From: Candidatus Vesicomyosocius sp. SY067_SCS001 | GTDB taxonomy: Bacteria > Pseudomonadota > Gammaproteobacteria > PS1 > Pseudothioglobaceae | Assembly: GCF_014706615.1 (NCBI RefSeq) | Contig: NZ_CP054877.1 | Location: forward strand, 434,001-498,000 | Length of the DNA: 64,000 nucleotides | Direction: 5' to 3' | Part shown: positions 1-64,000 of the stretch, piece by piece | Layout of the letters: every line of letters starts with the position of its first letter | How positions within the stretch are numbered: the first letter of the stretch is position 1 | Notes under the pieces: generated by a model | Databases searched by the model: none | What the model saw: the letters and a program-made list of their open reading frames with translations, nothing else | What the model was told of the DNA's origin: nothing | Made by a program: the position numbers and the translations under genes

Positions 1-60
1 CCTTAAGTGGTGTATAGTTTGACATTAAATAGGACATTATGATTATCTAAAACAATTAAT

Positions 61-83
61 AAAAAGCTCTAAATTAAGCTTTT
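61..83 (-). terminator. Probable terminator of the 104-307 gene
   Basis: Read on the minus strand this is AAAAGCT, an 8-nt loop and AGCTTTTT followed by ATT: a short stem with a terminal T run about 20 nt past the stop codon of the minus-strand gene ending at 104. Stem and T tract are seen directly; termination is inferred. Confidence 0.5.
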
Positions 84-84
84 A

Positions 85-116
85 TTACCAATCATAAAAT
101 AATTTATGATTGGTAA
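85..116. repeat. 14-bp perfect hairpin at the 3' end of the small minus-strand gene
   Basis: Arms 85-98 and 103-116 are perfectly complementary (TTACCAATCATAAA / TTTATGATTGGTAA) around a 4-nt loop. The stop codon of the 104-307 gene lies within the stem, so the mRNA would end in a stable hairpin followed by the T-tailed hairpin at 61-83. It is one of several long intergenic hairpins in this window. Confidence 0.75.
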
Positions 117-307
117 GTTAATGGTGGAGCCATTTCATTATTAATTTTATCTAATTCTTTTTTGTATCCTTCATAAAAAGAGCCCACTGGGGGGTTAATC
201 CAATCTTTATAAGAAAAACCATTGACTTGTGTATGAGTTTTGAAAGTATTTTGTAATACAATTCTTTTAGCACTTAATTCGTTAAAATGTTGACTTGTTG
301 CAATCAT
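104..307 (-). CDS. Small protein of unknown function (67 aa)
   Basis: A 67-residue soluble, basic protein (begins MIATSQHFNELSAKRI, ends NNEMAPPLTYQS) with no signal peptide, membrane segment or cysteine. I do not recognise the family. Expression is well supported: a near-perfect Shine-Dalgarno (AGGAG, 6 nt before the ATG), a TATAAT about 40 nt upstream, and tandem hairpins at the 3' end. It is transcribed divergently from hpf. The central segment (GFSYKDWINPPVGSFYEGYKKELD) is rich in aromatic residues and prolines, unlike a random AT-rich reading frame. Function is unknown; it is probably a real conserved gene rather than a spurious one. Confidence 0.65.
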   Translation of the reverse strand: MIATSQHFNELSAKRIVLQNTFKTHTQVNGFSYKDWINPPVGSFYEGYKKELDKINNEMAPPLTYQS

Positions 308-345
308 TTTGATCTCCTATAATATGTAAGTAAGTAAACGTCGGC

Positions 346-351
346 ATTATA
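346..351 (-). promoter_or_regulatory. -10 box for the small unknown gene
   Basis: The minus strand carries an exact TATAAT, preceded directly by TG, about 40 nt upstream of the ATG at 307. No good -35 hexamer is visible at 16-18 nt, so only the -10 element is called. Confidence 0.4.
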
Positions 352-402
352 CACTTTAAATAAGATTTAAGGTTTTTGTCTTAAATGTGTATAAATTACC
401 TT

Positions 403-439
403 ATAATTTATATTAAAGTTATGCTTTAATATAAATTAT
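403..439 (+). promoter_or_regulatory. 16-bp perfect hairpin in the hpf leader
   Basis: Arms 403-418 (ATAATTTATATTAAAG) and 424-439 are exact reverse complements around the loop TTATG. The structure ends 25 nt before the hpf ATG and just upstream of its AAGGAG ribosome-binding site (454-459). No plus-strand gene precedes it here, so it is not obviously a terminator. It may stabilise the transcript or control translation of hpf, or it may be one of the window's unexplained hairpins. Confidence 0.6.
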
Positions 440-464
440 TTTTCAAAGAATTTAAGGAGTATAT

Positions 465-773
465 ATGCAGTTAAATATTTCTGGTCATCATCTTGATATT
501 ACCGAAGCAATTAAACAACATTCGTTAATAAAATTAAACAAAATAAAGAATCATTTTAATCAAGTAATTAACATTAATATAATCTTAGAAGTTAAAAAAG
601 ATGTACAAAAAGCCGAGGCAATAATCCATGTTAGTGGTGCAGATTTATTTGCAAAAGCAGAAAGTTCTGATATGTACAACTCTATTGATCAAATGGTTAA
701 TAAATTAGATGTTCAAATTAAAAAACATAAAGAAAAATTAAACAACCAGAGAAAAAAACTAATAACAATCTGA
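465..773 (+). CDS. hpf: Ribosome hibernation promoting factor (HPF/YhbH, short form)
   Basis: 102 aa, the usual size of the short HPF family (E. coli about 95). It begins MQLNISGHHLDITEAIKQHS, matching the family's opening strand and helix, and ends in a lysine-rich tail. Short HPF binds the 30S decoding region and, in the known system, promotes dimerisation of idle ribosomes in stationary phase. The start is fixed by AAGGAG six nt before the ATG. In many gammaproteobacteria hpf sits beside rpoN and PTS genes; here the neighbours are an unknown gene and an eroding mgtE, so that linkage is lost. A 16-bp hairpin lies in its leader. Confidence 0.9.
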   Translation: MQLNISGHHLDITEAIKQHSLIKLNKIKNHFNQVININIILEVKKDVQKAEAIIHVSGADLFAKAESSDMYNSIDQMVNKLDVQIKKHKEKLNNQRKKLITI

Positions 774-820
774 GTTTTATTTAAACATTTATATTGTTTT
801 AAAAGATAAGAGCAATACTG

Positions 821-1032
821 ATGTCAGAAGTTGAAAATACTTCGTTTGAAGAACGGCTTAAGAAATTAATAAAGTATTTTGGAGAACTTAAAATATAAAG
901 AGGTAACCTCTTATCTTTGTTTGAGCTACACACACTTGAAATTGTTAGTTTGTTAGAAAGTATATCGTCTAAAGACAGGATTCAAGTTTGGTTAAATATT
1001 GATTTGGAATTAAAAGTGATATTATTAAAAAT
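821..1032 (+). pseudogene. mgtE: Detached N-terminal domain of mgtE (stop codon plus frameshift)
   Basis: From the ATG at 821 the frame reads MSEVENTSFEERLKKLIKYF, meets TAA at 896-898, then continues in the same frame with LHTLEIVSLLESISSKDRIQ, which matches the helical N domain of MgtE (L-H-P-A-D-I-A-x-L-L-E-S type). It then runs into TGA at 1033-1035. Adding one A to the A5 run at 1027-1031 would join it exactly to the downstream frame (LLKNLNEN). Two independent lesions therefore separate about 70 codons of N domain from the rest of the gene. Confidence 0.85.
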
Positions 1033-2187
1033 TTGAATGAAAATGAAAATGAAAATGTTGAATCTTACTTGTTAAGTAAAACGGATATTGCTAATATTGT
1101 AAAGACTATAGAAATCTTGGATACGAAGAATCCATCTGATATTATACCTAAATTACCTGAATCAGAAATACATAACTTATTATTAATATTGGATTATAAA
1201 CATAAAGATCACTTAAAACGAGTTTTATCTTATCCTAAAAACTCTGCTGCCGGTTTAATGAATATTGATATTATTACCGTACGTAGTAATGTGACAGTAG
1301 GTACAGTTATTCGTTATCTACGTTTGTTAAAAGAAATGCCGATTGATACTGATCAAGTATTTGTGGTTAATAAATCTTATCAATACCTGGGCTCTATTTA
1401 TATTGCTACTTTATTAACTAATGAAGCTGAACAAAATATTAATCTACTCATAAACAAAAAATTAAAACCTATTCTAGCTACTACTGTTGATAATGAAGTA
1501 GCTAGTCTATTTGGACAGAGGAACTTAATATCTGCTCCTGTGGTTGATGAAAGTAACCAGCTTATAGGCCGTATAACCATTGATGATGTGGTTGATATTA
1601 TTCGAGATGAAGCTGAACACTCAGTTATGTCAATGGCTGGTTTGAATGAAGATGAGGGCGTATTTTCTCCTGTTATACAAAGTGCTAAGCGTCGTAGTAT
1701 TTGGCTTGGAATTAATCTAATTACAGTTTTTATTGCTGTATTTTTTATCGGTCTTTTTGAAGCTACTTTACAAGAAAAAATTGCATTAGCAATTTTAATG
1801 CCAGTTGTGGCATCAATGGGTGGTATTGCTGGTACACAAACACTTATCTTGGTAACACGTGGTATAGCAACAGGCAGGGTAACAGAGACTAACCTTAAAG
1901 TATTAATGAATAAAGAGGTTGCAATTGGGGTTTTAAATGGTATTTTCTGGTCTTTAATTATTAGTGTGGTAACTTATATTTGGTTTACAGATTTGATGCT
2001 AAGCCTAGTAATAGCGTTGGCGATTATTGTTAATTTAATCTTTGCTGCTTTTTCAGGTGCATTTTTACCATTACTACTAATTAAATTTAAAATTGACCCA
2101 GCACTTGCCGGTGGGGTTATTTTGACGACAATTACTGATGTTATCGGTTTTTTAGCTTTTTTATCTTTAGCGACTTTGATTGTTTAG
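1033..2187 (+). CDS. mgtE: Magnesium transporter MgtE, N-terminally truncated
   Basis: 384 aa open frame beginning at TTG (about 450 aa is usual). It holds the end of the N domain, two CBS modules (about residues 75-195; GLMNIDIITV and ISAPVVDESNQLIGRITIDD), and the five-helix membrane domain from about residue 230 with its conserved acidic end (ITTITDVIGF). MgtE is an inner-membrane Mg2+ channel; its N and CBS domains gate the pore according to cytosolic Mg2+. The missing piece is on the regulatory side, so a truncated product could still conduct. There is no convincing ribosome-binding site before the TTG. Three perfect GAAAAT copies (1039-1056) just after the frameshift indicate slippage. 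Either a functional truncated channel or a young pseudogene. Confidence 0.7.
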   Translation: MNENENENVESYLLSKTDIANIVKTIEILDTKNPSDIIPKLPESEIHNLLLILDYKHKDHLKRVLSYPKNSAAGLMNIDIITVRSNVTVGTVIRYLRLLKEMPIDTDQVFVVNKSYQYLGSIYIATLLTNEAEQNINLLINKKLKPILATTVDNEVASLFGQRNLISAPVVDESNQLIGRITIDDVVDIIRDEAEHSVMSMAGLNEDEGVFSPVIQSAKRRSIWLGINLITVFIAVFFIGLFEATLQEKIALAILMPVVASMGGIAGTQTLILVTRGIATGRVTETNLKVLMNKEVAIGVLNGIFWSLIISVVTYIWFTDLMLSLVIALAIIVNLIFAAFSGAFLPLLLIKFKIDPALAGGVILTTITDVIGFLAFLSLATLIV

Positions 2188-2538
2188 TAATGGAAGTTTT
2201 TAAAAATATCACTTAATTGTTTTTTAGTTTAATGGTTTCATTATTAATTGAGAAAAATTTTATTTAGTGGTATTTTTAGTATTTTACTAAATAGTATTAT
2301 AGCTTGGTCGGTTTTTGTTCATTTATAGAGAAGTTTTGATTTGTATACATTTATGGGATTGTTCTGGTACAGGTGAGGTATTATCCATTATAGATGTATA
2401 TTGTATATCTCTTAATATTTATGCATAACTTTAATTAATATCTATACATAATGTTAACTTGTCAAAAATATTGGTATATCTTTAATTTCTAGTCTTATTC
2501 TTAGTTAGGTTAGATTTTAACTGTAATTAATCCTATTA
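2188..2538. other. Gene-free stretch between mgtE and algC
   Basis: 351 nt of AT-rich DNA between two convergent genes. The longest suggestive open piece, on the plus strand at about 2340-2430, has no start codon, and I could not assign it. No T-tailed hairpin is evident. Probably degraded spacer. Confidence 0.5.
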
Positions 2539-3912
2539 TTAAAAATATTGAGTAGAAATATTGTTATTCTTTAGCCAAATTCTAAATCTTCCTTGAATTT
2601 CATTTAACACTTTTTGACTATCTGCTTCAAATCTAAGAACCAAACAAGACGTAGTATTAGAAGGGCGAATTAACCCCCAGCCATTGTCATAGTCAACACG
2701 AATACCATCAATAGTGGTAATTTTTGCATTAGGGAAATCTACATTTTTAGCTAATTTATTCATGACATTAAATTGTTCTCCTTGTTGTTCAAAATGAATA
2801 TTAATTTCTGGTGTATTGACATTATCAGGTAATTCAGAAAATATTTCGGCACAAGTTTTTTTTGTTTTTGATAAAATTTCAAGCAACCTAGCACCTGTAT
2901 AAAGCGCATCATCAAATCCATACCAACGCTCTTTGAAGAAGATATGTCCACTCATTTCTCCACCAAGTGCTGCACCAGTTTCTTTTAATTTAGCTTTAAT
3001 AAAACTATGTCCTGTGCGTGACATAATGGCTTCGCCACTATGTTTGATGATGTCTTTGGATAACAGTGATGAACACTTAACATCAAAAACAATCTTGGCA
3101 CCTTTATTACGCTTGAGAATATCTCTTGAATATAAGATCATTTGTCTATCTGCCCAGATTACATTTCCTTTGTTGTCAATCAAGCCCAATCTATCACCAT
3201 CACCATCAAAGGAAAAGCCCATGTCTGCACCTGTATTTCTTACTTCTTTAATAATATATTCAAGGTTATGAAGTTTAGAAGGGTCAGGATGGTGATTAGA
3301 AAAGTTACCATCAACTAAACAAAATAATTTTGTTACTTTAACACCTAATTGTTCAAATAGTTTTGGTGCAATATTACCTGCAACTCCATTTCCTGCATCA
3401 ACAACAATACTAAATGATTTGTCTAATTTAATATCATTAGTAATACGCTTAATATAATCTTGTTCAATGTTAACTTTAATTGAAGTTCCATGACCTGAGG
3501 AAAAATCACCAATCTGAATACGCTGATAAAGCGCTTGAATACGTTCACCCGAGAGTGTTTCTCCTGCAATTATGATTTTAAAACCATTATATTCTGGTGG
3601 ATTATGTGAACCTGTAATCATTACACCTGAAGTACTAACCTTAGTATGCGTTGCAAAATATACCAAAGGAGTTACTACCATACCAATATCCACAATATGA
3701 CACCCACTTTTTTTAAGACCTTCTGTTAAAGCTTGCATTAAATCAAGACTACTGAGTCTACCATCACGACCAATAACAATATTACGTTCACCTTTAGAAA
3801 TAGATTCGCTACCAATTGCTAAACCGAGAAGTTTAACATTTTCAGGAGTTAAATCATGCTTAGCAATACCACGGATGTCATAAGCTTTAAAAATTGATTG
3901 TGAAATATTCAT
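2539..3912 (-). CDS. algC: Phosphomannomutase/phosphoglucomutase (AlgC/ManB type)
   Basis: 457 aa, full length for the alpha-D-phosphohexomutase family. Interconverts mannose-6-P and mannose-1-P (and glucose phosphates) for surface polysaccharide and LPS precursors. All signature blocks are visible: phosphoserine loop TGSHNPPEYNG (about residues 100-110), metal loop DGDGDRLG (about 238-245), sugar-binding loop GGEMSGH (about 318-324) and the C-terminal phosphate-binding RPSNTTSCLVLR. It starts 55 nt from the divergent rseC. Choice between algC and manB naming is uncertain; the enzyme class is not. Confidence 0.92.
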   Translation of the reverse strand: MNISQSIFKAYDIRGIAKHDLTPENVKLLGLAIGSESISKGERNIVIGRDGRLSSLDLMQALTEGLKKSGCHIVDIGMVVTPLVYFATHTKVSTSGVMITGSHNPPEYNGFKIIIAGETLSGERIQALYQRIQIGDFSSGHGTSIKVNIEQDYIKRITNDIKLDKSFSIVVDAGNGVAGNIAPKLFEQLGVKVTKLFCLVDGNFSNHHPDPSKLHNLEYIIKEVRNTGADMGFSFDGDGDRLGLIDNKGNVIWADRQMILYSRDILKRNKGAKIVFDVKCSSLLSKDIIKHSGEAIMSRTGHSFIKAKLKETGAALGGEMSGHIFFKERWYGFDDALYTGARLLEILSKTKKTCAEIFSELPDNVNTPEINIHFEQQGEQFNVMNKLAKNVDFPNAKITTIDGIRVDYDNGWGLIRPSNTTSCLVLRFEADSQKVLNEIQGRFRIWLKNNNISTQYF

Positions 3913-3967
3913 AATTCAATAAGATAGTGTACAATAAAGCTTTTATTTTAAACATAAAACTAATTAA

Positions 3968-4336
3968 GTGAAAGAACAGTTTAAAGTTATTGCAATTGAC
4001 AATAAAATGATGACGCTTGAAGTTGATCGCTCAAGCGGTTGTAATAGTTGCGAATCAACTAGTAGTTGTGGTACAGGGATATTGTCTAATTATTATTCTG
4101 TGTTTAACAGGCCATATCGAGATAATATTTTAGCTGGTGATTTTGTAACATTAGAAATTTCTTCAAGTAAATTATTTTTACGTGCTTTTCAACTTTACAT
4201 ACTACCATTGTTATCATTATTTATAGGCGGAGTGTTAGGTAGTATCTTATATACAATTAACGAAATAGGACAAATTGTATTTGCTTTGATTGGTTTTTTT
4301 GCCTCATTTGTATTTATTAAATATTTTATAAAGTAG
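3968..4336 (+). CDS. rseC: SoxR-reducing/sigma-E regulatory protein RseC family
   Basis: 122 aa with a GTG start. It has the N-terminal cytoplasmic cysteine motif SGCNSCESTSSCGTG (about residues 22-36) and two C-terminal membrane helices (about 75-95 and 100-120). This is the RseC/MucC layout, known in E. coli as part of the SoxR-reducing system and as a modulator of the sigma-E pathway. In E. coli it sits with rpoE-rseA-rseB; here it stands alone between algC and aceE. It is shorter than the E. coli protein (about 159 aa) but keeps all the cysteines. Confidence 0.82.
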   Translation: MKEQFKVIAIDNKMMTLEVDRSSGCNSCESTSSCGTGILSNYYSVFNRPYRDNILAGDFVTLEISSSKLFLRAFQLYILPLLSLFIGGVLGSILYTINEIGQIVFALIGFFASFVFIKYFIK

Positions 4337-4396
4337 ACTCTAAAGATATAATAATTTTGGGATAATTGGTTTTTTTTAAATAAATTATACATTATT

Positions 4397-7051
4397 ATGT
4401 TAGTTCAAGATATTGACCCTTTGGAAACCCAGGAATGGCTAGAAGCTTTTAAATCTGTTATTCGTATTGAAGGCGATGATCGTGTTAAGTTTTTGTTAAA
4501 TCAATTAATAGACATGGCGTATAACGAAGGGATAGATTTACCAAAAGATATTAATACCTCTTATCTAAACAGTATTTCTAAAGAAAAAGAAGTTGTAACT
4601 GATATTAATGAAGATATTGAGGAAAGAATTTCAGCTATTGTTCGTTGGAATGCTATGGTAATGGTAGTAAAGGCTAATCAGTTGCCGTATGATTTAGGTG
4701 GACACATTGCTTCATTTGCATCAAGCGCAACTTTATATGAAGTTGGTTTTAATCATTTTTATCGTGGGCCTGATGCACATCAGGGTGCAGATCTTGTCTT
4801 CTTTCAAGGACATATATCTCCAGGTATTTATTCCCGTGCTTATTTAGAAGGACGTATTACTGAGGATCAGATGCTTAAATTTCGTCAAGAAGTTGGAAAG
4901 GAAGGTTTATCTTCTTATCCTCATCCATGGTTAATGCCAGATTTTTGGCAATTTCCAACAGTTTCAATGGGTTTGGGTCCAATTATGGCAATTTTTCAAG
5001 CACGATTTATGAAATATCTTCATCACCGTGAAATTAAACAAACTGACAAGCGTACTGTTTGGGCATATTTAGGTGATGGTGAAACTGATGAGCCAGAAGC
5101 ATTAGGTGCTATATCAATGGCAGGTCGTGAAAAATTAGACAATCTTATTTTTGTTATTAATTGTAATCTTCAGCGCCTTGATGGTCCTGTACGTGGTAAT
5201 GGAAAAATTATTCAAGAATTAGAAGGTGTATTTCATGGTTCTGGTTGGAATGTGATTAAAGTTATTTGGGGAGGTAAGTGGGATGAATTATTTGCCAGAG
5301 ATACTCAAGGACTCTTAAAAAAACGCATGGAAGAAGTGGTGGATGGCGAATATCAAGCTTATAAAGCTAAAGATGGGGCTTATGTACGTAAACATTTTTT
5401 TGGTAAGTATCCTGAATTATTAGCCATGGTTGAAGATATGAGTGATGATGAAATTTATCATCTTGATCGTGGTGGTCATGATCCTTATAAGGTGTTTCAA
5501 GTTTATCATTCTGCTAAAGCATGTCACGACAAACCAACGGTTATTTTGGCTAAAACGGTTAAAGGTTATGGTATGGGTGAGGCTGGTGAAGGACAAAATA
5601 CTACCCACTCACAAAAAAAAATAGGACTAAAACAAGTTGAAATTTTTGCTAAACGCTTTGATGTTCCAGTTACTGAAGAAGACGTTAAGTCTTTAAATTT
5701 TTATAAGCCAGCACTTGATAGTGAAGAAATGGTTTATATGCGTGCTAAACGTAAGAAACTAGGAGGTTCTTTGCCAGTACGTGCGTTTGATTTAGAACAA
5801 ATAAAAATACCTAAACTGAATGTATTTGAAACGTTATTAAAATCAAGTGGAGACCGTAAAATGTCAACCACAATGGTATTTAACCGGGTTATAACATTAT
5901 TAGTTCGTGATAAGCAGTTAGGCCCTAAAATTGTACCAATTATTCCTGATGAAGCACGTACTTTTGGTATGGAGGGTTTATTTAGACAATTAGGTATCTA
6001 TTCTGCTTCTGGGCAACTTTATCAACCTGAAGATTCAGATAAAGTTATGTGGTATAAGGAAGACAAGAAAGGTCAAGTGTTACAAGAAGGAATTAATGAA
6101 GCAGGTGCAATTTCTGATTGGATTGCAGCCGCAACGGCTTATGCAACACATAATACTACTATGATCCCATTTTATATTTATTATTCTAAATTTGGCTTCC
6201 AACGTGTAGGGGATTTGGTTTGGGCGGCTGGAGATATGCAAGCTAAAGGTTTTTTAATTGGCGGTACTGCAGGACGTACAACACTTAATGGTGAAGGTTT
6301 ACAGCATCAAGATGGTGACTCTCATTTAGTGGCAAATACCATTCCAAACTGTATTTCTTATGACCCAACTTATGGTTACGAATTGATGGTAATTATTCAT
6401 TCTGGTCTTTATAGAATGTATGAAAAACATGAAAATATTTTTTATTATATTACTGTAATGAATGAGTTGTATACTCACCCAGAAATGCCAAAAAATTCTG
6501 AACATGGTATTATTAAAGGCATGTATAAATTAAAAACCATTGGCAAAAGTATGATAGAAGTACAATTAATGGGTTCTGGAACTATTTTAAGAGAGGTAGA
6601 AAAAGCTGCAAAAATGTTAGCTGATGACTGGGGGGTGAAATCCAGTATTTGGTCAGTTACAAGTTTTAATGAATTAACACGTGAAGCACAAGATATTGAT
6701 AGAATCAATCGTTTTAATACAAGTGGTATTAAAAAACAAGTACCTTATATTACAAAATGTTTAGAAGACGCCAATGGACCGATAATCGTAGCAACTGACT
6801 ACATGCGTAATTTTGCCGAACAAGTCCGTAAGTATGTTCCTAATCGATACGAAGTGTTAGGAACAGATGGTTTTGGTCGTTCTGATTCAAGAGCTGCACT
6901 TAGAGAATTTTTTGAAGTTAATGCTAAATACATAACGATAGTAGCATTAAAAGCGCTTTCAGATGAAGGGAAGATTGAAATTTCAATTTTTACAAAAGCG
7001 ATTAAAAAATATAAGATTAATATCAGTAAACCTAATCCAATGACAGTATAA
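4397..7051 (+). CDS. aceE: Pyruvate dehydrogenase E1 component, homodimeric type
   Basis: 884 aa (E. coli AceE 887). Decarboxylates pyruvate with thiamine diphosphate and transfers acetyl groups to the lipoyl domain of E2. The ThDP motif is complete (GDGETDEPEALG to NLIFVINCN, about residues 226-256), and HTTHSQK-like active-site regions and the GEGLQHQDGDSH loop (about 633-645) are present. The E2 and E3 genes are not adjacent, unlike the common aceE-aceF-lpd operon; the next gene, pnp, faces it. The start ATG at 4397 gives the expected family N-terminus (DIDPLETQEWLEAF). Confidence 0.96.
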   Translation: MLVQDIDPLETQEWLEAFKSVIRIEGDDRVKFLLNQLIDMAYNEGIDLPKDINTSYLNSISKEKEVVTDINEDIEERISAIVRWNAMVMVVKANQLPYDLGGHIASFASSATLYEVGFNHFYRGPDAHQGADLVFFQGHISPGIYSRAYLEGRITEDQMLKFRQEVGKEGLSSYPHPWLMPDFWQFPTVSMGLGPIMAIFQARFMKYLHHREIKQTDKRTVWAYLGDGETDEPEALGAISMAGREKLDNLIFVINCNLQRLDGPVRGNGKIIQELEGVFHGSGWNVIKVIWGGKWDELFARDTQGLLKKRMEEVVDGEYQAYKAKDGAYVRKHFFGKYPELLAMVEDMSDDEIYHLDRGGHDPYKVFQVYHSAKACHDKPTVILAKTVKGYGMGEAGEGQNTTHSQKKIGLKQVEIFAKRFDVPVTEEDVKSLNFYKPALDSEEMVYMRAKRKKLGGSLPVRAFDLEQIKIPKLNVFETLLKSSGDRKMSTTMVFNRVITLLVRDKQLGPKIVPIIPDEARTFGMEGLFRQLGIYSASGQLYQPEDSDKVMWYKEDKKGQVLQEGINEAGAISDWIAAATAYATHNTTMIPFYIYYSKFGFQRVGDLVWAAGDMQAKGFLIGGTAGRTTLNGEGLQHQDGDSHLVANTIPNCISYDPTYGYELMVIIHSGLYRMYEKHENIFYYITVMNELYTHPEMPKNSEHGIIKGMYKLKTIGKSMIEVQLMGSGTILREVEKAAKMLADDWGVKSSIWSVTSFNELTREAQDIDRINRFNTSGIKKQVPYITKCLEDANGPIIVATDYMRNFAEQVRKYVPNRYEVLGTDGFGRSDSRAALREFFEVNAKYITIVALKALSDEGKIEISIFTKAIKKYKINISKPNPMTV

Positions 7052-7150
7052 ATAAATTTGTTTAGTAAATACTTATAATAAAACTAAATTTACTCTTGTA
7101 TGAAAATATTTCTCTCACGTGCAAGAACTATTAATTTGAGGTTGTAAAAA

Positions 7151-9244
7151 TTATTTTTCTAATAAAGCTTTACGAGATAATTTAATACGACCTCTATCTA
7201 AACCTATAACCTTTACATCAATTTTATCACCTTCTCTAAGATGATTCTTTACTTTTTCAATACGTTCATGAGAAATTTCAGAAATATGTAGCAAACCATC
7301 TTGGTTAGGCATGATGTTAATAAAAGCACCAAACTCAACAATTTTAACAACTTTACCTGTATAAACTTTATTCACTTCAGGTGTAGCAGTAACATCTTTT
7401 ACCATTTGCACTGCTGTATCAAAGGATTTTTGGTTATTGGAAAAAATATTAACATTACCACTATCATCTACATCAATATTAGCGCAAGAAGTTGAGATAA
7501 TACCTTTAATGGTTTCTCCACCTCTGCCAATTAAATCACGAATTTTATCAGTTTGGATTTTAATAATAGTAGTTTTAGGTGTATTTTTGTTTGACGTATT
7601 AGGTTCACAAATAACTTGATTCATTTGACCTAAAATATTTAATCTTGCCTCTTTAGCTTGTTTTAGAGCGATCTCCATAATTTCATGGGTAATATCCTGG
7701 ATTTTAATGTCCATTTGTAATGCATTTACTCCACGTGATGTTCCTGCTACTTTAAAATCCATATCACCTAAGTGATCTTCATCACCTAAAATATCAGTCA
7801 ATATAGTAAATCTATCATCTTCTTTAACTAAACCCATTGCAATGCCTGCTACTGGTGCTTTTATTGGTACACCTGCATCCATTAATGATAATGATGAGCC
7901 ACAAACACTAGCCATAGAGCTAGAACCATTAGATTCGGTAATTTCTGAGACTACACGTACTGTGTACGGGAATTCTTCAATTGAAGGCAAGCAAGCAGTA
8001 ATACCCCGGCGCGCTAGATGACCATGACCAATTTCACGACGCTTAATTGTAGCTAAGCGACCAGTCTCACCCACACAATATGGCGGGAAGTTGTAATGTA
8101 ACAAGAAGTAATCATTTTGACGCTCGGAAGATTCTAATTTTTCAATTAATTGGGCATCACTCTTAGGGCCTAAAGTGGTTACAACTAAGGCTTGTGTTTC
8201 ACCCCGAGTAAATAAAGCAGAGCCATGAGTATTCTTTAGAATACCTGTTTCAATCTTTAACTCACGAACAGTTTTATTGTTACGACCATCAATACGAGAA
8301 TCATTATTTAAGATTCGCTCACGTACGGTTGATTTTTCAACCTCTTTAAAGTATTTGCTAACTTCTTCGGCAGAATTTCCGTTTTCATTTTCATTCTCCA
8401 ATGCTTCAATTGCAGCCATTCTGATTTTATCAATTTTGGCATGACGGTCAAGTTTTTCCTTGATTTGGTAGGCTTTATTAATTTTTTTGCCAAATTTTGA
8501 TTTGATATCACTTAATAAAACTTCATTAGTTATAGGTGCTGTCCAGTCCAATTTTTGCATGCCAACCTCAGTGGTAAATTCAGCAATATTAGTAACGGCA
8601 ACTTGGTATTGTTCATGTGCATATATGATTGCACCTAGCATAATTTCTTCAGAAAGTTCATTAGCTTCTGACTCTACCATTAATACTGCTTTATCAGTGC
8701 CTGCAACCACCATGTCCAAATCTGAATTAGTCAATTCAATATAAGTTGGATTAAGAATATATTTACCATTAGAATAGCCAACACGAGAACCGCCAATTGG
8801 TTTACTAAATGGCACACCAGAAATACTTAGTGCAGCAGATACACCTAACATTGAAATAATGTCTGGATTAACCTCAGAATTAGCAGAAACAACGGTAATA
8901 ATTACTTGTATCTCATTCATGAAACCATTCGGAAATAGTGGACGAATAGTACGATCAATCAATCTAGATGTTAGAGTTTCTTTCTCACTAGGTCTTGCTT
9001 CACGTTTTAGAAAACTGCCAGGAATTTTTCCGGTTGCGTAAGTTTTTTCAATATAATCAACAGACAGTGGAAAAAAATCTTGTCCAGGTCGTGTTTCTTT
9101 AGATCTAACAACGGTTACCAATACTTGCGTGTCATCCATACTGGCCAGTACTGCACCATGTGCTTGTCTAGCAATACGCCCTGTTTCTAATGTCACTATG
9201 TGCTTGCCCATAGTGAAGCTTTTTGTTTTGATATTCATACCCAT
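7151..9244 (-). CDS. pnp: Polyribonucleotide nucleotidyltransferase (PNPase)
   Basis: 697 aa from the preferred start. Phosphorolytic 3'-5' exoribonuclease and degradosome component. Two RNase PH-like domains (about 10-230 and 310-545), KH domain with [15 protein letters not shown] (about 555-570) and C-terminal S1 domain ([15 protein letters not shown]). The start ATG at 9244 is favoured over an in-frame TTG at 9256 because GGAG lies exactly 6 nt before it; the TTG would sit inside that ribosome-binding site. The usual rpsO partner is not upstream. Confidence 0.95.
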
Positions 9245-9929
9245 GAGAATCTCCAAAGAAAAATTAAAAAAAGAAGTTTATGGTTTGAACTTAATAAGCT
9301 TTATTTGAAATATATTCAAACCTCTAAAATAAGTAAATTTCTCTTTGCCTATAATGAATATATTTTATGTAAAACTTACGCTCAATTAAACCATAAAACT
9401 TAATTATTATACTTATTAAATCTTTGATTGAGAATGAATTTAATACAGCTTGTATTCATTGTGGTAATTTTACAATGGGGAAAATAGACATCATGTTAAA
9501 GTGTCTAGAATTTTGTATTTATTGGGTAATGTATTATTTAGATTAGTTAAATTCAAAAGTAACTTTTTAGTTAATGATTTTACTGCTGTAAATAGTTATG
9601 AACTAAAGTATCAAAAGATGATTTATTAGATATTGTAATAGTTTAGTAAAATCAATTCTAATATTGTATAGAGCTATTGAAGTGTTTGTTATGCTAGTTA
9701 TAATTTTCTGTAGAGAAAAATACGTAAACTTGAAATATAATTCTACAACTAACCAAACCTATTTAGATGCTTATATTTGGATACTAGAATTAAGGGTTGA
9801 GGCTAAATAGTTGGTATTTTTCTAAATTAAGTTTAATTAAAAATTGATTAAAATTTTTCCAAAATAGATTACTTTTTATGGTGTTTGTTTAGCTAAATAA
9901 ACAAAAATATTGGCGAGAAATTCTGATGG
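9245..9929. other. 685-nt gene-poor gap between pnp and guaB
   Basis: Upstream flank of pnp and downstream flank of guaB. Two plus-strand open stretches stand out: 9397-9546 (43 codons, no early start, containing TACIHCGNFTMGKIDIMLK with a C-x2-C pair) and 9691-9810 (ATG, 39 codons, beginning MLVIIFCREKYVNLKYN). Neither has a clear ribosome-binding site or a family I recognise. They look more like gene remnants than working genes. No RNA gene or terminator is evident. Confidence 0.45.
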
Positions 9930-11390
9930 TTATTGGTGATAATTTGATGCTTCTTTTGTAATAGATACATCATGAACATGAGATTCAACCATACCTGCTG
10001 AGGTAACTTGTACGAATTGTGAGTTTGTGCGCATTTTTTCTAATGTATCACAACCAATATAACCCATAGAAGATTTAACACCACCAATCATTTGGTGAAT
10101 GATAGGGCGTATAGAACCTTTAAATGGAACACGTCCTTCTACTCCTTCTGGTACTAGTTTATCGGCTTTTGAGTCTGATTGAAAATATCTATCAGATGAA
10201 CCGTGTGCTTGGTTCATTGCACCTAATGAACCCATGCCACGATAAGATTTATAAGAACGACCTTGGTAAAGTTCAACTTCGCCTGGAGATTCTTCAGTAC
10301 CTGCTAGCATTGAGCCTAACATGACGCAGTATGCGCCAGCAGCTAATGCCTTTGCAATGTCACCAGAATAACGTATACCACCATCAGCAATTAGTGGTAT
10401 ACCTGTGTCTTTAAGTGCATCTGCCACTTCTGAAATAGCACTGATTTGGGGTATACCTACACCAGCAACAATACGAGTAGTACAAATACTACCTGGACCA
10501 ATACCTACTTTTACGCAATCTGCACCTGCTTTTACTAAATCTAGTGCTGCCTCGCCTGTGGCAATATTACCAGCAATAATAGACACGTTTGGATGTTTGT
10601 TTTTAGTTTTTACAACCCTATTAAGTACACCTTGAGAATGTCCATGAGCAGTGTCAATAACAATGACATCTACACCTGCTTCAATAAGTGCATTAATACG
10701 CTTGCTTGTCCCAGTACCAACACCAACAGCAGCACCTACACGTAAACGTTCTTCTGAGTCTTTACAGGCATTGGGGAAGTCTGTTGATTTTTGAATATCG
10801 CTTACATTAATCATACCTTTAAGATTGAATGCATTATCAGTGATAATGATTCGTTCAATACGATGCTTTTGCAATAATGATCTTACTTTGTTTATGTCTG
10901 TACCTTCTTGAACGGTAATCAATTTGTTTTGCGGGGTCATGACATTTTTAACTAATTCGTTCAAGTGGGTTTTGAACCTTACATCTCTACCTGTAACTAA
11001 GCCTTTAATAGTGTTACCTTCAACTACAGGTAAGGCAGAAATATTGTATTGTTGCTGCATTTTAAGAACATCAGCAATGGTTGCTTTCAGTGATATAGTG
11101 ATTGGTTCTTTAATAATACCTGATTCAAAACGTTTGACACGGTGAACCTCATTAGCCTGTTCCTCTACTGATATATTTTTATGAATAATTCCAATCCCTC
11201 CTTCTTGAGCAAGGGCAATAGCTAGTTTAGATTCAGTGACAGTATCCATTGCTGCTGAAAGAATGGGTATGTTAAGAGTGATATCTTTAGTTAATTGTGT
11301 TATTAGGTTTACTTTTTTTGGTATGATTTTTGAGTATTTTGGTACTAGTAATACGTCATCAAATGTGTATGCGGTTTTTAGTAAATTCAT
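9930..11390 (-). CDS. guaB: Inosine-5'-monophosphate dehydrogenase
   Basis: 486 aa (E. coli 488). Oxidises IMP to XMP with NAD+, committing purines to GMP. The catalytic cysteine loop [11 protein letters not shown] (about residues 298-308) is intact, as are the flap ([10 protein letters not shown]), the substrate loop ([10 protein letters not shown]) and two central CBS motifs (about 95-205). Its ATG overlaps the stop of the upstream SH3-protein gene (TAATG), showing translational coupling in a valS / SH3 protein / guaB series. guaA is not adjacent. Confidence 0.96.
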
Positions 11391-12049
11391 TAATATCTCC
11401 TACGGTTAACAAAATTTGAAAGAATTAGACCTATTATTATGCCAAAGAATAATACTAAACCACCTGTAATGAACCAGTTTCGAGAACTATAATTCTGTGT
11501 GGCAGTGTTGTTATTTTCTAATATTTGAATCTCAGCTTTTAGTTGTAATATTTTTATAGAAAGTTTTTCATTATAATGTTCAAGCTTTAGTGCATCTTTA
11601 TAGATTTTTTCAATGTGTTGTTTTTCAGCTTTAGATTTGTTATCTTGTATAACAAGCTTGGTATTTTGATTTTTTAGTATTTTAATTTGTTTTTCCAGTT
11701 CTGTATTTCTTTTACTTTGTTTTATACTTAGTAATTGATTAGAATTATATTTTTTCTTAAGTTTGTCTAGCTTTATTCTTGCTGGTGGATTATTAGATAA
11801 ATATCTTGATATAACCCAGCCTATTGATTCTTTATGCTTAACTTGAGTCCAGCCGTCTTTAGTAGTTTGTAAGATATATAATTTTTCTCCAGAAGAAAAA
11901 GACCGTATTATGTTATTATTAAAGCTTTTATCTTCTCTCATTGGAATATCTACCTGGTCAGTAATATAGACAAATGATTTAGCGTTAACAATTGACATAA
12001 GTGTGCTAAATAGCATGGGTGTTAATAACAAATACTTAATTAAATTCAT
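11390..12049 (-). CDS. SH3-domain envelope protein (YgiM/TIGR04211 type)
   Basis: 219 aa: signal peptide (about residues 1-23, cleavage near VNA-KS), one bacterial SH3 domain (about 25-90; [20 protein letters not shown] ... DGWTQVK), a long coiled coil (about 95-175) and a C-terminal membrane anchor (about 190-212) ending NRRRY. This architecture matches the YgiM family, thought to act in the periplasm or envelope; its exact function is not established. It overlaps valS by 4 nt (ATGA) and guaB by 1 nt. Confidence 0.8.
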
Positions 12050-14793
12050 AAGCTGGATATCTTGTTAAGTTGATTATTAAAATCATGAATGGCGGATAGT
12101 GTTGTAGCTAATCTTTCTTTTTCTATATTAATAATTGTTTTAGGCGCACCTTTTATAAATTTATCATTGTCTAATTTACTCTTAAATTGACTTTTCAGCT
12201 TTTCTAATTTTCCTATTTCTTTATTAAGGCGAATTATTTCTTGGCTTTTGTCAATTAATCCAGCTAGTGGAATGAATATTTTCATATTATTAACCAAGGC
12301 AGTAGCTGATTCTGGTGCTTGTTCGGTAGTTGTTAGTTTATTAATACTTTCTATTTTTGCTAGTGAATTTAAAATATTTATGTTGTTAGTTATATATTGT
12401 TCATCTTTGGAGTTAAAGTTTTGTACAAAACAAGGCAGCCATTTTAAAGGTGAAATATCCATTTCACCACGAATTTGTCGAATTCTTAAAATAAAGGTTT
12501 GTAGCCATTTAATTTCTGCTTCTACTTTAGCGGATATTAAATTATTAATTACTTTTGGGTGAGGTTGAATTATTAAGCTTGTATTATTACAGCCTGTAAT
12601 TACATTACATTGCTCAAAGATTTCCTCAGTAATAAACGGAATGATAGGATGTAATAAAGTTACTATTTCGGTTAGTACTTTGATTAAAGTAGCTTGTGTA
12701 CCTGGTTTAGTTGTATTATCTTGTAATAAAGGCTTAGATAATTCAAGATACCAATCGCAATAGTCATGCCAAATAAATTCATACAAAGTTTGACTCATTA
12801 AATCAATACGATAGTCAGATAAATGCTTTTCAACATTTATTTTTGTATTTTGTAAACGAGATAGAATCCATTTATCAGCTGTTGATAAATGTGCATTAGT
12901 ATCAATAGTTTTACCTTTAAGATTCATTAATACGAAACGTGAAGCATTCCAAAGTTTGTTACAAAAATTTCGATAACCTTCAATACGCTTTAGGTCAAAT
13001 TTAATATCGCAATTAAAAGAAGCTAAAGCAGCGAAAGTGAAGCGTAATGCATCAGTGCCAAAAGCGGGAATACCGTTAGCAAAGTCTTTTCTAGTTTGTT
13101 TTTTGATTTTTTCTACCATTTTAAATTGCATTAATCCTTGTGTGCGTTTTTCAAGTAAGTTTTTTAAGGTAATACCATTGACTAAATCAATTGGATCAAG
13201 AACATTACCTTTAGATTTTGACATTTTTTGTCCTTGTCCATCCTTGATTAATCCAGTAATATAAATATCTTTAAAAGGTACTTTTCCTGTAAATTTAAGT
13301 CCAAACATAATCATACGAGCAACCCAAAAAAAGATAATATCAAAGCCAGTGACTAACACATTGGTTGGATAAAAACGAGATAAATCAGGTGTTTTTTCTG
13401 GCCAACCTAGGGTTGAAAATGGCCATAAAGCAGAGGAGAACCAAGTATCAAGCACATCTTTATCTTGAGTGAGTATTATGCCTTCTCCTGCTTGTTTTTG
13501 TGCTTGTTTAAGTGAGTCTGCAACAAAGATATTACCTTTGTCGTCATACCACGCAGGAATACGATGTCCCCACCAAATTTGGCGAGAGATACACCAATCT
13601 TGAATATTGTTCATCCAGTTAAAGTAAGTTTTACTCCAGTTTTCAGGAATGAAACGAATATCTCTGTTTTTAATTGCATCAATGGCAGGTTGGACTAATG
13701 GTTTTATTTTAACAAACCATTGATCGGTTAAATAAGGCTCAATAATTGCATTTGTTCTATCGCCACGCGGTATCATTAATTTGTGTGGCTCAATTTTCTC
13801 TAGTAAACCTTGATTATCTAAATCTTGAATGATTTGCTTACGAGCTTTAAATCTATCCATACCTGTGTAGGCACTAGTAATCACGTTGTTAATTTTAGCA
13901 TCATCAGTTAAGATGTTAATAACATCTAAATGATGGCGAAGACCCAACTCATAGTCGTTAAAATCATGGGCTGGAGTAATTTTAACGCATCCTGTACTAA
14001 ATTTAATATCGACATAATCATCTTTAATGATTGGAATTTTTCGGTTGGTTAGGGGTAAATCAATGGTTTTACCGATCAAATGTGTATAACGTTTATCGTT
14101 AGGATGAACAGCAATGGCACTATCGCCTAGGATAGTTTCAGGGCGTGTGGTTGCAACAATTATTACTTTATTAGTATTGGTAACAGGATAACGTATGTAC
14201 CAAAGTGAGCTCTGCTCTTCGGTGTTAATGACTTCAAGATCAGATATAGCAGTGTGTAATATTGGATCCCAATTAACCAAACGTTTACCACGATAAATCA
14301 ATCCTTCTTTAAATAGTTGTATGAAGACTTTTTTAACGGCGTTAGATAAGCCATTATCCATTGTAAATCTATTTTTTTCCCAATCTACTGAAAATCCTAA
14401 GAGACTCATTTGCGAAGTGATTGTGCCACCAGATTGTGCTTTCCAGTCCCAAATTTTTTGAGTGAATTTTTCACGACCAATCTCATGACGAGTAATGTCT
14501 TGTGTTGCTAATTGACGTTCAACTACCATTTGCGTGGCAATACCTGCATGGTCCGTACCTGGCTGCCAAAGGGTTTGTTTTCCATTAGCGCGATGATAAC
14601 GCGTTAATATATCCATAATTGTATGTTGAAACGCGTGCCCCATATGTAAAGAGCCAGTAATATTTGGTGGTGGTAGCATAATGCAGTATGCACTTTTGCT
14701 ACTGGTATTTGAATTAGAAGAAAATAGGTTTTTATCTTTCCAAAGTAAGCGAAATTTTTTTTCAATTTGTTTTGGATTGTAAGTTTTTTCCAT
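12046..14793 (-). CDS. valS: Valyl-tRNA synthetase
   Basis: 915 aa class I synthetase (E. coli 951). It has HIGH motif PPPNITGSLHMGHA (about residues 41-54), editing domain (about 190-350), KMSKS (about 524-528), the tRNA-binding helical domain, and a short C-terminal coiled coil (IRLNKEIGKLEKLKSQFKSKL) typical of ValRS rather than IleRS. It is first gene of the series with the SH3 protein and guaB. A 715-nt gap lies upstream. Confidence 0.96.
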   Translation of the reverse strand: MEKTYNPKQIEKKFRLLWKDKNLFSSNSNTSSKSAYCIMLPPPNITGSLHMGHAFQHTIMDILTRYHRANGKQTLWQPGTDHAGIATQMVVERQLATQDITRHEIGREKFTQKIWDWKAQSGGTITSQMSLLGFSVDWEKNRFTMDNGLSNAVKKVFIQLFKEGLIYRGKRLVNWDPILHTAISDLEVINTEEQSSLWYIRYPVTNTNKVIIVATTRPETILGDSAIAVHPNDKRYTHLIGKTIDLPLTNRKIPIIKDDYVDIKFSTGCVKITPAHDFNDYELGLRHHLDVINILTDDAKINNVITSAYTGMDRFKARKQIIQDLDNQGLLEKIEPHKLMIPRGDRTNAIIEPYLTDQWFVKIKPLVQPAIDAIKNRDIRFIPENWSKTYFNWMNNIQDWCISRQIWWGHRIPAWYDDKGNIFVADSLKQAQKQAGEGIILTQDKDVLDTWFSSALWPFSTLGWPEKTPDLSRFYPTNVLVTGFDIIFFWVARMIMFGLKFTGKVPFKDIYITGLIKDGQGQKMSKSKGNVLDPIDLVNGITLKNLLEKRTQGLMQFKMVEKIKKQTRKDFANGIPAFGTDALRFTFAALASFNCDIKFDLKRIEGYRNFCNKLWNASRFVLMNLKGKTIDTNAHLSTADKWILSRLQNTKINVEKHLSDYRIDLMSQTLYEFIWHDYCDWYLELSKPLLQDNTTKPGTQATLIKVLTEIVTLLHPIIPFITEEIFEQCNVITGCNNTSLIIQPHPKVINNLISAKVEAEIKWLQTFILRIRQIRGEMDISPLKWLPCFVQNFNSKDEQYITNNINILNSLAKIESINKLTTTEQAPESATALVNNMKIFIPLAGLIDKSQEIIRLNKEIGKLEKLKSQFKSKLDNDKFIKGAPKTIINIEKERLATTLSAIHDFNNQLNKISSL

Positions 14794-15508
14794 TAAAGTA
14801 GCGAGATGGATTAAACTTCGTTATTATACTATATCACCAAAATTGATTTGGTTAATAAGGCCTATTTTATTGTGTTGATAACTAGTTTTATCGTAACATT
14901 AATAATAATATTGAAAAGTTAAGTGGTGATGTGAAGTACACACGTATATACGTACTTTTTGAGTTGGTATTAAAAAAAGTGAGTATGTAAAAGTCAATAT
15001 ACTTAAAGGCAAGTATAAAATTAAGTTAATAAGTTGTTATTAAATTATGGAATAATGATTACATATTGTACTGTACAAATTATGGTATTTATGAATGAAG
15101 CATAATATGCCTACAATTTGTTAAAATTTTATTAAAAAGATTGTTTTTAAGTAAATTCTTCTTTAAGATATAAAGATTAATATCTTAAAGAAGAATCTTT
15201 CATTTTTATAAATGAATAAGGTATAGGAGAAGAAATCATCTCTAAAAGAGAATATGCTTATTTAAAAATAAAAAGTAATTAGAATCTAATATATTATTTA
15301 TTTAAGTGAGTAATTTTAATGTCAAATTATTTAGTGTCTACTTCTCCTTTATTATAACAATGGTTACTAGTTAAAGTATATTTTATATTCTAGTTCTTTT
15401 GAGTTTAATTTATAGGCTCTAAAACCATCATCAATAAAATATAGTAACCACCAAGATAAGATATTTACTTCTTGTAAATTCTACTTTGTTAATTAAGTGA
15501 TGTAATCA
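14794..15508. other. 715-nt gap between ybaB and valS
   Basis: recR is the usual gene after dnaX-ybaB; I found no recognisable recR remnant. A 37-codon minus-strand stretch near 15395-15490 reads naturally (LSWWLLYFIDDGFRAYKLNS) but has no start codon and no assignable family. The dominant feature is the 17-bp hairpin at 15155-15196. Confidence 0.5.
15155..15196. repeat. 17-bp perfect hairpin with 8-nt loop
   Basis: Arms 15155-15171 (ATTCTTCTTTAAGATAT) and 15180-15196 are exact reverse complements with loop AAAGATTA. No T run follows directly on either strand, so it is not a textbook terminator. It lies about 310 nt beyond ybaB and about 360 nt upstream of valS. Confidence 0.8.
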
Positions 15509-15814
15509 TTAGAAAGGTAAGTTAATGTCACCAGTGATAGTTTTCATTTTGGCAGATGAGGCATCAGAAATTTGTTTAACAGCATCATTCATAGCATTAA
15601 GAATTAAATCTTCAAGTAGTTCTTTATCATTCATTACTTTATCGAGAATTGTAATATTAGTAACTATATGTTCACCATTTAATATGATTTTAACAGAACC
15701 ATCAGCGGCTTTTCCAGTAGCAGATAGATTCTTGATTTCCGATTGTGCTTGTTTCATATTATTTTGTATTTGTTGGGCTTTTTTCATTATGTCAGTCATT
15801 CCAGCTTTAAACAT
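15509..15814 (-). CDS. ybaB: Nucleoid-associated protein YbaB/EbfC
   Basis: 101 aa from the start at 15814, chosen because AAGGAG lies 7 nt upstream and the protein then begins MFKAGMTDIMKKAQQIQNNMK, the usual YbaB start. A longer frame to 15856 lies inside dnaX and is not favoured. The family forms a dimer that binds DNA; its gene classically follows dnaX, and here it overlaps the dnaX 3' end by 8 nt. recR, the usual third gene, is missing. Confidence 0.92.
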   Translation of the reverse strand: MFKAGMTDIMKKAQQIQNNMKQAQSEIKNLSATGKAADGSVKIILNGEHIVTNITILDKVMNDKELLEDLILNAMNDAVKQISDASSAKMKTITGDINLPF

Positions 15815-17378
15815 GCTTAATCTCCTTAATTGAATTAATGTTAATTTTTGTATCAAATATTTTTTCTAGTTTTTGCACACCTTCATCATTTAAAAATTTT
15901 GTTTGCATTTTTGTTATTTTTTTACTATGAGCTTGAGTTTTTTTTTGTGCTAATGTTTGAACATTTGGTTTACCGAGATTAATTACTAAATTTAATGTTG
16001 AAAATTTTTTTCTAAGTGTTGTTAACATGCTTTTTTGCACATGGTTACTTAGTAAATTAGTAAATTGATCATCTAGTGTTAGTGTTAGTGTTGTGTTATT
16101 AATTTTGTCAAATAATGTATTTTCTACTAACATCTTTACACTACCTTTAAATTCTAGTGATAGGATAAGTGTTTCCCATTGTTGTTGATTGTTAATATTG
16201 AGTATTTTTGGTTTTGCAAAATCTGGTATTTCTTTTTTTTCAATTAGTACTGGTATTTTAACTCTAGACTTGATTTTTAGTGTTTTTTTTTCTGTATTAG
16301 GTTGGTTATCGCTACGAAATGCTAACATTCTAAGTAGCGTCATCTCAAATCCAATCTGATCGCTAGGAGCTAGTGCCATGTCTTTAGAGCCATTAATTGA
16401 CATCTGATAAAAAATTTGTAAATCAAAGTTTGATATTTGTTCGCTAAGATTTTTAATAGTTCTGTCACTTTTAATATTAACAATTTGTGCAATAGATATT
16501 TTATGGAACAATGAACTTAAATCTTTAAGTGCATTATTAAGGTTTTCGCCTTGATGAGATAAATCTTCAATAAAATTAATTACCGATTTAGCATCTCGGT
16601 TAAATAAATGTGTGGTTAATGTTATAATGTCCTCATGATGTACTAAACCTAGCACAGTTTTAATATCGGCATTGGTTACTGTACCTTTGCCATAAGAAAT
16701 TGATTGATCAAGTAAGCTTAGTGCGTCACGCATTGAGCCTTCGCCAAAATCAGCAATTTGACTAAGGGCTAATTCTTCATAGCTTAGTGCTTCAGAATCC
16801 ATGATAAATTTTAGTTGTCCTAGAATTTCATCATGGGTTAGTTGCTGCAATGTGAATTGCAAGCAACGTGATAAAATAGTCACAGGTAGTTTTTGTGGGC
16901 TAGTAGTTGCTAATAAGAATTTAACATGTTCTGGTGGTTCTTCTAGGGTTTTTAAAAGCGCGTTAAAACTACTCTTAGAGAGCATATGTACTTCATCAAT
17001 AAGATAAATTTTATAACGATTTTTGCTTGGCATGTATTGCGTATTTTCTAGAATAGAACGCATATTATCCACCCCTGTGTGTGAGGCAGCATCAAGTTCA
17101 ATTAAATCAATTGATTGACCTTTGTCAATCTCGATGCAAGTAGAACACTTGCCACACGGGGTTGAGCTAACTCCTTGTTCACAGTTAATAGATTTGGCAA
17201 AAATTCTAGCAATACTGGTTTTACCAACACCCTGTGTTCCTGTGAATAGAAAACCGTGATGTAAATTATTAGCATCAAGTGCATTAATTAAGGTTTTTTT
17301 GGTGTTTGTTTGACCTACTAATTCAGTAAAAGAATGCGGGCGATATTTTCTAGCTAAAACTTGATAGTGTTTACTCAT
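15807..17378 (-). CDS. dnaX: DNA polymerase III subunits gamma/tau
   Basis: 523 aa from the MSKHYQVLARKYRP start at 17378. Clamp-loader AAA+ ATPase: P-loop GTQGVGKTS (about residues 46-54), four zinc cysteines (about 65-82), DEVHML Walker B, SRC sensor (about 168-170), domain III to about 360, then a shorter tau-specific tail than in E. coli (643 aa). The open frame continues upstream to 17432, but that extension lies inside the SRP RNA gene, so 17378 is the real start. An A9 tract (16283-16291) at codons 363-366 is a candidate slippage site for a gamma-like form. Poor ribosome-binding site. Confidence 0.94.
   Translation of the reverse strand: MSKHYQVLARKYRPHSFTELVGQTNTKKTLINALDANNLHHGFLFTGTQGVGKTSIARIFAKSINCEQGVSSTPCGKCSTCIEIDKGQSIDLIELDAASHTGVDNMRSILENTQYMPSKNRYKIYLIDEVHMLSKSSFNALLKTLEEPPEHVKFLLATTSPQKLPVTILSRCLQFTLQQLTHDEILGQLKFIMDSEALSYEELALSQIADFGEGSMRDALSLLDQSISYGKGTVTNADIKTVLGLVHHEDIITLTTHLFNRDAKSVINFIEDLSHQGENLNNALKDLSSLFHKISIAQIVNIKSDRTIKNLSEQISNFDLQIFYQMSINGSKDMALAPSDQIGFEMTLLRMLAFRSDNQPNTEKKTLKIKSRVKIPVLIEKKEIPDFAKPKILNINNQQQWETLILSLEFKGSVKMLVENTLFDKINNTTLTLTLDDQFTNLLSNHVQKSMLTTLRKKFSTLNLVINLGKPNVQTLAQKKTQAHSKKITKMQTKFLNDEGVQKLEKIFDTKININSIKEIKHV
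16283..16291 (-). promoter_or_regulatory. A9 slippery tract in dnaX
   Basis: The coding strand has nine consecutive A residues in GAA-AAA-AAA-ACA, just after domain III. Loss of one A gives Lys-Lys-His then TAA; gain of one A gives a stop seven codons after the tract. Either way a product of about 366-371 residues would result, close to the domain I-III length of a gamma subunit. Slippage itself is inferred. Confidence 0.45.
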
Positions 17379-17405
17379 CAAAATAGGATTGATTATATTA
17401 AAAAT

Positions 17406-17513
17406 GATAGCATCAAGAATATCTTCCAACACATAAAAAATTATTACCGTTGCTTCTTTCCAGATCTGGCGGGGTTCATAACTATTTATTGTTGGTACAA
17501 CCTTGATACTATC
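17406..17513 (-). ncRNA. ffs: 4.5S signal recognition particle RNA
   Basis: The minus strand contains the conserved apical domain: GAACCCCGCC, then CAGAUCUGGAAAGAAGCA and ACGGUAA (core at about 17447-17469), with the GGAA tetraloop closed by U-A where E. coli has C-G, a compensated change. The ends pair (GAUAGUAUCAAG with CUUGAUGCUAUC, one G-U wobble; CCAACA with UGUUGG), giving one long rod of about 108 nt followed by five T residues. It is the RNA of the SRP, binding Ffh to target membrane proteins. Location just upstream of dnaX is the classic gammaproteobacterial one. Ends are estimated from pairing. Confidence 0.93.
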
Positions 17514-18167
17514 AAGTATCTATTTTACATTTAGTTTGGTTTTATTATTAGCTAATTCTAAACGTTCTTGAGTTTCTGTATCTTACTAATATACTGTGTA
17601 ATATCCAGCACTAATTTGATTTAGCAATGGTTGTTTTTAGTACTTTTGAGAGTGCTATTTTTTTAAATAAATAAGGTTTAAACAGTGTAGATTGGTAAAC
17701 AGCAATGCCAGAAAAGTATAGGTTTTTGTTTGCAAGAGTTAACTAGGTATTTATTTGCTGTTTATTCTACGTATTTTTAACCAATTGTGCATCATTTAAA
17801 TATTGGTTATTGTTGTTTTTAATTGACAGGAGTTTAAGAATACATACATAATTTTTAGTTGAAGTTTGCAATCTCATTAGTTTAAATTAATTAAAAAATT
17901 GAGTAGTTGTTTGTTGTATTTGTTAAATGTTAGATTTTGAATGTGAATAGCTTGTATTTTGATAATTTCATTAAATGGTAATTTTGTATAGATTAAGATT
18001 TAAATTTTCATTTAAAACATACAGAAAAGTTATTAAATTAAATCCTAATTGATATTGAACTCTAAAATAACGATGAAAACTAGCATCATTATTTACGCGT
18101 GTGAGTTAAAAATCTTGATAATCAAAAAAATTTACAAAGCTAAATATATAACATATTTAGGTATTCG
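17514..18167. other. 654-nt gap between ffs and dat, possible ybeD remnant
   Basis: In related genomes ybeD-lipB-lipA follows dat. On the minus strand at about 17530-17625 a frame reads SAGYYTVY, a TAG-TAA double stop, then DTETQERLELANNKTKLN, reminiscent of the C-terminal half of the DUF493/YbeD family (G-K-Y-x-S-V-T-V-T ... T-x-x-Q-L). The match is weak. An imperfect hairpin lies at 18065-18094 (11-bp arms, one mismatch, 8-nt loop). Otherwise low-complexity DNA. Confidence 0.35.
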
Positions 18168-19001
18168 TCATGTATTCTTTAGATTTTGGTAGTAATCATA
18201 GACACGGCTCCAAACGCTACCAATATGACCATTATTAATTAACTTATTATCAACTTTGGTTATGGGCATAATTTCGCGTGTAGAGCTGGAGATCCACAAC
18301 TCATCTGCAGTGTTTAGTTCATTAATTGAGAACGAGGTTTCTTGAATAGAGATATGATATGCCTTTGCACTTTCTAAAACCAAATCACGAGTAATACCAG
18401 ATAGAATGTGAGTATTAGTTGGGTGGGTATATAGGGTGTTATTTTTTATCATAAAAACATTAGAAGTTGCACCTTCAGTCACTTGAGTGCCTTGATAAAG
18501 AATAATCTCTTCAACATTTTTTTCTTTTGCTTGTTGTGAATACATAACATTAGCTAAAAGAGAGGTGGATTTAATGTCACATCGACTCCAACGAATATCT
18601 GGTTGTGTGATGGCTGAAAATCCTGTTCTAAGTGTTTTCTTGGTTTTAGTTAGCAAAATGTTAGTTTCGATATAGACAGTTGGTGTCAAATTACTAAAAC
18701 TATGCTGGCGTTTGTTACTTATACCCCGACTTATTTGTAAATAAATTGATTGTTCTTGATTGTTGTAAAATTTTAGAAGTTTATTGAGAATACTGCCCCA
18801 CTTTTTTGAACTATATGGATTTTTTATTTTGATCGAATCAAGACTTGTTTGTAAACGTAATAAATGTTCATCAAGACGGAATATTTTGCCATTATAAATA
18901 GGAATTACTTCATACACGCCATCACCAAACAAAAAACCTCTATCCATCACAGAAATGTGTGCTTGATTTTTTTTAATAAATTCTCCGTTTAAAAATACCA
19001 C
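18168..19001 (-). CDS. dat: D-amino-acid aminotransferase (class IV PLP enzyme)
   Basis: 277 aa. Fold-type IV aminotransferase that interconverts D-alanine and D-glutamate via their keto acids, supplying peptidoglycan. The motif FLFGDGVYEVIP (about residues 24-35) and the PLP lysine in CDIKSTSLLANVM (about 147) are present, as are EGATSN and SGITR. The GTG start overlaps the dacA stop by one base (TAGTG), so the two are coupled. Branched-chain aminotransferase is the main alternative, but dacA linkage and the N-terminus favour Dat. Confidence 0.85.
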   Translation of the reverse strand: MVFLNGEFIKKNQAHISVMDRGFLFGDGVYEVIPIYNGKIFRLDEHLLRLQTSLDSIKIKNPYSSKKWGSILNKLLKFYNNQEQSIYLQISRGISNKRQHSFSNLTPTVYIETNILLTKTKKTLRTGFSAITQPDIRWSRCDIKSTSLLANVMYSQQAKEKNVEEIILYQGTQVTEGATSNVFMIKNNTLYTHPTNTHILSGITRDLVLESAKAYHISIQETSFSINELNTADELWISSSTREIMPITKVDNKLINNGHIGSVWSRVYDYYQNLKNT

Positions 19002-20128
19002 TAAAATCCAATAGCCTCAAGCATACGTGAAAAAAAATTTGCTTGTTGTGCATTTTCAAGCGCAACAAGTGGAATACTAGCTATGGTTTTGCCTTTAAAC
19101 TGAATGAGAAGTTTTCCAACAATATCACCTTTATTAATAGGTGCTGATAAGGCTGTATCAAGTTGGATAACTTGGTCTGAAAATTTGAACTGACCACGTG
19201 CTAGAGTAAAACTAATTGTTTTTGATGTACCAACCTTTAACATGTTTTTAGTTGAGCTAGCTATAGGCAATTCTTTTTTTATTTTTCTAATGGTTTTAGT
19301 TTCAAAAAAACGAAAGCCGTAATCAAGAATTTTTTGTGTTTGTGAAGTTCTGTCGTTGACACTATTAGATCCTAGAACAACAGAAATCAAGCGCATACCA
19401 AGACGTTCGGCACTGGCTACTAGATTGTATCCTGCTTTTTTAGTAAATCCAGTTTTAAGTCCATCTACTGTATGATCATTCCATAGTAATTTATTACGGT
19501 TGTATTGTTTAATACCATGGTAAGTAAATTCTTTTTCTGAATACCATGGGTAAAATTGAGGAAAGTCTCTAATTATTGCTGTTGCTAGTAATACTATATC
19601 GGCAGCAGTAGTGTATTGATTATTATCTGGTAAACCAGAAGCGTTTTTAAACTGAGAATTATTCATACCAAGTTTGCGTGCATATTCATTCATATAAGTA
19701 GTAAATGTACTTTCATCTCCTGCAATATGTTCAGCTAAAGCAACAGCAGAGTCATTGCCGGATTGAATAATCATGCCTTTAAGCAAAGTTTTAAGCTTTA
19801 TAGTTTTTCCTACTTCTACAAAACTTTTTGAACCACCTGTTTTCCATGCTTTTTTACTGATACGTACTTCATCTTCTAAGTTTATACGATCATTGTTAAT
19901 GAGTTGAAAAATGACATACGCTGTCATTAGTTTAGTTAGACTTGCTGGTGCTCGTTTGTAGTTTTGTTTGTTGTTAGCAATGACTTTACCAGAATTGTAA
20001 TCAACAATACTATAAGCAACAGCAGATATTTCTGGAGCTTTAGGGGTAATGAAAATTGCTGCTTGGGTATTTAAGGTAAATAAGTATATAAGAATAGTTA
20101 AGGATTTGATAAATAATTGGTTTTGCAT
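19001..20128 (-). CDS. dacA: D-alanyl-D-alanine carboxypeptidase (PBP5/6 family)
   Basis: 375 aa. Signal peptide (about residues 1-23) then a serine peptidase of family S11 with catalytic SLTK (SxxK, about 63-66), SGN (about 122-124) and KTG (about 225-227), followed by the PBP5 C-terminal beta domain and an amphipathic tail (ANFFSRMLEAIGF) that anchors it to the inner membrane. It trims the terminal D-Ala of peptidoglycan stem peptides. All catalytic residues intact. The rlpA gene that often lies between rodA and dacA is not recognisable. Confidence 0.94.
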   Translation of the reverse strand: MQNQLFIKSLTILIYLFTLNTQAAIFITPKAPEISAVAYSIVDYNSGKVIANNKQNYKRAPASLTKLMTAYVIFQLINNDRINLEDEVRISKKAWKTGGSKSFVEVGKTIKLKTLLKGMIIQSGNDSAVALAEHIAGDESTFTTYMNEYARKLGMNNSQFKNASGLPDNNQYTTAADIVLLATAIIRDFPQFYPWYSEKEFTYHGIKQYNRNKLLWNDHTVDGLKTGFTKKAGYNLVASAERLGMRLISVVLGSNSVNDRTSQTQKILDYGFRFFETKTIRKIKKELPIASSTKNMLKVGTSKTISFTLARGQFKFSDQVIQLDTALSAPINKGDIVGKLLIQFKGKTIASIPLVALENAQQANFFSRMLEAIGF

Positions 20129-20575
20129 AAAATAATTAGTTGTTTAGTTAATTAAATACTTGTTTTAACTTTGCTTTATAGTTGATAAGATACCATAGCA
20201 TATCTATTATCGTGATTATAATATGTCAGTACTTAAAAATTATAAAAAGTAAGCAAAGTTTTATTGATTAACTATTTTTGGTAGGCTAATGAATTCCAAT
20301 TTAGTTTTATTTTTAATATCTTAATGAATATTTAAATACTTATTTCGCCAATATTGGATATTTTTTATGTTTTCAGCACCTTCTAAGTGTTACTAAGTTA
20401 TTTTCACAAAATAATCAATGTTTATTATTAATGTGTTCATTAATAATAAACAAACCTTTACATCTATCCAAAGACACGATTTTTTACTATTATTTTTAAT
20501 AAGATAACAGGTTACTTGAAAATTAGTTGTTGGTAAAAATTAAGTTAAAAAAGCAAATAAGCAAGAATATGTACA
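20129..20575. other. 447-nt gap between rodA and dacA
   Basis: The ancestral site of rlpA in this cluster. I translated the minus strand and found no RlpA motif. The one clear structure is the hairpin at 20419-20452; the rest is AT-rich spacer. Confidence 0.5.
20419..20452. repeat. 15-bp perfect hairpin, 4-nt loop
   Basis: Arms 20419-20433 (TGTTTATTATTAATG) and 20438-20452 pair perfectly around TGTT. The minus-strand continuation TTGATTATTTTG is only weakly T-rich. It could mark the 3' end of the rodA transcript about 125 nt past its stop, but could equally be one of the window's unexplained hairpins. Confidence 0.75.
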
Positions 20576-21664
20576 TTATTTTTGTAGGTAACTTGGTGTT
20601 TTATGTTTACGAATTGCCATGATAATGCCAAAGCTAGACATTAAAGTAATGATTGATGATCCGCCATAACTAATCAATGGTAATGGTACACCTACTACAG
20701 GTAGTAGTCCAGATACCATGCCAACATTAACAAAAATATAAGTAAAAAAGACAAAAGTTAAACTCAAGCCTAATAATCTTGAAAAATTATCCTCTGATTG
20801 AAAAGAAATTATCAGTAATCGGTAAATAATCAATCCATACAAGGTAAATAAGAATATAATTCCTATAAACCCCAGTTCTTCAGCAATAACAGCAAAGATA
20901 AAGTCAGTTGTATGCTCAGGTAAAAAATTAAGATGAGATTGAGAGCCTTGTCCTAAGCCTTTACCAATTAAACCACCAGAGCCAATTGCAATTTTTGATT
21001 GCAAGATATGATAGCCAGAACCTAAAGGGTCAGAACTTGGGTCAAATAAGGTCATAATACGTTTTTTTTGATAACCTATTAATAGGTAGTCCCATACAAC
21101 ATAGACGCATGAAATAGTGATTGATGAAATTAAAGTAAAATTTAGCCAATTGTTTTTAATAATTTGAATGCGAACACCAGAAAAAAACAATACATAAAAA
21201 CCAGATGCAGCAATTAATAGTGAAGTACCTAGATCTGGTTGTTTAGCTATAAGTATCACAGTTGAAATAATGGCAACAATGGATAGAAAAATGGGTAGTA
21301 ATTTTGGTAAAAATGTTTTCTCACTTAAAATTGAAGCTATAGCAATAGGGACGATAACTTTCATAATTTCAGAAGGCTGGAAGCGTATAAAACCCAAATT
21401 AAGCCAGCGTTGAGCGCCACCACTATTTGAACCAAAAATTAAGACAAAAATTAGCAAAAATATGCCAAGTAACATTAAATAAGGAGAGAAACGTTTAAGT
21501 TGATAAGGTGGTATTTGAGCAATAATTAACATTGCACAAATTGCCAATGCAAAGTGTAAGGCTTGCTTATACATAGTTTGCATAGAGCCTTCTGAAGCTG
21601 AATAAAGCACAATAAGTCCAAACCCACTAAGTGTGATAATCAATAAAAATAAAGGAGTATCCAT
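20576..21664 (-). CDS. rodA: Rod-shape peptidoglycan polymerase RodA
   Basis: 362 aa SEDS-family glycosyltransferase with about ten membrane helices (E. coli 370 aa). Polymerises lipid II with PBP2 during cell elongation. Family landmarks: GLIVLYSAS (about 16-24), RWLNLGFIRFQPSEIMK (about 86-102), KQPDLGTSLL (about 141-150), LPEHTTDFIFAVIAEELGF (about 249-267) and PLPLISYGGSS (about 328-338). It is intact, whereas its paralogue ftsW at 47.4-48.5 kb is a pseudogene. Overlapping the DUF498 operon upstream. Confidence 0.95.
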   Translation of the reverse strand: MDTPLFLLIITLSGFGLIVLYSASEGSMQTMYKQALHFALAICAMLIIAQIPPYQLKRFSPYLMLLGIFLLIFVLIFGSNSGGAQRWLNLGFIRFQPSEIMKVIVPIAIASILSEKTFLPKLLPIFLSIVAIISTVILIAKQPDLGTSLLIAASGFYVLFFSGVRIQIIKNNWLNFTLISSITISCVYVVWDYLLIGYQKKRIMTLFDPSSDPLGSGYHILQSKIAIGSGGLIGKGLGQGSQSHLNFLPEHTTDFIFAVIAEELGFIGIIFLFTLYGLIIYRLLIISFQSEDNFSRLLGLSLTFVFFTYIFVNVGMVSGLLPVVGVPLPLISYGGSSIITLMSSFGIIMAIRKHKTPSYLQK

Positions 21665-21711
21665 CTTAAAATAATGCCAATAATGACGTATTTGTGCAAC
21701 ATTTAATAATT

Positions 21712-22074
21712 TTATAATAATAATAAACCAACTGATCTAGCGTCAGATAGTAGTAAATTAAAGCTTCGACAAGCTGATTTATTATTCATAATTTCAGTGC
21801 TAATACCCATTTGACGAATAGCTATCTGTTGTTTTGGATGTAAAAATTTATGTGTTGAGCCTGAACCAATAATTAATAAATTAATATTATCTTGATTGGA
21901 TAGAGGGAATAACGAAATTTTATTAATATCATTAAGATGATTGATATTAATTTCACAATAGTAACTACAAGAAATAAAACAAGGTATTTTAAGTTGTATA
22001 TGTGTTAATTTAACATGGTATTCTTCGATGGAAACAATACTGTTATAATCTGTCTCTTGTTGGTTAAATTCCAT
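21712..22074 (-). CDS. Mth938/DUF498 domain protein
   Basis: 120 aa from ATG 22074. C-terminal motif GSGSTHKFLHPKQ followed by MGISTEIMNNKSACRSFNLLLSD matches the Mth938 (NDUFAF3-like, Pfam DUF498) fold: G-x-G-x-x-x-x-F-L-x-P ... G-I-x-x-E-x-M-x-T-x-x-A-C-R-T-Y-N. Function in bacteria is unknown. A longer frame starting at 22110 is unlikely: that ATG is embedded in a TATAAT promoter box. It stands 47 nt upstream of rodA and is probably cotranscribed with it. Confidence 0.75.
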   Translation of the reverse strand: MEFNQQETDYNSIVSIEEYHVKLTHIQLKIPCFISCSYYCEININHLNDINKISLFPLSNQDNINLLIIGSGSTHKFLHPKQQIAIRQMGISTEIMNNKSACRSFNLLLSDARSVGLLLL

Positions 22075-22156
22075 GGTGTTACAGTGACTATTTGATGAAT
22101 AAAAGCACATTATAACAGTGTAAAATTAATTCTCTTTTTTATTATTAGAGAAATAG

Positions 22157-22603
22157 ATGTCAGATTCAAGTAATACAGATATATATAATGCAGATTTATT
22201 CAGTGGTGTCACTGCTTTTGATACTAAGAATTTTACCATGGCATATCAATTATTAGCTCCACTAGCTATAAAAGGTAATGCTGAGGCTTTATGGCGTGTT
22301 GGTATGATGCAAATGAACGGTTTAGGCATGGTCAAAAACCAGTCTTTAGGGTTTGAAAATTTTTTACAAGCAGCAGGAAAAGGACATGCATTTGCTCATC
22401 ATATGCTAGGGGTAGCATATATGACTGGAGAGGGCGTAGAAAAAGATATTGTACAGTCTATTAAGTGGTTTAAAAAAGGTGCTAAATTTGGTATTTCTGG
22501 TCCAATGTACACATTAGGTATGCTATTCGAAGATGGTAAAGAAGTTAAACAAGATTTAGAAAAAGCACAATATTGGTTCGACAAAGCCGATAGAGTAGAG
22601 TAA
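22157..22603 (+). CDS. Sel1-repeat protein
   Basis: 148 aa with three to four Sel1-like repeats (about residues 38-145; e.g. GNAEALWRVGMMQMNGLG, GHAFAHHMLGVAYMTGEG, GISGPMYTLGMLFEDGKE). No signal peptide is visible. Sel1 repeats are alpha-solenoid protein-interaction modules; the partner cannot be told from sequence. It is divergent from the DUF498 gene with 82 nt between, and 20 nt upstream of gltX. Confidence 0.82.
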   Translation: MSDSSNTDIYNADLFSGVTAFDTKNFTMAYQLLAPLAIKGNAEALWRVGMMQMNGLGMVKNQSLGFENFLQAAGKGHAFAHHMLGVAYMTGEGVEKDIVQSIKWFKKGAKFGISGPMYTLGMLFEDGKEVKQDLEKAQYWFDKADRVE

Positions 22604-22623
22604 GCCCATAACATTAAAAAATA

Positions 22624-23991
22624 ATGATGAAATCAAGATTTGCTCCATCCCCAACAGGCTATTTACATATTGGGGGTGCTAGAACTGCATTCTTCGCTTG
22701 GATTTGGGCTAAAAAACAACATGGTAAATTTGTATTACGTATTGAAAATACAGATTTAGAACGTTCAACTCAAGCATCAACTGATGCTATTTTACAAGGC
22801 ATTGATTGGCTTGGGCTTAATTATGATGAAGGTCCTTTGTACCAAACGGATCGTTTTGATAGGTATAAACAAATTATTCAGTATCTATTAGATGAAAAAA
22901 AAGCTTATTATTGTGAATGTTCTAAGAATCGTTTACAAATATTGCGTGAAGAGTTAACAAAACAAGGTAAAAAGGCTAAGTATGACGGTTGTTGTCGTGA
23001 TAAAAATCTACATACTGGTGTTGTACGTTTTAATAATCCAAAAGAAGGAATAGTGGTTTTTAATGATGTAGTCAAAGGAAAAATTTCAATTAATAATCAA
23101 GAATTAGATGATTTAGTTATTGCTCGTAGCGATAACACACCAACTTACAATCTTACTGCGGTAATTGATGATCATGATATGAAAATTAATATCATTATTC
23201 GCGGTGATGATCATATTAACAATACACCTAAGCAAATTAACCTTTATCAAGCATTAGGTTGGCATCTACCAGAATTTGCACACTTACCTATGATTCTAGG
23301 TAATGATGGTATACGTCTTTCAAAACGACATGGTGCTGTGAGTGTTATGGCATACCGAGATGCAGGATTTCTGCCTGAAGCCTTGCTTAATTATTTATCC
23401 CGTTTGGGCTGGTCGTATGGTAATCAAGAAATATTTTCTATAAATGAAATTATTCAGCTATTTGAATTAAAAAATATCAATAAAGCGTCTGCAAATTTTA
23501 ATCAAGATAAGCTTTTGTGGTTCAATAAAGAAACCATTAAAAGTTCTAGTGTTAAGAATTTACTTAGTAACCTGACTTGGCATTTACAAAATCAAGAAAT
23601 TACAATTAAAGATATACCTAATATTGAAATAGTAATTCGATACTTGCAAAATAGATGTAAAACTTTGGTTAATATGGCAGGTGAGTTAAAAATGTTTTAT
23701 CAAGATTTTGACAATTTTGATGAAAAACTTGCTAAAAAATTATTTAAAGATAAAGCACCACTTAAGCACTTACTTGTAGAATTAGAAATGCTAAACACCT
23801 GGAAAGCTAATAATATTAAACAAGTTGTTAAACAAGTATGCTTTGAGCTCAATATCGACTTTGGAAGAGTAGGACAGCCTTTTAGGCTTGCGCTAAGTGG
23901 TGATGGCAATGCAGGCAGTATTGATATTGTAGCCGAATTGGTTGGTAAGAATAAAGCGTTATTACGTTTAAAGATGGCGATTGATTTCTAA
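22624..23991 (+). CDS. gltX: Glutamyl-tRNA synthetase
   Basis: 455 aa. Class I synthetase with HIGH element PSPTGYLHIGGART (about residues 8-21) and KMSKS variant RLSKRHGAVSV (about 233-243), the typical bacterial GluRS forms. A cysteine cluster (YYCECSKNRL ... YDGCCRD, about 97-122) corresponds to the zinc site. Provides Glu-tRNA. Start ATG 22624 or the adjacent ATG 22627; the difference is one residue. It lies 15 nt before glnD. Confidence 0.96.
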   Translation: MMKSRFAPSPTGYLHIGGARTAFFAWIWAKKQHGKFVLRIENTDLERSTQASTDAILQGIDWLGLNYDEGPLYQTDRFDRYKQIIQYLLDEKKAYYCECSKNRLQILREELTKQGKKAKYDGCCRDKNLHTGVVRFNNPKEGIVVFNDVVKGKISINNQELDDLVIARSDNTPTYNLTAVIDDHDMKINIIIRGDDHINNTPKQINLYQALGWHLPEFAHLPMILGNDGIRLSKRHGAVSVMAYRDAGFLPEALLNYLSRLGWSYGNQEIFSINEIIQLFELKNINKASANFNQDKLLWFNKETIKSSSVKNLLSNLTWHLQNQEITIKDIPNIEIVIRYLQNRCKTLVNMAGELKMFYQDFDNFDEKLAKKLFKDKAPLKHLLVELEMLNTWKANNIKQVVKQVCFELNIDFGRVGQPFRLALSGDGNAGSIDIVAELVGKNKALLRLKMAIDF

Positions 23992-24006
23992 TAAATACTT
24001 ATAAGT

Positions 24007-26532
24007 ATGGTAGATTTATCACTATTTAGAGGACAATATCAATCATTACAGGATTCAGTCAAGGAAGATTTTTTAAATAGTCCAGAGACAGCTCAAGCAC
24101 TTGTTTTATATAGAAGTGATGGAATTGATCAATTACTAAAGGATATTTGGCAAAGTTTTAATCTTTCTTATCAGTTGTGTTTAGTGGCAGTTGGAGGTTA
24201 TGGTAGGAAAGAATTGCATCCATACTCAGATATAGATTTATTAATCTTAATTCCTGATGATTCTCATAATACTTATCAACAGGATATTGCTAGTTTTTTG
24301 ACATTTTTATGGGATGTAAATCTGGAAGTAGGGCATGCAACTCGAGATTTGAAAGATTGTATTAGCGTGATTGATGATCTTAGTGTGGTGACTAATTTAT
24401 TAGAATCTAGAGTTATTCTAGGTAAAGTGTCTTTGTTTTATAAGATGAAAGCTGTGATTAAATCTAGTGTTTGGTCAAGTCAATCATTTTTAGTTGGAAA
24501 GAAAAAAGAACAGTATAATCGTCATCAAAACCCATCTAATACTGCTTACAATTTAGAACCTAATATTAAACAAAGCTCTGGAGGTCTTAGAGATATTCAA
24601 ACGGTTGTTTGGGTGGCGAAATGGTATTTTTGTGTTAATACTTTGTTTGAATTGATCGATAAGCAATATTTAACAATTGCTGAATATGAATTATTAAACA
24701 CAGCACAACTATTTTTATTCAAAGTCAGATTTGCACTACATATTATTGCTAATCGACGTGAAGACAGACTTGTATTCCAATATCAAAAATCTGTAGCAAA
24801 TATATTGGGTTATGTTGATGGGGATTTTTTAGCAGTTGAGGCTTTCATGAAAGATTATTATCAAACAGTGACTAAGGTCTCTCGTCTTAATGATATTTTG
24901 TTGCAATTATTAGAAGATGAAATTTTAAATACACAGTGTTTGAATAGTCGTTTTATGGTTAGTCATGGTTATATTCATTCAATTGATGAGCGGATTTTTA
25001 TTAAAATACCGTCCGCTTTTATTGAAATATTTTTACTTATTGCTAAGCATAATTATGTATGTGGTATTAGTGCAAAAACGCTTAGACAAATGCAAACTAG
25101 TATCAATTTAATTGATTGTGACTATTATAAAAGACGTAATAATAATCGATTATTTATTGAATTATTACAGCAAAATCAAGGGGTGAATAAGGCGTTAAAA
25201 CTTATGAATCGTTATGGTATTTTAGAGCGCTACATTCCTGCTTTTGGTAATATTATAGGGCTGATGCAATATGATTTATTCCATGCCTATACAGTAGATC
25301 AACATACGTTGTTTGTGATTCGTAATTTGAGACGTTTTTTTGTGTCTGAGTTTGCTAATGAGTTTATACTTTGTAGTGAGATAGCAGCAGGCATTCAAAA
25401 ACCAGAATTGTTATTATTAGCAGGGCTTTTTCATGATATTGCTAAAGGTAGAGGTAGAGGTAGAAAGCATGCTCAGTTAGGTGCAATTGATGTACGTAAA
25501 TTTTGTCGATATCATCAATTAAAAGCAAATGATATTGATTTAGTTTCACAATTAGTTGAAAAACATTTACTCATGTCAATGGTTGCACAAAAGCAAGATA
25601 TTGGTGATTTTGAGGTAATTAAGTATTTTGCTGAGCAAGTGAGTACAGTTGAATTCTTAGAATTTTTATACTTACTAACAGTAGCTGATATTCGTGCAAC
25701 AAAAGATAATTTATGGAATGGCTGGAAAGATTCTTTGTTAAAGAAACTATTTTACAACACTAAAAAATACCTAGAAAGTAGTAATGGTCAACGTTCAAGT
25801 GTAGATCAGAGAGTGCAAAATATCAAACAAACTATTATTAATAACTCTATTATTCAAGGTTATCCAATAAGTGAGGTTGAAAATATATTATCAACTTTAC
25901 CAAAAGATTATTATTTACGTTATGATATAAGTGATATTCTGTGGCATTTAAGTTTTACCACTAAAATAACTGTAGATAAGATTACTGTTAGCTCTAGAAT
26001 TTCACAATATAACGTAATTGATATTCTTATTTTATGTAATAATTTTAATGGACTATTCTTTAAATTAATTAGTATTCTTGAAAGATTAAGGCTTGATATT
26101 GTGGATGCTAAAATTTTAACCACCAAGAATAATAAAGTCTATAACACAATTAGTGTTTTGCAAGATGAAGCATTTGAGCATATTAATATAAATCAAAAAA
26201 TCAAAAATGAGTTGGATAATTTAGATGTGAGCTTAAGAATAACTCATGATATGTACATATATCAATATTTTGATCATAGAGTAAAAGTTAGTTTTAGTTT
26301 AAATGAACAATGGAACCTAACTCAATTAGAAATTAACGCGCTTGATAAACAAGGGATACTTTCTAATATTGCCTACGTATTCTTTGAATTAAACATCTTA
26401 TTAATTAATGCTAGAATTGCAACTATGGGAGAAAGGGTTGAGGATGTATTTTTTATTAGCAATGCTAAAAATGAACCATTGAGTATGGCAGAAAAATTAA
26501 CTCTAAGAGAGAGTTTAGAGGAAAAATTGTAA
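24007..26532 (+). CDS. glnD: [Protein-PII] uridylyltransferase / uridylyl-removing enzyme
   Basis: 841 aa (E. coli 890). Nitrogen sensor that uridylylates PII under nitrogen limitation and removes UMP under glutamine excess. Nucleotidyltransferase motif GGYGRKELHPYSDIDLL (about residues 62-78), helical linker, HD domain (HAYTVDQHTLFVIR about 425-438; LFHDIAKGRGRGRKH about 475-489) and two ACT domains at the C-terminus (about 680-841) that bind glutamine. With glnA at 44 kb it shows that PII-based nitrogen control is retained. Confidence 0.95.
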   Translation: MVDLSLFRGQYQSLQDSVKEDFLNSPETAQALVLYRSDGIDQLLKDIWQSFNLSYQLCLVAVGGYGRKELHPYSDIDLLILIPDDSHNTYQQDIASFLTFLWDVNLEVGHATRDLKDCISVIDDLSVVTNLLESRVILGKVSLFYKMKAVIKSSVWSSQSFLVGKKKEQYNRHQNPSNTAYNLEPNIKQSSGGLRDIQTVVWVAKWYFCVNTLFELIDKQYLTIAEYELLNTAQLFLFKVRFALHIIANRREDRLVFQYQKSVANILGYVDGDFLAVEAFMKDYYQTVTKVSRLNDILLQLLEDEILNTQCLNSRFMVSHGYIHSIDERIFIKIPSAFIEIFLLIAKHNYVCGISAKTLRQMQTSINLIDCDYYKRRNNNRLFIELLQQNQGVNKALKLMNRYGILERYIPAFGNIIGLMQYDLFHAYTVDQHTLFVIRNLRRFFVSEFANEFILCSEIAAGIQKPELLLLAGLFHDIAKGRGRGRKHAQLGAIDVRKFCRYHQLKANDIDLVSQLVEKHLLMSMVAQKQDIGDFEVIKYFAEQVSTVEFLEFLYLLTVADIRATKDNLWNGWKDSLLKKLFYNTKKYLESSNGQRSSVDQRVQNIKQTIINNSIIQGYPISEVENILSTLPKDYYLRYDISDILWHLSFTTKITVDKITVSSRISQYNVIDILILCNNFNGLFFKLISILERLRLDIVDAKILTTKNNKVYNTISVLQDEAFEHININQKIKNELDNLDVSLRITHDMYIYQYFDHRVKVSFSLNEQWNLTQLEINALDKQGILSNIAYVFFELNILLINARIATMGERVEDVFFISNAKNEPLSMAEKLTLRESLEEKL

Positions 26533-26618
26533 AAAAGAATTATGCGAGTTAAATAATGATATAATTTCACGCAGTTATCAAGTTCTGCTGTTTTTTAATT
26601 TCAGATTAATATAAAAAT

Positions 26619-26945
26619 ATGAACGATAAAATTAAAATAGTAGTTGATGCCTCTTTTGAAGCAGAAGTTGTTAACTCATCACAAATGGTATTAGTAGATT
26701 TTTGGGCGCAGTGGTGTGGACCGTGCAAGACGCTAATGCCTGTATTAGACGAAATTGCTGATGAATATGATGGTAGAGTTCTTATTGTTAAAATTAATAT
26801 AGATGAGAATCAAAAAATGCCATCAAAGTATGGAGTTCGTGGTATTCCAACTATGTTGTTATTTTTTGATGGTGTTGTCCAAGCAACAAAAATGGGCGCA
26901 CTTTCAAAAGCAGAACTTAGTGCATTTATCGACGCTAATATTTAA
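26619..26945 (+). CDS. trxA: Thioredoxin 1
   Basis: 108 aa, full length. Active site WCGPCK (about residues 31-36) and cis-proline loop GIPTML (about 74-79) are intact. Reduces disulfides of cytosolic proteins such as ribonucleotide reductase and PAPS-type reductases. A TATAAT lies about 50 nt upstream. Adjacent to rho, a linkage common to gammaproteobacteria. Confidence 0.96.
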   Translation: MNDKIKIVVDASFEAEVVNSSQMVLVDFWAQWCGPCKTLMPVLDEIADEYDGRVLIVKINIDENQKMPSKYGVRGIPTMLLFFDGVVQATKMGALSKAELSAFIDANI

Positions 26946-27060
26946 AGACTAAATAACTGATTATTTTTCTCTTAAGTAGTTAGTTTAACAAAGTTTTATA
27001 GTACTTTAGATACACATCTATAATTAAGTAAAAATACTTAACCTTAATATGGACACATTC

Positions 27061-28323
27061 ATGAAATTATCAGAACTAAAAAAATTTAGCCCAGAGAAAT
27101 TACTAGAATTGGCACAATCTTTAGGTGCAGAAAATATTTCTAGAGCTAAAAAACAAACCTTAATTTTTATTATTCTTAAAGCCAAAGCGGCTAATGATGA
27201 GGAAGTTTTGGGTGATGGTGTTTTGGATGTGTTACAAGATGGTTATGGTTTTTTAAGATCAAGTGATGATTCTTATACCTCAGGTGCAGATGATATTTAT
27301 ATTTCACCTAATCAAATTAGACGTTTTAATTTATCAACTGGTGATTTGGTTGCGGGTAAAATTAGAGCACCTAAAAAAGGTGAAAAGTATTTTGCTTTAA
27401 TTAAGGTATCAGAAGTGAATAGTGAAGATCCAGATAATGTTAGGAATAGGATTCCATTTGCCTCACTAACACCTATCCATCCTAATGAAAGAATTAATTT
27501 AGAAGTTGGCAATGGCGGTACTGAGGATATTACTGCTAGAGTAATTGATCTTGTTGCACCATTTGGAAAAGGCCAAAGAGGTTTATTGGTTGCGCCGCCT
27601 AAGGCAGGTAAAACTATGATTATGCAAAATATTGCTACGTCTATTTCGGTTAATCATCCAGAATGTGAACTTATTGTGCTTTTAATCGATGAGCGTCCTG
27701 AAGAAGTGACAGAAATGGCTCGTACTGTTCGTGGAGAGGTAATCGCCTCAACGTTTGATGAACCAGCAAAACGTCATGTGCAAGTTGCTGAAATGGTTAT
27801 CCAAAAAACGAAACGACGTTCAGAACAAGGTAAAGATGTGATAATTCTATTAGACTCAATTACACGTTTGGCACGTGCTTATAATACAATTTCTCCTTCA
27901 TCAGGTAAAGTTCTAACAGGTGGTGTTGATGCTAATGCACTACAACGTCCTAAGCGTTTTTTTGGAGCGGCTAGAAATATTGAAAATGGAGGTAGTATTA
28001 CTATTATTGCTACTGCATTGATTGATACTGGCTCAAAAATGGATGAAGTTATTTATCAAGAATTTAAAGGTACTGGCAATATGGAGCTTCATTTAGAGAA
28101 ACGCTTAAGTGAGAAACGAATTTTTCCAGCAATCAACATTAATGCTTCTGGTACACGTCGTGAAGAACTAATTACTGATGAAAAAGAATTACAAAAAATA
28201 TGGATTTTGCGTAAGATTTTGCATCCAATGGATACTGTTGAAGCAGCTGAGTTCTTAATTAATCGTTTAAAGTTGACCAAAACTAATGACGAATTTTTTG
28301 CTTTAATGTCGCAAAAGAAGTAA
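27061..28323 (+). CDS. rho: Transcription termination factor Rho
   Basis: 420 aa from ATG 27061 (E. coli 419); the protein then begins MKLSELKKF like other Rho proteins. An in-frame ATG at 27049 would add MDTF. RNA-binding cold-shock domain (about 48-118; GYGFLRS), Walker [11 protein letters not shown] (about 178-187), Walker [15 protein letters not shown] (about 259-272), Q/R-loop region. Hexameric RNA-dependent ATPase that ends untranslated transcripts. Its retention matters for how the window's long hairpins are interpreted, since many transcripts may end by Rho rather than at T-tailed hairpins. Confidence 0.95.
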
Positions 28324-28462
28324 TAAATTGATTGAAAAATCATTGTTTAATTTAATCATTACGAGTGTTTGTTAATCACCTTAAGCATACCTAAGGTATG
28401 TAACCTTTATTATAGCAATTAAAGTTTTTAAATTACAGAATAGCATTCTAGCTAGATATTTA

Positions 28463-29536
28463 ATGCGTAATACATTGGTAATTTTAAGTGCAGTGTTTAT
28501 TGTAATTAGTTTAGTAGTTTTTGGTAATCAGTTAGTACTAATGGTGAAAGAGAGTCTAGGAGAAGGTATACCTGTTAAAGAGCTATTACCAGTAGTTGGT
28601 TTTAATATGATTAGAGATGTTGTGCCAATTTTATCTTTATCTTTATTATTGGCTATTATTTTGAGTATTAACAGGTTGTATAAAAACTCAGAGGCCGTCA
28701 TAATGAACTCATTAGGTTTGAACAATAAACATTTTATGTTATTCATTCAACCGCTTGTTATTGTTATTGTTATTGTTATTGTTATTCTAACGACAGTTGT
28801 AGTACCTTGGTCTAAGCAGCAAAAAGACTTGATTATAAATCATAGTAAAAATATATCTAAATTTTCTTTTATTAAAGAAAGAGAATTTCAAGAGTTTAAA
28901 AATGGTGATATTATTTTTTTTGCATCAAAAGTAAGTAATTCTGATAATTCTAAAGAACAAAATATGGAAGGGATTTTTATTTACACTTTGATTAATAATG
29001 AACCAGTTATAATTTTAGCGAAACAGGCTAAAAAATACACTAATTTAAACACTAATAGCGTGTATTTACGTCTTAAAGATGGTACGAATTATCACGGATT
29101 TATTCTAGATACAAAGAAAAAAATATTAAATTTTAATTTATATGATATACAAATTATTGACGGAAATATGAAAAAATTAATTAGCAAGGTTACTAAAGTA
29201 GAATCAAAATCAACACTTGAATTGTTTCTTTCTAGAAAACTTACAGAAATAGCAGAGTTTCAATGGAGAATATCTCAGCCTTTGAGTATTTTAATATTGT
29301 CAGCGCTTGGTGTATTGCTTGGAAAAACTTCCCAGAATGGAGGTAGAAATTTAGGCGTATTAATTGGCGTTGTTGTGTTTATTTTATATAATAATGCTTT
29401 GCTAATTTCCAAATCAGTCTTAGAACGGGGAGAGTCTTTACCAATTATTGGACTGTGGTGGGTACATTTAGTTATGTTATTACTAATTTTTAGTTTTTAT
29501 TCAATTAGGCATAGAATATTTACCAATTTTTTTTAA
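28463..29536 (+). CDS. lptF: LPS export permease LptF
   Basis: 357 aa (E. coli 366), YjgP/YjgQ family: N-terminal helices, a periplasmic beta-jellyroll region (about residues 125-250), and C-terminal helices. LptF pairs with LptG in the LptB2FG ABC transporter that extracts LPS from the inner membrane. Frame homology appears to begin upstream of the ATG (in-frame SILARYL before MRNTLVIL), where no ATG, GTG or TTG occurs, so the start may have been lost or be non-standard. Five perfect GTTATT copies (28757-28786) encode an Ile-Val run. lptG is not adjacent. Confidence 0.82.
   Translation: MRNTLVILSAVFIVISLVVFGNQLVLMVKESLGEGIPVKELLPVVGFNMIRDVVPILSLSLLLAIILSINRLYKNSEAVIMNSLGLNNKHFMLFIQPLVIVIVIVIVILTTVVVPWSKQQKDLIINHSKNISKFSFIKEREFQEFKNGDIIFFASKVSNSDNSKEQNMEGIFIYTLINNEPVIILAKQAKKYTNLNTNSVYLRLKDGTNYHGFILDTKKKILNFNLYDIQIIDGNMKKLISKVTKVESKSTLELFLSRKLTEIAEFQWRISQPLSILILSALGVLLGKTSQNGGRNLGVLIGVVVFILYNNALLISKSVLERGESLPIIGLWWVHLVMLLLIFSFYSIRHRIFTNFF
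28757..28786 (+). repeat. (GTTATT)5 tandem repeat inside lptF
   Basis: Five uninterrupted 6-nt copies encode alternating Val-Ile within a membrane helix. Copy-number changes would keep the frame and lengthen or shorten the helix by two residues per unit. Confidence 0.9.
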
Positions 29537-29677
29537 CAATATCTTATTAAAAAATAATTCAGTAAAATTACTAATAATAAAAAATATTAGATTTATTATT
29601 TTTTAGTTAGGTTTTTATAAAGAGTGCTACACTTTTTGACGCGTAAAATAACCATGTTTTTTAAAGGAAAAATTTTA

Positions 29678-30076
29678 ATGTCGTCTCAACCAAATAAAAA
29701 TTTAAAGGTTTTTGATAACCCTAATATTGAACGTAATTTTATTATTCAAATTAACATGCCAGAGTTTACATGTTTATGTCCTAAAACAGGACAACCTGAT
29801 TTTGCTAAATTATATCTTGAATATATTGCCGATAAAGTATGTATAGAATTAAAATCATTAAAAATGTATATTTGGTCGTATCGAAGTAAGGGTGAATTTC
29901 ATGAGTCAGTCACTAATAAAATTCTTGATGATTTGATTCAAATAAGTAATCCAAGATTTATGCGCTTAAAAGCAATTTTTAATGTTCGTGGTGGTATTTA
30001 TACAACTATAATTGCTGAATACCAGCAAAAAAACTGGACATTAGAAAACAAAGTTGATTTACAGTATCAAGGCTAG
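29678..30076 (+). CDS. queF: NADPH-dependent 7-cyano-7-deazaguanine reductase
   Basis: 132 aa from ATG 29678, chosen because AAAGGA precedes it and because the protein then begins [15 protein letters not shown], the unimodular QueF start; an upstream in-frame ATG at 29624 adds an unlikely extension. Reduces preQ0 to preQ1 in queuosine tRNA modification. Catalytic Cys in [13 protein letters not shown] (about residues 35-47) and the NADPH/substrate motif [13 protein letters not shown] with FHES (about 59-79) are intact. Confidence 0.93.
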
Positions 30077-30083
30077 TATTTTT

Positions 30084-31229
30084 ATGAAAGTTATTCGTCA
30101 GATTGTTAAGTTTGATAGAAATCTTCTAGATAAAGATGCTTTAAAGGTTATTAATATTATAAATAAAGCTGGGTTTAAAGCCTATTTAGTAGGAGGTTGT
30201 GTTAGAGATTTCCTTTTAAGTTTAACACCAAAAGATTTTGATATTGCAACCAATGCTAAACCAGAACAAGTACATAAATTATTTAAACGTTCACGTTTGA
30301 TTGGTAGGCGGTTCCGTTTGGTACACGTTATGTTTTCAGCACGTAAATTTATTGAAGTAGCTACTTTTAGATCAGGGAAAGTACAAGTAGCTAACAACGG
30401 GCTTGTTATGCGCGATAATTGCTATGGCAATATTGAAGATGATGTTATACGTAGAGATTTGAGTATTAATGCACTTTATTACGACATTGAAACACAAGAA
30501 GTTATTGATTATGTAGGTGGACTTCAAGATATAAGAGTACAAGAGTTACATGTTATTGGAAACCCAAAAAAAAGATTTGAGCAAGATCCAGTGCGCATGA
30601 TTAGAATTATTAGATTTCAAACTAAATTAGATTTTCATTTGAGTAATGAGATTAAGTTGGCTATTTTTGAGCAAGCGCCACTTCTTGGTAATATCTCCAC
30701 AATACGCTTATATGAAGAGTGTATTAAATTATTTCATAATGAATATGGGTTTAAAATATATCAACGCTTAGAGGAATATGGTTTGTTTAAATATTTATTT
30801 AAACAAACTCACAAGAATGAATTTATTAAAAAAGCTTTATTAAATACATCAGATAGAATTAAAAGAAACCAATCTGTAACACCTGTTTTTTTATTTGCTG
30901 TATTTTTATGGCAGGCTCAAAATGAGCGTTTTTTTGTGATTAAAAAGAAACAATGTTCTACATCTTTAGCTATGAGCCAAGCTTCAGAAGAAGTTATTAT
31001 TGAACAAATTAAACAAGTTTCATTACCAAGATGGCTTAGTAGTAGAATTAAAGACATCTGGATGATACAGCCAAAACTAGAAAGTATGAATCCTAAAAAA
31101 GTAAAAGAATTATTAAAAAATCCACGTTTTAGAATGGCGTATGATTTTTTATTACTACGCTCTATAAGTATCAATCCTGAATTAGCTAAGGTAGCTAAAT
31201 TTTGGCACAAAACTCAACAATTAAATTAG
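30084..31229 (+). CDS. pcnB: Poly(A) polymerase I
   Basis: 381 aa from ATG 30084. Class II nucleotidyltransferase with GGCVRDFLLSLTPKDFDIAT (about residues 30-49; the catalytic DxD), RRDLSINALYYD, and PcnB-type C-terminal RNA-binding region. Adds 3' poly(A) tails that speed RNA decay by PNPase and the degradosome. PcnB is favoured over CCA-adding enzyme by the RRFRLVHVMF loop and the basic C-terminal part. folK, often the next gene, is absent. Starts 7 nt after queF ends. Confidence 0.88.
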   Translation: MKVIRQIVKFDRNLLDKDALKVINIINKAGFKAYLVGGCVRDFLLSLTPKDFDIATNAKPEQVHKLFKRSRLIGRRFRLVHVMFSARKFIEVATFRSGKVQVANNGLVMRDNCYGNIEDDVIRRDLSINALYYDIETQEVIDYVGGLQDIRVQELHVIGNPKKRFEQDPVRMIRIIRFQTKLDFHLSNEIKLAIFEQAPLLGNISTIRLYEECIKLFHNEYGFKIYQRLEEYGLFKYLFKQTHKNEFIKKALLNTSDRIKRNQSVTPVFLFAVFLWQAQNERFFVIKKKQCSTSLAMSQASEEVIIEQIKQVSLPRWLSSRIKDIWMIQPKLESMNPKKVKELLKNPRFRMAYDFLLLRSISINPELAKVAKFWHKTQQLN

Positions 31230-31605
31230 TCTTAATTACAACTCGTTCAAGTGGGATTAACCTATGTTTATCAGAATATTTCTTCTGGAAGAAGTAATAT
31301 AGATGCTTAAAAGTTAAAAACTTAGAATTTAACACCTATTAACTAGATTTATCCATTCTCTTGTATATATTTACAAGGTTATGAGTCACATGTATAAATA
31401 ATTGATAGTTTACATAGGTAAATAGGTGTATTAGAATAGTATTTAGTAAAATTTAAATATATTATTCATTCTTTATAAGAAAAAATATCAAAATTTATTA
31501 TTGTGTTATTTTTTAACTAAACTATTTACTATACTTAAAAGAATATTTATAACAAAAATAATGGATAAAATAACAAGTAAATCGGATAGCGAGGAAAAAT
31601 ATAAA
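31230..31605. other. 376-nt spacer between pcnB and xseB
   Basis: Plus-strand DNA without an intact gene. folK commonly follows pcnB, but I could not recognise FolK motifs. In-frame codons continue upstream of the xseB start to 31501 but do not look like XseB. Confidence 0.45.
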
Positions 31606-31830
31606 ATGTCAGAAAAATTTAATTTTAACCAAGGTTTAATCGATTTAGAAAAAATTGTAAAAACCATGGAATCTGGCGATTTAAGTCTCGAAGATTCGCT
31701 TAATCACTTTTCTAAAGGTGTTGAATTAACTAAACAATGTCAAAGTGCACTTAATAAAGCAGAACAAAAAATTTCTATGTTAACTGAACAAGACAACTAT
31801 ACGAATGAAAAACCACTAAAGAGGTTATAA
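31606..31830 (+). CDS. xseB: Exodeoxyribonuclease VII small subunit
   Basis: 74 aa from ATG 31606 (E. coli 80). Helical hairpin sequence NFNQGLIDLEKIVKTMESGD then LSLEDSLNHFSKGVELTKQC is diagnostic for XseB. Binds XseA to form the ssDNA exonuclease. The start is chosen for size and a GAGGA ribosome-binding sequence; upstream in-frame ATGs at 31561 and 31501 give non-homologous extensions. It precedes ispA as in E. coli. Confidence 0.9.
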   Translation: MSEKFNFNQGLIDLEKIVKTMESGDLSLEDSLNHFSKGVELTKQCQSALNKAEQKISMLTEQDNYTNEKPLKRL

Positions 31831-31879
31831 TATTTTGTATTATACTAAGTGTTAAATATTACATTAAGACTTTTTAGTA

Positions 31880-32734
31880 ATGGATTTTAATACTTACATT
31901 ACAAGGGTTAATACTAAATTAGAGAAATGTTTACCAGCGCATGGTTATTTAACTAAAGCAATGCGTTATAGCACATTAACCAATGGTAAACGTTTTAGAC
32001 CTATTCTTACTTATTCTGTTGCTAATACTTTTAGTACGCATTTAGATTTAGTTGATTCTAGTAGTTGTGCTGTTGAATTTATCCATGCATATTCTCTAAT
32101 TCATGATGATTTACCAGCTATGGATGATGATGATATACGCCACAATCAACCAACTTGTCACAAACTTTTTGGAGAGGCTCAAGCAATTTTAGTGGGTGAT
32201 GGTTTGCAAACATTGGCATTTAAGGTGTTGGTTAATGATAATTTGATTGGTTCTGATACAAAAATTGAGTTAATAAAGTCTTTAACGCATGCCTCATTTG
32301 AAATGGCAGAAGGTCAAGCAATTGATTTATCTATTATTGCAAAACAAGTTAACATTACAACGTTAGAAATTATGCACCGAAAAAAAACAGGTGCATTATT
32401 AAATTGTGCAGTTAACCTAGGTGCAATTATTTCTAAAAATTGTAACAATAAGGATCATGCTATTTTAAATATTTTTTCTAAAGATATCGGTTTAGCATAC
32501 CAGATTCAAGATGACGTTCTTGATATTGAAACACCTGATGAGTTATTAGGTAAAAAACAATATTCTGATAAGTATAAAAACAAGCCTACTTATCCGTCCT
32601 TATTGGGATTGGATAAATCAAGACTTGTTTTTAAGGATTTATACGAAAAAGCTATTGATGAGATATCTTTATTAAGCGTAGATGCAGTAGAATTACAACA
32701 ATTAACAGCTAAATTGCAAGAAAGATTGTTTTAA
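31880..32734 (+). CDS. ispA: Farnesyl diphosphate synthase
   Basis: 284 aa (E. coli 299). Condenses IPP with DMAPP and GPP to FPP for quinone and undecaprenyl lipids. First aspartate-rich motif DDLPAMDDDD (about residues 76-85), second motif QIQDDVLDIE (about 208-217), GKRFRP and KKTGAL are present. Linked to xseB as usual, but dxs is not downstream; instead fabH faces it with a 4-nt overlap of coding ends. Confidence 0.93.
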   Translation: MDFNTYITRVNTKLEKCLPAHGYLTKAMRYSTLTNGKRFRPILTYSVANTFSTHLDLVDSSSCAVEFIHAYSLIHDDLPAMDDDDIRHNQPTCHKLFGEAQAILVGDGLQTLAFKVLVNDNLIGSDTKIELIKSLTHASFEMAEGQAIDLSIIAKQVNITTLEIMHRKKTGALLNCAVNLGAIISKNCNNKDHAILNIFSKDIGLAYQIQDDVLDIETPDELLGKKQYSDKYKNKPTYPSLLGLDKSRLVFKDLYEKAIDEISLLSVDAVELQQLTAKLQERLF

Positions 32735-33675
32735 AACTGAATTAGAATACTACCCCAACTAAAACCAGCACCAATACCTTCAAATAATAAATGATCACCT
32801 CTTTTAATACGGCCGTCTCTAACTGCTGTATCTAGTGCTAATGGTATGGAGGCGGCAGAAGTATTGCCATGATTTTCAAGAGTAACAATTACTTTATTCA
32901 TTGGAGTTTTGATGCGTTTGGCAACAGCAGATATAATACGAATATTAGCTTGATGGGGTACTATCCAATCTAATTTGTTTGAATTTAAATTAGTTTCTTT
33001 AAGTGTTTTTTCTGCTAAAGAAGATAAGAGATTAACCGCAATTTTAAAAACTTCATTACCAGACATTTCAATAAACCCCACTTCATTAATGTAATTATTA
33101 CTAACTTGGAGTGAAGATAGATAATTTCCATCACTAAATAGTTTTGAATATAAAATACCGGTATTATCGCTTCCGCTTAACACTACAGCACCAGCACCAT
33201 CACCAAATAAAACTGCAGTAGAGCGGTCATTCCAATTAACAATTCTTGATAAAGTTTCACTACCAACAACTAATACTTTATTAGCAGCAGAGGCTTTGAT
33301 ATATTGCTCAGCTGTGGTCAATGCAAAGATAAAGCCTGCACAAACTGATTGTAAATCAAATGCAGGGCATGAGGCACCAATTGCGGTTTGTAATATGGTT
33401 GCTGTTGCAGGAAAAATTTTATCAGCTGTGGTGGTTGCTAAAATAATTAAATCTAAATCTTTGACATTAATACCAGCCATTTCAAGTGCACGATTAGCTG
33501 CTTTTTCAGCTAAATCACAAGTTGTCTCATTAGTCACCTTATGTCTTTGTTTAATACCTGTGCGCGCAACAATCCACTCATTTGTTGTGTTAATGGTTTT
33601 TGATAAATCATCATTGGTAATTACGGTAGGTGGTAAGTAACTACCTGTACCAATGATTCTTGCAAATTTATTCAT
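32731..33675 (-). CDS. fabH: 3-oxoacyl-ACP synthase III
   Basis: 314 aa (E. coli 317). Starts fatty acid synthesis by condensing acetyl-CoA with malonyl-ACP. Catalytic triad complete: Cys in QSVCAGFIF (about residue 112), His in PHQANIRI (about 242) and Asn in NHGNTSAAS (about 272). Its start overlaps plsX by 8 nt. Confidence 0.96.
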   Translation of the reverse strand: MNKFARIIGTGSYLPPTVITNDDLSKTINTTNEWIVARTGIKQRHKVTNETTCDLAEKAANRALEMAGINVKDLDLIILATTTADKIFPATATILQTAIGASCPAFDLQSVCAGFIFALTTAEQYIKASAANKVLVVGSETLSRIVNWNDRSTAVLFGDGAGAVVLSGSDNTGILYSKLFSDGNYLSSLQVSNNYINEVGFIEMSGNEVFKIAVNLLSSLAEKTLKETNLNSNKLDWIVPHQANIRIISAVAKRIKTPMNKVIVTLENHGNTSAASIPLALDTAVRDGRIKRGDHLLFEGIGAGFSWGSILIQF

Positions 33676-34687
33676 TATGTTCTAATTCTTTTGAAATTTG
33701 AATTGATATTTTGTCGCTGATTTTAGCATGAGCTTCAATATAAGCCTCAGTAATTGCTGTTAAAAATGAATCAATATTTGCACTACCATGACTTTTAACA
33801 ACAATACCACGAAGTCCTAACAAGGATGCGCCATTGTATTTATCAGGGTTAAGACTAGATTTAAAATCTTTAAGTACGGGTATTGCAATGAAAGAAACTA
33901 ACTTGGTTAATAAGTTTTTAGTAAATGCTTGTTTTAGATAATGTTCCATCATTGATGCTACACCTTCACTGGCTTTTAATGCAATATTACCTTCAAAACC
34001 ATCGCAAACAATTAAGTCTACGATACCCTTGTAGATATCATTACCTTCAACAAATCCTACATAATTTAAGTTAGAGGCTTTTAATAAAGTGGCAGCTTTT
34101 CTAATTTTTTCACTGCCCTTCATATCCTCTTCTCCAATATTAAGAAGACCAATGGTGGGTGATCCGATATTTTCAATATGTTTAACAGCAATTGAACCCA
34201 TCGTTGCAAATTCAACTAAAGCTTTAGGCTTTGAATCAACATTAGCACCTAAATCTAGCATGTGTGTATGTCCAGTTATGGTTGGCATACGGCCCATAAT
34301 AGCAGGACGGGCAATACCTTTAATAGTTCTTAGTACAAAGCGAGAAATAGCCATAAGTGCACCAGTATTGCCTGCACTAACACAAGCATCTGCTTTGAAT
34401 GTTTTAACTAGATTAATAGCAATACGCATAGAAGAATCTTTCTTCTTTCGTAATGCGATTGCTGGAGATTCATTCATTAATACAACTTCACTTGCATGAA
34501 TAATTGTGTATCTTGAATTAAGCATATTTGATGGATATTTGTCTAGTTCAGTTATAATACTAGGTTCATTACCGACAAAGTATAAATGTAAATCTTGGAA
34601 TATATTTAATGCTTTAATACCTGCTACAATAGTAACAGGTATGCCATAATCTCCTCCTGAGGCATCAATTGATACCTTTATTGTCAC
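33668..34687 (-). CDS. plsX: Phosphate acyltransferase PlsX
   Basis: 339 aa with GTG start. Converts acyl-ACP to acyl-phosphate for phospholipid synthesis. Motifs IDASGGDYG (about residues 7-15), SAGNTGALM (about 100-108), and DGFEGN are intact. Sits in the conserved yceD-rpmF-plsX-fabH order; only 5 nt separates it from rpmF. Confidence 0.95.
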   Translation of the reverse strand: MTIKVSIDASGGDYGIPVTIVAGIKALNIFQDLHLYFVGNEPSIITELDKYPSNMLNSRYTIIHASEVVLMNESPAIALRKKKDSSMRIAINLVKTFKADACVSAGNTGALMAISRFVLRTIKGIARPAIMGRMPTITGHTHMLDLGANVDSKPKALVEFATMGSIAVKHIENIGSPTIGLLNIGEEDMKGSEKIRKAATLLKASNLNYVGFVEGNDIYKGIVDLIVCDGFEGNIALKASEGVASMMEHYLKQAFTKNLLTKLVSFIAIPVLKDFKSSLNPDKYNGASLLGLRGIVVKSHGSANIDSFLTAITEAYIEAHAKISDKISIQISKELEHNE

Positions 34688-34692
34688 AGGGT

Positions 34693-34890
34693 TTAAACAT
34701 TTATTTTTTGAATATTTTGTGCTTTGTTAATTATTTTTTTACCATGGTAAAAACCATCAGTTGTGATGTGATGACGTAAGTGAATCTCACCTGTCTCTTG
34801 ATCTTCTGATAATGTAGAGTTTGTTAGTGCATTATGTGAGCGACGCATACCTCTTTTTGAAGGGGTTTTTCTACTTTTTTGTACGGCCAT
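34693..34890 (-). CDS. rpmF: 50S ribosomal protein L32
   Basis: 65 aa. Begins [20 protein letters not shown], the invariant L32 start, and retains [13 protein letters not shown]. Typical of gammaproteobacterial L32 lacking zinc cysteines. Strong AAGGAG ribosome-binding site upstream. Confidence 0.97.
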
Positions 34891-34914
34891 TTTTTTTACT
34901 CCTTAGGTTTTATT

Positions 34915-35409
34915 TTAATCTTTTAATTGTTTTAATCTTGCAAAAGGGTGATATTTATCTTGACTATTTATCCACTCTTTATCTTGGTACGATTGACAAT
35001 CGTATGAATGCATCGGACTCATTGGAATGGAAATTAATAGCTCATCTGTTATAAATTCAATGGTTGAAAATGTTTTATCAGTATTAAGAATTGTTTCAAA
35101 GCTTGAATCCAAATTTTCTTTTTGTTGTTCATTTTTCAGAAATCCAATTTTAAAACTAGGACTTAAATGAATATTTACCTTATTTAAACAACGTTGGCAA
35201 TCAACGACTGCATTTAATTGAATTGAACCTTTAATACAAGGAACTACATTATTTTTAATGTAAAAGCTTAATTCAACTTTTATTTTATCATCAATATTGC
35301 TAAGTAGTTTTTTCATTCTAGGAAAATCTTTCACTTTATATATGTGTGAAAAATTCAACCCCTTTTTAGCAAAACTAAATAATTTTATAATATCTGGTAT
35401 TCCTTGCAT
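34915..35409 (-). CDS. yceD: YceD/DUF177 family protein
   Basis: 164 aa (E. coli 173). DUF177 hallmarks: CQRCLNKV (about residues 84-91) and DELLISIPMSPMH (about 127-139). Conserved partner of rpmF; in plants and bacteria the family is linked to 23S rRNA processing, but its mechanism is not settled. Lies 24 nt upstream of rpmF, first gene of the operon. Confidence 0.9.
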   Translation of the reverse strand: MQGIPDIIKLFSFAKKGLNFSHIYKVKDFPRMKKLLSNIDDKIKVELSFYIKNNVVPCIKGSIQLNAVVDCQRCLNKVNIHLSPSFKIGFLKNEQQKENLDSSFETILNTDKTFSTIEFITDELLISIPMSPMHSYDCQSYQDKEWINSQDKYHPFARLKQLKD

Positions 35410-35757
35410 TAATCTTTATCAAAAAAACAACCTGATAATTTTATCAGAAAAGAATCAATAACTTGTTCTTTATAGAAAATAAATATTTAACAAAACAGTT
35501 AGTTTGCTAAATATTTATTTTCTATAAAATTTAATGTGAAATTTCTTTAATAGTTGAATAATTACTATTAATTATTGTAAATCTTAATATTACTCTCTAA
35601 ATTACTATTCATATTATTGATAATACTTATGTTTATATACCAATCAGAATTATTATATTTACTATTGTCTAGCGCTATTTGTTTAATTTGTATATCAATT
35701 ATAAAAGATTTTTTGATTAAAAGTATTTACTCCTAAGTATGATACAATAAAGTTAAA
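35410..35757. other. 348-nt spacer between plsC and yceD
   Basis: No coding potential recognised on either strand. It contains the longest hairpin arms in the window (35469-35528). Confidence 0.6.
35469..35528. repeat. 26-bp hairpin with one mismatch, 8-nt loop
   Basis: Arms 35469-35494 and 35503-35528 pair with a single A-C mismatch four pairs from the loop ACAGTTAG (outer part TATAGAAAATAAATATTTA). It lies between plsC (3' end) and yceD (5' end), both on the minus strand, so it could end the plsC transcript, but no T tract follows. Confidence 0.85.
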
Positions 35758-36459
35758 TTAAAATTTTTTACTTTGTTTTTGAGTCCAATTTTTAATAATT
35801 TGCGTCAATTTTTTGGTAGATTTTTCTTTTACCTTCATTGGCTTGCCAATAATTACAGTGATAGTACCAGCATGTTTTATGAAACTACCTTTGGGCCAAA
35901 TTGTACCAGCATTATGATAAACAGGCATGATGTCACAAGATGCTTTCTTAGCAAGAGCTATAGCACCATTTTGATATTTTCCTAGTTTTTTATAGGGTTG
36001 CCGAGTCCCTTCTGGAAATATCACCACAAAAATACCATTTTTTAATCGATTTTCTCCTTGTTTTATAATTTTTTTTAATGCTTTTAATTTCTTTCCACGA
36101 TTAATAACAATAGGTTTGAGTAGCATCAAACCCCAACCAAAAAATGGTATACATAATAAAATTTTCTTAAGTACCCAAGTTTGTGGGGGAAATATTTGTT
36201 GAAATCCAAGTGTCTCCCAGGTAGATTGATGGTTAGAAACGATTACACAAGGTTTAAAAGGAATATTTTCTTTGCCGATCACTTGTAGCTTAATATTAAG
36301 TGTATATTCCAACCACCACAAGCAAAACATTGACCATTTAGATAAAATTGTGTAGCGAAACTTAAATGGTAAAAAGAACAAAGATAGTGCAACAGTTACT
36401 AAAATTATCAATGTAATAAATGAGCCTAAAAAATACAATAATGACCTTAATAACAGCAT
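35758..36459 (-). CDS. plsC: 1-acyl-sn-glycerol-3-phosphate acyltransferase
   Basis: 233 aa inner-membrane enzyme forming phosphatidic acid. N-terminal membrane helix (about residues 5-30), catalytic HX4E block SNHQSTWET (about 75-83; the H-x4-E variant occurs in related proteins, where others have H-x4-D), FPEGTR (about 148-153), and VMPVYHNAG-like loop. The upstream 800 nt of plus-strand DNA holds the gph remnant. Confidence 0.9.
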   Translation of the reverse strand: MLLLRSLLYFLGSFITLIILVTVALSLFFLPFKFRYTILSKWSMFCLWWLEYTLNIKLQVIGKENIPFKPCVIVSNHQSTWETLGFQQIFPPQTWVLKKILLCIPFFGWGLMLLKPIVINRGKKLKALKKIIKQGENRLKNGIFVVIFPEGTRQPYKKLGKYQNGAIALAKKASCDIMPVYHNAGTIWPKGSFIKHAGTITVIIGKPMKVKEKSTKKLTQIIKNWTQKQSKKF

Positions 36460-36532
36460 AGTAATTTGCGAGTGTAAACGTTATAATATGATATTTTTAT
36501 AATTTTAACTGATAGATATTACTATATTGAGT

Positions 36533-37215
36533 ATTAACACTATTTATTTTGACTTAAATGGTACATTTATATATAGCATTAGATTTAGCTAATGTGTTAA
36601 ATATGTTACTTTAATACAGTGGTTAAGTGAAAAACCTTATAAAAGAATCAATTTTTTAGTTTTATTGGAATAATATATTCTTAATTAAGTTTAGTTTTGA
36701 TTGTGATGAATTCTATTCTAATCTTATTGATAGATACATAAAAATGTTGAATATTTATAAGTATTAATATAAATCAATTTTATAAAATATTTTTAGACAT
36801 TGATATATGTATTATACTTATTAGAATCAAAGAGATGTTTTAGAGTAGTTACTAATAATCCTGATAATTTAATTTATCTCTTATTAAGAAAATTTAATAT
36901 AAACCATGATGTTGTGGTTTTTGGTGCTACCATTAGTATTTAATATACATCCTGCTTTGTTATAATATGCTTATGTATAATCAGAAATTAATCTAAAGTA
37001 ATATTTATTTGTTAGGAGTGATAAGAATGATTTATTGTCAGCTTAAAACACTAATATTAAAAACATAACTGTTACTTATAGTTATTGAAAGGTGAGAAAA
37101 GATTTGTACTATGATTATTTGATTAATCAAAAAGAAGGATGTTAGTACTAATAATAGTGGACATATAGAAATTAAGGAATTTTTAGACAAGATTGAAATT
37201 ATTTTTAATAAATAA
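36533..37215 (+). pseudogene. gph: gph/mupP-type HAD phosphatase pseudogene
   Basis: Fragments in several frames follow a HAD phosphatase from end to end: INTIYFDLNGTF (motif I, D-x-D-G-T; second Asp now Asn), then in another frame ALDLANVLNMLL (D-T-A-P-D-L-A-x-A-L-N type), VVTNNPDNLIYLLLRKF and HDVVVFGATISI (motif II region, G-V-V-T-N-K-P), NIHPALL (K-P-H-P-x-P-L), and YLFVRSDKNDLLSA-stop-NTNIKNITVTYSY (motif IV, Y-V-G-D-x-x-x-D-I). Stops at about 36941 and 37021 and at least three frame changes exclude function. Position directly before yciK matches the ubiG-gph/mupP-yciK order of relatives. Could have been phosphoglycolate phosphatase or MurNAc-6-P phosphatase. Confidence 0.85.
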
Positions 37216-37323
37216 GTTAAAGAAAGAGTAACCATTTTGTATAGATCTACAAGTTAAGCTATAGGTAAACTATTTGATAACAAAGGTAATCTTATTGCTT
37301 TTTATGAAAAAATAAAAAATTAG
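37216..37323 (+). pseudogene. Unassigned short gene remnant before yciK
   Basis: After the gph frame ends at TAA (37213-37215), the same frame continues VKERVTILYRSTS, stop at 37255, AIGKLFDNKGNLIAFYEKIK, stop at 37321. The composition (LFDNKGNLIAF) resembles the end of a real protein, but I cannot name the family. It may be the tail of the gph remnant or of a separate lost gene. Confidence 0.35.
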
Positions 37324-37351
37324 GTATTTAAAGTAAAAAGGAATTAAGCCA

Positions 37352-38104
37352 ATGGAAATTTCAACTAATTATTCAATTACTAAAGGTGAATTAAAAGATA
37401 GAGTTATTTTAGTTACTGGTGCAAATCGTGGTTTTGGTAGGGCAATAACACTTGACCTTGCTAAGGCAGGTGCAAGTGTTATTATGTTAGGTCGTGATTT
37501 ATGCTCTCTAGAAATCACTTACGACGAGGTGATAGATTTGGGTTATCAAAAACCTATTCTTTATCCGCTTGATTTAGAAGGTGCAACACCTAAACATTAT
37601 GAGCAGTTACAAAAAAATATCTTGGATAATTTTGAGCAACTTGATGGGCTTATTCATAATGCTAGTATTATTGGAACAATGATGCCAATTGAACAATATG
37701 ATATTAAACTTTGGTATTCAACTATGCAAATTAATATTAACGCACCTTTTATGCTCACCCAAGTATTAATTCCTGTGCTTAATAAATCAAGTGATGCCCG
37801 TGTATTATTTTTTTCTTCATCGGTAGGACGTGTAGCAAAAGCATATTGGGGAGCATATGGTGTAAGTAAATTTGCTATCGAGGGAATAAGTAAAACCTTA
37901 TCTGAAGAATTAGAAAGAACTAATATTAAGGTAAATTCACTTGACCCAGGAAGAATGCGTACCAAAATGAGACAAATTGCTTATCCAGCTGAAAATATAT
38001 ACAACAATCCACTGCCTGAGACAAAAAGTCCTGTAATTGTGTATTTAATGAGTGAAAAATCTAAAAAGATAAATGGAAAACAGATTACTTTATTTAGTAT
38101 TTGA
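37352..38104 (+). CDS. yciK: Short-chain dehydrogenase YciK
   Basis: 250 aa classical SDR. Nucleotide motif TGANRGFGRAI (about residues 22-32), NAS motif (HNASIIG), catalytic Ser in FFSSSVGR and YGVSK (Tyr-x-x-x-Lys, about 168-172). Substrate unknown for the family; clustered with gph/mupP in relatives. Shortened loop near the C-terminus (KSPVIVYLMSEKSKKINGKQ) still matches YciK. Confidence 0.88.
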   Translation: MEISTNYSITKGELKDRVILVTGANRGFGRAITLDLAKAGASVIMLGRDLCSLEITYDEVIDLGYQKPILYPLDLEGATPKHYEQLQKNILDNFEQLDGLIHNASIIGTMMPIEQYDIKLWYSTMQININAPFMLTQVLIPVLNKSSDARVLFFSSSVGRVAKAYWGAYGVSKFAIEGISKTLSEELERTNIKVNSLDPGRMRTKMRQIAYPAENIYNNPLPETKSPVIVYLMSEKSKKINGKQITLFSI

Positions 38105-38211
38105 TAAAATTTAAAATAAATACTAGTATAGTAGTTGCTTTCTTTTAAAGAAAGAATATCAAGTGGTATAAATATATTTTTAGTAGAGTCTTAGTTATAT
38201 ATTGATAATTT

Positions 38212-39012
38212 TTAACGTTGTAATTTAACTGTTAAATAGGGATGAATGGTTTTTAAAATTGCTTTAAAAACTTGGTTATTGCCAGCCACTATATTGCCTG
38301 TTTTTAGATATTCATCTCGTCCTGAAAAGTCACCTACAAACCCACCTGCTTCTTTAACTAAAAGCACGCCAGCAGCAATATTCCAAATATTAAGTTCAAT
38401 TTCCCAAAAGCCATCTAACCGACCTGCAGCTAAATACGCTAGATTAAGTGCAGTAGAGCCAGTATGGCGAATACCAGAAACCTTTAGACGAATAGCTTTA
38501 AACATACTTAAATAAGTATCTAAATGTTTTGATTCTTTGAATGAAAAACCTGTACCAATTAATGTATTTTCAAAACCATTAGTATGTGTTATGCGAATTC
38601 TTTGTTCGTTTAAGTAAGCGCCTTCTCCTTTAGAAGTAGTAAATAATTCTTCCTTAAAGGGATCGTATACTACAGCATGTTTTGGCTCTTTATTTTCATA
38701 CAAAGCAATCGAGACAGAATATTGAGGAAAACCATGTAAGTAATTAGTAGTGCCATTTAATGGATCAATAATCCATTGAAAACGATTATTGTCTAAAATT
38801 TTACTATTTTCTTCATATAAAATTGAATGACTAGGAAAGGTATATTTTAACTCGTTTATAATGGCATCTTTAGCAGCTTTATTTACTTCAGAAACAAAAT
38901 CATTAGTTGTTTTATTTTTAATCGTTAAAAGATCAATTTGATTATGATATCTTAAAATGATGTTGCCAGCTTTTCTAGCGACTTTAACGGCAATATTAAG
39001 CGTAGGGTGCAT
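38212..39012 (-). CDS. suhB: Inositol-1-monophosphatase family protein SuhB, metal-site variant
   Basis: 266 aa (E. coli 267). In the family, Mg2+ is held by Glu67, Asp84, Asp87 and Asp212 (E. coli numbering). Here the motif W-V-I-D-P-L-D-G-T-T-N reads WIIDPLNGTTNY (Asp87 to Asn) and W-D-F-A-A-G reads WNIAAG (Asp212 to Asn); both codons are AAT. The rest of the fold is well conserved (EEN, AGRLDGFWE, EAGGFVGDF). The phosphatase is probably impaired. In E. coli SuhB also takes part in Nus-factor antitermination on rRNA operons, reported not to need catalysis, which could explain retention. Starts only 13 nt from the divergent trmJ start. Confidence 0.92.
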   Translation of the reverse strand: MHPTLNIAVKVARKAGNIILRYHNQIDLLTIKNKTTNDFVSEVNKAAKDAIINELKYTFPSHSILYEENSKILDNNRFQWIIDPLNGTTNYLHGFPQYSVSIALYENKEPKHAVVYDPFKEELFTTSKGEGAYLNEQRIRITHTNGFENTLIGTGFSFKESKHLDTYLSMFKAIRLKVSGIRHTGSTALNLAYLAAGRLDGFWEIELNIWNIAAGVLLVKEAGGFVGDFSGRDEYLKTGNIVAGNNQVFKAILKTIHPYLTVKLQR

Positions 39013-39025
39013 AATAGAAGGAAAA

Positions 39026-39763
39026 ATGAAGAAAGGAATAAATTATACCTTTGATAAGGTACGTGTGGTTATGGTTAATACTACCGAGCCTGGTAATATC
39101 GGTGCGGCAGCTCGTGCAATGAAAAATATGAATTTATCAAAATTGTATTTGGTTAATCCAAAAGGTTATCCATCAGCTACAGCTACGGCTAGAGCTAGTG
39201 GTGCAGATGATGTACTTTCAGATGCTATAGTTTGTGAGTCTTTAGAAGAAGCTTTAAAAGGTACGCATTTAGTGATTGGTGCTAGTGCACGCCAGCGTAA
39301 CATAAAATGGAGACAAATGGATGTTATTGGGACTTGTAATAAAATTCAAAAAACTATTACAATTGATAGTCAAGAAGTTGCTGTGATATTTGGTACTGAA
39401 AAGTCAGGTCTTACTAATAAAGAGTTAGATTTATGTCAAATACTCATGACTATTCCTGGTAATCCAGATTATTTTTCTTTAAATGTTGCATCAGCTATTC
39501 AGATATTTGCTTATCAAAATTATATTTATAACACCACAACTGAATTTAAAGAAAGCGTTAGTAAATTGGCTAGTTTTGATGAATTAGAAAGTTTTTACAC
39601 ACACCTTACTCAAGTGTTAGAGCATATTGAATATTTTAGAGATAAGTATTCTCAAGTATTATTAATGCGTCGATTACGTTGTTTTTTTACCAAAGTAGAG
39701 CCTAAGATAGAAGAGGTGTCAATTTTTAGAGGTATTCTTAAAAAGATTAAACCTTTTAACTGA
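39026..39763 (+). CDS. trmJ: tRNA (cytidine/uridine-32-2'-O)-methyltransferase TrmJ
   Basis: 245 aa from ATG 39026 with AGAAGGA just upstream; the open frame upstream of it (to 38957) lies inside suhB and is not used. SPOUT methyltransferase: NTTEPGNIGAAARAMKNM (about residues 14-31), VIFGTEKSGLTNKEL (about 118-132) and the C-terminal knot IPGNPDYFSLNVASA (about 140-154). Methylates position 32 of several tRNAs. Divergent from suhB as in E. coli; convergent with htpG with no bases between stop codons. Confidence 0.93.
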   Translation: MKKGINYTFDKVRVVMVNTTEPGNIGAAARAMKNMNLSKLYLVNPKGYPSATATARASGADDVLSDAIVCESLEEALKGTHLVIGASARQRNIKWRQMDVIGTCNKIQKTITIDSQEVAVIFGTEKSGLTNKELDLCQILMTIPGNPDYFSLNVASAIQIFAYQNYIYNTTTEFKESVSKLASFDELESFYTHLTQVLEHIEYFRDKYSQVLLMRRLRCFFTKVEPKIEEVSIFRGILKKIKPFN

Positions 39764-39777
39764 TCAATTGATCAGTT
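39758..39777. repeat. 20-bp perfect palindrome spanning the trmJ and htpG stop codons
   Basis: The sequence AACTGATCAATTGATCAGTT equals its own reverse complement and contains both stop codons (trmJ 39761-39763, htpG 39764-39766). Each mRNA would end its coding region in the same 8-bp hairpin with an AATT loop. Possible bidirectional end signal; no strong T run. Confidence 0.85.
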
Positions 39778-41614
39778 TATTTATACGTTTTACAAATTCT
39801 GCTGGCTCTTTAAGTTGTCCACCTTCTGATAAAACAGCTTGATCAAATAGAACCTTGACTAAATCCTCATCAATTTTAGTTTTAAGTTTTTTAACTAATG
39901 AATGAGTTGGATTAATTTCAAGAATAGGTTTAGTATCTGGTACATCTTGACCTAAGGATTTCATAATTCTTTCCATATTACCGCCCATTTCATTTTCATC
40001 AGCTATCAAACAAGAAGGGGATTTGCTAAGACGGGAAGAGATTTTAATTTCTTTAACCTGAGAGTCAAGAATTTTTTGCATTTTTTCAATAACTATTTCA
40101 AAGTTTTTAGCGACTTCTTCTTTAGCTTTTTTTTCTTCCTTAGAATCAAAGTCTTCTAAATTACCTTTGGCAATTGATTTAAGTTGGATACCCTCAAATT
40201 CTCTAAAATTACTTACCATCCACTCATCAACACGATCAGATAGTAGTAGCACTTCAATATTTTTTTGATTAAAATTTTCTAAATGTGGGGAACCTTTAGC
40301 AGTTTCATAGGTTTCGGCAGTTATATAATAAATGGCTTTCTGGTCTTTTTGTATATTTTTTGTATAGTGTTCAAGTGTTACTGTTTGTGTGGCGTTTTTA
40401 CTTTTATTAGTAGTAAATCGTAAGAGTTTTGCAATTTTATCTTTATTGATGGTATCTTCTACTACACCCTCTTTCATAAGCATGCCGAATTCTTGCCAAA
40501 ATGTTGCATAATCTTCAGGTTTGTTTTTAGCCATCTTTTCTAAAACTGATAAAATTCTTTTGACACTTGCCTTACGAATAGCCTTAACTACTTTATTATC
40601 TTGTAAAATTTCTCGAGAAAGGTTTAATGATAAATCAGCTGTATCAATCACACCTTTAACAAAACGTAAATACAGCGGCATTAGAGCTTCATTATCTTCC
40701 ATGATAAATACACGTTTAGCGTAAAGTTTAATACCTCCTTTACGTTTAGGTTCCCATATATCGAAAGGAGACTTTGAAGGGATAAATAGTAATGAAGTGT
40801 AATTTATATTCCCTTCAACTCGATTGTGCAGTTGTGTTAGTGGAGCTTCAAAATCATAAGTAAGTGACTTATAGAATTCATCATAATCTTTTTGTTTAAG
40901 ATCTTGTTTATCTTGAGCCCAAAAAGCATTGGCTTTATTAATGCGCTCATATTCAATATCTTTATTATCTTTACTAACCTTAACCATCATGATTGGCACA
41001 GTAATATGATCTGAGTATTTTGAAATAATATTGCGTAAGCGATAATCTTCTAAAAACTCCTTTTCGTCTTTTTTGATGTGCAATATAACTGAGGTACCAA
41101 AATCTGGACGATCAATACTTTCTATTGAATATTTACCTTTGCCAGTAGAAGTCCATTTTGTACCTTTTTTACTTTTACTACCAGCTTTTCTGGTAATTAT
41201 TTCAACCTTGTCAGCTACAATAAAGCTAGAATAAAATCCCACACCAAACTGTCCAATTAAGTTAGAGTCTTGTGCTTGTGTTTCATTTAAACTTTTTAAA
41301 AATTTTTTAGTACCAGAATTGGCAATAGTCCCGATATTCTTATTAACTTCTACTTCGCTCATACCAATACCATTATCAGTAATGGTAATTGTGTTAGCAT
41401 CTTTGTTTACATCAATGTGAATTTGCAATTCTTCTTTTCCTTCAATCAAAGTATCATCTGACAAGGATTTGAATTTTAATTTATCAACTGCATCAGAAGC
41501 ATTAGAGATTAATTCACGTAAAAATATTTCTTTATTTGAATACAAAGAGTGAATCATTAAGTGTAATAATTGAGAAACCTCGGTTTGGAAAGAATGTGTT
41601 TGTTTTGTTGTCAT
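39764..41614 (-). CDS. htpG: Hsp90 chaperone HtpG
   Basis: 616 aa (E. coli 624). GHKL ATPase domain with ELISNASDAVDKL (about residues 34-46), DNGIGMS (about 80-86), GQFGVGFYSSFIVAD (about 117-131); middle domain with NLSREILQ (about 341-348) and C-terminal dimer domain. A cytosolic ATP-dependent chaperone. A sigma-32-like promoter lies upstream at 41652-41681. Confidence 0.96.
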   Translation of the reverse strand: MTTKQTHSFQTEVSQLLHLMIHSLYSNKEIFLRELISNASDAVDKLKFKSLSDDTLIEGKEELQIHIDVNKDANTITITDNGIGMSEVEVNKNIGTIANSGTKKFLKSLNETQAQDSNLIGQFGVGFYSSFIVADKVEIITRKAGSKSKKGTKWTSTGKGKYSIESIDRPDFGTSVILHIKKDEKEFLEDYRLRNIISKYSDHITVPIMMVKVSKDNKDIEYERINKANAFWAQDKQDLKQKDYDEFYKSLTYDFEAPLTQLHNRVEGNINYTSLLFIPSKSPFDIWEPKRKGGIKLYAKRVFIMEDNEALMPLYLRFVKGVIDTADLSLNLSREILQDNKVVKAIRKASVKRILSVLEKMAKNKPEDYATFWQEFGMLMKEGVVEDTINKDKIAKLLRFTTNKSKNATQTVTLEHYTKNIQKDQKAIYYITAETYETAKGSPHLENFNQKNIEVLLLSDRVDEWMVSNFREFEGIQLKSIAKGNLEDFDSKEEKKAKEEVAKNFEIVIEKMQKILDSQVKEIKISSRLSKSPSCLIADENEMGGNMERIMKSLGQDVPDTKPILEINPTHSLVKKLKTKIDEDLVKVLFDQAVLSEGGQLKEPAEFVKRINKLIN

Positions 41615-41651
41615 TATATTATTTCTACCTGTTTTTTAATACATTAATTCG

Positions 41652-41681
41652 TAATATGGTCGAAACATAAAAAAGCAAGGG
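41652..41681 (-). promoter_or_regulatory. Sigma-32-like heat-shock promoter of htpG
   Basis: On the minus strand CCCTTGCT is followed by 14 nt and CCATATTA, close to the RpoH consensus (CNCTTGAA, 13-15 nt, CCCCATNT). The -10 box ends 38 nt before the htpG ATG. Activity is inferred; rpoH is not in this window. Confidence 0.5.
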
Positions 41682-41729
41682 TTATTTTCTGTATAAACAA
41701 ATTAATAATTTTAGTTCAGTGTTTAAAAG

Positions 41730-41783
41730 TTAATCATTATACATTTTAATCAGTTAATTATGATTAAAATGTATAATGATTAA
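41730..41783. repeat. 23-bp perfect hairpin, 8-nt loop
   Basis: Arms 41730-41752 and 41761-41783 are exact reverse complements (TTAATCATTATACATTTTAA plus TCA) around GTTAATTA. It lies between divergent genes, upstream of both, so it cannot be a terminator for either flanking gene. Confidence 0.85.
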
Positions 41784-42159
41784 ATGATGTAGTCTTGTAG
41801 ACTTAAAGCGTCTAAACTAGTAGTTTTAAATATTAATAATGTGAATTTACATCAAGGTTTTTACGTGTGCTTGGCAAGACTCCTCATATTAGAGATATAC
41901 CAGTTGGTAAAGTCAGTTAAACAAATAGTTAGTTATTATTTAATAATTCAAGCTATGTGTTATTGTGAATAAAAAACAGCAATAGAGTAAGTGTAATAAG
42001 CGAACAGAATGTATTATACCATCTAGTCACAATTTATATTTTTACTAAAAAAGTTCTTAGGACTATTTAGTATTAGATCTATTCAAGTCTATATTTATCT
42101 TATTTTTTTTAGAATTGTCAAAAGTATATGATAAGTACTATGCTAAGAGCTAAAAAGTC

Positions 42160-42696
42160 ATGAATTTTCAAACCAGATTTGCAGCTTCTTGCTTAAAAGC
42201 AGGCGGGGTAATTAGCAATCCTACTGATACTATTCAAGGGTTATCTTGTTTGCCAAAATTTGAGCCCTCTATGAATAAAATACTACAATTTAAACACCGA
42301 TCTAGCGCTAAAGGATTGATATTATTAGCTAGTAATGTTCATTATTTTAAAGATTATGTTAAGGACACTTCCTTGTTGATTAATATAACCATTGATGCTC
42401 AACCAACTACTTATTTACTCAAGGCGAATGGGTGTACTTCTCAATTATTAACAGGTGATTTTGATACAATCGCACTTAGACTAACTAATAATGAATTAAT
42501 CACTAATTTATGTACAATAACTCATAGCGCTCTAGTTTCAAGTAGTGCTAATATTACAAATAAATGTAATGTAAGAAGCATACTAGGTTTAAAAGTATTT
42601 TTTAGCGATAAATTAGATTATATTATCCCGCCAAAAACTTACAACATCCAAGCCTCAAAAATTATTAATTTGCAAACTGGAGAGAAGATTAGATGA
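42160..42696 (+). CDS. tsaC: Threonylcarbamoyl-AMP synthase (TsaC/YrdC)
   Basis: 178 aa (E. coli 190). Makes threonylcarbamoyl-AMP for t6A37 in ANN-decoding tRNAs. Characteristic [11 protein letters not shown] (about residues 20-30), substrate/ATP loop [12 protein letters not shown] (about 45-56), PTTYLLKA and SSSANITN (about 126-133). The stop overlaps hemF by 4 nt (ATGA). Confidence 0.9.
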
Positions 42697-43619
42697 TTGA
42701 AAAACTTCAAAAATATTTACTAATGCTGCAAGCCGATATTTGTGAACAATTTGAACAACTAGATGGTAAAGTAAAGTTTATTAAAGACGCTTGGAAAAAG
42801 CCAAATAATACAGGTAATGGATTGACTAGAATACTAGTCAATGGTGCTGTATTTGAACAAGCAGGTGTTAATTTTTCAATTATACGTAGCAATGATATGC
42901 CGGCTTCAGCTACTGCACTAAGACCAGACTTAGCAGGACGTAGTTTTACTGCTTTAGGTGTATCATTAGTGATTCATCCGCACAATCCTTATGTTCCAAC
43001 GTCACATGCTAATGTTCGATTTTTTATCGCTAAAAAAAAAGGTAAAATTCCTATTTGGTGGTTTGGTGGTGGTTTTGATTTAACTCCATATTATGGTTTT
43101 GATGAAGATGCAATTTTTTGGCATAAATCAGCCAAACAAGCATGTGATCTGTTTGGTAAAAACGTGTATTTAAAATACAAAAAATGGTGCGATGATTATT
43201 TTTATTTAAAGCATAGAGATGAACAACGTGGTATTGGCGGTTTATTCTTTGATGATTTAAATGAAGGTGGTTTTGATAAATGCTTTGCTTTTATGAGAAG
43301 CGTGGGCGATGGTTATATTAAGGCTTATCAACCTATTGTTGAACGTAGAAAAGATACATTCTATACAGACCATGAAAGACAATTCCAGCTTTATCGTCGT
43401 GGGCGTTATGTTGAATTTAATTTAGTTTATGATCGTGGTACTTTATTTGGATTGCAAACCGGCGGACGAACAGAGTCAATTTTGATGTCAATACCACCAT
43501 TGGTTCGTTGGCAATACCAGTATCAACCAGAACCAGGTAGTGAAGAAGAAAGACTATATACTCGTTTTATTCAGCCTCAAGATTGGATTAATATCTCTTT
43601 TGAACAAAGTGAAATATAA
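42693..43619 (+). CDS. hemF: Oxygen-dependent coproporphyrinogen III oxidase
   Basis: 308 aa (E. coli 299). Oxidative decarboxylation of coproporphyrinogen III to protoporphyrinogen IX using O2. Conserved stretches [20 protein letters not shown] (about residues 89-108), [14 protein letters not shown] (about 119-132), [16 protein letters not shown] and [13 protein letters not shown] are intact. Using HemF implies oxygen access. Coupled to tsaC upstream and overlapped by a TusA-like gene downstream. Confidence 0.96.
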
Positions 43620-43833
43620 TCTTAACGCTAAACGTTTATTTTGCCCTATGTCAGTTATCCGTTTGAGTGAGATGATTAAAAAAATTGAAATTAATGACAC
43701 AATTGAATTATTAACTACCGATACTAGTGTTCTTCGTGACATATCTGCTTGGTGTAAAGTTCATGGGCATAAAGTGATTTTAGTTAATCAAAAAACTGAT
43801 GAAATTATTATTTTTGTAGAAAAAACAGGGTAG
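43609..43833 (+). CDS. TusA/SirA-like sulfur carrier protein
   Basis: 74 aa from GTG 43609, overlapping the hemF 3' end by 11 nt. Core [20 protein letters not shown] matches TusA (L-D-x-R-G-L-x-C-P-x-P); the active Cys is kept, the second Pro is Ser. A second Cys sits in [13 protein letters not shown], as in many TusA homologues of sulfur oxidisers. TusA-family proteins carry persulfide sulfur for tRNA thiolation or for sulfur oxidation with Rhd/DsrE-type partners. The longer frame from 43540 lies inside hemF. Which role applies here cannot be settled from sequence. Confidence 0.82.
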
Positions 43834-43917
43834 AATAAATCCTTCGAAAATTAAGAAAAAATTTATTACAAAAATAAATAAAAAGAATAATAATGCTTGC
43901 AACGGCGCAGGTTATTT

Positions 43918-43945
43918 TTGACAAAGACTGTCAGCGAAATATAAA
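43918..43945 (+). promoter_or_regulatory. Sigma-70 promoter of glnA
   Basis: TTGACA (43918-43923), 16-nt spacer, TATAAA (43940-43945), then an AAGGAG-type ribosome-binding site and ATG at 43966: a strong, near-consensus promoter with a leader of about 15 nt. The -35 overlaps a small inverted repeat (TGACA/TGTCA). No sigma-54 (GG-N10-GC) element is visible, so Ntr control of the classic kind is not supported. Confidence 0.6.
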
Positions 43946-43965
43946 TAGTCAAAAAAGGAGAAAGT

Positions 43966-45381
43966 ATGTCTGCTAAAAATATAATGAAGATTATTGAAGA
44001 TAATAAGGTTAAATTCATTGATTTTCGTTTTACCGATACCATTGGCAAGGAACAACATGTGAGTGTTCCAGCACACAGCATAAATATTGAAAAACTAACT
44101 GAAGGACAAACGTTTGATGGTTCGTCAATTGCTGGTTGGAAATCTATTGATAAATCTGACATGATTATGATGCCAGACACAGCAACAGCGGTAATGGATC
44201 CATTTACCGAAGAGCCTACACTCAACATTATTTGTGATATTATTGAGTCAAATAATATGACTAACTATGAAAAAGACCCTCGTTCTATTGCAAAGAGAGC
44301 TGAAGTTTATTTAAACAAAACTGGCATTGGTGATACCGCATATTTTGGCAATGAGCCAGAATTTTTTATCTTTGATAGTGTTAAATGGGATACAGGCTTT
44401 GGTTTAGGTAAAGCTTTTTATGAAATTAATTCCGAAGAGGCTTATTGGGAATCTGGTTCTGATTTTGAAGGTGGTAATAAAGGGCATCGTCCTAGAATTA
44501 AAGGCGGTTATTTTCCAGTTCCTCCGGTAGATTCATTACATAATTTACGTGCACAAATGTGCTTAGCAATTGAAGAAATGGGGGTAACTACCGAGATTCA
44601 TCATCATGAAGTTGGTACTGCCGGACAATGTGAAATTGGTGCATTATTTAATACGTTAGTGAAAAAAGCTGATGAAACTCAAATATTAAAATATTGTGTG
44701 CATAATGTTGCACATACTTATGGTAAAACAGCAACTTTTATGCCTAAACCAATCGCAGTTGATAATGGTAATGGTATGCATGTTCATCAATCAATTATTA
44801 AAGATGGTAAGAACTTATTTGATGGTAATGAATACGGTAATTTAAGTGAAATGGCGCTTCATTATATTGGGGGTATTATTAAGCACGCTCAAGCACTTAA
44901 TGCTTTTACTAATGCTTCCACTAACTCGTACAAACGTTTAGTACCAGGTTTTGAAGCACCAGAAATGTTAGCATATTCAGCCAAAAATCGTTCTGCTGCT
45001 ATTCGTATTCCTTTTGTGTCTCATTCTAAAGGCCGTCGTATTGAAGTGCGTTTCCCTGATTCAACAGCTAATCCATATCTTGCATTTGCAGCAATGTTAA
45101 TGGCAGGTCTTGATGGTATTAAGAATAAGATTAATCCTGGAAAACCAGGCGATGAAGATTTATATAAGTTGACAGAAAAAGAAAAATTATCTTTTCCTAA
45201 AGTTTGTAGCTCATTAGATCAAGCACTTGAGGCGTTAGATAAAGACCGTGAGTTTTTAAAGAAAGGTAATGTATTTACTAATAATATTATTGATTCATTT
45301 ATTAATCTTAAAATAAAAGAAGTAACAGCACTTCGTGCTTCTCCTCATCCGGTAGAGTTTGATATGTACTACAGTGTATAG
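43966..45381 (+). CDS. glnA: Glutamine synthetase type I
   Basis: 471 aa (E. coli 469). ATP-dependent amidation of glutamate, the main ammonium entry point. FDGSSIAGW (about residues 46-54), [10 protein letters not shown] (about 265-274), [10 protein letters not shown] (about 324-333) and NRSAAIRIP are intact. The adenylylation Tyr is present in [12 protein letters not shown] (about 397-408), so GlnE control is possible; glnD is also retained. Own promoter and terminator make it a single-gene unit. Confidence 0.97.
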
Positions 45382-45401
45382 AATTTAATTTTAAATAAGA
45401 T

Positions 45402-45430
45402 AAAAAGCCGTGTATTTACACGGCTTTTTT
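45402..45430 (+). terminator. Rho-independent terminator of glnA
   Basis: Arms with GCCGTGT / ACACGGC around ATTT, flanked by A5 and T6: a classic GC-rich hairpin with T tail, 20 nt past the glnA stop. It is one of only a few textbook terminators in the window. Confidence 0.92.
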
Positions 45431-45479
45431 AAAATCTTAATTAAGTTAAAATAACTAATAAAATATCAAACAAAAGATT

Positions 45480-46448
45480 ATGACACAACATCGACACAAT
45501 TGGACACTAAAAGAAGTTGAAGCTTTATTTACATTGCCTTTTAATGATTTATTATTTCAAGCACATAGTATTCATAGAAAAAATTTTGATCCTAATCAAG
45601 TTCAAATTAGTTCATTGTTAAACATCAAAACTGGTGCCTGCCCTGAAGACTGTTTATACTGTTCGCAAAGTTCTAAATACGACACAGGCCTTGAACGTGA
45701 AAAATTAATGGAAATTGACTTGGTTCTTCAACAAGCTAAACAGGCGCAAAATAACGGTGCAACACGATTTTGTATGGGAGCTGCATGGAGAAATCCTACT
45801 GATAAGAGTCTAAACAAGGTCATACTAATGATACAGAGTGTAAAAGATATGGGTATGGAAACGTGTGTAACCTTAGGCATGTTAACCCAGAAACAAGCAT
45901 TCGTTTTAAAAGAAGCAGGTCTAGATTATTACAATCATAACATTGACACTTCAAAAGAGAACTACTCAAATGTTGTTACTACACGTAATTTCCAAGACCG
46001 CTTGAATACTTTAGAATCAGTACAAAATGCTAATATTCGTGTTTGTAGTGGTGGTATTATAGGATTGGGTGAAGATCAAACTGATCGCGCCTCTATGCTT
46101 AGGTCACTATCTAATTTAGCAATACATCCAGACAGTGTGCCACTTAATTTATTAGTGCCAATTCCAGGTACGCCGTTTGAAAACATTAAGCCACCAACAG
46201 AAAGTGAGTTTATACGTACCATTGCAGTAGCACGTATTATGATGCCAAAATCAGTTGTACGCTTATCAGCAGGTCGCACTAATATGGGAGATACTATGCA
46301 AGCACTTTGTTTTTTTGCAGGCGCTAATTCTATTTTTTATGGTGAGCAGTTACTCACTACCGACAATCCAAATACTAATAGTGACAAAGATTTGTTTGTA
46401 AGTCTAGGGATTAATCAGAAACAAGCAAATAATCTACAATCTGTTTAA
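45480..46448 (+). CDS. bioB: Biotin synthase
   Basis: 322 aa (E. coli 346). Radical SAM enzyme inserting sulfur into dethiobiotin. Cluster motif [10 protein letters not shown] (about residues 52-61), HNIDTS (about 154-159), [10 protein letters not shown] (about 188-197) and RLSAGR are present. The last 38 nt overlap the murG 3' end on the other strand. No other bio genes in the window. Confidence 0.95.
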
Positions 46449-47433
46449 CCGCATTAGGTTTGGCAATTTTTAATGCATTGCTAGACATTTGTTTAATTTG
46501 ATCTTTGTTAATATTAAGTAAAATTCCTTCTAGTAATTCAATTGTTAAATCTTTTTGCTCAATTAGTATACCAGCATTATTATCTGCCAAAATTTTAGCA
46601 TTATGGAATTGATGATTATCAATGGCGTTAGGTAGAGGGATTAAGATACTGGAGGTAGCTGATAGCATTAATTCTGAAACAGTCATTGCACCTGCTCTAC
46701 AAAGCACAATATCTGCCCAAGCGTAAGCACTTGCCATCTCTTGAATAAATGCAGTTACTTTTACTGTACTATTTTTGTACTGAGATTTAACCGTATCAGC
46801 ATGTAATTTTCCTGTTTGATGCCAAATATTAATATTAATATTAAGCTGTGTAACTATCTCATTAATCGGCTTTGAACCTAAAGAACCACCGATAATTAAT
46901 AAGTTTAATTTGTTATTATTTTGTTTTTCAATAGGATTGAATACAATTGGATTGCCAGAAGTAGTGGCATTTCTAATAAAAGTATCGTCAAATGCTTGAA
47001 AGGTTTTTGTGGCTATTTTGTTAAGTATTTTATTGGTTGTTCCTGGAATAGAGTTCTGTTCATGAATTACTAATGTAGTTTTAAACATCCAAGCTACTAA
47101 GCCACCAATACCTGAAGTAAACCCACCCATACCAAGTACAACATCAGGTTTAAATTTTAGAAAAATTTTTATCACTTGTAACGTAGCATAGCCCAGTAAA
47201 AATGGTGCTTTTATTAGGCTAATAACGTTCTTACCCCGTAATCCAACACTATTAACAGTGTGTAGTTTAATCTTATGTTTAGGTATAATATTGTTTTCCA
47301 TACCGATGTTTGATCCAAGCCATTGAATATTACTTGAATGCCTTTTAAGCTCGTTAGCAATAGCAAGTGCTGGGAATATATGTCCCCCAGTTCCCCCAGC
47401 CATAATGAGGATTTTTTTAGCTGTGTTAAACAC
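46411..47433 (-). CDS. murG: UDP-GlcNAc:lipid I N-acetylglucosaminyltransferase
   Basis: 340 aa (E. coli 355), GTG start. Makes lipid II on the cytoplasmic face of the inner membrane. GT-B motifs: [16 protein letters not shown] (about residues 11-26), [10 protein letters not shown] (about 180-189), [11 protein letters not shown] (about 240-250). The start sits in a 15-nt near-palindrome (CTGTGTTTAACACAG). ftsW immediately upstream is a pseudogene, so murG has lost its operon partner but is itself intact. Confidence 0.95.
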
Positions 47434-47435
47434 AG

Positions 47436-48480
47436 TGTTTTTGCTTAGAATATTTATAGTAATTTTCTATATCATTTCTAAGTAATATGAGAGAAACTAT
47501 CATATTTGATATTCACCTAACGAATAAGTTGTAAAGTAAGCCCTTTGGGTAGAACTAAGGATAGATTAATACTAAATTGTATACCTATATAAATACCAAA
47601 GGCTAACATAAGACTTATATTCACGATTATTTTTAAGTGTATTTTTTGGTAAATTTTAAAGCTCTAAGTATAATATAAGTAAAGGTAAACAATATATGTT
47701 TCTCCAAAGATAGTAGAAATCATATCAGTATGTAGTTCTGTAAATTTGGTATATTGTTAAATGTCATTACCAAAATCTAGTTTAACCACTCCTAGCAATA
47801 CTAGCTAATGTATGTTTAGTTTGCCCACTTTATTAGGACTTTGTTAAGCTAACTTTCTTTTTTGTCAAAAAGAAAGTTAGCTGTTAGACTCAATTAAGAA
47901 TTTGAAAAGGATAGTGATAACAATAGCAATAATATTTACACCAACTATGAATAATTGTTTTTAAATTAGTCACACCTCACACACCTGTGCCCAGTTAAAT
48001 AGTATAAGCAAATATAGAGGTAATAAAAGTCGCACATAAGTCTGATACTAGTAGTAGACCCCCAATAATGATAAGCGTTTTAATAAATCTTATATTGAAT
48101 TTTTTAAATCTTTTTCTTGTTTAACTAAAAATCCTACCATGAATAAAATTATTTCAAAAGACTGAAGTTTAAATAACATAAATTTATTACAAACACGTTT
48201 AACCTTTGACAGTTTTTTTCGATAAATTATAGGAAAAACACCAATCAGTAAGTATATCAATGTAATAATAAAAAATAATTTTTGTAAAAATACAAAGAAA
48301 ATTTTATTGTAATGTAACTAACACTTAAGCCCCTAAAATAATAAAAATAACTTATTTTATAAGATATCCATAACTAAAAGAATATCCGTTAGTATGTATA
48401 AAACATAGTATCCAAATAAAGATAAACAATGTTAAAACAGGAAAAAGTAGATTTTATCGATAATTAAACTATTCTTATCA
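47436..48480 (-). pseudogene. ftsW: ftsW pseudogene (septal SEDS peptidoglycan polymerase)
   Basis: The minus strand carries FtsW pieces in order, in shifting frames: TLFIFIWILCFIHTNGYSFS and SYGYLIK-stop-VIFIILGA (first helices); LLIGVFPIIYRKKLSKVKRV then FMLFKLQSFEIILFMVGFLV (family: R-W-I-x-L-G-x-x-x-L-Q-P-S-E-x-A-K); FIKTLIIIGGLLLVSDLCAT (E-P-D-F-G-A-T); VGVNIIAIVITILFKFL; LMLAFGIYIGIQFSINLSLV then LPKGLTLQLI (L-P-T-K-G-L-T-L-P-L-I-S-Y-G-G-S-S); and [13 protein letters not shown] near the murG start (L-L-L-R-x-D-Y-E). Multiple stops and frameshifts. Position directly upstream of murG is the ancestral ftsW-murG order. It is distinct from the intact rodA. Confidence 0.9.
47847..47882. repeat. 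16-bp perfect hairpin inside the ftsW pseudogene
   Basis: Arms 47847-47862 (AGCTAACTTTCTTTTT) and 47867-47882 pair exactly around TGTC. It lies within the decayed ftsW frame, between recognisable blocks, where an intact gene would not be expected to encode a long perfect palindrome. Confidence 0.85.
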
Positions 48481-48617
48481 AAGATAAGTTCCTAACAATT
48501 AATTATTTTATTGAATTATATTCACCAAGGTGAGATTTATAATTCTATTAGTTGGGCTTTTTTATTACTATTATGGGATAATATTCTTTTTTCGTTTGTA
48601 AAAATAAAAATAAGTTT

Positions 48618-50228
48618 ATGATTTCTACTGCCAATATTACTATGCAGTTTGGTGAAAAACCTTTATTTGAAAATATTTCTATTAAATTTCAGGACGGTAA
48701 TCGTTATGGTTTAATTGGTGCGAATGGCTGCGGTAAATCAACTTTTATGAGAATCTTAACAGGTGAACTTATTCCTAGTAATGGCACAGTTCATATTAGC
48801 GATGGAGAGCGTTTAGGTATTCTTCGCCAGGATCAATTTTCTTTTGAAAATTTTAGCGTAATTGATACTGTGATTATGGGACATCATGAGCTATGGATAA
48901 TTAAAAAAGAAAGAGATAGAATTTATGCCCTACCTGAAATGAGCGAAGAGGATGGTATAAAGGTTGCAGAGCTTGAAATGAAATTTTCAGAAATGGATGG
49001 TTATATGGCTGAATCTTCTGCTAGTGAATTATTATTAGGTTTAGATTTTCCAGAAGAGCAACATTATGGTTTAATGAATAAAATTGCACCAGGTTGGAAA
49101 TTACGTATTTTATTAGCTCAAGCATTATTTTTAGATCCAGATATTTTATTACTTGATGAACCTACAAATAATTTAGATATTGACTCAATCCGTTGGTTAG
49201 AAGATGTGTTAAAGGAACGAAAGGCAACAATGATAATTATCTCTCATGATAGACATTTTTTAAATGGTGTATGTACACATATGTCTGATTTAGACTATGG
49301 TGCACTTAGTACCTTTCCTGGCAATTACGATCATTTTATGATTGCGTCAACTGCTATTCAAGAAAAAATGCAAGCTGACAATGCTAAAAAAGAAGTTAAA
49401 ATTAAAAATCTAAAGCACTTTGTATCTCGCTTTTCAGCTAATGCCTCTAAATCTAAACAAGCTACTTCAAGGTTAAAACAATTAGATAAGATCACATTAG
49501 ATGATATTAAACCCTCTTCAAGAGTAAGTCCATATATTATATTTAACCAAGAAAAAAAGATACATAGAAATATATTAGAGGTTGAAAACCTATCTAAGAG
49601 CTTTAATCCCAAAGGAGATAATGAAAAGGATGGTAAGATTGAAGTTTTAAAAAATATTAACTTCTTGTTTGAAGCAGGTGATCGAATTGCGGTTATTGGC
49701 CAAAATGGTATTGGAAAAACTACGTTGTTACGAACTTTAGTTGGTGAAATAAAGCCTGACAAAGGTAAGATTAAGTGGAGTGAAAATATTAATATTGGTT
49801 ATTATGCACAAGACCATAGTAAAGAATTTGAAATTGATATGAGCGTACTTGATTGGATGAGTCAATTTAAAAGTGAAAAAGATGATATACAAGCAATGCG
49901 TGCAGTGCTAGGAAAAATGTTATTTGGTAAAAAAAATATTGGAAAAAGTGTTACAACACTTTCTGGTGGTGAAAAAGGCAGGATGTTATTTGGTAAACTC
50001 ATGCTACAGAAACCCAATATATTGGTAATGGATGAGCCTACCAATCATCTTGATATAGACTCAATTGAAGCACTTAATTTAGCATTGGATAATTATAAAG
50101 GTAGTTTAATATTCGTTAGTCATGATAGGGAGTTTGTTTCTTCACTTTCTACTAAGGTATTAGAACTTAAAAAAGATGGCATGCATTATTATTCTGGTAA
50201 TTATGAGGATTATTTAGTTAGTAAATAA
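48618..50228 (+). CDS. ybiT: ABC-F family ATPase (YbiT type)
   Basis: 536 aa with two ABC domains. Walker [10 protein letters not shown] (about residues 34-42) and GQNGIGKTT (about 361-369); the first-domain signature is the YbiT-type [14 protein letters not shown], the second [12 protein letters not shown] (about 450-461); Walker [12 protein letters not shown] and [15 protein letters not shown] proteins act on ribosomes; YbiT is one of the E. coli paralogues. No membrane domain, so not a transporter. Preceded by about 140 nt of spacer after the ftsW remnant. Confidence 0.93.
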
Positions 50229-50361
50229 TAAAATAAACTCTTAGAGCTTTTTAATTTAATTTTTAAAAAAGATAAACGTGTTACTTTAATATTGATTTGA
50301 TTGTTTATTAATGTTATTTAGTGTAAATAAAAGTTTTTATTTTAACCAAAAAAATAAGTAA

Positions 50362-50949
50362 ATGTTTACAGGTATTATTCAAGCTATTGGCAAAATTAAA
50401 AGTATTGAACTAGGTTCATTTTGCTTTCAAGCGAAGAAATCATTTTTTGATGAAGTAAAAATTGGTGATAGCATTGCCGTGAATGGCGTGTGCTTAACTA
50501 CTATTAAAATAGATAATGATTATTTTAAAGTCGATCTTTCAGAAGAAACTCTTAGGTGCACAAATTTTAGCCATTTAGGTGTTGATAGTTTGGTCAATCT
50601 TGAAAAAACATTAAAACTTAATAAAGGCATTGATGGACATTTAGTTAGTGGGCATGTTGATGGTATTATTAAGGTTGTTGGACGATGTATTGAAGGTAAA
50701 TCAACACGTTTTAAAATGATAACACCTAAGAATTTGATAAAATATATCACTAAGAAAGGTTCTGTTTGTATTAATGGAGTTAGTTTAACAGTTAATAATA
50801 TTAATGACTGTGTATTGGATATTAATATTATCCCATATACTCTAAAAACTACAACATTGGGTGAGTTAGAAATAAATAGCAAGGCTAACCTTGAGGTTGA
50901 TATTATCGCTAGACATATTGAGCAATTATTATTTTTTGAAAAAAAATAG
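50362..50949 (+). CDS. ribC: Riboflavin synthase alpha chain
   Basis: 195 aa (E. coli 213). Two tandem lumazine-binding barrels: MFTGIIQAIGKI (1-12), NGVCLTT (about 46-52), then VSGHVDG (about 96-102) and INGVSLTVN. Dismutates 6,7-dimethyl-8-ribityllumazine to riboflavin. First gene of a compact ribC-ribBA-ribH-nusB operon (gaps of 2, 11 and 2 nt). I looked for an FMN riboswitch in 50229-50361 and saw none. Confidence 0.93.
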   Translation: MFTGIIQAIGKIKSIELGSFCFQAKKSFFDEVKIGDSIAVNGVCLTTIKIDNDYFKVDLSEETLRCTNFSHLGVDSLVNLEKTLKLNKGIDGHLVSGHVDGIIKVVGRCIEGKSTRFKMITPKNLIKYITKKGSVCINGVSLTVNNINDCVLDINIIPYTLKTTTLGELEINSKANLEVDIIARHIEQLLFFEKK

Positions 50950-50951
50950 TT

Positions 50952-52025
50952 ATGAAATCTACCATTAAAGAAATTTTAAAAGATTATAGCCAAGGCAAAA
51001 TGATTATCCTCATGGATGATGAAGACCGTGAGAATGAAGGTGATTTAATCATCCCTGCTGAAACTGTTACTAAAGAAGATATTAACTTCATGGCGACTCA
51101 TGGTCGTGGTTTAATTTGTTTAACATTAACACAGGAACGTTGTAAGCAACTTAATTTACCACTTATGGTTGCACAAAACAATGATTCGAATGGTACTAAT
51201 TTTACTGTTTCAATTGAAGCAATAAAAGGCGTAACCACAGGCATTTCAGCAGCAGACAGAGCTAAAACAATATTAGATGCTGTGGCAAAAGATGCCAAGC
51301 CTGATGATATTGTACAACCAGGACATATTTTCCCGCTTATGGCACAACCAGGTGGGGTTTTAATTCGTGCAGGACATACTGAGGCAGGATGTGATTTAGC
51401 TCGTATTGCAGGATTTGAACCAGCTAGTGTGATTGTTGAAATTCTAAATGAAGATGGTTCAATGGCACGACGTAATGATTTAGAAATATTTTCTAAAAAA
51501 CACAATATTAAGTTAGGCACGATTGAAAACTTAATCTCTTATCGAGTTGAAAATGAAAAAACTATCGAGCGTATTAACGAACGTGAATTTAAAACCGAAT
51601 TTGCCATTTTTAGACTAATTTCATTTTTTGATAGTATTCACAATGAAACTCATTTAGCCTTGATTAAAGGTGAAATTAATGGTAATACTGACACGTACGT
51701 ACGTGTACATATGGAAGATACTTTTAAGGATGTATTAAGAGAAAAATCAAATAGTTTTAGCGTTGATGCTGTATTAAAGCATATTGCTAAGTCAGACAGT
51801 GGTGTTTTATTGTTACTTAGAATGCAAACTAACCAAAGTATTTTAGAAAATATTGACAACGTCAATGGTGATATTCATGATGATATTAAAACTTATGGTG
51901 TTGGTGCTCAGATTTTATCTGATCTTGGGGTTAAAAGAATGAAAATATTAGGTAATCCTAGAAAGCTTTATGGCTTAAAAGGCTTTGGTTTAGAAGTGAC
52001 TGAATATATAGATACTAATAAGTAA
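50952..52025 (+). CDS. ribB: DHBP synthase with degenerate GTP cyclohydrolase II-like domain
   Basis: 357 aa RibBA-shaped protein. N-terminal 3,4-dihydroxy-2-butanone-4-phosphate synthase is intact ([13 protein letters not shown] about residues 21-33; [24 protein letters not shown] about 136-151). The C-terminal half (about 200-357) aligns to GTP cyclohydrolase II, but the zinc Cys motif (G-x-x-x-x-S-x-R-C-D-C-G) is absent: [19 protein letters not shown] has no cysteines. It probably supplies only RibB activity, with a true RibA elsewhere. Such RibB fusion proteins with dead C-termini are common in proteobacteria. Confidence 0.92.
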
Positions 52026-52036
52026 GGGAAACAATA

Positions 52037-52540
52037 ATGGAATTTAAATTTAATAAAGACGGTAGTAGAGATTTTCTTTCAAAGAAAAGAATTGCCATTA
52101 TTGTGGGTTATTTTTACCAAGATATTTGTGATAATCTATTATTAGCTGCACAAGAAACTTTAATCAAATATGGTATTAATGATAATAATATCAATGTATT
52201 TTATGCTCCTGGCGCATTTGAAATTCCACTATTAGCTAAAAAATTAGCAAGTCAACAAATAAATGGTAAAAACTTATACAATGGTATTGTAGCTTTAGGT
52301 GCTGTGATTAATGGTGAAACTCCTCATTTTAAGTTTATTTGTAATGAATGCGCTCGAGGTGTATCAAATGTTTCTTATCAGTATGAAATTCCAACCACTT
52401 TTGGTGTTATTACTACAAATAACATGGAGCAAACTATTGCTAGAGCTGGTGGTTATAAGGGAAATAAAGGCGAAGAAGCAACTATGGCGATGATTATAAT
52501 GCTTTATTTAATGCAACAAGCAGATACCCAATCTTTTTAA
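52037..52540 (+). CDS. ribH: 6,7-dimethyl-8-ribityllumazine synthase
   Basis: 167 aa. Condenses DHBP with the ribitylamino uracil; forms capsid-like or pentameric assemblies. YAPGAFEIPL (about residues 55-64) and ALGAVINGETPHFKFI (about 88-103, catalytic His in TPHF) are present. AGGYKGNKGEEA near the C-terminus is typical. Preceded by an AAGGGAAA ribosome-binding site; 2 nt before nusB. Confidence 0.95.
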   Translation: MEFKFNKDGSRDFLSKKRIAIIVGYFYQDICDNLLLAAQETLIKYGINDNNINVFYAPGAFEIPLLAKKLASQQINGKNLYNGIVALGAVINGETPHFKFICNECARGVSNVSYQYEIPTTFGVITTNNMEQTIARAGGYKGNKGEEATMAMIIMLYLMQQADTQSF

Positions 52541-52542
52541 CT

Positions 52543-52968
52543 ATGCCCTTTAAAACTCCAAAGCAACGTACCCGCGAACGTGTGATACAAGCATTATATC
52601 AATATCTAGTGTCAGGTGGTGAAGTATTTCAAATTGAACAACAATTTCTAAACCAAAAACAAGGCAAAATTTCAAAAGTTTTCTTTTCAAATTTATTTAT
52701 CAATATCCTTAAAAATAGATTTGTATTAGATGAGCTAATTACATCTAGCATTAGTCGGGGAACTGAAGAGCTAGGATCTGTTGAACATTCTATTTTATAT
52801 CTAGGTACTTTTGAACTTAAATTTAACTCAGAAGTGCCTTATAAAGTCGTAATTAATGAATCACTTGTATTGGCAAAATTATATGGCGCAGAAGGTTCAT
52901 ATAAACTTATTAACGTTTCGTTAGATAAATTAGCACGAATGCTTAGAAAAATTGAATTAATCAACTAA
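52543..52968 (+). CDS. nusB: Transcription antitermination factor NusB
   Basis: 141 aa (E. coli 139). All-helical RNA-binding protein with the N-terminal RTRERVIQALYQYL (about residues 9-22) and C-terminal VINESLVLAKLYGAEGSYKLI (about 105-125). With NusE binds boxA of rRNA leaders; SuhB joins the same complex in E. coli. The ribH-nusB link is conserved. thiL, often next, is absent. Confidence 0.94.
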   Translation: MPFKTPKQRTRERVIQALYQYLVSGGEVFQIEQQFLNQKQGKISKVFFSNLFINILKNRFVLDELITSSISRGTEELGSVEHSILYLGTFELKFNSEVPYKVVINESLVLAKLYGAEGSYKLINVSLDKLARMLRKIELIN

Positions 52969-53163
52969 AAATAAATCTAGATATATATTTTATAATCATA
53001 AGTTTTTGTTTTTTACTAACCAAAAGATTTATTGTATTTGACAAAATTGCTTGATTAAAATTTGCAAGTAATTTATATATTTACTTAAATAATTTAACTA
53101 TTTTGGTGATTTTAATAATATCTAGAATAGCACGCTTTAACATGGGTTTGTTTAAGTAGTTAG

Positions 53164-53194
53164 AAACTTTAAACAATTAATGTTTAATTTTTTT
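53164..53194 (+). terminator. Terminator of the rib-nusB operon
   Basis: TTAAACA (53169-53175), 5-nt loop, TGTTTAA (53181-53187), then seven T residues (53188-53194). An AT-only stem with a clear T tail, about 200 nt past nusB and 11 nt before the facing metH stop. Confidence 0.6.
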
Positions 53195-53204
53195 GTAAGT
53201 ATTC

Positions 53205-56200
53205 CTATTCTAAATTAGGTGATAGTAATTTTTCTGCTTGTTCTAACGAAATACTTTTACGTTTAGCGTAATTATTTAATTGTGATTGATTGATTTTTGC
53301 CACGCCAAAGTATCTAGCATCAGGGTTTGCAAAATACCAACCGCTAACGCTAGCAGTTGGTAGCATTGCATACGAGCTGGTTAATATCATGCCAGTGTTA
53401 TTTTTAACGTCAAGTAGTGTCCAGAGTTTTTCTTTTTCGCTATGTTCAGGACAAGATGGATAGCCAGGAGCAGGGCGAATACCATCAAATTTTTCTTGGA
53501 TAAGTTGATTGTTATCAAATCTCTCAAAACTATAACCCCAAAGATTGGTACGTAATTTAAAGTGCATAAGTTCGGTAAAAGCTTCTGCTAGACGGTCAGC
53601 TATGGCTTTAATCATGATTGAATTATAATCGTCGTGGTCAGCTTTAAATGTAGTAATTAATAATTCAATATTAATACCGGTAGTAACAGCGAAGGCACCC
53701 ATATAATCATTGATGCCGCTATCTTTTGAAGCAATAAAATCACTTAAACAAAAGTTTGGAGTGTTGCCTTTTTTGTCTAATTGTTGACGTAGATGGTTAA
53801 GGGTTATTATAACTTCGTTATTTTTATCATACAACTCAATGTCTTCATTGATACTATTAGCTGGGAAAATGCCGATAACGGCATTAGCCGTAAGTAGTTT
53901 TTCATTAATTACTTTTTTAAATAAAACCTTAGCATCATTAAATAGTGTACTAGCAGATTCACCTACAATCTTATCCGTTAATATATTAGGAAATTTACCG
54001 GTTAATTCCCAAGTTTGGAAAAATGGTACCCAGTCAATAAATTTGAAAATTTCAGCTAAATCATAATCTTTAAAAACATGAATACCTAATTTTTTAGGTT
54101 TAATAATAGAGTTAAAAGAAATATTAGGTCTATTAGCTCTAGCTTTTTCTAGAGAAATAAGTCTACTTTTACCTTTATTGATACGACGCTTACGTATATT
54201 TTCATACTCGATCTTTGTATCATTTAAAAGTTTCTGCTTAAGGGTTTTTGAGAGTAGGGCAGTTGCTACGCCAACGGATTTAGAAGCGTCTTTTACATAA
54301 AAAACTCCATGGTTATATTCTGGCTCAATTTTTACGGCTGTATGTGCTTTAGAAGTGGTAGCACCACCAATCATTAAGGGCAAATTAAGACCTTGACGAG
54401 TCATTTCTCTAGCAACAAACACCATTTCATCTAGTGAAGGTGTGATTAGCCCTGATAAACCAATAATATCTACATTCTCTTTTCTAGCAGTTTCAAGTAT
54501 GGTTTCGATAGGTACCATTACACCTAGATCAATAATTTTATAATTATTACAAGAAAGTACCACACTAACAATATTTTTACCAATATCGTGTACATCTCCT
54601 TTAACCGTTGCCATTAAAATTTTGGCTTGTGAGCTGGGGACACAATTTTCTTTTTCAGCTTCTAAGAATGGATCTAAGTAAGCTACTGATTTTTTCATAA
54701 CTCGAGCTGATTTCACCACTTGAGGCAAGAACATTTTTCCATCACTAAATAAATCACCTACTACATTCATACCACTCATAAGTGGGCCTTCAATGACTAG
54801 AATAGGACGACCTAATTTATCAAATGCCTCTTGAGTATCTTTATTAATGTATGTAGTAATACCCTTGACTAAAGCATGTTCTAGGCGTTTTTCTACTGCC
54901 CATGTGCGCCATTTTAGATCTTGTTTATTATTTTTTTGCTCGAATGTGTTAGAAAATTTTGAGGCTATATCAACTAAACGTTCGCCTGCTTGTTTGTTGA
55001 TATTTAATACAACATCTTCAACAGCTTTTTTAAGTTCTGGGTGAATATCATTATAAACCATTAATTGCCCTGCATTAACGATACCCATAGTCATGCCTGC
55101 TTTTACAGTATGATATAAAAAGACTGAATGAATCGCTTCACGTACGGTATTGTTACCTCTAAATGAAAATGATACATTGGATACTCCTCCAGATATTTTA
55201 GCGTAAGGTAGATTTTTTTTAATGGCGCGCGTGGCTTCAATAAAATCTATCCCATAATTATTGTGTTCTTCAATACCTGTTGCTATCGCAAAAATATTAG
55301 GGTCAAAAATAATATCTTCTGGTGGAAAATTAACATTATTAACTAAAATATGATAGGCTTTTGTACAGATTTCAATTTTTCGAGATTGTGTGTCTGCTTG
55401 ACCAGATTCATCAAATGCCATAACGATAATTGCTGCACCATAGCGTTTGCATAGACGGGCATATTGTATAAACTTAGCCTTACCTTCTTTGAGTGAAATA
55501 GAGTTGACAATAGATTTCCCTTGCGTGCATTTAAGTCCAGCTTCGATAATCTCCCATTTAGAAGAGTCTACTATTAATGGAACTTTAGCAATATCAGGTT
55601 CTGAGGCGATTAGATTCATAAAGCGGATCATAGCAGTTTTACCATCAAGCATACCTTCGTCCATATTGATATCAATCATTTGTGCGCCTTCCTCTACTTG
55701 TGTGCGGCAAATATCCAGCGCCTTTTCATATTCTTGGTTAAGAATAAGACGTTTAAATTTAGCTGAACCTGTAATATTAGCGCGCTCACCAATATTTACA
55801 AAAAGTGAATCGTTACCAATATTAAAAGCTTCAAGCGCTGATAAGCGACATTCTAGTTTAATAGTAGGAATCTTTCTAGGAGGTATCCTACTAATTGAGT
55901 CAGCAATTGCTTTAATATGATCAGGAGTTGATCCGCAACAACCCCCTAATATATTTACCAAACCTGATCTTGCCCATTCACTAACTTGTTCACTCATGGT
56001 TATAGCATTTAAATCATATTCTCCAAATTCATTGGGTAGTCCAGCGTTTGGATGAGCTGATACATAGGTATCAGCTACGCGTGACATTTCAGCTATGTAT
56101 TGGCGTAATAAATCAGGTCCTAGTGCACAATTAAGCCCAATAGAGATTGGTTTAGCGTGGCGCAATGAGTTATAAAAAGCCTCAGTCATTTGTCCAGATA

Positions 56201-56858
56201 GAGTACGACCAGAAGCATCAGTAATGGTACCAGAAATCATAATGGGTAACTCAATCCCGTCGTCTTCAAAAACCTGTTTAATCGCAAAGATAGCAGCTTT
56301 GGCATTGAGTGTATCAAAAATGGTTTCAATTAAAATAATATCTACCCCACCTTTAATCAAGCCACGGGCGGATTCTATATAAACATCAACTAACTCGTCA
56401 AAGGTAATATTTCTAAATCCAGGATCATTTACATCTGGTGATAGAGAGCAAGTGCGTGAAGTTGGACCAATAACACCAGCAACAAATCTTGGTTTTTTAG
56501 CACTTGAAAATTCATCTGTTGCTTGACGTGCAATTTTAGCACTTTCAAGGTTAATTTCATAGGCCAATTCTTCCATTTTATAATCAGACATAGAAGTTCG
56601 AGTAGCATTAAAAGTATTAGTTTCAATAATATCAGCCCCGACTCTTAAATAATCTTTATGAATATTCTTGATAATCTGAGGCTGAGTAAGTGAGAGTAAA
56701 TCATTATTACCTTGAACTAATATATGCCAATTTTTAAAACGATCGCCACGATACTCTTTCTCGGTTAATTTGTGTTGTTGAATCATGGTTCCCATAGCAC
56801 CATCAAGTACTAAAATTCTTTTATCTAAAAGGGATTTTAATATCTGTTTTATATTCAT
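53205..56858 (-). CDS. metH: Cobalamin-dependent methionine synthase
   Basis: 1217 aa (E. coli 1227). Four modules: homocysteine domain with zinc Cys GLNCALG (about residue 245) and GGCCGS (about 309-314); methyltetrahydrofolate domain (about 345-620; [12 protein letters not shown]-type); cap and B12 domain with [10 protein letters not shown] (about 750-759, lower-ligand His) and GLSGLI; C-terminal reactivation domain (about 900-1217; [12 protein letters not shown]). Start ATG 56858 gives [18 protein letters not shown] box ends only about 8 nt before it, suggesting a leaderless or nearly leaderless mRNA. Needs cobalamin from somewhere. Confidence 0.95.
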
Positions 56859-57007
56859 ATTTAGCATTATACAAGTATATAACAAGTTCTAATTTACAAT
56901 AAATGGAAAGGTTATAGTGAATAAAATATTATAATTATCTTGAATTTTTATTCATGTAATCAATATTTTTTAAGTGTTAGTTTTATTTAGGTGTTAATAT
57001 ATTATTA

Positions 57008-57016
57008 TGTTATAAT
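57008..57016 (+). promoter_or_regulatory. Extended -10 promoter of the sulfur-globule-like gene
   Basis: TGTTATAAT is an exact extended -10 element (TGn + TATAAT) 32 nt before the ATG; no good -35 is seen. A GGAG ribosome-binding site follows (57036-57039). Strong, simple promoters fit an abundant structural protein. Confidence 0.5.
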
Positions 57017-57048
57017 ATACTTTAATTTTATTAAATGGAGATGTAACA

Positions 57049-57444
57049 ATGAAAAGTTTTTTTACAATAGTATTATTGACATTTACTATAAGTGTGAATG
57101 CATTTTGGAGTGGTAATAACTCTCCTTGGGGAAATGGGTATAACCACCATAATAGTTATGGTTACCAAGAAGATAACGGTATATTTGGCTATAACCCGTA
57201 TGATTTTTGGGATCCTCGTTGGTATGCAGAAGAAATGGGTAATATGTTTGATGAATTCGATGATAATGGTTGGAACAACAACTATAATGGCTATGGACGT
57301 AATGGCTATGGACGTAATGGCTATGGACGTAATGGCTATGGACGTAATGGCTATGGTTTTGCTCCAAATGGTTATGTAAATACCCCATGGGGGCCTGGTG
57401 TTGCACCTAAAGTTACTAAACCAGTAGTACCAACAGTTAAGTAA
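57049..57444 (+). CDS. Secreted Gly/Asn/Tyr/Trp-rich protein, probable sulfur-globule envelope protein
   Basis: 131 aa. Signal peptide MKSFFTIVLLTFTISVNA, then low-complexity mature chain rich in Gly, Asn, Tyr and Trp (NNSPWGNGYNHHNSYGY), a more ordered middle (NPYDFWDPRWYAEEMGNMF), five RNGYG-type repeats and a Pro-rich tail (PWGPGVAPKV). This composition matches the sulfur globule proteins of Allochromatium (CV1-CV3/Sgp), small exported proteins that coat periplasmic sulfur globules. In a thiotrophic symbiont that role is plausible. The repeat DNA is perfect (57286-57356). Own promoter and terminator. Assignment is by composition and context, not by alignment. Confidence 0.7.
   Translation: MKSFFTIVLLTFTISVNAFWSGNNSPWGNGYNHHNSYGYQEDNGIFGYNPYDFWDPRWYAEEMGNMFDEFDDNGWNNNYNGYGRNGYGRNGYGRNGYGRNGYGFAPNGYVNTPWGPGVAPKVTKPVVPTVK
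57286..57356 (+). repeat. Perfect 15-nt tandem repeat, 4 full copies plus a partial
   Basis: Unit AATGGCTATGGACGT (Asn-Gly-Tyr-Gly-Arg) at 57286, 57301, 57316, 57331, with an 11-nt partial at 57346. Identity at synonymous sites shows recent expansion; in-frame copy changes would alter repeat length without breaking the gene. Confidence 0.97.
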
Positions 57445-57462
57445 TATCAAATTATGATTAAT

Positions 57463-57490
57463 AAAAAACCAGCACTAGTGCTGGTTTTTT
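57463..57490. terminator. Bidirectional terminator between the sulfur-globule-like gene and ssb
   Basis: AAAAAACCAGCA, loop CTAG, TGCTGGTTTTTT: a perfect 12-bp stem with A and T runs, so it works as a T-tailed hairpin on both strands. It serves the plus-strand gene ending at 57444 and the ssb gene ending at 57525. Confidence 0.93.
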
Positions 57491-57524
57491 ATTGCTTTAT
57501 TGTCGAGCCTTATATCCCCTTTTC

Positions 57525-58022
57525 CTAAAAAGGAATGTCATCATCAAATTCAGAATTTTCAACAGGTGTGATAGGGTCTGATATTGGCAGTACTGTCTTT
57601 TGTTGTGATGCAAATGTAGAAGAAGGGGATGATTGTTGAGGTTGGAGCGTATTATTCATATCATCAGTATTATCGTGGCGACTATCTAACATTTGTAATG
57701 TGCCATTAAAGCCAGATACAACTATTTCAGTTATATAACGATCAGCACCAGTTTTGTCTTGCCATTTTCGAGTTTTTAATTTACCTTCAATGTAAATTTT
57801 AGAACCTTTGTGTAGATATTGACTAGCAATATCAGCTAATTTTCCAAATAAATTAACTCTATGCCACTCAGTGCTATCAACTTTTTGCCCTGTATTCTTG
57901 TCTATCCATCTTTCATTAGTTGCAACGGATAAATTAGCTATTGATCTACCATCAGAGGTATATTTTAATTCTATATCTTGACCTACATTACCTATTAAAA
58001 TTACTTTGTTGATTCCTAACAT
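57525..58022 (-). CDS. ssb: Single-stranded DNA-binding protein
   Basis: 165 aa (E. coli 178). N-terminal OB fold ([20 protein letters not shown] ... [19 protein letters not shown], residues 3-105), flexible Gln/Ser-rich linker, and acidic tip EFDDDIPF, the partner-binding tail. Binds ssDNA in replication and repair. Probably followed by MFS gene upstream on the same strand. Confidence 0.96.
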
Positions 58023-58055
58023 TTTTTTTGCTCCAATTAATTTTTTGCTGTTTGT

Positions 58056-59213
58056 TTAACGGGGTGTTTTTTGCTTTGTTGTAAGGATGATTATCCACCA
58101 AATAATTGCAATAAATGTAGTAAATAAGAATACACTATTTAGATTAAATATGTTGTAAATACGTCCACCAGAAATCCCGCCAACGAATACACCTAAGAAT
58201 TGTGATGTAGAATACAATCCCATAGCCAATCCACGTTTATCAGCGCTTGCACCTGAGGCTATGAGTGAAGGTAAAATAGCTTCTAATGCATTAAAAGCAA
58301 TAAAAAATAAAGTTAGGAAGATCAAAAATGAAGTGTATGTAAGTTGTGTTTGATAAAACAAAATTTGGCTAATAATCAATAATGTAATAGCGCTTAAGAA
58401 CACAGGCTTAATTTTTTTATGTTTGGAAGCTAAGATTACCATTGGTAACATACCAATAAAAGATAACATGATAATAGGTAGATATATTTGCCAACTATCT
58501 TTAATGTCAATAATATTATTTTCTTCTAAAACAATTGGCATGGCGATAAAAGCACAAGTTAAAATTAAATGTAGTGCAAAAATACTAAAATCTAGTCGTA
58601 GTAAATCAATATTTAGTACTTTTTTAATGTTTACAATTGATAAAGTATATTGTTCTTTAGGTTTAATGTCTGGCATGGTACTAACAATAATCAAAGCAAT
58701 AATAGAAAGCAAAGCAATAATCCAAAATAAGCCAGAGATACCTAATTTAGCACTAATAATAGGGCCTAGTAATAAGGCTAGCATAAAGGCTATGCCTATT
58801 TGTACACCCACAAAAGCATTGGCTTTAGAACGTTGATTATCGCTAATAAAATCTGCTAAAAATGCCATCAGTACTGCTGAAATAGCACCTGAACCCTGCA
58901 AGGCTCTACCAATAACAATTCCTATGATATCTGTTGAATTAGCAACCACAATACTACCAATAAAAAAGATAATAAGACCAATATTTATCATGGATTTTCT
59001 ACCATACTTGTCTGACAAATAACCAAATGGAATTTGTAATAATGCTTGAGTTAAGCCATAAATACCAATAGCTAAACCTATTAAGTAAGGTGTAGTATTG
59101 GTGTATTTACTGGCATAGACTGAAAATATAGGAAAAATCATAAACAAGCCTAACATACGTGTGGCCATGATTAAAGAAATTTTAAACGTGAAAACTCTTT
59201 CTTGTTTATTCAT
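58056..59213 (-). CDS. MFS transporter (YajR-like core)
   Basis: 385 aa, twelve predicted membrane helices. MFS loop 2-3 motif GYLSDKYGRKSM (about residues 64-75) and GRALQGSGAISAVLMAFLAD (about 101-120) identify the drug-H+ antiporter branch. It resembles YajR but lacks the C-terminal soluble YAM domain. Substrate unknown. Retention of an exporter-like MFS in a reduced genome suggests a host- or metabolism-linked role. 33 nt upstream of ssb and 18 nt after bamD. Confidence 0.85.
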   Translation of the reverse strand: MNKQERVFTFKISLIMATRMLGLFMIFPIFSVYASKYTNTTPYLIGLAIGIYGLTQALLQIPFGYLSDKYGRKSMINIGLIIFFIGSIVVANSTDIIGIVIGRALQGSGAISAVLMAFLADFISDNQRSKANAFVGVQIGIAFMLALLLGPIISAKLGISGLFWIIALLSIIALIIVSTMPDIKPKEQYTLSIVNIKKVLNIDLLRLDFSIFALHLILTCAFIAMPIVLEENNIIDIKDSWQIYLPIIMLSFIGMLPMVILASKHKKIKPVFLSAITLLIISQILFYQTQLTYTSFLIFLTLFFIAFNALEAILPSLIASGASADKRGLAMGLYSTSQFLGVFVGGISGGRIYNIFNLNSVFLFTTFIAIIWWIIILTTKQKTPR

Positions 59214-59231
59214 CGGAGTAGGTTAATAACC

Positions 59232-59999
59232 TTAGTTCTTCAAAGAATAATAGGGTGTATACCAAGGGTAATTTTTTTCTAGTACTCGACGTGTATCTTT
59301 TGCTAGTGTACCTGCGTTAATAGCATCATAATTGATTGCCATTAAATGTAGTGCTGCAGGAACTGAGGGCGTATTTTGATATTTCTCAACAATAAACTTA
59401 GTCCGGTTAATAGCAGCAATATTGGCCCCTTTCTTGGTGTAATAAATAGCTATGAACAACTCATGTCTTGATAAAATATTTCTAAGTACAACTATACGTG
59501 TTATAGCGTCTTCACTATACTTAGTTTTTGGAAATTTATCAATCAATGCTAGATAGTAGTTAAAGGCGTTACGTACTGAATTAACTCCACGTTGAGCACT
59601 ATCAGTAAAGTAGTCATCTAAAAATGAGCGGGATTTGTCTTGTGAAACAACACCTCGTAAATAATAAGCATATGGAGTTGAAAAATGTTCTGGATAAATT
59701 TTAATATAATTATTTAGATGATAAATTGCCTGGTCATAGTCTTTGTTTTTATACAATGCATAGGCGATTTCTAACTTAGACTGTAGTGCATATTTTGAGC
59801 CAGGATAAGCGGCTTGTAGTTGTTCAAAAAGTTCTATAGATTCATTTATTAATCCTAATGATTCTTGTTCTTTAGCTTGAGTAAAAAATGTCTTTGGCGA
59901 CCAACCTTTAGTAATAGATTCTATTTTAATTTCTTTTTGCCAGAAGCAACCATTAAGTAATAATACTAAAAAAGGTAGAATGATGAATAATTTTTTCAT
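59232..59999 (-). CDS. bamD: Outer-membrane assembly lipoprotein BamD
   Basis: 255 aa (E. coli 245). Lipoprotein signal with lipobox LLNGC (Cys about 18), then five TPR-like repeats (about 35-245; e.g. AKEQESLGLINESIELFEQL, YDQAIYHLNNYIKIYPEH). Core partner of BamA in outer-membrane protein insertion. Divergent from spoT with 98 nt between. Retained although the Tol-Pal envelope system nearby is lost. Confidence 0.93.
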   Translation of the reverse strand: MKKLFIILPFLVLLLNGCFWQKEIKIESITKGWSPKTFFTQAKEQESLGLINESIELFEQLQAAYPGSKYALQSKLEIAYALYKNKDYDQAIYHLNNYIKIYPEHFSTPYAYYLRGVVSQDKSRSFLDDYFTDSAQRGVNSVRNAFNYYLALIDKFPKTKYSEDAITRIVVLRNILSRHELFIAIYYTKKGANIAAINRTKFIVEKYQNTPSVPAALHLMAINYDAINAGTLAKDTRRVLEKNYPWYTPYYSLKN

Positions 60000-60097
60000 A
60001 ATTAAATGTATTATTTATTACATAATATGTGAAGAATTATACTGGTGTAGTTGCATTATAATGGTAAATATTTTTACTTCAATTTAATTTTTATTGA

Positions 60098-62200
60098 ATG
60101 AAATTACCTGATAAAAGAATTCTAATAAGCGAGCTATGTAACACACTAGAAAACTATATGTCTAAAAAACAGGTTGAAGGTGTTTATCAGGCTTATATTG
60201 TTGCAGCAACAGCACATGATGGTCAATACAGACAGTCAGGTGAAGCTTATGTATTCCACCCTATATCAGTTGCTATGATTTTAGCAGAGTTAAAACTAGA
60301 CTACTGTTGTATTGTAGCGGCAATACTACATGATTGTATTGAGGATACTTCAGTCACTTATGATCAAATTAAATGTGATTTTGGTGATGAAATTGCACAT
60401 ATTGTGGAAGGTGTTTCTAAGCTAACTGGGTTTAAATTTCATTCAAACACAGATAAGCAAGCACAAAATTTTAGAAAGTTACTATTGGCTATGAGTGGTG
60501 ATATGCGAGTTATAGTAATAAAACTAGCAGATCGTTTACATAATATGCAAACACTTGGCTCTATGAGCAGAGATAAGCAACTTAGAATTGCCAAAGAAAC
60601 GGTAGAAATACATGCACCAATTGCGCGTCGTTTAGACCTTAATAGTATTAGAGTTAAGTTGGATAATTTGTGCTTTTCTATTATTTATCCATTTCGTAAT
60701 AGGGTTCTAGTGAGTCAAATTAAAAAACAATGTGGTAATCGAAAGAAAGTTATTAATCATATTGAGAATGAAATAAAGAGCCGATTAAATCAAGAAGGCT
60801 TGCCAAACGTTGAAATTAATAGTCGTAGAAAACAACCTTGTAGTATTTATAGAAAAATGAAAATCAAACATTTGAAGTTTTCTCAAGTGTTGGATATGTA
60901 TGCACTTAGGATTATTGTAGCTGATGTTGCACAATGTTACCAATCCTTAGGTATTATTCATAATTTATACAAACCATTACCAGGTAAGTTTAAAGATTAT
61001 ATAGCATTACCAAAATCAAACGGTTATCAGTCCTTACACACGATATTATTTGGTTCTAATAAAATTTTTATTGAAGTACAAATTCGTTCATCTGATATGC
61101 ATTTTATTTCAGAATATGGGATTGCTGCACATTGGCATTATAAGAGTGGTTCTAATCGTAAATCAGCATTAGCTAATAACTGGTTAGGTTCGCTACTAGA
61201 TATTCAACAAAATTCAGGTACTTCTATTGAGTTTTTAGAAGAAACTAAAGCGGATTTATTTCCTTATGAGGTATTTGTTTTTACTCCTGAAGGTGATATT
61301 ATTCAATTACCTTATAAATCGACTGTACTTGATTTTGCCTATATGGTACATACCAGTATCGGCAATCATACTCTTAGAGCTAAAATTGATCAAGTTATTA
61401 CACCTATTTCTACCGAATTAAAATCAGGACAGACTATTGAAATTATTACTGACGATAAAGCCACTCCTAGATCTTCTTGGTTACAAATTGTTGTTACTAT
61501 AAAAGCTAGATCTTCGATTAAAGCGTACCTTAAGAATGAGTCAGCCTCTGAATTAATTCAGTTGGGAGAGTATTTATTAACCAATGCACTTGATTATCAA
61601 AATATAGATACAGATAATATTGATGAGGTTCAATGGATAAAATGTATTAAAGCATTACATTGTAATTCTAAAGAAGACATGTACATGAAAATTGGACTTT
61701 CTGAGATTTTAGTATCAGTTGCACTGAACAAACTGCAAGGAGATAATATCAAGAATACAAATCAAAAGATTAGTATTTATAAAACTCAAGGAAAAGCCAT
61801 TAGTTTTGCTTCTTGTTGTCATCCCATTCCTGGTGATAAAGTAGCTGGTGTTTTAACCACTTCTAAAGGTATGGTGGTACATAGACTTATTTGTGCTAAT
61901 TTAGCTCGTGCTAAAAGTAAAAATGCACAATGGCTTAACATTGATTGGCAAGCCAATGAGGATGAGGAATTTAAAGCAATGATTGACGTGGATGTTGCCA
62001 ACCAAAGAGGTACACTCGCGTCTATTACCAGTGTTATTTCAAAGATGAAAATTAATATTGAGTTTTTAGAGATTCAAGAAAAAAACAATACTATCAAATC
62101 ACTTAATATAGTGATTAGTGTTGCAAATTTTAGTCAATTAAATCAAGTATTCGTACAATTAAAAACGTTAAAATTTGTTAGAGAGGTTAGTAGGATGTGA
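60098..62200 (+). CDS. spoT: Bifunctional (p)ppGpp synthetase/hydrolase SpoT
   Basis: 700 aa (E. coli 702). Hydrolase HD domain with HPISVAMIL (about residues 51-59) and HDCIEDT (about 76-82), synthetase domain (RRKQPCSIYRKM about 247-258; PKSNGYQSLHT about 307-317), TGS (VFTPEGDIIQLPYKSTVLDFA about 390-410), Cys-rich region (FASCCHPIPGD about 570-580) and C-terminal ACT. Both catalytic centres look intact, so stringent control is retained. rpoZ, usually upstream, is not here. Confidence 0.95.
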   Translation: MKLPDKRILISELCNTLENYMSKKQVEGVYQAYIVAATAHDGQYRQSGEAYVFHPISVAMILAELKLDYCCIVAAILHDCIEDTSVTYDQIKCDFGDEIAHIVEGVSKLTGFKFHSNTDKQAQNFRKLLLAMSGDMRVIVIKLADRLHNMQTLGSMSRDKQLRIAKETVEIHAPIARRLDLNSIRVKLDNLCFSIIYPFRNRVLVSQIKKQCGNRKKVINHIENEIKSRLNQEGLPNVEINSRRKQPCSIYRKMKIKHLKFSQVLDMYALRIIVADVAQCYQSLGIIHNLYKPLPGKFKDYIALPKSNGYQSLHTILFGSNKIFIEVQIRSSDMHFISEYGIAAHWHYKSGSNRKSALANNWLGSLLDIQQNSGTSIEFLEETKADLFPYEVFVFTPEGDIIQLPYKSTVLDFAYMVHTSIGNHTLRAKIDQVITPISTELKSGQTIEIITDDKATPRSSWLQIVVTIKARSSIKAYLKNESASELIQLGEYLLTNALDYQNIDTDNIDEVQWIKCIKALHCNSKEDMYMKIGLSEILVSVALNKLQGDNIKNTNQKISIYKTQGKAISFASCCHPIPGDKVAGVLTTSKGMVVHRLICANLARAKSKNAQWLNIDWQANEDEEFKAMIDVDVANQRGTLASITSVISKMKINIEFLEIQEKNNTIKSLNIVISVANFSQLNQVFVQLKTLKFVREVSRM

Positions 62201-62274
62201 TTAGAAAAGTCACTAAATTTATACATAGTAAACCTTAATTTGGTTAAAATTAAATTTTCCTTCAAGGGGCTTTT

Positions 62275-62469
62275 ATGAACTGGACAGATTCTTTAGATAT
62301 TGCAATAGCCTTGAATGATGCTTATCCAAAAATTAATCCTTGTATTGTTAATTTTGTTGATCTTAAACAGATGGTGATTGCACTGAATGAATTTGATGAT
62401 GATGTAAACAGATCAAGTGAAAAAATTCTTGAGGTTATTCAAATGAACTGGATAGAAGAAATGGAATAA
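62275..62469 (+). CDS. iscX: Fe-S assembly protein IscX
   Basis: 64 aa (E. coli 66). MNWTDSLDIAIALNDAYPKI followed by acidic C-terminus (EFDDDVNRSSEKILEVIQMNW IEEME) is the IscX/YfhJ family, an acidic helical partner of IscS that may regulate cluster assembly. Strong AAGGGG ribosome-binding site. No other isc genes adjacent. Its stop overlaps the lost tolB start. Confidence 0.92.
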   Translation: MNWTDSLDIAIALNDAYPKINPCIVNFVDLKQMVIALNEFDDDVNRSSEKILEVIQMNWIEEME

Positions 62470-62978
62470 AACAATTTATTGTTTTTATTTTATCATTTTA
62501 TACAACCATTGCTTGGGCAATATTAAAAATCACTATTTTCAAACAAGATGAAAATAATCTTCCTATTGCTATCTCTAATTTTTTTGTTGTAGGTGATGTA
62601 AGCCAAGGCAAAGTCATTGCAGATATTATGCGTAATAATTTTAACTATTAAGGAGAATTTAGTGTTGTTAATACAAATTATGTCATTAGTAATGAACCTA
62701 GTTTTGATAATTTGAATACAAAAAAAATTGAAGCTATTGTACTAGGTAAGTTAGAAAAGATTAGTAAAAAATCTTTAATGTTGAAATTTAATTAATAGAT
62801 GTTTATTCTAAGAAAACACTTTATAAAGATACATTTACCGTACATAATAGTGATATCAGAAAAGCTACCCAACTATTTATCTGATCAAATTTGTTACGCT
62901 TTACTGGGTAAAAGAGGATTTTTTAATACACGTCTAGCCTATATTATCGTTATTAATAAAGACAAAGGTATAACTTAG
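62466..62978 (+). pseudogene. tolB: tolB pseudogene (N-terminal domain only)
   Basis: The frame starts ATA-AAA-CAA (signal peptide I/MKQFIVFILSFYTTIAWA; ATG changed to ATA), reads LPIAISNFFVVGDVSQGKVI and ADIMRNNF, stop TAA at 62649, GEFSVVNTN, KKIEAIVLGKLEKIS, stop at about 62793, then in another frame LIDVYSKKTLYKDTFTVH and SDIRKATQLFI, stop, then DQICYALLGKRGFFNTRLAY (TolB: D-x-V-Y-x-x-L-T-G-x-x-G-x-F-x-T-R-I-A-Y). It then breaks off: the entire beta-propeller is gone. TolB is the periplasmic link of Tol-Pal. Confidence 0.9.
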
Positions 62979-63179
62979 CACTAGGTGAAAAATCGTGTCT
63001 TAAATGTTAAAGAATTATTAAGCTTGTATGATCTTTCTTCAAGAATTAAAGTTATTAGTTTTGGTGAATCAAAGCCGATGATGCAACAACACGATGAAGG
63101 TGTATGTCAGAAAAGTAGGCGTGTTGAATTTGTTTATCAAAAAAGTTTCATATACTATCTTGGTTTATTTGTTTTTTAA
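62978..63179 (+). pseudogene. pal: pal fragment (C-terminal OmpA-like domain)
   Basis: Directly after the tolB break the DNA reads ALGEK, shifts frame, and continues NRVLNVKELLSLYDLSSRIK, VISFGESKPMMQQHDEGVCQ and KSRRVEFVY, matching the last third of Pal (A-L-G-E-R-R-A-x-x-V-K-x-x-L ... S-Y-G-x-x-x-P ... N-R-R-V-E-L-V-Y). Signal peptide, lipobox and the first part of the domain are missing, so a deletion of about 1 kb joined tolB to pal. A non-functional remnant although an open frame spans 62985-63179. Confidence 0.88.
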
Positions 63180-63773
63180 GTATTTTTATCTTACAGTCTG
63201 CTTATTCAGGTATTAAATACAGAAAAAGTAATTATAGATTATAATAAAAAAATTAAGCGATTATTGCTTAATAATAAAATTATTAGTATGTAAAATTGAA
63301 AAGTTGTTTAACTTAATTACTTATCAAAATCCATGGATGTAATTAAAGAAACTTCGTTTAAAATAAGAAGGTATGATAAAAAAGTCAAATGTGTTTATAC
63401 GCAGGCTCGTAGTTTGCTAATAACAGATCAATATGACCAATATATTAAGTTATTTAAGCAATATTTAGTAGATTATTCCAATAGTGGTTACATTTCAGAT
63501 GTGCACTACTGGCTAGCTAAATCTTATTTGGCTAAAGAAGATTTTCATAATGCTAGAAATACTTTTATTGTATTTCAACAACAAAATCTATTGCATTATA
63601 AATTTTCAAACTCTGTATTTGAATTAGCTAAAGTATATATAGTACTTAATAAAAAAGACAAAGAATGTGGTTTATTAAGTACAATGCTGCTGAAATTTAC
63701 TTCACATAAAGCAATTAATAGAGCCAAGCAACTACTTAGTAAGATCATAATCAAATTAAAGATTAATAATTAA
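63140..63773 (+). pseudogene. cpoB: cpoB/ybgF remnant with intact TPR domain frame
   Basis: A signal-peptide-like segment without a start codon (KKFHILSWFICFLSIFILQS) is followed after a frameshift near 63210 by a short coiled-coil piece (LNTEKVIIDYNKKIKRLLL), stops at 63291 and 63297, then a 146-codon open frame from ATG 63333. That frame has TPR-like repeats typical of CpoB (DQYDQYIKLFKQYLVDYSNS, DVHYWLAKSYLAKEDFHNAR). No ribosome-binding site precedes 63333 and the signal peptide is detached, so the product would not reach the periplasm. CpoB coordinates peptidoglycan synthesis with Tol-driven constriction. Confidence 0.8.
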
Positions 63774-63785
63774 CTATAAATTAAA

Positions 63786-64000
63786 GTGAAAGTTATATCT
63801 ATTCCTGATATTGATTTAGATGCGTTATCTTACGCTAATCCTACACGTTATCCATTTTTATTAGAAAGTGTCCATCATAATTCTATTAATAATTTTTCTA
63901 TATTGTTTGCACATCCTGGTAAAAAAATTGTGTTGAATGATTTAGAAGAGTTTGATTTTTTAGACAAACTCACTGCTAGTATAGATGGACTACTTATTTA
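63786..64000 (+). CDS. pabB: Probable para-aminobenzoate synthase component I, 5' part
   Basis: GTG at 63786 opens a frame that runs off the window end: VKVISIPDIDLDALSYANPT, RYPFLLESVHHNSINNFSIL and FAHPGKKIVL. This resembles the N-terminal domain of the PabB/TrpE family (P-x-L-L-E-S ... G-R-Y-S-I-L-x-x-x-P). The catalytic chorismate domain lies outside the window, so trpE or another family member is possible. The upstream 12 nt separate it from the cpoB remnant; no clear ribosome-binding site. Confidence 0.6.
   Translation, partial: MKVISIPDIDLDALSYANPTRYPFLLESVHHNSINNFSILFAHPGKKIVLNDLEEFDFLDKLTASIDGLLI

Follow-up and report, generated by a model that had tools for sequence, protein, structure and literature searches.

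Decay of ftsW within a block loss of septal division genes in a Vesicomyosocius clam symbiont that retains RodA and PBP2

Directly upstream of murG, at the position where relatives carry ftsW, the genome of this deep-sea vesicomyid clam symbiont has no open reading frame able to give an FtsW protein. What has become of the gene at this locus, and with what machinery might the cell still build a wall and divide? The genome (G000; complete, 1,032,764 bp) belongs to the Vesicomyosocius group, and the window analysed is the 64,000-nucleotide stretch G000:434001-498000 (Table 1). It was placed in a comparison of 12 genomes of the genus, four with an ftsW remnant and eight with an intact ftsW. The closest sisters are G001 (Ca. 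Vesicomyosocius okutanii, 1,022,154 bp; PMC1974822), G008 (CP072532, Ca. Vesicomyosocius sp. Agig_15_S12) and G005 (CP072535, Pext_18_S21); Ca. V. okutanii, of the same genus group, shares the remnant.

The initial annotation had proposed a decayed ftsW at 47436-48480, beside an intact murG. The locus was right, but its limits are better put at 47426-48485 on the minus strand, where a near full-length ftsW pseudogene is flanked by murG on one side and a divergent ABC-F gene on the other. A DNA profile was built from 12 intact ftsW genes and searched with nhmmer; it matched window positions 48458-47426 (minus strand) over model positions 28-1134 (E = 1.7e-103, 340 bits), and its sole further match in the 64 kb was rodA (E = 9e-12). 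The FtsW protein profile scored 70.8, 48.9 and 20.4 bits in the three frames of the remnant, and the RodA profile scored below 0, so the homology is specific to FtsW rather than RodA. Of 500 dinucleotide shuffles, none scored above 4.7 bits, and nhmmer matched none of them. The peptides quoted in the annotation are present and align with the intact FtsW of relatives: FMLFKLQSFEIILFMVGFLV pairs with FVLFKFQPSEMMKLVMILFMAGFLV, LLLVSDLCATF with LSLLEPDLGATF, and VLPKGLTLQLI with IPPKGFTLPLI. The gene order murG-ftsW-ABC-F, with ftsW directly upstream of murG, is the same as in genus members with an intact ftsW. The tblastn rows for FtsW in G000 and G001 matched RodA, and the DNA profile was used for the remnant in these two genomes. 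A second ftsW copy elsewhere was rejected, as rodA was the only PF01098 match in the complete genome.

Table 1. Features of the ftsW locus and of rodA (window coordinates)
Feature	Position	Strand	Evidence
ftsW pseudogene	47426..48485	-	nhmmer match; alignment with relatives' intact ftsW; neutral codon-position pattern
murG, intact, 340 aa, GTG start	46411..47433	-	TIGR01133 289 bits, cut-off 250; codon constraint
Former ftsW/murG overlap junction	47418..47436	-	Comparison with intact relatives
ABC-F ATPase gene, intact, divergent flank of the ftsW locus	48618..50228	+	
bioB, intact, conserved flank past murG	45480..46448	+	
rodA, intact, 386 aa frame, sole SEDS gene of the genome	20576..21736	-	PF01098 search; TIGR profiles; codon constraint

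Measured against the intact gene, the remnant has lost its start codon (ATG to ATC) and carries 13 in-frame stops and 23 frameshifting indels; the same count on the ftsW of three intact relatives gave zero lesions. It is thus a pseudogene and not a functional member of the FtsW family. Four stops, at codons 89, 98, 251 and 344, and several indels (-10, -23, -12 and +9 bp) are common to G000, G001, G005 and G008, which form one clade (support 1.0), and ftsW is intact at the same place in the eight other genus members. Between G000 and G008, substitutions in the remnant are spread evenly over codon positions 1, 2 and 3 (49/55/46), compared to 5/5/42 in murG; the corresponding numbers are 20/7/44 for rodA and 10/3/46 for glnA. 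The GC content is 23-25% in the remnants, compared to 33-36% in the intact copies of the genus. The shared stops and indels place the death of ftsW before the four lineages split, and the even codon-position differences point to drift since then. These comparisons show ftsW to be an old pseudogene that was already inactive in the ancestor common to at least four genomes of ~1.0 Mb and has drifted neutrally since. Homopolymer errors and transcriptional slippage can occur in AT-rich symbionts, and might in principle produce an artefact of sequencing or assembly, or a frame rescued by programmed frameshifting; the chance of this is negligible here, as the lesions are common to four assemblies and comprise, in this genome, 13 stops and deletions of 10 to 23 bp, the substitutions are even over codon positions, and the flanking genes are clean. 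The shared lesions and the neutral pattern refute both an assembly error and a rescued frame. At window positions 47849-47880, this genome alone has a perfect inverted repeat, CTAACTTTCTTTTT...AAAAAGAAAGTTAG, of which the sisters have an imperfect version; the perfect match would be explained if one arm had served as the template for the other.

In intact relatives, the ftsW stop overlaps the murG start (ATGTCTAA). In the four remnant genomes, a 9-bp insertion at this junction creates the perfect palindrome CTGTGTTTAACACAG, changes the MurG start from ATG to GTG and gives MurG a new N-terminus. The gene itself is intact in this genome, as had been annotated. The former overlap means that murG presumably relied on transcription through ftsW, and one might imagine that the remnant, of which ~1 kb persists in three of the four genomes, was kept because it acquired another function, for instance that of a murG leader or promoter. 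We consider this improbable: the remnant shows no constraint, 381 bp of it are missing from G001, and promoter-like sites are no more frequent than the shuffled expectation.

The decay extends to other septal genes. In the four-genome clade, ftsA is a remnant with lesions common to all four and a neutral pattern (matches to the FtsA model in these genomes are cross-matches of MreB and were excluded from the FtsA counts), ftsQ is a remnant or gone, and mtgA, which encodes a monofunctional glycosyltransferase, is a remnant. Deletion has left ~0.4 kb of ftsI scraps next to dnaG in this genome, so that FtsW and FtsI are both absent as functional genes. All eight genus members with an intact ftsW have an ftsI gene, frameshifted in one. 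We conclude from these gene remains that the loss of ftsW is one part of a block loss comprising ftsA, ftsQ, ftsI, ftsW and mtgA. Unlike the clade, G003 (1,160,782 bp), which belongs to the same genus group and which we take to be Ca. Ruthia magnifica, has ftsW, ftsI, ftsQ, ftsA and mtgA intact. G009 keeps ftsW, its ftsA and ftsI are each split in two frames and its mtgA is decayed (L122:7551-8713, G009:C1:320003-320846); the same loss may have begun there independently. Earlier work reported the absence of ftsL in V. okutanii (PMC1974822) and noted that an envelope region of 20 genes is lost and that the peptidoglycan pathways are reduced (PMC2642828, PMC7826175). A statement that ftsW or ftsI is lost in clam symbionts was not found in the literature searched, outside which lies the original V. 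okutanii genome paper.

An unusual mode of division had been proposed as a consequence of the loss of ftsW. The unusual mode stands, but ftsW is not its origin. FtsZ (PF00091) was not found in any of the 83 family genomes, this one included, and the same search was positive in 13 of 14 control genomes. Most family members keep ftsA, and the sampled relatives outside the four-genome clade keep two SEDS genes. As ftsZ is missing family-wide while most members keep ftsA, division without FtsZ long predates the loss of ftsW, and the proposed order is reversed. In E. coli, ftsZ sits between ftsA and lpxC; in G003, G004, G012 and G031, ftsA directly precedes lpxC with a short gap (junctions at L119:9683-9689, L123:6933-6963 and L125:8545-8559). 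This adjacency suggests that the family ancestor lost ftsZ by a precise deletion that left ftsA in place. Published work describes division without FtsZ in Ca. Thioglobus autotrophicus, a free-living relative (PMC6509183), and in both named clam symbionts (PMC4164004).

What remains for making a wall? The rodA gene is intact, as first annotated, and is under codon constraint; it scores 402.9 bits with the RodA equivalog profile TIGR02210, above its cut-off of 336.7, and 291.9 bits with the FtsW profile TIGR02614, below its cut-off of 337.5. Intact frames were found in this genome for RodA, PBP2, MreB, MreC, MreD, FtsK, MurA to MurG, Ddl and MraY. The transpeptidase search detected no class A PBP in any genus member; it returned FtsI and PBP2 only, and PBP2 only in this clade. 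No GT51 was found in the clade, and the only GT51 of the family is of monofunctional size. RodA and PBP2 act as polymerase and transpeptidase, respectively, according to established knowledge of their families. We infer that RodA is the sole glycan polymerase, and PBP2 the sole high-molecular-weight transpeptidase, detected in this genome. The lytic transglycosylase gene mltD is a long open frame in this genome and a pseudogene in G001 and G008 (L134, L132 versus L091:9055-10521).

Our preferred reading, to which we give a probability of roughly 0.6, is that ftsW decayed as part of the loss of the septal block and that RodA-PBP2, with MreBCD, may be left to build the wall for both growth and division. 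Without FtsZ, cells that had become intracellular and vertically inherited would no longer have needed the FtsA-FtsQ-FtsW-FtsI septal synthase. With no class A PBP, GT51, FtsW or FtsI, RodA alone would polymerise, and PBP2 alone cross-link, any remaining peptidoglycan, with MreBCD as guide and lipid II supplied by the intact pathway. This set probably makes a thin sacculus or a wall ring that would serve growth and division. For the final scission the membrane would have to be remodelled, a step in which FtsK and the host vacuole might help. The elongation pair and the wall itself would now be failing in one sister lineage.

The symbiont must divide in a non-standard way, for which a small number of other intracellular bacteria already offer examples. 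Among these, Wolbachia supergroup J comes closest to the resulting state (PMC10591338). Most members of Wolbachia supergroups B, C and D, like this genome, have no FtsW and FtsI and keep RodA and PBP2; supergroup J is also without FtsZ and keeps MreB, RodA, PBP2 and most lipid II genes (PMC10591338). The corresponding set is found here, with FtsZ, FtsW, FtsI, class A PBP and any other GT51 missing and MreB, RodA and PBP2 intact; RodA-PBP2 is the putative septal wall maker of this genome. Wolbachia belongs to the Alphaproteobacteria, however, and the losses are therefore independent. Unlike supergroup J, the clam symbiont has dead ftsW, ftsA and ftsQ genes that are still readable, keeps MreC and MreD, and has free-living family members already without FtsZ. 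Among these, Ca. Thioglobus autotrophicus (SUP05) is likewise FtsZ-less and keeps MreB (PMC6509183), but it is free-living, and the sampled family outside the clade keeps ftsW and mostly ftsA. Chlamydia also has no FtsZ and no class A PBP, and its division depends on MreB; it differs in keeping FtsW, FtsI, FtsQ, FtsL and FtsB beside RodA and PBP2 (PMC10591338).

The sister G005 complicates this picture. In its one assembly, frameshifts were found in the genes for RodA, PBP2 (mrdA), MreB, MreC, MreD, MraY, MurD, MurF, MurG and MltD (L093, L096, L043, L128, L032, L090), one to five per gene, several of them multi-base and most outside long homopolymers. Counts sorted by hand give hits in 10 of 15 wall genes, compared to 7 of 82 others (Fisher P = 3e-6). 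Of these seven, prfA and hemF are affected in the last few codons only, and fabI only close to the 5' end of an extended frame; the true background of lesions is therefore even lower. The annotated retention of lipid II synthesis thus holds for this genome, with its intact MurA to MurG, Ddl and MraY frames, but not for G005, where murG, mraY, murD and murF are frameshifted. With RodA, PBP2, MreB, MreC, MreD, MraY, MurD, MurF and MurG disrupted there, at least one member of the clade seems able to divide without the RodA-PBP2 system.

Published comparisons had already suggested that such symbionts may make no wall at all, the missing walls being argued by Newton 2008 (PMC2642828) and Ip 2020 (PMC7826175). 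On such a reading, division in the clade would depend on neither peptidoglycan nor a bacterial cytoskeleton: nearly wall-less cells would, like L-forms, split through an excess of membrane or through constriction by the host. The intact RodA-PBP2-Mur set of this genome would be residual and in the course of being lost. The skew of the G005 frameshifts towards wall genes, in that one assembly, makes this a serious proposal for the clade. RodA, PBP2, MreB, MreC, MreD, MraY, MurD, MurF and MurG are nevertheless intact in G000, G001 and G008; with the codon constraint on murG and rodA, this argues that the wall pathway was under selection until recently in these three genomes, and we regard a wall-less division in this clade as the distinctly less probable outcome. 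As for a supply of the missing division parts by the host, the clam Archivesica marissinica has 28 bacterial genes, and this explanation was set aside because they have no homology to the symbiont (PMC7826175).

Returning to wall synthesis by RodA-PBP2, the distribution of genes among the genomes suggests an order of losses. Tentatively, and at somewhat less than even odds, the clade may be a natural knock-out series, in which FtsZ was lost first with FtsA, FtsQ, FtsW and FtsI long kept, then the septal module on one branch, and then MreB, RodA, PBP2 and lipid II synthesis in one sister, whose division would run without cytoskeleton or wall and with FtsK alone left of the proteins tested. The kind of state reached is already known; what is useful is this case, its readable remnants and the order of losses. 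It would provide an independent gammaproteobacterial example of RodA-PBP2 as the sole wall-polymerising pair, with the losses ordered from FtsZ to the FtsW-FtsI-FtsQ-FtsA module and, in one lineage, to MreB-RodA-PBP2 and lipid II. The FtsZ-less relatives that have FtsA, FtsW and FtsI pose the testable question of what these proteins do without FtsZ, and the wall pathway retained here puts the dispute over the symbiont wall within reach of a direct test.
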